DNA from: Acidobacteriota bacterium
GTDB lineage: Bacteria > Actinomycetota > Acidimicrobiia > Acidimicrobiales > RAAP-2
NCBI GenBank assembly: GCA_019352095.1
Contig: JABBNY010000005.1
Coordinates: forward strand, 1-36,021
Direction of reading: 5' to 3'
Length of the DNA: 36,021 nucleotides
The position numbers were made by a program, and so were the translations under genes. Positions 1-36,021 of this stretch are shown piece by piece (position 1 is the stretch's first letter; each line of letters starts with the position of its first letter). The notes under the pieces are model-generated. The model searched no databases. It saw nothing but the letters and a program-made list of their open reading frames with translations, and was not told the DNA's origin.

Positions 1-1123
1 CAATCGTCATCGGACCCGTCTTTGGATGGACGAACCTGGTGTCGGAGTTCGTTCGACCACCGAGGTCGACAACTTGGCGAATCGGCGTGGCAACGGGACA
101 TGCCTGGTACGCGAGCGTCGCATCGGGTTCTGTTCCATACTCGGTGATAGTGACCAGTGACAATGAACCAGCGTGGGTCGTCACACTCACTGCGTGACCA
201 ACGATGCGACCACATGGCGGAGGTGTCACCGCGAGCGCGACCTCTGATGTACCCACGGTTCCCACCATGCTCCACGCCAGCGAGAATTGCTCGACGGCGT
301 TAGTCAACGAAGCGGGATATAGCCGGCCGCAGCGTACACTCCTGGCGATATAGACCAGCGCCAGCGCACCAGCAGGTTGCCCCACGACAACCGCGGCGAG
401 CCCACTCGACGGTGCACGTTTCAAAAGCTGCTTCGTCGAGGGACTACCCGACTCGAGCGGGCAATGATACACGGCAGTTTCTCGTGCCAAACCGACCCAC
501 GCCGCTTGTTTGGTGATGACCTGTACGCCGGATTCATTCCTCGTAATTGTCACGATGCCGTAGCCAAACGACGACGATCTCGCCGCGGGCCATCTCTTCG
601 AATAGCCCTGTAACTGAGAGGTTGCCCACACTTCGTTCGCCACTGCGGACGCGTTGGACGGTGTCCTCATTGACGCGGGCGCCGGGGAGATGCTGAATGC
701 TCCCCCATCCAGTTCGACCGTGTCGACGAATCGACCGTGGCGCACGCTCCTGTTCGCCACCACGACCGTCGAGGGTAGGACCAGACCGGGCCCGGTTGCG
801 AGTGGACCATACTCGAGGGCCTGGAGTCCGCGTGACGTCGGTGTAAGCGCAGTTCCGTGTACGACAACCGGCCCGGAACTGAAGAGGGATGCTGCAGCGA
901 CCACCGCAAGCGTCACGGCGGCAATGCCCGCAGTGACCATCGTGGGCAGTCGCCGCCACGCGCGAGCACGCGGTACTCGATGATCGGGCGTGTCTTCGGC
1001 AGCTGCCGCTGCAAGCCTTTCCAGGAGAAGATCAAGGGGCAGCAGCTCGTCGAGCGTCTCATCGCTCAGATCACGAGCCGGATCAATTCCTTGCATAATC
1101 GCATTCAGTTGTTCGTCGTTCAT
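1..1123 (-). CDS. Partial single-TM membrane protein, putative ECF-associated anti-sigma/regulatory protein (runs off left edge)
   Basis: Not in the supplied ORF track because it is open to the window edge. The frame from ATG at 1123 was followed to position 2; the segments I read codon by codon had no stop. N-terminus MNDEQLNAIMQGIDPARDLSDETLDELLPLDLLLERLAAAAEDTPDHR, then a TM segment (TMVTAGIAAVTLAVVAAASLF). TGATG overlap with the upstream sigma factor. Confidence 0.75.
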   Translation of the reverse strand, partial: MNDEQLNAIMQGIDPARDLSDETLDELLPLDLLLERLAAAAAEDTPDHRVPRARAWRRLPTMVTAGIAAVTLAVVAAASLFSSGPVVVHGTALTPTSRGLQALEYGPLATGPGLVLPSTVVVANRSVRHGRFVDTVELDGGAFSISPAPASMRTPSNASAVANEVWATSQLQGYSKRWPAARSSSFGYGIVTITRNESGVQVITKQAAWVGLARETAVYHCPLESGSPSTKQLLKRAPSSGLAAVVVGQPAGALALVYIARSVRCGRLYPASLTNAVEQFSLAWSMVGTVGTSEVALAVTPPPCGRIVGHAVSVTTHAGSLSLVTITEYGTEPDATLAYQACPVATPIRQVVDLGGRTNSDTRFVHPKTGPMTI

Positions 1124-1659
1124 CAGTTCGTCTCCTCGCGAAAAAGTGGCGTCACCTTCGCCCCAGAATGATGCTGGCTCACCAGGTCGCGCAGCCGCGC
1201 ACGCGCTCTGGACAATCGGACACCCACGGCTTTCTCGCTGCACCCAAGGGCCGTTCCAATTTCGCGATAGGACAACTTCTCCCAGTAGACGAGCTGGATT
1301 AATTCGCGCTCGTCAGGGGTGAGGTACCCGAGTGCCGTCATCAATATCTCGATGTCATCTTCGCTGTAGCGCGGTTCGGCGCCACTATCGCGCTCGAAGG
1401 CGAGGCGCGTCTCTAGTCGCATCGAGCGCTGGCGTCCACGCTGGAGATTTGCAATCACCCGTCCGCCAATCCCGTAGAGCCAGAAGAGCTCTTCCTCTCG
1501 GCGAGGGAGTTCATCGAATCGCCGCCATGCGACAACGAAGGTCTCGGCGACGAAGTCCTCAGCAGTCGCGGGACCATCGAGGCGTCGAATGCCGTAGCGC
1601 AAGAGGGCGCGACGATGCGTGACTACGAGCCGTGCGAACTCCTCGTCTCGATCTGGCAT
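1123..1659 (-). CDS. RNA polymerase sigma factor, sigma-70 family, ECF type
   Basis: Region 2 (EDFVAETFVVAWRRFDELP) and region 4 HTH (LTPDERELIQLVYWEKLSYREIGTALGCSEKAVGVRLSRARARLRDL). The ORF extends to 1686; ATG at 1659 (MPDRDEEF) chosen for the AGAGGG upstream. Confidence 0.92.
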   Translation of the reverse strand: MPDRDEEFARLVVTHRRALLRYGIRRLDGPATAEDFVAETFVVAWRRFDELPRREEELFWLYGIGGRVIANLQRGRQRSMRLETRLAFERDSGAEPRYSEDDIEILMTALGYLTPDERELIQLVYWEKLSYREIGTALGCSEKAVGVRLSRARARLRDLVSQHHSGAKVTPLFREETN

Positions 1660-2108
1660 GGGTCCCTCTCGCTTCTCCATCACCATCTAAATGTCCGGCT
1701 CGAGTCAATTCCCTTCATGAAATTCTCATATGCGCGAAAATGAGCTTCGCGGCAACGGTTCTGCGTCGAGCCGGTACGTTGCGCTGGCTCTTGTCGTATG
1801 TTGATCGTGGCCACCACAGACGTAAGACTTCCTGATTTAGCCTTCGCGCCCATCGTGACAAGCGACTCGCGGTCGGCAATGAGCAATGGTTTTCGAACGA
1901 ACTGTGCCAATTGTTCAAGGTATCTCTATGGTCACTTCAATTTCATATGAGCCATCAAGCGCGTCCGTAGTCGTTGACTGTGAACCCAACTCGCGTCTAA
2001 ACGGTGCCAGTCACACCACTCGTCACGTTCAAATGTGCGACGTCCTCGCCACTGCCTGGGCGCTCGTCACTTTGATATGAATCCGCACCTCAACGCGATA
2101 AGTCGCGA

Positions 2109-2164
2109 GCCCTGGCGCGAGTCGTGATGCCCTGGCGCGAATAGCTCATCGTCCATTGGCGCGA
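2109..2164. repeat. Short spaced repeats: GCCCTGGCGCGA x2 plus a CATTGGCGCGA variant
   Basis: GCCCTGGCGCGA at 2109-2120 and 2129-2140 (20-bp period), with a related CCATTGGCGCGA at about 2153-2164, directly 3' of the APC permease stop. Confidence 0.5.
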
Positions 2165-2166
2165 CT

Positions 2167-3624
2167 TTAGAGGTTTTCCTCTAGTTCGTATATCTCTTCG
2201 ATTTGAGCGTGCCGATCCAGCTTGCTCGGCATATTGAAATATGGATTTCCTTTGACCCAGTAATACGTCATCGGTACGAATCCGAGCGCCATCGCGCCGA
2301 GGCCCACCCAGAGGGTGGGCGCGTTCAAGCCCGGAATCGACTTCACGAAGAGGTACGCCATGAATACGGCACCAATGAGTGGCCACAAACCCATGAAGAT
2401 GAAGTTCGAGACCGACTTCATGATTTGGCGACGGTAGAGCACGATGACGGCGAAGCCAGCGAGACTGTAATAGATACAGATCTGAAGGCCAATGGCGTTG
2501 ATGGCGTCGGTGAGGATCTTGCTGATGGAGCCGATGAACTGCGAGCCCACAAAGAGACCCAACGACAAAACAGTCACAACCGCGGTGGCGACGAGAGGAG
2601 TCTTGTAACGAGGGTGCACGGTGCCGAGTCGCTTAGGCAGCGTGTGGTCACGACCCATCGCGAACAGGGTGCGCGTCACTTGAATAAGTGTCGTCTCCAA
2701 CGTGGCGACCGTTGAGAGAACGACGGCGAGGACAATGAATTTTCCACCGGTTCCTCGCCACACCTGCTGACCTAGGACACTCAGGACGTTCGCGGCATTT
2801 CCCGATATCTGACCTGAGGTGAGTACGAGATTCGTTGCAATCGTGAAGACTTCGAAGAGAGCGAACACCACGATGATCCCAATGATTGCGCCCAAGCCCG
2901 GTGTCTTCTTCGCGGACTTAGTCTCCTCATTGAGATTCGCGGTGACGTCCCAACCCCAGTAATAGAAAGCGGCGACAAGGGCGCCAGCGACGAAGCCGGA
3001 GCTCCCATGAAAGATCGAGGGTGAAAACCAGTGCCACGAAAAAGCTCGGACATGGTGTGAGTTCACGAGTGCGAGTACGGCGAAGAGGACCAACAACGCG
3101 AGCTCGATCACTGACATCACAATCTGCACCGTGACAGTAATTGTCACGCCCAGCGCCACTGCCGCCACCATCAACAAGAAGAAGAGTGCTCCCACCATCG
3201 TCACGTCCGCGGTGTTGTTGGCGGCTGAAGTGGAGAAGAGCCCCAAGATGTTGGCACCCGCGGGAACGGTCGCCGCAACCATGAAGATCAGAGCCGAAAC
3301 GATGAGTGCCCACCCCGAGAGGTAGCCCAGTGCCGGATGGAGTGCGCGTCGTACCCATGAGTAGCTTGCCCCCGCGTTGGCCTCAACCCGACCGAGGTAA
3401 CTGAAGGCGAATACGATGCCAAACATCGCAATGCCGCAGTAGAGCAGCGCGGCGGCCCCGCCGAGAGCCACGGCGCCCACCAGGACGGCCGTTGAGGCAG
3501 CTATCGAATATCCGGGAGCGACCCCGGCGACGCCCATAATCACCGAATCGAAGAGTCCGAGGACTCCAGCTCGAAGACTGTGCTGGGTAGCGTCTGTCTC
3601 ACTATTTTGAACGGCGTCGCTCAC
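2167..3624 (-). CDS. APC family amino acid permease
   Basis: 485 aa polytopic protein with an APC-like N-terminus (GLFDSVIMGVAGVAPGYSIAAS) and about 12 hydrophobic segments. Confidence 0.9.
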   Translation of the reverse strand: MSDAVQNSETDATQHSLRAGVLGLFDSVIMGVAGVAPGYSIAASTAVLVGAVALGGAAALLYCGIAMFGIVFAFSYLGRVEANAGASYSWVRRALHPALGYLSGWALIVSALIFMVAATVPAGANILGLFSTSAANNTADVTMVGALFFLLMVAAVALGVTITVTVQIVMSVIELALLVLFAVLALVNSHHVRAFSWHWFSPSIFHGSSGFVAGALVAAFYYWGWDVTANLNEETKSAKKTPGLGAIIGIIVVFALFEVFTIATNLVLTSGQISGNAANVLSVLGQQVWRGTGGKFIVLAVVLSTVATLETTLIQVTRTLFAMGRDHTLPKRLGTVHPRYKTPLVATAVVTVLSLGLFVGSQFIGSISKILTDAINAIGLQICIYYSLAGFAVIVLYRRQIMKSVSNFIFMGLWPLIGAVFMAYLFVKSIPGLNAPTLWVGLGAMALGFVPMTYYWVKGNPYFNMPSKLDRHAQIEEIYELEENL

Positions 3625-3862
3625 GACTACCTCTCTCTTGTTGGGGTATCACCTTCATCACTAAAAACGGAACATGGAAATGTAACATGCAATCGGCGAG
3701 CTGAGATGCGCCCGGTTTGCCCAGGTGTGCACCACCCGCTGCGTCGCTGGTCGTGCGACCCGCTCCTCGTGTGGGCCTATGGTGGAACGAGAGACCGAAA
3801 CGACCGCAAACCGCCAGAACCTAGAGCACTTCGTCGTCAAGGAGCGAGGAGGTACGACGACC

Positions 3863-4522
3863 ATGTGCTTCTCACCCCAAGGTGATCTGATTGGCGGTGC
3901 GGTGGTCGTGGCGATCGGCATTGACGCATGTCTTCATCTGCGACAGCGTTTCGAATACGTCCCAATCGCTGTGCTGCCGCTAGTTCTGGGGCTCCATCAG
4001 ATCGATGAGGCGTTCGTGTGGTGGTGGTTGCAGGGTCACGTCGCTCGAGGTATTGGTCTCGCGGCGATGTGGATCTATCTGCTCTTCGCTTTGGTCGTCT
4101 TACCCACGCTCGTACCACTCTTGATCTTCTTCTTCATGCCGAGGTCACCACAACGTTGGCGAATAGTCCCGTTCGTCATCCTTGGCGTCATCGTGTCGGT
4201 CATATTGCTAGAAGCGATGCTCGTGGGAGATCCCCGTGTGCAGCTGGGTACGTTCCATCTCGCCTACACCATTGAACTTCGCAACGGCATCGCGGTCATT
4301 GGTCTGTACGTTGTGGCGACCTGCGGCCCATTGTTGGTGTCTGGTTATCGACCAATGGTGTGGTTCGGTATGGTGAACCTCGTCGCGGTCATCATCTTGG
4401 CGTTGCTGTGCGCGAGTGGTTTCACCTCGCTGTGGTGCTTCTACGCGGCGCTCGTCAGCGGCGCGGTGACGCTTCACTTACGGTTTTCAAAGCACGAGCC
4501 TCCGGCCCTGGTGTCATCCTGA
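3863..4522 (+). CDS. DUF6629-like polytopic membrane protein
   Basis: Starts MCFSPQGDLIGGAVVVAIGIDA, the typical MCFS start of this family; multiple TM segments; GAGGAGGT upstream of ATG 3863. Confidence 0.75.
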   Translation: MCFSPQGDLIGGAVVVAIGIDACLHLRQRFEYVPIAVLPLVLGLHQIDEAFVWWWLQGHVARGIGLAAMWIYLLFALVVLPTLVPLLIFFFMPRSPQRWRIVPFVILGVIVSVILLEAMLVGDPRVQLGTFHLAYTIELRNGIAVIGLYVVATCGPLLVSGYRPMVWFGMVNLVAVIILALLCASGFTSLWCFYAALVSGAVTLHLRFSKHEPPALVSS

Positions 4523-4576
4523 CCAGTCCCGCGATTCTCGGCCGGCGCCCACTGATCAGTTCAGCGATGACGCCAT

Positions 4577-5065
4577 CTACGAAGACATCTGACTGAACAG
4601 GACAGTGAAAGGGTACGTTGCGCGATCACGCATCGGCGCGATTGGCTTTGTGGTCGAACCGCTGGTGACAAAGACACTCAACTGGGTGCCTCGGTAGTGT
4701 CGCCCCGGACCGCTCATCGCAATGCCCCCTGACGACTTCGCCTTCACGCAGACGCTTCGCAAACCCGCTATATAGGAAGTGCTGATGCTCAGCCCAAAAC
4801 ACGTCGTGTGGGATGTCGTGTTAGTGAAACGCACCCGCACGGTTTCTCGAACGCTCGAGCTGGGCGCGTCCGTCACATGAAAACCGCAGACCAATTTGGA
4901 GAGGCGCACACCCACCTTCGAGCAATTCTGGTGAGCGCCCAGTGTTCCCGACGCGTGCCACGACCACGTGGTGGAAGCTGCACTCGTGGTCACGAGGAGC
5001 AGTGACACGATCGCGACTCCCAACGAGAGCTGCATCCACTGTCGTAAAGGTCGCGCGTCATTCAT
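4577..5065 (-). CDS. Secreted protein of unknown function with conserved-looking cysteines
   Basis: N-terminal signal-like segment (LSLGVAIVSLLLVTTSAAS) followed by a Cys-containing beta-rich-looking domain. Confidence 0.65.
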   Translation of the reverse strand: MNDARPLRQWMQLSLGVAIVSLLLVTTSAASTTWSWHASGTLGAHQNCSKVGVRLSKLVCGFHVTDAPSSSVRETVRVRFTNTTSHTTCFGLSISTSYIAGLRSVCVKAKSSGGIAMSGPGRHYRGTQLSVFVTSGSTTKPIAPMRDRATYPFTVLFSQMSS

Positions 5066-5279
5066 TGATGCTCACGCTAGCCATCGTCACCTATCGCGCC
5101 GCTACCAGGTCGGCAAATGGTCAAGGGGCAACGCTAGGGCCGACCCTTGACCACGAGGAACTGGGTTACTCGCGTCGCAGCGCAGCGTCGTCACGTTCCA
5201 GAACACCGCCGCGCAGCCGAGTGCGCTGAACGCGACGAGTGCACCAGAGAGACACGCACCGTCATCGCGTCGCGACCAC

Positions 5280-5879
5280 CTATTCCTCTTCACCTTCGGC
5301 GAGGATCCCATAGAGGCTTCGACGTGTTTCGACGAGGATGGCCGTTGCGCGTGTGACCTGCAGCGAGGAGCCCGCAACGAGTACTTGGCGCGCGGCGAGC
5401 AGGACGTCGCGAGCCGTGCCCATGAGCTCTCGCGCCGCACCGCTGGCGTCGAGGTCCGAACTCTCCCAGGGCTTACCCAACTGATCACGCTGTTCGGTGA
5501 CGAGCGCGCGGCCCGTCTCGGTGAGTTCATAGGTTCGTCCTGTTCCGCTCGCACTCACTTTGACCAATCCTTCGTCCTCCAACTGCTGGAGGACTGGGTA
5601 GATCGAACCGGGGCTCGGACGCCACGCTTCGTTGGACCGCTCGGTGAGTTCTTGGATGAGTTGGTAGCCGTTGCGGGCCTGCTCTTCGAGCAGGACCAGC
5701 ACCGCCGCTCGAACGTCACCACGTTGGCGGCGACCTTCCCCACGGCGCCCGGGTCCACCCCTGAAGCGACTTCCCGGCCCGCCGTGGCCGTGTCCATGAC
5801 CAGGACCACCTCGACGACGAAGCCCCTTAGGTCCATTGGGGCCAGAATTTCTTGCATTCATACTGTTTTCGTTGAACAT
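5280..5879 (-). CDS. PadR family transcriptional regulator with Gly/His/Arg-rich N-terminal tail
   Basis: PadR core: RGDVRAAVLVLLEEQARNGYQLIQELTERSNEAWRPSPGSIYPVLQQLEDEGLVKV...GRTYELTETGRALV. SD-like GGAG upstream of ATG 5879. Confidence 0.93.
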   Translation of the reverse strand: MFNENSMNARNSGPNGPKGLRRRGGPGHGHGHGGPGSRFRGGPGRRGEGRRQRGDVRAAVLVLLEEQARNGYQLIQELTERSNEAWRPSPGSIYPVLQQLEDEGLVKVSASGTGRTYELTETGRALVTEQRDQLGKPWESSDLDASGAARELMGTARDVLLAARQVLVAGSSLQVTRATAILVETRRSLYGILAEGEEE

Positions 5880-5910
5880 TCATTTCTCCATCAACTTGAG
5901 CGTACGTTTT

Positions 5911-5946
5911 ACGCGTACTATCACGATATATCGTGATAGTACGCGT
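5911..5946. promoter_or_regulatory. 36-bp perfect palindrome, probable PadR operator
   Basis: ACGCGTACTATCACGATATATCGTGATAGTACGCGT is identical to its own reverse complement; centred about 50 bp upstream of the padR start codon. Confidence 0.85.
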
Positions 5947-6198
5947 GTCAAGGGTAGATTTCCCTCACACTGTGCCAGACCTTGACCAGGACGAACCCAA
6001 CTCACCAGTGACTCTCAGTCGAACAAGGACGGATAACGCCGAGAAGCGTGTGGTCATGCAGTAGCTGACGACATCAACGACGGCGACGCGCTGAGGTGAC
6101 GAGGTCGGCCGGGTTATCCAAACACATGAGGTGATCAGTCTGGTCATGGCGCTCTTGGAGCGGATCAGAACTACTCATCGAGAACGTCACTCGTCATC

Positions 6199-7281
6199 TC
6201 AGTAGGTGACGCTGATAGTCCTCGCCGGTCCATCGACGGTCATCCAACCGCCATAAGGAATGATGTACTGGGGATCGGTATGACCGAAGTCAGGTCCGAA
6301 CACGACCATCGCATCAGGGTTGTACTCGCTCAGTGCGCGCAGTATCGAAGCCTCCTGCTGCACTCGATACGTCTCGCGAGCGACTTCATCGAGTGGTGCG
6401 TGAGTGTGCCACGCCTTGGCTTTAGCAACAACGATCGCAGGAAATTCACCGAGCAGTCCGCGTTCACCAAAATTTCGCAACATGTAATAGACGTCATCCG
6501 CCGAAGGCATCTCCTCAGAGGTCTCAAGCAACAAGACGCAACCCCTATAGGCCTCGTTGGGCTGTATCCACCTGTTCGCGGCCAAGTTCCAATGCAGGAT
6601 TTCGAGGTTCCCTCCCCACGTACGACCGGTCACGATACGACGCGCGTTGTGCCAGTGCCATCCGCGCTCAGGTGTCGTCGCCAATTCATCAACCAAGGTG
6701 CTCGGATCCTCCCATCGTGGCTGCAAGTCGGTGAAATGCGACACGGGCTTAATCGGGGCAGTCTCGTTAGTGAAGAGTGCGCGACGAAGCGACTGCAGAA
6801 ACACCGGGTGAACACCGCCGGGGCGCGCGAGATGGACAAGGGTGGAACCACCGTGGTAACTGACAACGCCCAGATTCCAGAGGAAGTTGAGCAGATTCGT
6901 GTTGTCTGAGTAGCCGAAGAAGGGTTTAGGGTTCGCGGCAATCAACGCGGCGTCGAGATGAGGCAGCACGGTCAATTGGTCCGAACCTCCAATCACGGCG
7001 AGTACCGCTTTGATCGATGGATCCGCAAAAGCGACGTTCACGTCGCGGGCGCGCTCTTTGGCACTGGCGCCAAGCTGGCGAGTGGTTGGATATTCGACCG
7101 GTACGAGATGCAATGCGTCAGTCACGACGCGTACGCCCAACTCATGAACGAGCGGAAACGCTCCGGCTCCAGCCCACGACGGCGACACCAGCGCGACGCA
7201 GTCGCCGGCATGAAGTTTGGGCGGGACCCTCAAGTTCGTTGGCCCGCCGCTCCCGTGGGGGATGTCTCCTGTCGCCATCAA
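6199..7281 (-). CDS. S66 family peptidase (LD-carboxypeptidase/MccF-like)
   Basis: GDCVALVSPSWAG N-terminus, nucleophile motif FFGYSDNTNLLNFLW, YHGGSTL. Confidence 0.88.
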   Translation of the reverse strand: MMATGDIPHGSGGPTNLRVPPKLHAGDCVALVSPSWAGAGAFPLVHELGVRVVTDALHLVPVEYPTTRQLGASAKERARDVNVAFADPSIKAVLAVIGGSDQLTVLPHLDAALIAANPKPFFGYSDNTNLLNFLWNLGVVSYHGGSTLVHLARPGGVHPVFLQSLRRALFTNETAPIKPVSHFTDLQPRWEDPSTLVDELATTPERGWHWHNARRIVTGRTWGGNLEILHWNLAANRWIQPNEAYRGCVLLLETSEEMPSADDVYYMLRNFGERGLLGEFPAIVVAKAKAWHTHAPLDEVARETYRVQQEASILRALSEYNPDAMVVFGPDFGHTDPQYIIPYGGWMTVDGPARTISVTY

Positions 7282-7457
7282 CCGAGTTTACGGCGACATG
7301 ACTCGGTCCCCACTGGGTAACCATTCGCGGCGTAGGGCATCGACGTGGCGAAACGTTCCAACTACTCGACGACGAGTCCAGTGCCTGAGTGCCGACACGG
7401 CACCAACCGTTTGAAAAAGTGCCCGGTCGGGTGTCGACGCCGCGAAACGGTGCGACG

Positions 7458-7811
7458 CTAGAAGACGAGAATCTTGTCCGCGTCTACCGTGGCTTGCGTG
7501 AGCGCGTCCATGGTGCTTCGGAGCGCGCCTTCCAGCAAGTCATCCTGGGTCAAGCCGCGCGCATCCATGCACATACCGCACACGAGCACGGCGGCACCCT
7601 TTCGCGCAACGCTCGCCAACATGCGCTCCACGTTGTAGTAACCGTTCGGCGTCTGCCATCCCGACTTGGCGGCGCTCGCCGCATCGCCCATCAAGAACAC
7701 CGTCAACTCGACCTGCTCATGCTTGGCCTGCAGGTTCATGGCGAGTCGCAGTCCGTTGTAGACGCGCTCGGTTCCGTACGGGGGGTCATTGAGCACTATC
7801 AGAATCTTCAT
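7458..7811 (-). CDS. DsrE/DsrF-like family protein
   Basis: MKILIVLNDPPYGTERVYNGLRLAMNL...LTVFLMGDAASAAKSG...VLVCGMCMDARGL. Confidence 0.88.
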   Translation of the reverse strand: MKILIVLNDPPYGTERVYNGLRLAMNLQAKHEQVELTVFLMGDAASAAKSGWQTPNGYYNVERMLASVARKGAAVLVCGMCMDARGLTQDDLLEGALRSTMDALTQATVDADKILVF

Positions 7812-7847
7812 TATTTTATGCCTTTCATCGGGGGGAAACGTCGTACA

Positions 7848-8531
7848 TCAAGTGGTCGCCTGGGGACTCGTCGCCGCGGTCACGTAGACGCGAGAACGGT
7901 TCCACTCCAAGGGCCCTTCACTGAGCCGGTGTGCCCGCAGTCCGGCCCGACGTAGCTGTGCCACCGCTTCAGCGGCGAAGACGCAGTACGGGCCACGACA
8001 GTACGCAACAACTGTCGTGTCACGATCCAGTTCACCAAGGCGTTGCGACAACTCGTCGAGGGGGATACTGAGTGCGCCGAGCAGGTGGCCCGCATTGAAC
8101 TCCACGCGCGGACGAACGTCGATAATGACCACTTCGCCGTCACGACTGAGGTTCACCAACTCGTCAATCCCAATCGATTGGGTGCCGCCCACATCTTCAA
8201 AGAAGGCGGTGGCCAGTTGTCGCACTTCAGCTATCCGAGACTCGGCTACGTGGCGCAGTGCCCAGTACCCTTCGAGCACGGCCTCATCGGCGATTCGATA
8301 CAAGACGAAATTGCCCTCACGACGCGCCGTCACCAGTCCGGCCTGTCGCAGTACCTGCAGGTGGCGAGACGTATTGGCCACCGTCATCGCGGTCGCCTCG
8401 GCAATCGCTTCGACAGACCGGTCAGCCTGGGCGAGGACGTCAATCACCTTAAGACGCTTCACGCTGCCGAGCGCCGCACCGACGCGCGCCAACTGTTCGA
8501 AGATCGCGCTCTTGAAATCTCGCTCGTCCAT
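7848..8531 (-). CDS. ArsR-family HTH / rhodanese-domain fusion regulator
   Basis: N-terminal wHTH (LKVIDVLAQADRSVEAIAEATAMTVANTSRHLQVLRQAGLVTARREGNFVLYRIAD) fused to rhodanese (VVIIDVRPRVEFNAGHLLGALSIPLDEL...VVAYCRGPYCVFAAEAVAQLRRAG). Start taken as ATG 8531 (MDERDF); the ORF track start at 8546 is a TTG. Confidence 0.92.
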   Translation of the reverse strand: MDERDFKSAIFEQLARVGAALGSVKRLKVIDVLAQADRSVEAIAEATAMTVANTSRHLQVLRQAGLVTARREGNFVLYRIADEAVLEGYWALRHVAESRIAEVRQLATAFFEDVGGTQSIGIDELVNLSRDGEVVIIDVRPRVEFNAGHLLGALSIPLDELSQRLGELDRDTTVVAYCRGPYCVFAAEAVAQLRRAGLRAHRLSEGPLEWNRSRVYVTAATSPQATT

Positions 8532-8532
8532 G

Positions 8533-8568
8533 GGTGCTCCATTCAATCAATCAATTGAATGGAGCACC
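8533..8568 (-). promoter_or_regulatory. 15-bp-arm inverted repeat at the 5' UTR of the ArsR-rhodanese gene (operator and/or RBS-sequestering hairpin)
   Basis: GGTGCTCCATTCAAT-caatca-ATTGAATGGAGCACC with perfect arms. On the minus strand the 3' arm contains GGAG 5 nt before the ATG at 8531. Confidence 0.8.
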
Positions 8569-8633
8569 TTTCGCATCCCCCGGTGTCGGCCCCGCCGTCC
8601 CTACGACCGCTACCGGTCGCGTCGCACGAAGCG

Positions 8634-9467
8634 CTAGAACTCGCCGTAGATCACGAAACCACCCGGCTCTCGCTGCTTTGATTCGTACATCGCCGCATCC
8701 GCCGCGGCCACCACGGCGTCAGCGTTCGTAAACGAGCCCGGGCCCATTGCGAGGCCCAAACTGCACGTCACGCTGCGCCATTGGTTAGCAATGTCATACG
8801 GCTCACCTAAGACTTCGCTCAACCGGTCGACCACGACAAGTGCTGCGTCTCGTGTCGCGACCTCGTCGAGCAGTACCAAGAACTCATCGCCGCCCACGCG
8901 CGCGGCGCTGTCGCCTGCCCGCAACACGCTTCGTATCCTCGCCGCGACATCGATCAACAATTCATCGCCTATTGCGTGACCCAAGGTGTCGTTGACCACT
9001 TTGAACTGGTCGAGATCAACGAAGATGACCGCGAACCCCGAGCGACGCCGGTCGTTCAGGATCATTCGATGCGACAACCGGTCCCAAAAGAGGGTCCGGT
9101 TCGCGAGACCCGTCAAGTCATCATGCAATGCCCGCCGGGTCAGCTCCTGGGTGATGACACCAAGCTCTGCCGTTCGATCTGCGACCTTGCGTTCGACTTC
9201 GCTGTAGGACGCTTCGAGCTCCTCGCCGAGGAAGTTGACGCCCGCCGCAACGGCGTCGATGACGTCACCGAGGTCGCTGATCGAGGCGCGCGCACTGAAA
9301 TCGAGCGTCGCGAACAATTGGATCGTGGTGGTGATCTCCTCGAGTCGCTGCTCGATGTCGTGGATGCGCTCAATCTGCTGATCGGCCAGCGGCTTGTACA
9401 GCAGGGGCTCCAACGTGTGCGGTGCGTGCCCCGCTGGTGCGTCACCGGTTTCGGGCGTCGTGGTCAT
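8634..9467 (-). CDS. GGDEF-domain diguanylate cyclase (soluble) with RxxD I-site
   Basis: DDLTGLANRTLFWDRL ... FKVVNDTLGHAIGDELL ... RAGDSAARVGGDEFLVLL. Start ATG 9467 overlaps the upstream stop (ATGA). Confidence 0.92.
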   Translation of the reverse strand: MTTTPETGDAPAGHAPHTLEPLLYKPLADQQIERIHDIEQRLEEITTTIQLFATLDFSARASISDLGDVIDAVAAGVNFLGEELEASYSEVERKVADRTAELGVITQELTRRALHDDLTGLANRTLFWDRLSHRMILNDRRRSGFAVIFVDLDQFKVVNDTLGHAIGDELLIDVAARIRSVLRAGDSAARVGGDEFLVLLDEVATRDAALVVVDRLSEVLGEPYDIANQWRSVTCSLGLAMGPGSFTNADAVVAAADAAMYESKQREPGGFVIYGEF

Positions 9468-9865
9468 GGCGCACGTCCCTTCAGCCACGCGATCGCGGCG
9501 CCTTCGTCCTCGAAGAGTCTGGTCTCAACCAGTGGCTTGCTGACCGCAACGAAGAAGTTGCCCATCAAGCGACTGAGCGGGGTGGTGACGATGAGCGCCA
9601 CGCCGGACACCAGATCACCGTGGCTGACGAACTCGTTGCGCGCGGCGCGGTCCTGAGAGCCAAGCGCGCTGGCGTCCACCAAAAGGGGTGCGCGCTGTCC
9701 ACCCGTGAGCGTTGAGAATGCCTTGATCGACGCAACCGCGTCCTCGAGACGAAGTTCACGAGTGGGCGCCCAGACGAGTTGGACGATGCCGTCGGGTCGA
9801 AGCCACATCCGGAACTTCGGATGATCGAACTCGGTCGACTCGTTCGCCATCAGGGTCTCCGTCAT
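9464..9865 (-). CDS. STAS/SpoIIAA-like small protein
   Basis: 133 aa; pattern RPDGIVQLVWAPTRELRLEDAVASIKAFSTLTGGQRAPLLVDASAL...RNEFVSH...VALIVTTPLSRLMGNFFVAVSKP resembles the SpoIIAA/STAS-like group; 4-bp overlap with the GGDEF gene. Confidence 0.6.
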   Translation of the reverse strand: MTETLMANESTEFDHPKFRMWLRPDGIVQLVWAPTRELRLEDAVASIKAFSTLTGGQRAPLLVDASALGSQDRAARNEFVSHGDLVSGVALIVTTPLSRLMGNFFVAVSKPLVETRLFEDEGAAIAWLKGRAP

Positions 9866-10023
9866 CGCTGCTTCCGGTCACTTCGCTTCTCAGTGCGCCT
9901 CCAAACCGAGCATACCCAAGGTCTCCTCCCCCGACGGATGCAGGTCGACCGATCACGTCTGAATCAATGAGGTGCCAATTCTGGAGAGGTATCCAGCGCG
10001 CAGCGCTCGCGCTAGCAACGCTC

Positions 10024-10494
10024 TCAGCCGTCGAAGCTGTCGGGTGCAGCGACGCCCAACTCAACGAGTAATTCGAGGACTCGGTGTTCGATGTCGTCAA
10101 TAATGCGTTGCACGGTGTCGCGGTCTTGACCGGCGGGGTCCTCGACCTCCCAGTCGAGATACCTCTTGCCGGGAAAGAACGGACACGTCTCGCCACAGCC
10201 CATCGTGACCACCACGTCCGCGACGCTCACGAGCTGTGAGGTGAGCAGCGTCGGCACTTCGAGCTCGGTACTGAGCCCACGATCGCGCAGCACCGCCGCC
10301 ACCTGAGGATTGACGTTCGAACCTGGCTCAGAACCCGCAGAGCGAACATCAACCCGTCCCTTCGCGAAGTGTTCGGTCAGCACCTTGGCCGCAACCGAAC
10401 GTCCCGAATTGTGGATGCACGCGAAGAGCACGACTGGACGCTCGTGTGATGACTGACCTGCGTCGAGCGGGCTATGTGGGATTTGAGCGTTCAC
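10024..10494 (-). CDS. arsC: Arsenate reductase, low-MW protein tyrosine phosphatase family
   Basis: VLFACIHNSGRSVAAKVLTEHFA P-loop, VVTMGCGETCPFFPGKRYLDWEVEDPAGQ. GTG start overlaps the ACR3 stop (GTGA). Confidence 0.93.
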   Translation of the reverse strand: MNAQIPHSPLDAGQSSHERPVVLFACIHNSGRSVAAKVLTEHFAKGRVDVRSAGSEPGSNVNPQVAAVLRDRGLSTELEVPTLLTSQLVSVADVVVTMGCGETCPFFPGKRYLDWEVEDPAGQDRDTVQRIIDDIEHRVLELLVELGVAAPDSFDG

Positions 10495-11594
10495 GTGGGG
10501 GTTTCTCCTTCGCGAGCATAGAAGTGTCGGCGAACCCAGAGTGAGACGTAGACGAGGCCGACAAGCGCGGGGACTTCAATCAACGGTCCAACCACTCCCG
10601 CGAGCGCCTGACCCGAGGTGACTCCGAAGGTACCGATCGCGACCGCTATCGCCAGTTCGAAATTGTTGCCCGCCGCCGTGAAGGCCAGGGTCGCCGTTCG
10701 CGCGTACGAGAGTCCGAGCGAGCGGCCTGCGACGAATGACACCCCCCACATGATCGCAAAGTAACAGAGCAACGGTAGGGCGATGCGCGCTACGTCCAGC
10801 GGGTGATGCGTGATGGCGCTGCCTTGGAGCGCGAAGAGAATCACGATGGTGAACAGCAGTCCATAAAGGGCGAAAGGGCCAATGCGCGGAAGGAAACGAT
10901 GCTCGTACCACTCGCGACCTTTCGCCCTTTCACCCAAAGTGCGCGTGAGGTACCCCGCCACCAGTGGGATACCGAGAAAGATGAGCACACTTCGCGCAAT
11001 GGACCACACCGACACGTGCACTTCGGCCGTCGAGAGGCCGAGCCACGACGGCAGAATACGCAAGTAGAAGTAACCAAGTCCAGCGAATGCGACGATCTGA
11101 AAGACCGAGTTGATCGCGACGAGTACGGCTGCGGCGGTCGCGTCGCCACACGCGAGGTCGTTCCAGATCAGGACCATGGCAATACAACGCGCCAGACCGA
11201 CCAAGATAAGTCCGGTTCGGTATGCGGGCAGGTCCGGCAGGAACACCCAGGCCAAGGTGAACATCAACGCCGGGCCAACGATCCAGTTGAGCACGAGCGA
11301 TGGAATAAGCATGCGCCGGTCAGTCGTGACGCGGCTGATCTCGCCGTAGCGTACCTTGGCGAGTACCGGGTACATCATGATGAGTAGACCGAGTGCAATG
11401 GGCAGACTGGTGCCGGTGATCTGCACGCGATCGAGCGTGCGATTAAGACCAGGTTCCACGCGACCGAGACCAATCCCCACCACCATGGCCACGCCGATCC
11501 ACACGGGCAGGAATCGGTTCAGCAGCGACAACCGGGCTGCCACGGGTGCACCAGTGTCGATGCCCTGGGTGGCGTGAGTCGTCGACTCGCTCAT
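10491..11594 (-). CDS. acr3: ACR3-family arsenite efflux transporter
   Basis: LPIALGLLIMMYPVLAKVRYGEI, PSLVLNWIVGPALMFTLAWVFL, FTAAGNNFELAIAVAIGTFGVTSGQALAGVVGPLIEVPALVGLVYV are diagnostic of ACR3. Confidence 0.95.
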   Translation of the reverse strand: MSESTTHATQGIDTGAPVAARLSLLNRFLPVWIGVAMVVGIGLGRVEPGLNRTLDRVQITGTSLPIALGLLIMMYPVLAKVRYGEISRVTTDRRMLIPSLVLNWIVGPALMFTLAWVFLPDLPAYRTGLILVGLARCIAMVLIWNDLACGDATAAAVLVAINSVFQIVAFAGLGYFYLRILPSWLGLSTAEVHVSVWSIARSVLIFLGIPLVAGYLTRTLGERAKGREWYEHRFLPRIGPFALYGLLFTIVILFALQGSAITHHPLDVARIALPLLCYFAIMWGVSFVAGRSLGLSYARTATLAFTAAGNNFELAIAVAIGTFGVTSGQALAGVVGPLIEVPALVGLVYVSLWVRRHFYAREGETPT

Positions 11595-11677
11595 TTCGAC
11601 ACTCGCGGTGAGCGTGAAGAGTGCACACCTACAGCAACGACACCACTACCCATTGACACGCCTCGACTCCATTAATA

Positions 11678-11734
11678 GATTGATGAACTTGAATCTAACA
11701 GAAGTGCCGCCACATATTCATGATTATCAATGAA
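11678..11734. promoter_or_regulatory. Putative ArsR-type operator dyads upstream of acr3
   Basis: Imperfect dyad GATTGATGAACTTGAATC (11678-11695) and TTCATgattatcaATGAA (11717-11734, with inner TGAT-t-ATCA), in the gap upstream of acr3. Confidence 0.45.
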
Positions 11735-11857
11735 ACAGTGAGCCTCGCGTGTAACCGTGCCCGAAGTGAGAAGTGCTTCGACAGGTCACTATTTCGCCCA
11801 CCCCGCTCGCCATTCAATCTGTTCCAAGCGGTGTGGAACGGTCCCCGCTGCGCCAGC

Positions 11858-12649
11858 TCAGTTGGGACCCTGTAGATAGCGCGCACTCCACGCACCGATC
11901 GTCAGTTCGTCGGCGACCGGGTTGTGCACGGTCGGATCATCCGGGCCTGACAAGGTGATCGGCGCGGGGACCAAGCGATTGAGGGTGTCGCTGCGGCGCG
12001 CTTCGAAGAGGGGTGCGGGCAGTTCCAGATGATCCAGTTCGCACGCGAGGTAGTGGTCGCGCGGGGTGCTCGGGAGCAATTGCTCGCGCACCCAGTCCCA
12101 CTGGGCCGCTTCGTGCACCGCGAGCAGCTCGCGCTTGTCACTCTCGGGTATCTCGTCGTTCAAGAGCGCCGCTTCCCACCTGATGATCACGTCGGGAAAG
12201 AATCCGGCCTCTTCACGGACCTCCCAGGTCCTTTCGGTGGACAATTGTTTGAGTTGGAATCCCACGCCGAGCGCGTCGTCGAGTCGGTGCGTGCCAAAGC
12301 GCGAGCGGGCGCCGGTGAGGTAGGCGGCCACGTCACCCAGGCACGGGGAATTCTTCGATATGACCATCAGATCACTGCGATCGATCGGTGCGTCGGCGAA
12401 CGCGAGATCAAAGAGGGCGCGCATTGCCCACACGCCACGCAACAGCCCGTCGCACGCGTGCCCGTGCGCGAGGACGAGATCACTCACCCTCACCGTCTTG
12501 GCGCGTACATCAAGACGGCCCTGTGCCGAGCGGGTATCGAGCACTTCAAAACTGGGCAGCGTCGCATCATCGAGCCACTGCGCCAGTGACCACGTCGGGA
12601 CGTCGAACGTCGCAGTGAATTCGGGCCCTGGCACCATCGCGTCGCTCAC
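11858..12649 (-). CDS. FmdE-like (formylmethanofuran dehydrogenase subunit E family-like) protein
   Basis: VLAHGHACDGLLRGVWAMRALFD ... DLMVISKNSPCLGDVAAYLTGARSRFGTHRLDD matches the HGHxCxG...C...D...LTG...G layout of FmdE-like domains. GTG start 4 nt after the DsrE stop. Confidence 0.62.
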   Translation of the reverse strand: MSDAMVPGPEFTATFDVPTWSLAQWLDDATLPSFEVLDTRSAQGRLDVRAKTVRVSDLVLAHGHACDGLLRGVWAMRALFDLAFADAPIDRSDLMVISKNSPCLGDVAAYLTGARSRFGTHRLDDALGVGFQLKQLSTERTWEVREEAGFFPDVIIRWEAALLNDEIPESDKRELLAVHEAAQWDWVREQLLPSTPRDHYLACELDHLELPAPLFEARRSDTLNRLVPAPITLSGPDDPTVHNPVADELTIGAWSARYLQGPN

Positions 12650-12653
12650 GATC

Positions 12654-13010
12654 TCAGAACGTCAACACCGTCGCACCCTCGAGCGCGTAGCGCACGAAGG
12701 CATCGCGTGCGAACTCGAGTGTGATGCCCCGAGCGAGGAGTGCTTCCTCGGTCCCCTGGGCTCGAGCAGCGTTGACACAGGCACCCACGCGAACACCCGC
12801 GCTCACGAGCTCATCAATTTGCTGGTTGTACTCGCTCAGGACCGTCGATTCTCCCGACCGGCTCAATGCGCCCTGACCGGGGCCGAAACAGAACACCTCG
12901 AGTTCGACGCCCTGCTCACCCGCAACCTGACGGATGCGTTCTGCGACGTGTGAGCCTGCCGACAACGAATCGTCGTCGCCGTGAAAGAGATGAATAACGG
13001 ATGTGGCCAT
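12654..13010 (-). CDS. DsrE family protein
   Basis: MATSVIHLFHGDDDSLSAGSHVAERIRQVAGEQGVELEVFCFGPGQGAL...IDELVSAGVRVGACVNAARAQG, a DsrE-like pattern with the conserved C-N region. Confidence 0.8.
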   Translation of the reverse strand: MATSVIHLFHGDDDSLSAGSHVAERIRQVAGEQGVELEVFCFGPGQGALSRSGESTVLSEYNQQIDELVSAGVRVGACVNAARAQGTEEALLARGITLEFARDAFVRYALEGATVLTF

Positions 13011-13074
13011 GATGTCGTGCTCCTTTGGAACTAGGTGGTGGGTAAGACTGCGCTCGATTGTGGTGCGACGAACG

Positions 13075-13524
13075 TCAACAGCACGCGGCGGGCTTCGCGG
13101 AGATGCTCAACCGCTCGGGGACACAGCACAATTCATCCTCCGTCGCGCTCTCGCTCGCGGGTACGTCCGAGAGCACCGTGTAGACCTCCCAACGAGACCC
13201 GTCGGGACCATCGACCCACACCTTGTTCTGGACAGCGTGCCAACACGACGTCTGTACTTCAATGTCGGTTTCGAAGCCTTGGTCGGAGAGGTACGTCGTC
13301 GCGTCGACCACCTCTTCGCTCGAAAAGACCTCCACGCCGAGGTGGTTGATCGTTCCGGGCGCCTCGAGGTTCTCGAAGAGCACCAACTTGAGCGGCGGCT
13401 CGGCAATTGCGAAGTTGGCGTAGCCGGCGCGTACTTTGGCCGGTTCGGTCTTGAAGAATGCCGTATAGAAGGAAACTGCTTCTTCGAGGTTGGACACATT
13501 GAGCGCCAATTGCAGTCGTGACAT
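13075..13524 (-). CDS. ArsI/CadI family VOC (glyoxalase-fold) metal/metalloid resistance protein
   Basis: MSRLQLALNVSNLEEAVSFYTAFFKTEPAKVRAGYANFAIAEPPLKLVLFEN...INHLGVEVFS...VWVDGPDGSRWEVYTVL, with Cys-rich C-terminus (LCC...AACC). Confidence 0.92.
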   Translation of the reverse strand: MSRLQLALNVSNLEEAVSFYTAFFKTEPAKVRAGYANFAIAEPPLKLVLFENLEAPGTINHLGVEVFSSEEVVDATTYLSDQGFETDIEVQTSCWHAVQNKVWVDGPDGSRWEVYTVLSDVPASESATEDELCCVPERLSISAKPAACC

Positions 13525-13537
13525 GGAGTCCTCTCAA

Positions 13538-13588
13538 ATTGATGTATGTCAATGAAAGAGGTTACCCCGCTCATCGATGATTGTCAAT
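13538..13588. promoter_or_regulatory. Divergent arsR/arsI-like intergenic region with ATTGA-N6-TCAAT and ATTG-T-CAAT dyads
   Basis: ATTGAtgtatgTCAAT at 13538-13553 and ATTGtCAAT at 13580-13588, between divergently transcribed genes. Confidence 0.55.
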
Positions 13589-13603
13589 ACTAAGATGGTC
13601 GGT

Positions 13604-13948
13604 ATGGCGCAACACAAGACAATTACCGTGAACGCCGACGTGGTGGCGTGTTGCAGTCCACTCGCGCACGTGGAGATGTCCGAAGCCGAAGCATCCGACA
13701 TCGCCCAGATTTTCTCCGCGTTGAGCGATCCCGTGCGACTCCGGATGCTCTCGATGATCGCGTCGGAATCCGAGGTGTGTAGTTGCGCGTTGGAAGAACC
13801 GCTCTCCAAGAGTCAACCGACAATCTCACACCACACCCGCATACTCGCCGAAGCCGGCCTCATCATTGGAGAACGTCGAGGTCGTTGGATGTGGTGGCGC
13901 GCGGCGCCCGATCGAATGCGCGACATTGCGAGAATCCTCAGCGCCTGA
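13604..13948 (+). CDS. arsR: ArsR/SmtB-family metalloregulator
   Basis: VVACCSPLAHVEMSEAEASDIAQIFSALSDPVRLRMLSMIASESEVCSCALEEPLSKSQPTISHHTRILAEAGLIIGERRGRWMWW. The N-terminal CC plus later Cys resembles CgArsR-type As(III) sites. Confidence 0.93.
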   Translation: MAQHKTITVNADVVACCSPLAHVEMSEAEASDIAQIFSALSDPVRLRMLSMIASESEVCSCALEEPLSKSQPTISHHTRILAEAGLIIGERRGRWMWWRAAPDRMRDIARILSA

Positions 13949-14032
13949 GAGTGCGTGTTCTTCGCACGAACCCGTTCCCTCGTCGAGTGAGCCCGTGGCG
14001 CGTACGATGAGCGAGTCAGCACTGGGAGCCCC

Positions 14033-14953
14033 GTGAACGAACCACATCAACACGAGCACGCCGTCGTGTCACGCGACACCGATATGCGCCTCGTGCTCGT
14101 CGCGCTCGCACTGATCACGTCATTCTTGGTTGCGGAATTCGTCACCGCCGTCCTCGATAACTCTCTCGCGCTCTACGCCGACTCCGGCCATATGCTCACC
14201 GACGTCGCCGCGCTGGCCTTGAGCGCGTGGGCCATCCACCTCGCCGGGAGGCCATCGAACATCAAGTGGACGTTCGGCCTCAAGCGAGCTGAGATCCTCG
14301 CGGCGCTCGCCAATGGCGTGACGCTCGCAGCCATTGGCCTCTTCATAACGGTCGAGGCGATCCAACGTCTCATCACGCCCCACCACGTGGCCGGTTCGCC
14401 ATTGCTGATTGTGGCGATCATCGGCGCCGCAGTGAATATCATTGCGGCCTGGACGCTCGCGAAGGCGAATCAGTCCAGTCTTAACGTGCGAGCGGTCTCG
14501 GCGCACATCATGACCGACTTGTACGCGTTCATTGGTACCGCGGCGGCGGGTGTCGTGATCATTGGCACCCACTGGGTGCGAGCCGACGCGGTCGCGTCGC
14601 TCTTTGTAGCGGCCCTCATGGCGCGAAGTTCGTGGGGGTTACTACGCGACGCGGGCAGAATCCTGCTCGAGGCGACACCCGATGCATTGGTGTTGGGTGA
14701 CGTGCGCGACCACCTGCTCGAAGTGCCCCACGTCCTTGACGTACACGACCTTCACGCGTGGACCGTGACCTCAGGCCTGGTCGCGATGTCCGCGCACGTC
14801 GTTGTCGAGGACCACTGCTTCTCGAGCGGACACGCTCCCCAGGTCCTCGACGCGCTCCAGGAGTGCCTCGCCACTCACTTTGCCATCGAGCACGCGACGT
14901 TCCAACTCGAACCAACCGCCCACTTCACCCACGAAGACGGCCTTCACCCCTGA
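14033..14953 (+). CDS. Cation diffusion facilitator (CDF) family transporter
   Basis: FVTAVLDNSLALYADSGHMLTDVAALALSAWAIHLA; NVRAVSAHIMTDLYAFIGTAAAGVVI; six TMs; C-terminal cytoplasmic domain VLDVHDLHAWTVTSG. GTG start. Confidence 0.93.
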   Translation: MNEPHQHEHAVVSRDTDMRLVLVALALITSFLVAEFVTAVLDNSLALYADSGHMLTDVAALALSAWAIHLAGRPSNIKWTFGLKRAEILAALANGVTLAAIGLFITVEAIQRLITPHHVAGSPLLIVAIIGAAVNIIAAWTLAKANQSSLNVRAVSAHIMTDLYAFIGTAAAGVVIIGTHWVRADAVASLFVAALMARSSWGLLRDAGRILLEATPDALVLGDVRDHLLEVPHVLDVHDLHAWTVTSGLVAMSAHVVVEDHCFSSGHAPQVLDALQECLATHFAIEHATFQLEPTAHFTHEDGLHP

Positions 14954-14963
14954 CGTCGTAGGT

Positions 14964-16454
14964 TCACGCCCCGAGGTGCGCACCCGCCGGCGCTGGAGTC
15001 GGTGCGTCGAGCGTGGTCGGCGTTCGAATAACCGCGAGCGCAATCACGAAGGCGATCAACGAACTCAACGCGCCCACCCGAAGCGCCGCCTGGAAACCAT
15101 GCACCGCGGCGTCGACCTGGTCGTGGGCGCTGATCGCGCTCGAACCATGCACTTTCGAGGCCAGTGCCAGTTGGTGGCTGCGTGCCGTTGCGGCCACGGT
15201 CACCAGGACCGCGAGGCCGAGCGACCCACCTATTTGCTGGCTGGTGTTGAGCAAGGACGATGCCAGTCCCTGTTCGTGGTTGCGCACTGACGACACGGCG
15301 TTCAGCGTGAGCGGCACAAAAGAGAATCCCATGCCGAGCCCGAAAACAACGAGGGGGCCAAAGACGTGGATATACGACGAGGACGCATTCAAGAACGAGG
15401 CCCAGAACACCCCGCTCGCCACGAGCAGGGGTCCCAGCGTGATGAAGATTCGTACGCCGTATCTCCTAATGCGATGTGACAGGAAGATACTGGTCGACGC
15501 GACCATCACCGGAACGGGTAGATACGCAACGCCCGCGCGCAGCGAGCTGTAGTGCAGGACCTCTTGGAGAAATTGGGTCAAGAAGAACAGCAGTGACAAC
15601 ATCGATGCACCGATGAGCATCATCATCACGTACCCGCCCATGCGATTGCGATGACGTAGAAAACCGAGTGGGATGAGTGGTTGGGTGCTGCGTCGCTCGA
15701 TGACGATGAAGACGACGAGCAGCAGTGCACCGGCGACAAACGACGCCAACGTCGCGGGCGCCATCCACCCCGCATTGGGGGCACGCACGAGTCCGTAGAC
15801 CAAGAATGCAATACCCCCCGAGACCGTCACCGCGCCGGGCACATCCAGGCGACCACCGTGCCCATCCACCTTGGGCAAGACAAAGGGCGTCGCGGCCATG
15901 ACGAGCATCGCAATGGGTACATTCACAAAGAAGACCCAGCGCCACGAGGCGGCCTCGACCAGCGCTCCGCCCAGAAGCAAGCCTGTAGCGCCCCCGGCCG
16001 CCGTCATACTCGCGTACACCGCCATCGCTCGATTCCGAGCGGTGCCTTCGGGGAAGGTCACCGCGACCAGTGCCAGCGCGGTGGGAGACGCTATCGCCGC
16101 CCCGATCCCTTGTACGGCGCGCGCGATGACGAGCAAGAGCTGCGAGGTCGCAAGACCACCCGCCAGTGACGCGAGCGCGAAGAGTCCAATGCCCACAAAG
16201 AACATGCGGCGTCGACCAAAGATGTCGCCGGCACGACCTCCGAGCAACAACAAACCACCGAATACGAGCACGTAGGCGTCGATCACCCAAGTGAGATTCG
16301 TTGTCGAGAAATGCAGGTTCCCCTGGATAGAAGGTAGAGCCACGTTGACGATCGTGAGGTCGAGCATCACCATGAGCTGTGCGGCGGCGATTACCGCCAA
16401 AGCGAAACCGCGCCGTTCGCGCGCCGTTCGATCATTGCTCGTCATGTCGCTCAT
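14964..16454 (-). CDS. MFS transporter, DHA2 (EmrB/QacA) family
   Basis: LMVMLDLTIVNVALPSIQGNLHFSTTNLTWVIDAYVLVFGGLLLLGGRAGDIFGRRRMF; 14-TM-like. Confidence 0.93.
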   Translation of the reverse strand: MSDMTSNDRTARERRGFALAVIAAAQLMVMLDLTIVNVALPSIQGNLHFSTTNLTWVIDAYVLVFGGLLLLGGRAGDIFGRRRMFFVGIGLFALASLAGGLATSQLLLVIARAVQGIGAAIASPTALALVAVTFPEGTARNRAMAVYASMTAAGGATGLLLGGALVEAASWRWVFFVNVPIAMLVMAATPFVLPKVDGHGGRLDVPGAVTVSGGIAFLVYGLVRAPNAGWMAPATLASFVAGALLLVVFIVIERRSTQPLIPLGFLRHRNRMGGYVMMMLIGASMLSLLFFLTQFLQEVLHYSSLRAGVAYLPVPVMVASTSIFLSHRIRRYGVRIFITLGPLLVASGVFWASFLNASSSYIHVFGPLVVFGLGMGFSFVPLTLNAVSSVRNHEQGLASSLLNTSQQIGGSLGLAVLVTVAATARSHQLALASKVHGSSAISAHDQVDAAVHGFQAALRVGALSSLIAFVIALAVIRTPTTLDAPTPAPAGAHLGA

Positions 16455-17080
16455 TCGTGCGACCCACTTTCAGTAGCGTGCCTTGTGGCCCAGAACACGA
16501 GCACAACGTCGTCAGCCAGGTCGGCGTCGGACAATGTCTCGCGTCGCTCGAGCACTTCGGTCGTGAAGCTATCGAAACCCTCTCGAAACATGGACTCGTC
16601 GAAGAGTCGTTCGCGCGCTGGAGGTCCCGCGAGTCCAAAGGCGTCGACGTGGTGACCGGTGATGTAGAGATGCCCCGATGGCGCGACGGCGCGCGCGGCG
16701 CGCGCAAAGAATTCATCACGTCGCTCGGGCGCGAGGTGGATGTTCGAGATGACGACGAGATCGAACGACGCAGGTGGCGCCTCATAGACCAAGAGATCGG
16801 CGTGCTCGAGTGTCAGCGTGAGTTTCTCACGGTGCGCCTGATCCGCCGCTATCTTCAGACCCACCTGCGACGCGTCCACGCCGGTCACGTTCCAACCCTG
16901 ACGAGCGAGCCACAGTGCGTTGCGTCCCGTGCCACAGCCCAGGTCGAGCGCGCGACCCGCGTTGAGCGGTGCGACCAAGTCCACAAGACTTTCGTCAGGA
17001 ACCACCGACCATGGGTGCTCTCCAAAGCGCTTGTCCCACATCTCGCCCGTGCGCTCCAGTTCCTCGTTCATCATGTGCAT
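16451..17080 (-). CDS. Class I SAM-dependent methyltransferase
   Basis: NAGRALDLGCGTGRNALWLARQGWNVTGVDASQVGLKIA; ATGA overlap with the MFS gene. Confidence 0.88.
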   Translation of the reverse strand: MHMMNEELERTGEMWDKRFGEHPWSVVPDESLVDLVAPLNAGRALDLGCGTGRNALWLARQGWNVTGVDASQVGLKIAADQAHREKLTLTLEHADLLVYEAPPASFDLVVISNIHLAPERRDEFFARAARAVAPSGHLYITGHHVDAFGLAGPPARERLFDESMFREGFDSFTTEVLERRETLSDADLADDVVLVFWATRHATESGSHE

Positions 17081-17587
17081 TCACTCCTCTCTACGGCTGG
17101 GGTGCGACGCGCCGTCAAGTTCCAGGTGTTCCTCTAAACGACTGAGTACAGTGACCAGCGTCTCGTACTCGCGCTTACTCAGTACCTCGCGCAAGAATGC
17201 TTCGTGCAGGCGAACCCGTCTGTCTATCTCTTGTGCGAGAGTTCGTCCGGACCTCGTGGCGTTCAAGACCCGAGGTCGTCGATCCCCCGGCGCATTCGTG
17301 CTTTTCACAAGGTCGCGCGTCTCAAGGTCGTCGACACATCGCTTGGCCGACATGGGGTCGGTTCCCAGCGTGCGGGCGAGCGCGCGCAACGAGAGATCCG
17401 GGCGCTCCACGATTGCTCGCAATGCGGACGCCTGCGCGGGAGTGACCTCCAAGGCGTCGAGCTCTTCGGACCAAGCCCTCTTTCGCGCACGAGCCACCCG
17501 GCTCAAACGAAACCCCACGCTCTGTTCCAAGGTGAGCATTTCGTGCTTCGTTCGCGTGCGGGGAGCGTTCGACGCGGCGCCGGTCAT
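17081..17587 (-). CDS. MarR family transcriptional regulator
   Basis: GFRLSRVARARKRAWSEELDALEVTPAQASALRAIVERPDLSLRALARTLGTDPMSAKRCVDDLETRDLVKSTNAPGDRRPRVLNATRSGRTL. Confidence 0.9.
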   Translation of the reverse strand: MTGAASNAPRTRTKHEMLTLEQSVGFRLSRVARARKRAWSEELDALEVTPAQASALRAIVERPDLSLRALARTLGTDPMSAKRCVDDLETRDLVKSTNAPGDRRPRVLNATRSGRTLAQEIDRRVRLHEAFLREVLSKREYETLVTVLSRLEEHLELDGASHPSRREE

Positions 17588-17671
17588 GCGTCAATCCCAC
17601 TATGGACACCCACATCGGGTCCGGAGCTGACACTTTCAGTGAACACCTGCACGAAGACAGCATAGGTCCAT

Positions 17672-17689
17672 CTGTAACAATTGTGACAG
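17672..17689. promoter_or_regulatory. 18-bp near-perfect palindrome, candidate MarR operator
   Basis: CTGTAACAATTGTGACAG: 8 of 9 base pairs symmetric, about 85-100 bp upstream of the marR start. Confidence 0.55.
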
Positions 17690-17828
17690 TCACACGATCC
17701 CGCCACGAACCTGCTGGGTTATCGATCGTGGTGGCGTTGAAAAAAAGTCACTCAGCGATCACTGTGCTCACGGCGCCGTTGGCTCACGTGGGCCACAATG
17801 CAGCAGTCCAGTGTGCCAACATTGCGCG

Positions 17829-18740
17829 ATGACACAACGAAAGCTCACGGTCGGTACGTTCACCCCTTCGATCCTCATTCACATGGCCCGCGAATCGAAG
17901 GGCTTCGAGCGTGCTGGTCTTGACGTGCACGAATCGCTCGTGGCGTCCTCGCCCGCCCAATTCCAGTCTCTCGAGCGAGGCGAGTTGGACGTGGTCTTCA
18001 CGAGCCCCGATAACGTCCTCGCGTACCAGTACTTGTCCAAGAACCCGTTGGGGCGCCTCATCCCTCTACGAATCCTTGGTGCGCTCGACCGCGGTGTGGG
18101 ACTTTCACTCACCCTTGGTCCGCAGCTGAACGACGTCGAGCAGGTCCGGGGCAAGATCGTGGGTGTTGACGTGCCCCAGTCCGGCTTTGCCTTTGTGGCG
18201 TACGAACTTCTCGCGCGTTGCGGGCTCGAGCCCACCAGTTATGAACTCCAAGCACTGGGTTCGACACCGCAACGCGCGACCGCCCTGGTTGAGTCGCGCT
18301 GCGCCGCGACAGTACTGAACGCGGGCAATGAGCTTCGAGCGCGAGGTCTCGGCTGTACCAGCGTCAGCGAAGTTGGCGAGCTCGGACCTTATATCGGCAC
18401 CGTGATCGCTGCTTTGCCCAGCAGTGACAGCGAAACCAAGGACCTGCGTCAACGCTTTTGCGACGTGATCCTTGAGACCGCTCGTGACATCCTCGCGGGC
18501 GCGCGAATGTCGGAGGTCGTCGACGCAGCGATCTACTTACTTGACCTCGATGAGTCCCAGGCCCGCGAACACCACGCCTGCCTCTCGGAGAGCCCGAGCG
18601 GGTTGATCGACGACGGTGTCGTTGATGTCACTGCACTCGCGACTTTGATTGACCTACGTCGCAAGTACATGCCCACGCCTGAACTTGACGTGATACTCGA
18701 ATCGATCGATGACATCCTGATCGGTTCGGCACGCCCCTAG
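17829..18740 (+). CDS. NMT1/THI5-like substrate-binding-fold protein lacking an obvious signal peptide
   Basis: KLTVGTFTPSILIHMARESKGFERAGLDVHESLVASSPAQFQSLERGELDVVFTSPDNVLAYQ...VRGKIVGVDVPQSGFAFVAYELLARCGL. Starts MTQRKLTVG with no hydrophobic leader. Confidence 0.75.
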   Translation: MTQRKLTVGTFTPSILIHMARESKGFERAGLDVHESLVASSPAQFQSLERGELDVVFTSPDNVLAYQYLSKNPLGRLIPLRILGALDRGVGLSLTLGPQLNDVEQVRGKIVGVDVPQSGFAFVAYELLARCGLEPTSYELQALGSTPQRATALVESRCAATVLNAGNELRARGLGCTSVSEVGELGPYIGTVIAALPSSDSETKDLRQRFCDVILETARDILAGARMSEVVDAAIYLLDLDESQAREHHACLSESPSGLIDDGVVDVTALATLIDLRRKYMPTPELDVILESIDDILIGSARP

Positions 18741-18755
18741 CGACCGGCGCAGTGC

Positions 18756-19523
18756 TCAGATGACCGGTGAGAGTCCGCCGTCAACGCTTACGCCCACGCC
18801 GGTGACGTAGCTCGCCCGTGGCGAGAGCAGGAACGCTGCCAGGTCGGCGAACTCCTCGGCTCTACCAATGCGTCCGAGTGGAATTCCCGCGTTCTTCGCC
18901 ATACGCTCATAGAAATCACTGAGCTCCATGTTCGCTTGGTGCGCCGCGCGCACCCACTGACCCGACTCGATGAGACCGATGAGGATGGCGTTCACCCGGA
19001 CGCCTCGCGGACCGACCTCGTTGGCCATGGCCTTGGTCATTGCCAGCCCCGCCGCACGTGACGCCGTGGTTGGCGTCGAGTTTGCTTGCGGCGAACGTGC
19101 CATAATCGCCAAGACGTTGAGTAACGCACCCTTGGACGTCTCCAGAACCGGTAAGACCGCACGCGACATGTGCAAGGCGGCGATGACCTTCAGTTCATAG
19201 TCATCACGCCACGCCTGATCATCGGACGCCGCGATGGACGAACCCGCCGAGCGACCCGCATTGTTGACGGCCCCATCGAGACGTCCAAAGCGCGACAACG
19301 TAGCGGCAACGAATTCATCAAGTTCACCCTCTCGCGTGACGTCTGCCTCAAAGCACAGTGCCTCGCCACCCAATTCGTCTTGTGCGGCGTCGAGACGCCC
19401 CCGGTCGCGGCCGCACACCGCGACGTTGGCCCCCTCGCTCACCAACTTTCGAGCGAGTGCAAGCCCCAGCCCGTCTGTACCACCGGTGATGAGAATCGTG
19501 TGATCTGTGAGTCCTAGGTCCAT
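18756..19523 (-). CDS. SDR family oxidoreductase
   Basis: ILITGGTDGLGLALARKL, VNNAGRSAGS, C-terminal SPRASYVTGVGVSVDGG. Confidence 0.92.
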   Translation of the reverse strand: MDLGLTDHTILITGGTDGLGLALARKLVSEGANVAVCGRDRGRLDAAQDELGGEALCFEADVTREGELDEFVAATLSRFGRLDGAVNNAGRSAGSSIAASDDQAWRDDYELKVIAALHMSRAVLPVLETSKGALLNVLAIMARSPQANSTPTTASRAAGLAMTKAMANEVGPRGVRVNAILIGLIESGQWVRAAHQANMELSDFYERMAKNAGIPLGRIGRAEEFADLAAFLLSPRASYVTGVGVSVDGGLSPVI

Positions 19524-19559
19524 GTGGTCATCCTACGAACGAACTGCGTACGCGCTAGG

Positions 19560-20516
19560 TCACAGGGGTGGTGCGCCCGTAGTGGTCGGTACGACACCCG
19601 AGACAAAGGTGCTCACCACTTTGGTGCACGTCGAACTCTTCAAAGGTGTCCACCACTGACCAATGCCGGCAACCTGCACCGTCACGCCCGTAAAATTGGC
19701 GGGCCCGCACCGCGACTTCGGATAATTCGCGCTCTGAGCGACGCCGTACGCGGCGCTGGCCTGGGCGCGCGGCGCCAGACGGATTTCTTGTCCGTACCCC
19801 GACGCGCTGAAGTCTCGCAGTGCCGCCTTTGGCCCCACGGGTACGTGCGTCGTGTTCGAGGAGGTGCCCGTCGAGGGCTGGACACGGGGAATCCCCGAGA
19901 TCGTGCAGGCGACACTGCCGATGTTGGTGAACACCAACGGATAATAGATCGTGCCCGCCGCACCTTCGGGTTGACCAATGCCGAGTCTCAGTAACTTGCT
20001 CGCGCACTTGTCCGCTACGGGAAAGCTCAGCGAATCCACTGTTGTCCACTTCGTCGTTCCGCCCACACACACCCCGATCGTCGACGCTAAGCGAACGACG
20101 CGGCGCGAACGTGGCCCGATGACGGCCAGGTACCTCGCGACCTTTGACGTGCAGAGGACGCCCTCGGTGGTGCTGATGTTCTGCACTACTTGGAATGTCA
20201 CATTCACGTTGGTGCGCTGCGCGCTGGGGTACACGACCGCGTTGCCGATCGGTTGGGACTGGGCAGTAAGAAACTGGTATCGGGTGGCCGATGACCACTG
20301 ACACGTGGGAAAGACGTGACTCAACATCACAACTCGCACGGTGGAGCCTCCAGGGCGTGACGTAATCGAACTCGACGCCGCAAATTTCTGGAGGTTGCAA
20401 CTGGCCACGGTCACACCCGCCGATGAGACCGAGCGACCACCTATCGAGATCACACTGTAGGCACTCGTCGATAACACGAGCGCCGCCAAGACCCGAAACC
20501 CTCGATCTGCCTTCAT
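19560..20516 (-). CDS. DUF4232-like secreted/lipoprotein-like protein
   Basis: N-terminal hydrophobic leader; QPEGAAGTIYYPLVFTNIGSVACTISGIPRVQ matches the DUF4232 core pattern. Confidence 0.75.
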   Translation of the reverse strand: MKADRGFRVLAALVLSTSAYSVISIGGRSVSSAGVTVASCNLQKFAASSSITSRPGGSTVRVVMLSHVFPTCQWSSATRYQFLTAQSQPIGNAVVYPSAQRTNVNVTFQVVQNISTTEGVLCTSKVARYLAVIGPRSRRVVRLASTIGVCVGGTTKWTTVDSLSFPVADKCASKLLRLGIGQPEGAAGTIYYPLVFTNIGSVACTISGIPRVQPSTGTSSNTTHVPVGPKAALRDFSASGYGQEIRLAPRAQASAAYGVAQSANYPKSRCGPANFTGVTVQVAGIGQWWTPLKSSTCTKVVSTFVSGVVPTTTGAPPL

Positions 20517-20739
20517 ATCCCCATAGTGTCACCATTTGGGCTGGTCCGGTCCCGACCAACCTTTGCAGCGCGTATGCCCTTTGACGACGAGTCCCCCAAG
20601 GCTTTGGCGTCTCAACGACACAATCCCTATGGTGTGAACGCAATTGCCCGCTCCGTGACCCGGTGGGGAGACGACTCAACTAAATTTGTCGAGGCTCAAC
20701 AAATGAGCATCTCTCATCGTCGAACGAAGGATCATCACA

Positions 20740-22470
20740 GTGTCAGGTTTTCCACGCTTCGATGCGGAAGGGGCCACTCTTCTCAGTGATCGCGACATCA
20801 AGCGACGCTGGGCGAAGTTCCACGACAGTATTCGCTCGGTCTCGGGCAACGTTCTCCAGCGCGTCATCGGGCGCATGCTCGGAGAGGACACCTTGCGCTA
20901 CAAGACCGCCCGCTTCTTCGGACGTCCGCTCTTGCGTCTCGTTCGATCGCTGCGAAAACAGCCGGCACCGACCGTCGTTGAGCCGGTCGTCGTCCAGTCC
21001 CAGAAGGTGGCGGCTCAACAGCGCTACTTCCCGATCAATTATCGGATCCCGCGCCACATACTGGACCCCACACTCGTCGAGGTCCACCAGCAGTTCACGA
21101 ACGTGTCGACGTTCACTCTCGACGAGTCCGTCGAGAGTGCCAACGACAGCGTGCTCGCGCTCAATGAGCTACTCGCCACCTCATCGAGCGAATGGCTTTT
21201 CGTGGTGGATGCCTCGGTCAGTGAGGCGAACCGGTCCGTCACGCTCGCAGCGCTGCTCAGCGTCGCCACGCCGAACGATGACGTCGTCTTCGCCGACGAG
21301 AACGGCCCGAACCCATTTACCCCAATACTCAAGTCGGCCGGGGTAGGCCCACACACACTTCTCAGTTACAACACAGTCGGGCGCCCGGCACTGCTTCGTC
21401 GCACGACGCTCGCGCGCATCGGTGGTTTCAGCCTTGATGCCAGTTGGGTATTCGAACACGATGCGTATCTGCGTCTCAAAGAGTCAGGCGCCCACTTTCG
21501 ACACGTGACCGCCGTCCTGCCAGCGGGACGACCCGACGTCGCCTTTGACGCATCGCACGTGCGCGAGGACACGTGCCGCGTGGTTCGAACCGCGCTGGAA
21601 CGACGGGGCATGCACGGCGAGGTGACCCCCGGAGAGCTCGGCACGCTCGTGCACTGGCGCCTGGACGCCCCTCAACCCGAGCCGTCGATCGACATCGTCA
21701 TTCCAACTCGTGACCGCATTGACCTGGTGCGCCAGTGCATCGACGCCATCGAGGCGAAGACAACGTACAGCAACTACGACATCATCATCCTCGACAACGA
21801 TTCCATAGAGCCCGAAACGCTCGACTACTTCGCGAAGACCAAATACCGCGTTGTCCCCTGCCCCGGACCGTTCAACTACGCCCACATCGTCAATCGAGGT
21901 ATCAGCCATTCAAGCGCGCAGTACGTGGTGACGTTGAACAACGACACCATCCTCGTGACGCCAGATTGGCTTGAACGGATGGTGGGCCTGGCGTCTCAAC
22001 CCGACATCAGCATCGTTGGCGCCTGCCTGCTCGATCAAGACGGCCGTCGAGAGCACGAAAGTATCGTCATCGCTCCCTACCCCCAGCATCTTCGAACTGA
22101 CTCGAACTACCCCCACCCCGACGAGTTCACCTTGGCGACGCGCGACGTCGCGGCGGTCACGGGCGCGGTACAAATGGTTCGCCGGGAACTCTGGGAGGCG
22201 CTCGGTGGCATGGATGAGGACCTAAAGGTCGTCATGAACGACGTTGATATCTGTCTTCGAAGCCAGGATGACGGTCGCCACGTTGTCTACACCCCCGACG
22301 TGCGGCTGTACCACCACGTGAGTTCGTCCCGGGGTGACCTTGACCCGCTCGATGACCGAAATCGATTCATTCGCCGATGGGACATCTTTGGCACCTTCAA
22401 GGACCCGTACTTCCCAGAATCCCTGCTCCTGCTCGGCGAGACCGTCTACTACCGCCACCAATGGGACTGA
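20740..22470 (+). CDS. Glycosyltransferase family 2 protein
   Basis: GT-A domain: IDIVIPTRDRIDLVRQCIDAIEAKTTYSNYDIIILDNDS...YVVTLNNDTILVTPDWLERMVG...VTGAVQMVRRELWEALGGMDEDL. GTG start. Confidence 0.9.
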   Translation: MSGFPRFDAEGATLLSDRDIKRRWAKFHDSIRSVSGNVLQRVIGRMLGEDTLRYKTARFFGRPLLRLVRSLRKQPAPTVVEPVVVQSQKVAAQQRYFPINYRIPRHILDPTLVEVHQQFTNVSTFTLDESVESANDSVLALNELLATSSSEWLFVVDASVSEANRSVTLAALLSVATPNDDVVFADENGPNPFTPILKSAGVGPHTLLSYNTVGRPALLRRTTLARIGGFSLDASWVFEHDAYLRLKESGAHFRHVTAVLPAGRPDVAFDASHVREDTCRVVRTALERRGMHGEVTPGELGTLVHWRLDAPQPEPSIDIVIPTRDRIDLVRQCIDAIEAKTTYSNYDIIILDNDSIEPETLDYFAKTKYRVVPCPGPFNYAHIVNRGISHSSAQYVVTLNNDTILVTPDWLERMVGLASQPDISIVGACLLDQDGRREHESIVIAPYPQHLRTDSNYPHPDEFTLATRDVAAVTGAVQMVRRELWEALGGMDEDLKVVMNDVDICLRSQDDGRHVVYTPDVRLYHHVSSSRGDLDPLDDRNRFIRRWDIFGTFKDPYFPESLLLLGETVYYRHQWD

Positions 22471-22507
22471 GAATCGGCCTTGGCGCGGTGAAGCGTTCTT
22501 GTAACCT

Positions 22508-24763
22508 GTGTCCGTGAACAACGCTTGGGCGAGTCTCGTCGCCAGATACCGGAGACTCCCTGCGTCTACGACACCGATTCTGGTGATCGTGCTGTGCGTG
22601 CTCTTTGGCAACATCCTGTTCCTCGTCGGCCTCGCCAACGTGAACCCCATCTCATGGACCGCGGGAATCTCTCGCATTCTCTGCAACGTGACCTGTGGGC
22701 GACCGATGATCGACCCCAACGTCGGCTACATCACACAATCACTGGGTCACGTCGCCGCGATGGACGTCCTGCATGGCCACATGCCGTGGTGGAACTACTT
22801 CCAAGGCCTCGGCCAGCCGCTCGCGGGAGAAATGCAGTCCGCCGCGTTGTTCCCACTGACGGTTCTTTTCGCGTTGCCGAGCGGCTTGCTCTGGTTCCAC
22901 GCATCACTTGAGGTCATCGCCGGGGTCTCGACATACTTCCTCGCCAAGCGACTCTCGATGCCCACATTTGTCGCCACCGGTGTCGGTGTGATGTTCGCGC
23001 TAAACGGCACCTATTCCTGGCTCGGTAACGCCGTATTGAATCCCATTGCGTTCCTACCAATGTTGATTCTTGGCATCGAGATTATCTACGACAGCGCCAC
23101 GAGTAGTTCGCGCAAGGGTTGGTACGTCGCGGCCATCGCGCTCGCCCTCTCCCTGTTCGCCGGTTTCCCCGAAGTCGCATACTTCGATGGACTCTTCTGT
23201 GGCGGCTGGGCGATCGTGCGCTTCTTCTCAGTGCCGCGCGAGGCCCGTCTCGTGGCGGTACGACGCCTGAGCCTTGCGGGCGTGGTCGGCGGAGTGCTCG
23301 CCCTGCCAATCCTCGTACCCTTCGCCGACTTCATGAAAGTCGCCAACGTCGGAAGCCACGCCGCTGGGGGCGAAAGCACAGCTCATCTTGGATTCCACGC
23401 AGCGTCGATGTTCGTCGACCCGTACATCTACGGACTCATCTTCGCGAACCCCAATGCGGCGACCGCGTGGGGTGGCATTGGCGGTTACTTCACGTTCAGC
23501 GTCGTGGCCCTGGCGCTGTTGGGACTCTTCGGCGCACGCCTACGGCCGCTTCGCATCTTCCTCGCGGCATGGACCCTCGTCGGCATCGCCAGCATCTTCA
23601 ATATCGGGTTCTTCCACCAGTTGTTCAACGTGTTGCCACTCGCGAAGAGTGCGGACCTACCTCGCTACATCATGCCGAGTTGTGAGATTGCCCTCATCAT
23701 CCTCGCGGGCCTTGGCATCATGGACTTCACCAAAGAGCGTCGCGCGCAGCGCCTCTTCACGGTGACGACGCTCGCGGCAATACTTCTGCTGGTGTGGGCA
23801 GCCCTCGAGGCGCACACTTGGAATGCCGGGGTGATCCACACGACCAAGACCCAAGTGGTCTACACCATTCTCGACTCGATTCCCTTCGTGGTGGCGTTGA
23901 CGCTGCTGATCCTCGGACGATTCTCCTTCGCCAAGATCGTGCCACTGCTCATCACCATCGTCGTCGTGGGAGAGACGATTGTCATGTTCCAGGTACCGAC
24001 CGGAGGCGCCGCCAAACAGATCAACATCGACATGGCCCCGATTCATTTCCTCCAGAAGTATCAGGGGCAAGAACGCTTCCTCGATCTCGGCGTACTCACC
24101 GCGAACTGGGGGTCACAGTTCGACATCAACTCGTTGAGTTCGATCGACCTGCCGTTCCCAGCGACGTTCGCGACGCTCATCAACACAACGCTCTACCCGA
24201 ATTTTCCCGCGCCGCTCAATCAGTTCGTCATCCACGACGGCATGACCGGGATCATCAACCAAGAACAACAGGTGGTGAACCATCTCTCCGCCTACGAAGA
24301 CGCTTCGGTCAAGTACTTGGTCGCACCGAGCGCAGTGGTCATCTTGCCGGCGCTCACCAAGCTCGGGGTGATCCAGGTCTTCCACGACGACATCGTGACC
24401 ATCTACGAGCTCCCACATCCACGGCCGCTCTTCTCGACGACCTCGTCGTCGTGCACCGTCACCAGTACCTCAAACAACGCGGCCTCGGTGTCGTGTCCGA
24501 CGGCGGGTTCCACCCTCATACGAACCGAGCTGTACATGAATGGGTGGCACGCCTTCGTGAACGGCAAGGAAGTACCAATCACCGCTTCTGACATTGCGTA
24601 CCAGAGCATCCCGGTGCCCGCAGGCACCTCCACGGTGACTTTCACGTTCTCGCCGCCGCACGTACGCTACGCCCTGCTCGCCTCGCTGCTCGCTGGCCTC
24701 TTTCTCGCCTACTCGTGGATCCGCGAACGAATTCCCGCCGCGAGGCCGCGTCACAAGCGTTAA
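22508..24763 (+). CDS. Large polytopic membrane protein, YfhO-like
   Basis: About 750 aa with multiple TMs and a C-terminal beta-rich domain (LYMNGWHAFVNGKEVPITASDIAYQSIPVPAGTSTVTFTFSPP) typical of YfhO-like proteins. Confidence 0.72.
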   Translation: MSVNNAWASLVARYRRLPASTTPILVIVLCVLFGNILFLVGLANVNPISWTAGISRILCNVTCGRPMIDPNVGYITQSLGHVAAMDVLHGHMPWWNYFQGLGQPLAGEMQSAALFPLTVLFALPSGLLWFHASLEVIAGVSTYFLAKRLSMPTFVATGVGVMFALNGTYSWLGNAVLNPIAFLPMLILGIEIIYDSATSSSRKGWYVAAIALALSLFAGFPEVAYFDGLFCGGWAIVRFFSVPREARLVAVRRLSLAGVVGGVLALPILVPFADFMKVANVGSHAAGGESTAHLGFHAASMFVDPYIYGLIFANPNAATAWGGIGGYFTFSVVALALLGLFGARLRPLRIFLAAWTLVGIASIFNIGFFHQLFNVLPLAKSADLPRYIMPSCEIALIILAGLGIMDFTKERRAQRLFTVTTLAAILLLVWAALEAHTWNAGVIHTTKTQVVYTILDSIPFVVALTLLILGRFSFAKIVPLLITIVVVGETIVMFQVPTGGAAKQINIDMAPIHFLQKYQGQERFLDLGVLTANWGSQFDINSLSSIDLPFPATFATLINTTLYPNFPAPLNQFVIHDGMTGIINQEQQVVNHLSAYEDASVKYLVAPSAVVILPALTKLGVIQVFHDDIVTIYELPHPRPLFSTTSSSCTVTSTSNNAASVSCPTAGSTLIRTELYMNGWHAFVNGKEVPITASDIAYQSIPVPAGTSTVTFTFSPPHVRYALLASLLAGLFLAYSWIRERIPAARPRHKR

Positions 24764-24772
24764 TTTGATTCA

Positions 24773-24988
24773 ATGGGCGTCACATTCTTTGGCGTCATCG
24801 CGGTCAGCTTCATGATGCTCATGTACGCATTGGAGTCGCGAGGTCGCCACTTCATCGTGCTGTTCTCACTGGGCTGTGCGCTCTCGAGTACCTACGGCTT
24901 TCTCAGTGGAGCGTGGCCCTTCGGGGTCGTCGAAGCCGTGTGGACCTTCATCGCCCTCCAGCGCTGGCGTTCGACGAACGAGCGCTGA
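24773..24988 (+). CDS. Small two- to three-TM membrane protein of unknown function
   Basis: 71 aa, MGVTFFGVIAVSFMMLMYALESRGRHFIVLFSLGCALSSTYGFLSGAWPFGVVEAVWTFIALQRWR. Starts 9 nt after the preceding stop. Confidence 0.7.
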   Translation: MGVTFFGVIAVSFMMLMYALESRGRHFIVLFSLGCALSSTYGFLSGAWPFGVVEAVWTFIALQRWRSTNER

Positions 24989-25031
24989 CGCTGACGGTCA
25001 CGAGTCAGTGCCTTGGAGTACCGTGACGACT

Positions 25032-25814
25032 ATGTCGAATCGCATCGAGAACCTCGACCTGAGCCAATCAATGAGCCACGAAGCCTCCGAGGCTCGTATC
25101 CAGGTTGCCCAGAGGCGATTGACCCAGCTACGGCTCTTCACTGGTGGACTACTCGAACCATCGGTCGAGGGACCGGGACTGCTCGTGCTCTTCGAAGGTT
25201 TCGACGCCGCGGGGAAAGGCGGGGCCATCCGTCGCCTCACCGCGAGTCTCGACCCACGCCACGTACGCGTTGTGCCCATCGCGGTTCCCACTGAGGAAGA
25301 GAGTCGCCACCACTTCCTCTGGCGATTCCAGGAGTCGTTACCCGGACGTGGTGAGATGACGGTGTACGACCGGTCCTGGTATGGACGGATGCTCGTCGAA
25401 CGTGTCGAAGAGCTCATCGACACGTCGGCCGTCAAGTCTTCAGCCACCGAGATAGTCGAATTCGAGCGCATGCTCGTGAACGACGGCGTCACGATCATCA
25501 AACTGTGGCTACATATCTCGGAACTGGAACAACTGCGTCGATTCGATGATCGCGCGAGCAATCCCCTTAAACAGTGGAAGCTCACCGCCGACGACTGGCG
25601 CAACCGAGAGAAGCGCCCGGCGTACTTGAGCGCACTCAGTGACATGATCGAACTGACCGACCACGCCCACGCCCACTGGGATCTCATCGCGGCCGAGAAC
25701 AAGCACTTCGCCAGGGTTTCGGTGCTCGAGACGATTGTCAATCGCTGGGTCCACGACCTCGAACATCGCGGTTTCAAGGTGCCCGAGGCTCACGGTGGCG
25801 ACTACCTGCATTGA
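25032..25814 (+). CDS. ppk2: Polyphosphate kinase 2 family protein
   Basis: Walker A LFEGFDAAGKGGAIRRLTASLDPR; Walker B region MTVYDRSWYGRMLVERVEEL; LWLHISELEQLRRFDDRASNPLKQWKLTADDW. Start ATG 25032 chosen within a longer ORF. Confidence 0.93.
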   Translation: MSNRIENLDLSQSMSHEASEARIQVAQRRLTQLRLFTGGLLEPSVEGPGLLVLFEGFDAAGKGGAIRRLTASLDPRHVRVVPIAVPTEEESRHHFLWRFQESLPGRGEMTVYDRSWYGRMLVERVEELIDTSAVKSSATEIVEFERMLVNDGVTIIKLWLHISELEQLRRFDDRASNPLKQWKLTADDWRNREKRPAYLSALSDMIELTDHAHAHWDLIAAENKHFARVSVLETIVNRWVHDLEHRGFKVPEAHGGDYLH

Positions 25815-25851
25815 GTCAGCGCGCCGTCGCCCTTTCTGAAACACTGAGAGT

Positions 25852-26805
25852 ATGACCTCTCGCTACGGCATCACCATTCCCTTTGACGGCGTGTCACTAC
25901 ACGAGCACCGTCAATGGTTCCACCGACTCGCCGATCTCGGTTACACCGACGTCTGGTCATCTGAGGTGGACGGGGCCGATGGCTTCACACCCCTCACATT
26001 GTGCGCGGCGTGGGAGTCTCGACTCAACGTGGGCGTCGCGGTGACCCCTGTCTTCACTCGCGGACCGGGTCTGATGGCAATGAGCATCGCGGCGCTCGCC
26101 GAAGTGGCCCAGGGCCGCTTCACGATGGGACTGGGCGCGTCGAGCCTGCCGGTGGTCGAACGTTGGAACGGCATCGACTACGAGCGCCCCTTTGCCCATA
26201 CGCGTGACGTGCTTCGATTCGTGAAAAAGGCGCTCGCCGGCGAAAAGATTGACGAGGTGTTCGAGACATTTGAAGTACACGGATTCAAACTCTCGCGGCC
26301 TGTGCTCGAGCGCCCACCGATCCTGCTCGGCGCACTTCGACCCGGCATGCTGCGCCTCGCTGGCGCGGAGGGCGACGGCGCGATCCTCAACTGGCTCGCC
26401 GCCTCGGACGTGGCGACGTGTCGCCATGAAGTCGGTCTCGACAAGGCAATCGCCGCGCGACTCTTCGTGATTCCAACCGAAGATGCTGACGCGGCGCGAT
26501 TCATCGCTCGAAGAATGATCTCGTCGTATCTCACGGTTCCGACCTACGGCGAATTCCACCGGTGGCTCGGACGTGGGGAGAAACTCCAGCCCATGTGGGA
26601 TGCGTGGGCCGAGGGGGATCGCAAACGCGCCAATGAGGTCATTCCCGATGACGTCGTCGACGAACTGATCATCCACGGTTCCTACGAGGCATGTCGCGAG
26701 CACGTCGCGCGCTACGTCGAGGCCGGAGTTCAGATTCCGACCCTCGCGGTCATCCCCTACGGGGTCGAGCTCAGCGACGCCGTCGAGGGGCTCGCGCCTC
26801 GCTGA
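25852..26805 (+). CDS. LLM class (F420-dependent-type) oxidoreductase
   Basis: YGITIPFDGVSLHEHRQWFHRLADLGYTDVWSSEVDGADGFTPLTL...RFTMGLGASSLPVVERWNGIDYERPFAHTRDVLRFVKKAL. Confidence 0.9.
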   Translation: MTSRYGITIPFDGVSLHEHRQWFHRLADLGYTDVWSSEVDGADGFTPLTLCAAWESRLNVGVAVTPVFTRGPGLMAMSIAALAEVAQGRFTMGLGASSLPVVERWNGIDYERPFAHTRDVLRFVKKALAGEKIDEVFETFEVHGFKLSRPVLERPPILLGALRPGMLRLAGAEGDGAILNWLAASDVATCRHEVGLDKAIAARLFVIPTEDADAARFIARRMISSYLTVPTYGEFHRWLGRGEKLQPMWDAWAEGDRKRANEVIPDDVVDELIIHGSYEACREHVARYVEAGVQIPTLAVIPYGVELSDAVEGLAPR

Positions 26806-26935
26806 GACGATTTGGTATCGAAGATACACTCCATTCGTCACCGCGCAACGTGTGTGGTCGCTCCTCGCTCGCTCGACGAAGGAACGAGCGACTCGGCGTG
26901 TTCTCTACACTAGAAGCACTGCTGATCGGAGTGTC

Positions 26936-27442
26936 ATGGCCAAGAAGACCAAATCTCGTAAGAAACTGAAGATCGGCGTCGTCGACACGATGTTCGCCCG
27001 CTACGACATGGGCGCGGCGGCGCGCGCCGAACTGGCGGAGTGCCCGGGCTACAACAAGAAGTTCACCGTCGTCTCGAGAACCGTTCCGGGGTTCAAGGAC
27101 CTCGCAGTGTCAGCGAAGAACCTCATCGAGAAGAGCGGTTGTGACATCGTCGTGGCCCTCGGCATGCCCGGCTCGGCGCCGATAGACAAGCAGTGCGCCC
27201 ACGAGGCCGCGCTGGGCATCATGCAGGCGCAATTGCTGACCTCGACGCCGATTCTTGAGGTCTTCGTCCACGAAGATGAAGCCGACGACCCCGCAGTGCT
27301 CGCCTCGGTGTTCGAGAACCGTTCGCGCAAGCACGCCCGTAACGCGTACTGGATGTTGTTCGAGCCCGAGCAGCTCCAACGACGTGCCGGACGAGGCGTA
27401 CGCCAGGGCTTTGACGACGCCGGTCCCCTGAGCATCGCCTGA
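26936..27442 (+). CDS. ribC: Riboflavin synthase, archaeal type (RibC; MJ1184-like)
   Basis: KIGVVDTMFARYDMGAAA; RTVPGFKDLAVSAKNLIEKSGCDIVVALGMPGSAPIDKQCAHEAALGIMQAQLLTSTPILEVFVHEDEADD; HARNAYWMLFEPEQLQRRAGRGVRQGFDDAGP. Matches the archaeal riboflavin synthase family end to end as recalled. ATG 26936. Confidence 0.9.
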   Translation: MAKKTKSRKKLKIGVVDTMFARYDMGAAARAELAECPGYNKKFTVVSRTVPGFKDLAVSAKNLIEKSGCDIVVALGMPGSAPIDKQCAHEAALGIMQAQLLTSTPILEVFVHEDEADDPAVLASVFENRSRKHARNAYWMLFEPEQLQRRAGRGVRQGFDDAGPLSIA

Positions 27443-27513
27443 TTTCACACACGGCCTCACGCGATTCACTATGCTCCACTGAGTTACCTTGCAGTAACCA
27501 AGAGGAGGATCCA

Positions 27514-28722
27514 ATGCCCGAAGCCGTCATCGTCGCCACCGGACGCACCCCGATCGGGCGCGCCTTCAAGGGATCGCTGGTCGACATGCGTCCCGACGAC
27601 CTCGCCGCTCTTGTCGTGCGGGAGGTCTTGGCGAAAGTTCCCCAGCTCGACCCACACAGCGTGGAAGACCTCCTACTTGGATGTGGCCAGCCAGCGGGCG
27701 AAGCGGGATTCAACATCGCGCGGGTGACCGCTCTGCTCGCCGGTATGGACAATGTCCCGGGCGTCACGGTGAACCGCTACTGCTCGTCGTCGCTACAGAC
27801 CATTCGCATGGCCGCCCACGCCATCCGCGCTGGCGAAGGTGATGTCTTCGTCGCCGCCGGCGTCGAGACGGTGTCGCGCTTCGGGGCCGGCGCTTCGGAC
27901 AGTGGCAAAGCCATGAACTCACTCTTCGCCGACGCGCTCGCGCGCACCGCCGGCCGCTCTGAGAAGGTTGGCGACCCCTGGTCGCCTCAGCCCGGCCTGC
28001 CCGACATCTACATCGCAATGGGACAGACCGCGGAGAACGTCGCCGAGTTCGAGAAGGTGTCTCGTCTCGAGATGGACGAATTCGCCGTTCGAAGTCAGGA
28101 ACTCGCCGTAGCTCACCAGGCCAACGGGTTCTTCGAGCGAGAAATCATTCCCGTTGCCCTGCCCGACGGCACGGTGGTGTCAAAAGACGACGGCCCGCGC
28201 GCTGGAACGACCCTGGAGAAGCTCTCGGCGCTGCAGCCCGTGTTCCGTGAAGGCGGTACGGTCACGGCGGGCAACGCGTGCCCGCTCAACGACGGCGCGG
28301 CCGCGGTGATAGTGATGAGCGACACCCGCGCCAAAGAACTCGGCATCAAGCCTCTGGCGAGGATCGTGGCGAGTGGCGTGACGGGATTGAACCCAGAGAT
28401 CATGGGCCTGGGCCCGGTCGAAGCATGTCGTCAAGCGATGAAGCGTGCTGGAATGACGATTAACGACATAGACCTCGTTGAGATCAACGAGGCGTTCGCC
28501 GCACAGGTCCTCCCGTCGGCCAAGCACTTGGGCATCTCGCTGGACAAGTTGAACATCCGTGGTGGCGCGATTGCCTTGGGTCACCCCTTTGGCATGACCG
28601 GCGCTCGCATCATGACCACCCTGCTCAATTCACTCGAGGACTCGGGCAAGCGCATTGGCATGGAGACCATGTGCGTCGGCGGGGGTCAAGGCATGGCCAT
28701 GATCGTTGAACGACTGGACTGA
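27514..28722 (+). CDS. Acetyl-CoA C-acetyltransferase / thiolase family protein
   Basis: GVTVNRYCSSSLQTIRMAAHAI, NEAFAAQVLPSAKHLG, GGAIALGHPFGMTGARIMTTLL, CVGGGQGMAMIVE. Strong SD AGGAGG upstream. Confidence 0.95.
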   Translation: MPEAVIVATGRTPIGRAFKGSLVDMRPDDLAALVVREVLAKVPQLDPHSVEDLLLGCGQPAGEAGFNIARVTALLAGMDNVPGVTVNRYCSSSLQTIRMAAHAIRAGEGDVFVAAGVETVSRFGAGASDSGKAMNSLFADALARTAGRSEKVGDPWSPQPGLPDIYIAMGQTAENVAEFEKVSRLEMDEFAVRSQELAVAHQANGFFEREIIPVALPDGTVVSKDDGPRAGTTLEKLSALQPVFREGGTVTAGNACPLNDGAAAVIVMSDTRAKELGIKPLARIVASGVTGLNPEIMGLGPVEACRQAMKRAGMTINDIDLVEINEAFAAQVLPSAKHLGISLDKLNIRGGAIALGHPFGMTGARIMTTLLNSLEDSGKRIGMETMCVGGGQGMAMIVERLD

Positions 28723-28726
28723 GGCG

Positions 28727-28957
28727 CTAGGAGGCCTTGCCCGTCGAGCGCGCGGAGGGGTCTTTCATGTACGCGTCGTGACGTTCGTCACTGACGGGCA
28801 AGGCCTCATCGGGTAACAAGACCGGGATTGCATCGAGCACCTGATACGCCACGCGCCGACGCGGGTTGTACAACACCTGCTCGCCCTCGAGGTAGAGCAG
28901 TGGCCCGTGATCGACGGGGTCCTCGAGTAACTCGAGAAGAAAACTGTCCAGCGCCAT
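28727..28957 (-). CDS. Trm112 family (UPF0434-like) protein
   Basis: LLELLEDPVDHGPLLYLEGEQVLYNPRRRVAYQVLDAIPVLLPDEA; adjacent to the phosphomannomutase. Confidence 0.8.
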   Translation of the reverse strand: MALDSFLLELLEDPVDHGPLLYLEGEQVLYNPRRRVAYQVLDAIPVLLPDEALPVSDERHDAYMKDPSARSTGKAS

Positions 28958-28961
28958 CGTC

Positions 28962-30308
28962 CTAGGCTCCTTTGATCATGGTGAGTACTTCGTCCACCCG
29001 CTCGCGACACGTCGCGTCATCGGGTGCCTCGACGTTCAACCGTAGTAGCGGCTCGGTGTTCGAAGGGCGCAAGTTGAACCACCAGCTGTCGTAGTCCGCG
29101 GTGAGCCCATCGAGCTCATCGACCGCGACACCTTGGTCGCGCAGAGAACGTGTCAAGGACGCCACAACCGCCGCGGGGTTGGCGACCTCGGTGTTTATCT
29201 CGCCCGATGCGGCGAATCTCTTGAACGGCTTGGCGACTTCGGACATGGGTACCGCCGCTTCGCTCAAGAGCTCGAGCACGATGAGCGCGGTGATGATCCC
29301 AGAATCCGCCCGGTAATTCTCGCGGTAGTAGTAGTGCCCCGAATGCTCACCACCAAAGACGGCGTTGGTCTCAGCCATGGTCTGCTTGATGTAACTGTGC
29401 CCCACCCGGGTTCGAACGGGCACGCCACCGGCCTCGGTGATGGCGGCGGGCACTGACTTTGAACAGATCAAGTTATAGAGGATGGTCGCGCCGGAATTGC
29501 GTCTGAGCATCGCCGAGGCGACCATCGCCGTGGTGGTCGAGCCGCTGATGGGTTGGGCCTTCTCGTCGATGAGAAACACCCGGTCCGCGTCGCCGTCAAA
29601 GGCGAGTCCGATATCGGCACCCACCTCGAGGACCCGGGCCTGCAGGTCGCGAAGGTTCGCGGGGTTGAGGGGATCAGCGGGATGGTTAGGGAACGTGCCA
29701 TCGAGCTCTTGGTACATGATCTCGACGTCAAAGGGCAGGCCGTCGAAGATCTCGGGCGCGATGAATCCGCCCATGCCGTTCGCGGTGTCCGCCACGATCT
29801 TGAGCGGCCGAAGCGCATCGAGGTCGACAAAGGAGTGTACGTGGCGCACCCATTCGCCCATCAGATCGCGACGCTCCAGGGTGGCGAGATCACCCGACGC
29901 CGGCTCTCGCCAGTACTCGCCCGCCATCTGCTCGATCTCGGCGAGACCAGTCTCGACCCCAACGGGCTTGGCGCCAGCGAGGCACAGCTTGATGCCGTTG
30001 TACTGAGCGGGATTATGCGATGCGGTGAACATGGCCCCCGGGGCGTCGAGGTAACCCGACGCGAAGTAGAGAAAGTCCGTGGACGCGAGACCGAGGTCGA
30101 CCACCTGCACCCCGACCGAGCGCGCACCGTGGGCGAAGGCCGTACTCAAGGCATCACCCGACGGGCGCATGTCGCGCGCCACGACGATCCGAGGGGCGTT
30201 GACAAAGGTCGCGAACGCCGAACCCACGGCCCGGGCGATACTTTCGTCGAGTTGATCGGGGTACGTGCCTCGAATGTCGTAGGCCTTGAATATTGCGCGA
30301 CTGTTCAC
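28962..30308 (-). CDS. manB: Phosphomannomutase/phosphoglucomutase
   Basis: FKAYDIRGTYPDQLDE; MFTASHNPAQYNGIKLC; GLAFDGDADRVFLIDEKAQPI; GGEHSGHYYYRENYRADSG; RPSNTEPLLRLNVEA. Confidence 0.95.
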   Translation of the reverse strand: MNSRAIFKAYDIRGTYPDQLDESIARAVGSAFATFVNAPRIVVARDMRPSGDALSTAFAHGARSVGVQVVDLGLASTDFLYFASGYLDAPGAMFTASHNPAQYNGIKLCLAGAKPVGVETGLAEIEQMAGEYWREPASGDLATLERRDLMGEWVRHVHSFVDLDALRPLKIVADTANGMGGFIAPEIFDGLPFDVEIMYQELDGTFPNHPADPLNPANLRDLQARVLEVGADIGLAFDGDADRVFLIDEKAQPISGSTTTAMVASAMLRRNSGATILYNLICSKSVPAAITEAGGVPVRTRVGHSYIKQTMAETNAVFGGEHSGHYYYRENYRADSGIITALIVLELLSEAAVPMSEVAKPFKRFAASGEINTEVANPAAVVASLTRSLRDQGVAVDELDGLTADYDSWWFNLRPSNTEPLLRLNVEAPDDATCRERVDEVLTMIKGA

Positions 30309-30317
30309 GACCCAACA

Positions 30318-32807
30318 CTACCGGGCTAGATTTCTGCGCCTCTTGAAGAAGAGCCAGAGGGTGACGAGTCCCGCAAACACCGCGACATCACTCACCACGT
30401 TGCCCCAGAGCAGGGCGGGCGTGCTGGTGTAGCTGAGGGTGACGTTGTTGGACGTTGGAATCACGACCATGAGATTGGGACTCACCCGATAGGGCCCGGT
30501 AGCACCGGTGACGTGCCATCGCGGGAAGTACGAAATCTTCACGAGCATCGGAACGCCAATGCGATCAACGTGGAACGACAGCGACTGCGTACCAACTTTC
30601 AATGCGCTGACCGTGACGCGAGGAAGCGTCGGGGAAGTCGTCATGGCGTTGGTGGAGGCTACGTGAGGCCACGTCGCCGGGCCGCTCTCGGCGATAGGCA
30701 CCTTCCACGCGCTGTTGGTCACCCACCACCACGTATTGGCATTGAGCCATCCCACGCGGCTCGACACGCCCGCCACGACGTTTGGGGTGTGAGTGAGTGA
30801 CTGCACCATAGGACTGTTCTTGATGAGATACACGTGCCACGTCACGTCAGGCACCGGCCAGTGCTGGGTTGTGGCGACCAGTCGCAGCGCGGGGTCGGCG
30901 TTCGCTTCAGAGATCGCCGCCGGAGAGAACGCGATGTAGTACTTGACACCGAGCATCTGAAGATGGCGCACGCCCTCAAAGACGTTGAGCGTCCCATAGG
31001 GCAGACCACTCTGGGGGTCGCTCGGCGCGACACTCAGCTCGGCCTGGTTCAAGAAGTGATACGGAGCAGTGGGAGAGGATTCGAAGAAGAGGCCCTCCAT
31101 CGAATCCACGCAATTATTCGTCCAGTAGGGCAGGAGCATCAACGCCATGGGACTGCCGAAGCGGTTCTCGTTCGTCGCGCCACTCCCGCTGTATTCCCAC
31201 ATCGCGCGCCCGCATCCGTAGCGCGTGGACACGCTGGTCATGGTATCGATCAGGTTCTTGTATTCGGGCCACGCCGCTTTGCCCTGGTAGCCCGAGTAGT
31301 TCCAGGCCGCCCAGCTCGACACCTGGTTCCCCGTCGTGTTCAGATGCAGGTCGGTAGCCACAGAGGGAATGAGCCCAGGCACCGTCGAAAGCAGTCCGAG
31401 CAGGGCGACAATCACCGTCGCCCGGACGGTACGTCGCTCACGGCGCAGTCCATCGTCTTCGAACGCGGTTGACGAGTCCCGCACGGACTCATCAACGTGG
31501 TCGTGCTCGCGCACGTCACTGACCGCATCGCCCGACGCGGTAGTCCCCTCGTCAGCTCCCTCGGTGGCGCTCCAGTCGTCACTCATCGGCGCGCTTTGGG
31601 TCGCACCTACATCCACGAGCTCGACGTGCCCGCGCGAACGTCGAGGATTCCTGCCCACCCATCTCGACAAGCCGTACCCGAAGAGCCAGCCGGCACTGAG
31701 GTGGATGGTGATGAACCAGAAGGGGACAAAGCGCTCATTCCACAAGACGCTCTGTGGGGCAAAGGCGTACGCGAGGAGCGAAAGGACGGTGAGCGACGCC
31801 AACACCATGCCCAGTCGATCGCGCACAATGAAGGCGACGACGATTGCGACGCCCGCGAGGATGATCACCCAGCGATCCCCGCCCGGATCCAGGGCGCCCG
31901 TCGTGGGGTTGCGAACGTACCACCCGAGCTGGGCGAAGATCTGTTGGAGCGTGCTGACGTTGTCATTGGTGTAGCCCATTGAGTTCGTGAAGTTCTGGGT
32001 CGTGACAAACGTCGTGAGCCACCACGCACTCAACGCCATCGAGATGAGTCCCGCGCCCATAGCGAAGCGAAGGGGTCGCGCGTAATCTCCGCGCACCATG
32101 TCGCGATCGCGCGGATCACCAAGACCACGTCGAGCCAACAACTCGAAGACAACCAAGACACCAGTCGCGGCGATTGCGAACATCCAGGGCAGCACGTGCG
32201 ACGCCAACGTGGCGCTCAGGCTGAGGGCCGCAAGCCAGTATCCGCGGCCGGTTCGCACGCCACGCGCGAACAGTCCGATCGTCAAGAGACTGAGCGCGAG
32301 TGAGAGGGAGAACGCGTACTCCCCCGCCATGGTGGAGAAGAGATTGCCACCGTCGATCGTGAATGAGGCGTCGAACAGGAACGGCAGGGTCGCAATCGCC
32401 AAGGCCGCGGGAATTGGTCGCGGTGCTCGAAATAGTCGCCCCATGGCGTAGGCGGTGAGGGGCATCAACACCGAACCGAGGATCGTGGCGAGCTTCATGG
32501 CCACGGCGAAGTTGATCACGTAGCTCGCAAGCGTCGCCAGTACGTCGGGTAGGACGAAGTAATAGGTGTAGGCGGGCATACCGGCAAACCAGCCCGGGTA
32601 CCACGGCGTGAGATTGAAGATGTTGCCCGTGGTCTTCAGATAGGCGGGCAGCGCCAGGTGCGCGCCGGTGTCACCGCCGGTGATCAGACTCGACGAGAAG
32701 ATCAGTGATGGGTGCAGTGACCATACCGTGATGTAGATTACGACCAGGATCACCCCAGCGTCGACGAGCCCGAGCGTGCTGTAGTGACGACGAAGCCACG
32801 CCAACAT
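30318..32807 (-). CDS. Large polytopic membrane protein, 6-pyruvoyl-tetrahydropterin synthase-related (PTPS_related-like) domain
   Basis: SSSLITGGDTGAHLALPAYLKTTGNIFNLTPWYPGWFAGMPAYTYYFVLPDVLATLAS. Start ATG 32807 (MLAWLRRHYS) overlaps the CPBP stop; the 33080 ORF start is probably spurious upstream extension. Confidence 0.78.
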   Translation of the reverse strand: MLAWLRRHYSTLGLVDAGVILVVIYITVWSLHPSLIFSSSLITGGDTGAHLALPAYLKTTGNIFNLTPWYPGWFAGMPAYTYYFVLPDVLATLASYVINFAVAMKLATILGSVLMPLTAYAMGRLFRAPRPIPAALAIATLPFLFDASFTIDGGNLFSTMAGEYAFSLSLALSLLTIGLFARGVRTGRGYWLAALSLSATLASHVLPWMFAIAATGVLVVFELLARRGLGDPRDRDMVRGDYARPLRFAMGAGLISMALSAWWLTTFVTTQNFTNSMGYTNDNVSTLQQIFAQLGWYVRNPTTGALDPGGDRWVIILAGVAIVVAFIVRDRLGMVLASLTVLSLLAYAFAPQSVLWNERFVPFWFITIHLSAGWLFGYGLSRWVGRNPRRSRGHVELVDVGATQSAPMSDDWSATEGADEGTTASGDAVSDVREHDHVDESVRDSSTAFEDDGLRRERRTVRATVIVALLGLLSTVPGLIPSVATDLHLNTTGNQVSSWAAWNYSGYQGKAAWPEYKNLIDTMTSVSTRYGCGRAMWEYSGSGATNENRFGSPMALMLLPYWTNNCVDSMEGLFFESSPTAPYHFLNQAELSVAPSDPQSGLPYGTLNVFEGVRHLQMLGVKYYIAFSPAAISEANADPALRLVATTQHWPVPDVTWHVYLIKNSPMVQSLTHTPNVVAGVSSRVGWLNANTWWWVTNSAWKVPIAESGPATWPHVASTNAMTTSPTLPRVTVSALKVGTQSLSFHVDRIGVPMLVKISYFPRWHVTGATGPYRVSPNLMVVIPTSNNVTLSYTSTPALLWGNVVSDVAVFAGLVTLWLFFKRRRNLAR

Positions 32808-33556
32808 CAGTGACCCGCCCGCTGTAGCAGTAACGACACCATGGCGACGGCATTGAACGACACGTGGGTGATCACGCTCGGCGTGAGCCGTTCGGTGCGC
32901 TTGACGAGAATCGCCAGCACCACCCCGAGCAGGGCCAGACCCGCAAACTGCAGCGGTTCCGCGTGCGCGAGGGCGAAGAGACCAGCACTCAGAATGACCG
33001 CGAGCACCGTGCTCCCGCGAGCTGCGAAGCGTGATATGCCCACCTCGAGCGCGCGAAACAGCACGCCACGAAAGAACCATTCCTCCATCACGGGCGCCGC
33101 AAACGTCGTCAGGACCGCCACCAGCGCGAACGTCACACCACGCGAACCGCCAAAGAGATGGGTGACCGGCTGATTGAGGTGCTTGAAGTGAAACGGTGCG
33201 TACGCCAGATCCACCGCGAATTGACAGCCGACGCCGAGCAGCACGAACCAGGCATCACCCGCACGAAGCCGCCACTGGTCATTTAGTGGTTCGAGCCCGC
33301 CCTCGCCGCGGGCGTAATAGATCGCGGCCGCGAAGCCCATCCATAGCCCGACCAGGCCGAGCACGTTCGCCCACCACGGGGGATTGGCCAGGGTGGACAG
33401 TGCAGAGAGCCCACCATGGAAGTGAGCGAGTTGCACGCCCACGAGCTCCAGAAGTGTCGCGACGATCTCTCCAAGTAGGAAGCCGATCAGACAGGCGAGG
33501 ACGATCATCCCCGCACGTACATGATTCTTAGATTCGCCCGGCTCCAGAACACTCAT
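32807..33556 (-). CDS. CPBP family intramembrane glutamic endopeptidase
   Basis: APVMEEWFFRGVLFRALEVGISRFA; SAGLFALAHAEPLQFAGLALLGVVLAIL; multiple TMs. Confidence 0.93.
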   Translation of the reverse strand: MSVLEPGESKNHVRAGMIVLACLIGFLLGEIVATLLELVGVQLAHFHGGLSALSTLANPPWWANVLGLVGLWMGFAAAIYYARGEGGLEPLNDQWRLRAGDAWFVLLGVGCQFAVDLAYAPFHFKHLNQPVTHLFGGSRGVTFALVAVLTTFAAPVMEEWFFRGVLFRALEVGISRFAARGSTVLAVILSAGLFALAHAEPLQFAGLALLGVVLAILVKRTERLTPSVITHVSFNAVAMVSLLLQRAGH

Positions 33557-33635
33557 TAGCCTTTACGCTAACAAGTACAAAGTTATCCACAGGCCCAGAG
33601 ACAGTCCCTTGGAGTTCGCCCCTAGATTGGAGAGC

Positions 33636-35645
33636 GTGAGTACACCACCAAACGAAAAATCGGGTTTCAAGAAATACCTGCCTGGCGGCGAGAAGCCCAT
33701 GGCGCCCGAGTCCCGTCGTCGCCTGATAACTATTGCCATCATCGCGTTCGTCTTGGGGATCCTCGTCATCCCCTCACTGTTCCAAAGCAAGACTGTAAAG
33801 ACGCTCTCCTATTCATCGCTTATTCAAGAAGTCCGCTCCCAGCACGTCCTGTCGGCCAGCATCAACAACTCCTCGGGGGTTATCACCGGTCAATTGACCG
33901 ACGGAAGCAACTATTCAACCAACGGACCGCTGCCCGTAGTCAATGACGAGGTGAACAGCCTCAAGACAAATAATGTGGCGGTCACCTTCGCGAATCCCTC
34001 AAGCTTCGCCTCGACATTTCTCCCGTATCTGATCTGGATCCTTATCTTTGTTGGCTTCTTCATGTTCGCCAACCGCCAGGCTCGCGGACAGATGAACGGC
34101 ATGATGTCCGTGGGGCGATCAAAAGCCAAGCAGTTCAACCAGGACCGACCCAAGACCACCTTCGCCGACGTCGCTGGCTACTTCGGCGTCAAGCAAGAGA
34201 TCAGTGAGGTCGTCGAATTTCTGAAGACACCGGGGCGCTACAAGGAAGTGGGCGCCCTCATTCCCAAGGGAATTCTGCTCGTAGGTCCTCCCGGCACGGG
34301 AAAGACCATGCTCGCTCGAGCGGTCGCAGGCGAGGCGGGTGTACCGTTCTTCTCCGTTTCCGGCTCAGACTTCATGGAGATGTTCGTAGGCGTCGGCGCG
34401 AGTCGTGTCCGAGACCTCTTCGCCACCGCACGAAAGCAGTCACCCGCAATTGTGTTCATCGACGAGATCGACTCCATTGGGCGAAAGCGCGGCGCGGGTG
34501 TTGGCGGAGGTCACGACGAGCGTGAACAAACGCTCAACCAGATGTTGAGCGAGATGGATGGCTTTGACCCGTCCGAGGGTGTCGTCGTCATCGCTGCGAC
34601 GAACCGTCCCGACGTACTCGACCCGGCGCTGCTTCGACCCGGTCGATTCGACCGTCAGATCGTCGTGCCGCTGCCCGACCTCGAAGAACGCATTCCCATC
34701 CTCGAGGTCCACGCCAAAGGCAAACCCCTGGACGCATCCGTGAGTCTGGAGCTAGTGGCCCGCGGTACGCCTGGCATGAGTGGCGCCGACTTGGCGAACC
34801 TGGTCAACGAGGCTGCGCTGCACGCGGTGCGGCGTAATTCGGCCACGATCAGCATGGAAGACTTCGAGACCGCGCGAGACCGCGTCATGATGGGTCAACA
34901 GCGCGACACCATGGTCCTCATGGACGACGAGCGCGAGCGCATTGCCTTTCACGAGAGCGGCCACGCCTTGCTCGCCTACGTGCTGGACAAGACCGACCCC
35001 TTGCACAAGATCACGATCATCCCGCGCGGCATGGCGCTGGGCGTAACGATGACGTTGCCCGAGGAGGACCGACACATCATGTCGCGTCAACACCTCGAAG
35101 ACTCCCTGTGCATGCGCATGGGTGGACGAGTCGCTGAACTACTCGTGTACGGCGACCTTTCCACCGGTGCGTCAGATGACCTCCAGCGGAACACGGAGTT
35201 GGCTCGACGGATGGTGCGCGAGTGGGGGATGTCCAAAGAGATCGGTCCGATGGCGTGGGGTTCCAACAACCAAGTCTTCTTGGGCGAAGACCTCATGCAC
35301 ACCCGCGATTACTCGGACCACACGTCCCAGGTCATCGACGATGAAGTCGAGCGAATCCTGCGTGAGCAAGAAGCGCGCGCCATTGAAGTGCTGACCCTGC
35401 ACCGTCGAGGACTCGAAGCGCTGACAGCGGCCCTGCTCGAGCACGAGACGGTCGACGGCGAAACCGCGGCGCAGCTCATCGACGAAGCTCACGGCGAGCC
35501 GGTGCACGCGCACGGCACCAAGACCGTCAGTTCGCTCAAGAGTGCTCACCGCAAATCTGCGATCGCGGAAACGCCGGTGCCACCAGTGCCGACCCCCGCT
35601 CCCGTGGCCCCGACCTGGCAGCCCCCGACGCTACCGGCGGTCTAG
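33636..35645 (+). CDS. ftsH: ATP-dependent zinc metalloprotease FtsH
   Basis: [68 protein letters not shown] region [20 protein letters not shown]; zinc motif [12 protein letters not shown]. The track start 33609 is a TTG; GTG 33636 (VSTPPNEK) with upstream GGAG is preferred. Confidence 0.96.
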
Positions 35646-36021
35646 GGGATTCACCACCACAATCCCGGCCGGCCTGCTTGGCAGGGTGGTCGAGACCACC
35701 AGCGAGGGCGTGGAGCTCGTGATCATGAGCGAGTGACCTTTCAAGGTCGACAGTCCCGAGAACGCGCGCAGGATGTCTTGGGTCAGCGAACCCTGCAGTT
35801 GCGTCGAGGACGAAGCGATGGTGGAGCCATTGCCGCCCAGCACGCTGAACGTGACCTTGATCGGCTTCTTCGAGGTATTGGTGACGGTGGCCGCATCGAA
35901 ACCTTGTCCAGAGAAGTCCGAGACAATGAACTCATTGGAGGCTTCCACCGGCGCCGCCAGTGCAAGACCGGCGGTCGTGCCAGTCGCCAGCGCTGCGGCG
36001 ACTGGTTCATCTGAGGTCAAC
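35631..36021 (-). CDS. Partial protein of unknown function, DUF5719-like (runs off right edge)
   Basis: ORF open to the window edge: EFIVSDFSGQGFDAATVTNTSKKPIKVTFSVLGGNGSTIASSSTQLQGSLTQDIL...; its stop lies inside the 3' end of ftsH on the opposite strand. Confidence 0.6.
   Translation of the reverse strand, partial: LTSDEPVAAALATGTTAGLALAAPVEASNEFIVSDFSGQGFDAATVTNTSKKPIKVTFSVLGGNGSTIASSSTQLQGSLTQDILRAFSGLSTLKGHSLMITSSTPSLVVSTTLPSRPAGIVVVNPLDRR

Follow-up and report, generated by a model that had tools for sequence, protein, structure and literature searches.

The window analysed here, which is the whole stretch of 36,021 nucleotides, derives from a draft genome of 2.87 Mb in 308 contigs (89% complete) and contains an ars locus at positions 10024–14953. 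In this locus arsR (13577–13948, + strand) diverges from an arsI/cadI-type VOC gene (13075–13524), which is followed on the − strand by dsrE (12654–13010, 118 amino acids), fmdE (11858–12649, 263 amino acids, GTG start), acr3 for an arsenite efflux permease (10491–11594) and arsC for an arsenate reductase (10024–10494). The dsrE stop codon and the fmdE start codon are separated by a 4 nt gap; this spacing, the limits of the open reading frames and the divergence from arsR were reproduced exactly as they appear in an earlier note on this DNA. The true start of arsR is probably at 13604, judging from the corresponding gene in locus L007. A CDF cation efflux gene (14033–14953, + strand) was recognized by a profile match 3′ of arsR; it is syntenic in L006 and L007 and possibly belongs to the same regulon.

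Pfam searches over the locus returned FmdE, DsrE, glyoxalase/VOC, HTH_5, SBF and LMWPc. Against NCBIfam, the VOC protein scored 174 bits with ArsI_CadI_VOC (NF041414; cut-off 116) and the permease 438 bits with the ACR3 model (TIGR00832; cut-off 283). The ArsR/SmtB repressor, which has an N-terminal Cys-Cys and a CSC motif, exceeded the cut-off of the general model HTH_metalloreg only (NF033788; 82.6 versus 55). ArsC fell under every NCBIfam arsenate-reductase cut-off, yet gave a clear match to the low-molecular-weight phosphatase fold (PF01451, E = 7.8e-18). Pairwise dN/dS values were about 0.03–0.09 for dsrE and 0.14–0.21 for fmdE, ratios at which both genes are judged to be under purifying selection. 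No match was obtained in an Rfam search of 9900–14100, and a promoter/terminator consensus scan gave matches at chance level. Directly 3′ of arsC, GGDEF-like and DUF7793 proteins are encoded at 8634–9865 (− strand; syntenic in L007, 75–81% identity). About 1.5 kb past arsC, region 7458–8546 (− strand) holds a second DsrE-family gene (117 amino acids, PF02635, E = 2.9e-23), located 36 nt 3′ of an ArsR–rhodanese fusion gene. L007 has this second DsrE in synteny (92% identity) but lacks the ArsR–rhodanese gene there; the window region is a possible further sulfur-transfer unit near the ars locus.

Three ArsR-operator-like sites were located, two in the arsR–arsI interval and one upstream of acr3: site 1, TTGATGTATGTCAATG (13539–13554, +), in the arsI-dsrE-fmdE promoter, with a counterpart at the same position in L006 and L007; site 2, TCGATGATTGTCAATA (13574–13589, +), in the arsR promoter; and site 3, TTCATGATTATCAATG (11717–11732, +), in the acr3-arsC promoter and retained ahead of acr3 in both L006 and L007. 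The motif TNRATGATTRTCAATR occurred three times in the window at no more than two mismatches (shuffled sequences: mean 0.16, none with three), and genome-wide its zero- and one-mismatch matches were confined to the ars sites of the window, site 3 being the only one-mismatch match; these counts are partly circular because the motif was derived from the same sites. Conservation is free of this circularity, and in L006 and L007 all three places are kept, though not without differences. In the arsDA loci tested, whose ArsR proteins are different, the motif was absent. With the operator-like motif at both ars promoters, co-regulation of dsrE-fmdE by ArsR is probable.

The closest PDB relative of the VOC protein is the C–As lyase ArsI of Thermomonospora curvata (5c4p and relatives; E = 2e-35), with which it shares the metal ligands and a Lys. 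Alignment to 5dfg placed the Fe(II) ligands at Q5, H61 and E113, corresponding to the Gln/His/Glu set of ArsI (PMC12607644). The second substrate Cys of the T. curvata enzyme is replaced by Trp: the vicinal pair reads C94-W95 (TGT TGG) in the window and Cys-Cys in L006 and L007, where the codon at 13240–13242 (TGG in the window) is TGT. Both vicinal Cys residues of ArsI are required for substrate binding, according to a review (PMC12607644). The description of this protein as ArsI/CadI-type thus stands as regards the NF041414 match and the metal ligands, but one of the two vicinal Cys residues is missing. The window copy may lack the capacity to cleave organoarsenicals or may have a different ligand; alternatively, the TGG at the C95W codon may be an assembly error. 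The role of dsrE-fmdE is independent of this Cys-to-Trp change.

The FmdE-like protein matched PF02663 with 38.6 bits (cut-off 22.9, E = 1.3e-9) over its core domain, residues 62–147. AlphaFold models of FmdE and DsrE were built from subfamily alignments and compared with the PDB by Foldseek. For FmdE (pLDDT 78) the top matches were the FmdE-family structures 2glz and 3d00 (probability 0.98–0.99), with modest E-values (4e-3 to 6.5e-3) and TM-scores (0.30–0.34 by query, 0.41–0.55 by target) probably because the core domain alone matches; no other credible match was found in the PDB. A fold search was required because sequence searches of PDB chains gave no match with the single protein and none that was credible with a profile. 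The FmdE fold proposed in the earlier note was recovered by two routes, Pfam and structure comparison. Residues H62, H64, C66 and C103 correspond to the four metal ligands of the FmdE crystal structures, in which a permuted thioredoxin-like domain holds Zn or Ni by His-x-His-x-Cys and a second Cys (PMC2954224); the core fold is shared with 2glz and 3d00, as are the HGHxC motif and the second Cys, which form a His2Cys2 metal site. The four ligands were invariant in 13 members of the subfamily and in 16 members of a wider alignment that reaches down to 15–22% identity. The subfamily proteins have no C-terminal zinc finger, lacking CxxC pairs there, unlike L037–L042; proteins limited to the core also count as family members. 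The window protein is the sole PF02663 match in its draft genome, and unlike FmdE of the formylmethanofuran dehydrogenase operon its gene adjoins ars genes, not fmd/fwd, at the locus. Four distantly related FmdE genes of actinobacteria (L037, L038, L039 and L041), whose products end in zinc-finger-like Cys tails, adjoin clusters whose gene sizes suggest peptide/nickel-type ABC transporters. Crystal structures of FmdE (PF02663) have been available since 2006–2010, and no established function was found in the literature.

The DsrE assignment was likewise confirmed by a match above the PF02635 cut-off (29.0 bits versus 22.7, E = 1.3e-6) and by the fold: the AlphaFold model (pLDDT 84.5) matched 2fb6, 1l1s (MTH1491), 2hy5 (DsrEFH) and 2d1p (TusBCD) with a Foldseek probability of 1.00, and YchN was also among the matches. 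The window protein did not reach the NCBIfam TusD/TusC models. Unlike DsrEFH and TusBCD, it is paired with FmdE alone: no TusB/TusC or DsrF/DsrH is encoded alongside it, the genes flanking the pair being ars genes, and it has its own C-terminal signature, LEFARDAFxRYAxEGxTVLTF. Cys78 is the single universally conserved Cys of these DsrE proteins, including that of Alicyclobacillus, and aligns with the conserved Cys of MTH1491 in an ACxN segment, a feature shared, like the fold, with TusD/DsrE (2d1p, 2hy5). A dithiol arsenic clamp formed by Cys41 and Cys78 was considered and rejected as a general feature, Cys41 being absent from Alicyclobacillus. That Cys78 and not Cys41 is kept into the Bacillota is what would be expected of a persulfide carrier and not of such a clamp. 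Proteins of the DsrE family are sulfur carriers, and by analogy Cys78 is a putative carrier of sulfane sulfur.

A scan of 84,980 species genomes yielded 13 loci, to which more genomes and one plasmid were added; after removal of duplicates 17 distinct intact loci remained. Genome G533 (L072 and contig C54) was left out, its fmdE and arsD matches both containing stop codons, which could reflect joint decay of the ars operon or an assembly error. The pair lay inside or beside ars genes at 15 of the 17 loci. Four layouts and two phyla are represented (Acidimicrobiia and an Alicyclobacillus plasmid), so that the ars linkage is recurrent; of the findings that the earlier note named as refuting its proposal, neither a missing FmdE fold nor a lack of recurrent linkage was thus encountered. 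At each intact locus of the subfamily, dsrE immediately precedes fmdE. The arrangement arsI-dsrE-fmdE-acr3-arsC was found in the window, L006 and L007; arsD-arsA-dsrE-fmdE in L008, L009, L010, L013–L018 and L071 (the L013 contig shows the end of arsA only); arsR-dsrE-fmdE-arsD-arsA-acr3-arsC in L043, from the same genus as the window; and arsD-arsA-arsA-dsrE-fmdE-arsR-arsB-arsC-arsC-trxB on the complete plasmid of Alicyclobacillus sp. SO9 (42% identity), whose DsrE is annotated as hypothetical, lies just under the Pfam cut-off and is 41% identical to that of the window. The association with an ArsI-type gene emphasized in the earlier note holds for three loci, but it is one local layout and arsD-arsA are the commoner partners. 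ArsA and ArsD were above the NCBIfam cut-off in the representatives tested. With ArsR, ArsD, ArsA, ACR3 or ArsB, and ArsC, these operons resemble the usual arsRDABC/acr3 sets and differ from them in two extra genes, dsrE and fmdE.

Two metagenome-assembled genomes carried two copies each (L006 with L008 and L007 with L009), both in ars operons with differing partners. In the tree the arsI clade, which had starred support, fell within the arsDA layout. This nesting, itself moderately supported, fits a change of partner with retention of the ars setting. DsrE and FmdE distances were correlated (Spearman 0.77; 0 of 2000 permutations as high), as expected of a jointly inherited pair. In plasmids, FmdE relatives were found in Alicyclobacillus and Sulfuricella only; viral contigs contained none. 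In L043 (4762–5598) ArsD is fused to an AhpD/carboxymuconolactone-decarboxylase-type domain (NF033727 and TIGR00778); similar ArsD-matching frames occur in L008, L014, L016, L018 and L071, and in Alicyclobacillus (L027) the AhpD-type domain is encoded by a gene of its own, which precedes arsD.

Among 397 genomes of the order, the FmdE subfamily was present in 8, ArsD in 17 and both in 7, from six genera; arsD accordingly occurred in 7 of 8 carriers and 10 of 389 non-carriers (Fisher p = 5e-10, kinship not corrected for). This rarity, and the absence of the pair from most arsD carriers, indicate that it is dispensable. At L011 and L012, from metagenome-assembled genomes titled 'Acidobacteria', dsrE-fmdE has no ars genes nearby and is flanked on one side by a methylmalonyl-CoA mutase gene, a typing made for L011 alone, and on the other by a MoeZ-like ThiF–rhodanese gene; neither full-length ACR3 nor canonical ArsA was found in these two genomes. 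FmdE of the Sulfuricella plasmid has no adjacent DsrE, and rhodanese and YeeE/YedE-type genes are present in the region. Its gene (L028, 11908–12636) encodes a lipoprotein-like signal, directly follows an F-type ATP synthase cluster and lies two genes before the rhodanese gene.

The pair is kept in ars operons through changes of partner, with the FmdE ligands and the DsrE carrier Cys retained, and dsrE-fmdE is very probably an ars accessory of some kind. That such a pair merely hitch-hikes, being unrelated to arsenic and riding on mobile ars clusters, would agree with its rare and patchy distribution and the two ars-free loci; it is nevertheless very improbable in view of the four layouts in two phyla, the two copies per genome in different ars operons, the operon-like spacing, the shared operator-like motif and the co-occurrence with arsD. 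For its chemistry our tentative preference, held at somewhat less than even confidence, is an arsenic-induced module acting before efflux. ArsR would switch on dsrE-fmdE, and the two products would process cytosolic arsenic ahead of export: FmdE would bind a metal or metalloid at His62/His64/Cys66/Cys103 and hand on or receive sulfane sulfur via Cys78 of DsrE, possibly desulfurating thioarsenicals. The preferred reaction would be As(V)–S + Cys-SH → As(III) + Cys-persulfide, by analogy with sulfur transfer from thiosulfate, and the arsenite thus released would be exported by ACR3 here and by ArsA-dependent or ArsB pumps elsewhere. Desulfuration is preferred to chaperoning of As(III) and to Zn/thiol repair because the carrier Cys is the only DsrE Cys kept into the Bacillota, because genes for sulfur transfer are among the neighbours outside ars operons and because monothioarsenate resembles thiosulfate, a similarity that has been argued (PMC6620896). 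The ars-free loci L011 and L012, the rarity of the pair, the lipoprotein-like Sulfuricella FmdE without an adjacent DsrE and a metal site known for Zn/Ni, not arsenic, count against the preferred module. A more specific form of it, a thioarsenical desulfurase in which the His2Cys2 site of FmdE binds thioarsenic, Cys78 takes the sulfur as a persulfide and arsenite passes to ArsA or ACR3, is doubtful.

The desulfuration, chaperone and repair readings are not firmly separated, hence the restrained confidence. A possible though unlikely alternative is an As(III)/Sb(III) metallochaperone resembling a second ArsD, with FmdE–DsrE thiolates binding trivalent arsenic and delivering it to ArsA or ACR3. 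It would account for the arsD-arsA genes that adjoin the pair in most loci and for the two conserved Cys residues in the solvent-exposed FmdE metal site, and PF02663 genes stand mostly beside metal-ion transporter genes (PMC2954224); but those operons already possess arsD, and arsA and arsD are both missing from the window; moreover, a site of two Cys and two His is better suited to Zn/Ni than to As(III), and Alicyclobacillus has not kept Cys41 of DsrE. The Zn/Ni bound by the same ligands in FmdE crystals, the sulfur-carrier character of the DsrE family and the occurrence of the pair away from ars genes (L011, L012) would suit a role in maintaining arsenite-damaged Zn-thiolate or Fe–S/sulfur-relay proteins, for instance as a carrier of Zn or persulfide, with arsenic itself untouched. 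We consider such repair rather unlikely, since general stress repair would need neither so very close a linkage to efflux genes nor retention across partner changes. The earlier note had put forward thioarsenical handling, sulfide supply and metal sequestration as hypothetical roles. In a supply of sulfide or persulfide, the same parts would work in the direction opposite to the preferred desulfuration and convert As(III) to thioarsenic species or sulfides, to be sequestered or exported. This is quite improbable, as the pair encodes no cysteine desulfurase or sulfide source and ACR3, ArsB and ArsA are arsenite systems.

The open-licence literature yielded no description of dsrE-fmdE in ars operons; an account elsewhere is possible, but the combination, whose novelty the earlier note could not judge, is apparently undescribed. 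In Pantoea a DsrE gene lies beside chromosomal arsC-like genes, which contribute nothing to resistance. A term search of a review of ars genes (PMC6205960) found no mention of sulfurtransferases or rhodaneses; the review states that mechanisms of thioarsenate resistance should exist but are so far unverified. At the present locus an ars operon carries a conserved pair of accessory genes that is apparently undescribed, and the linkage hints that a helper step in arsenic detoxification has been overlooked: arsenic resistance may include a sulfur-transfer or metalloid-carrier step that is missing from the usual list of ars genes. Tight ars linkage in two phyla, with carriers that include the named strain Ferrithrix thermotolerans DSM 19514 and an Alicyclobacillus strain, makes the role of FmdE testable, the first such role for this family. 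If the pair does act as a thioarsenical desulfurase, it would be the first step known in ars operons to be devoted to detoxifying thioarsenicals, and a function would for the first time be assigned to a bacterial FmdE.
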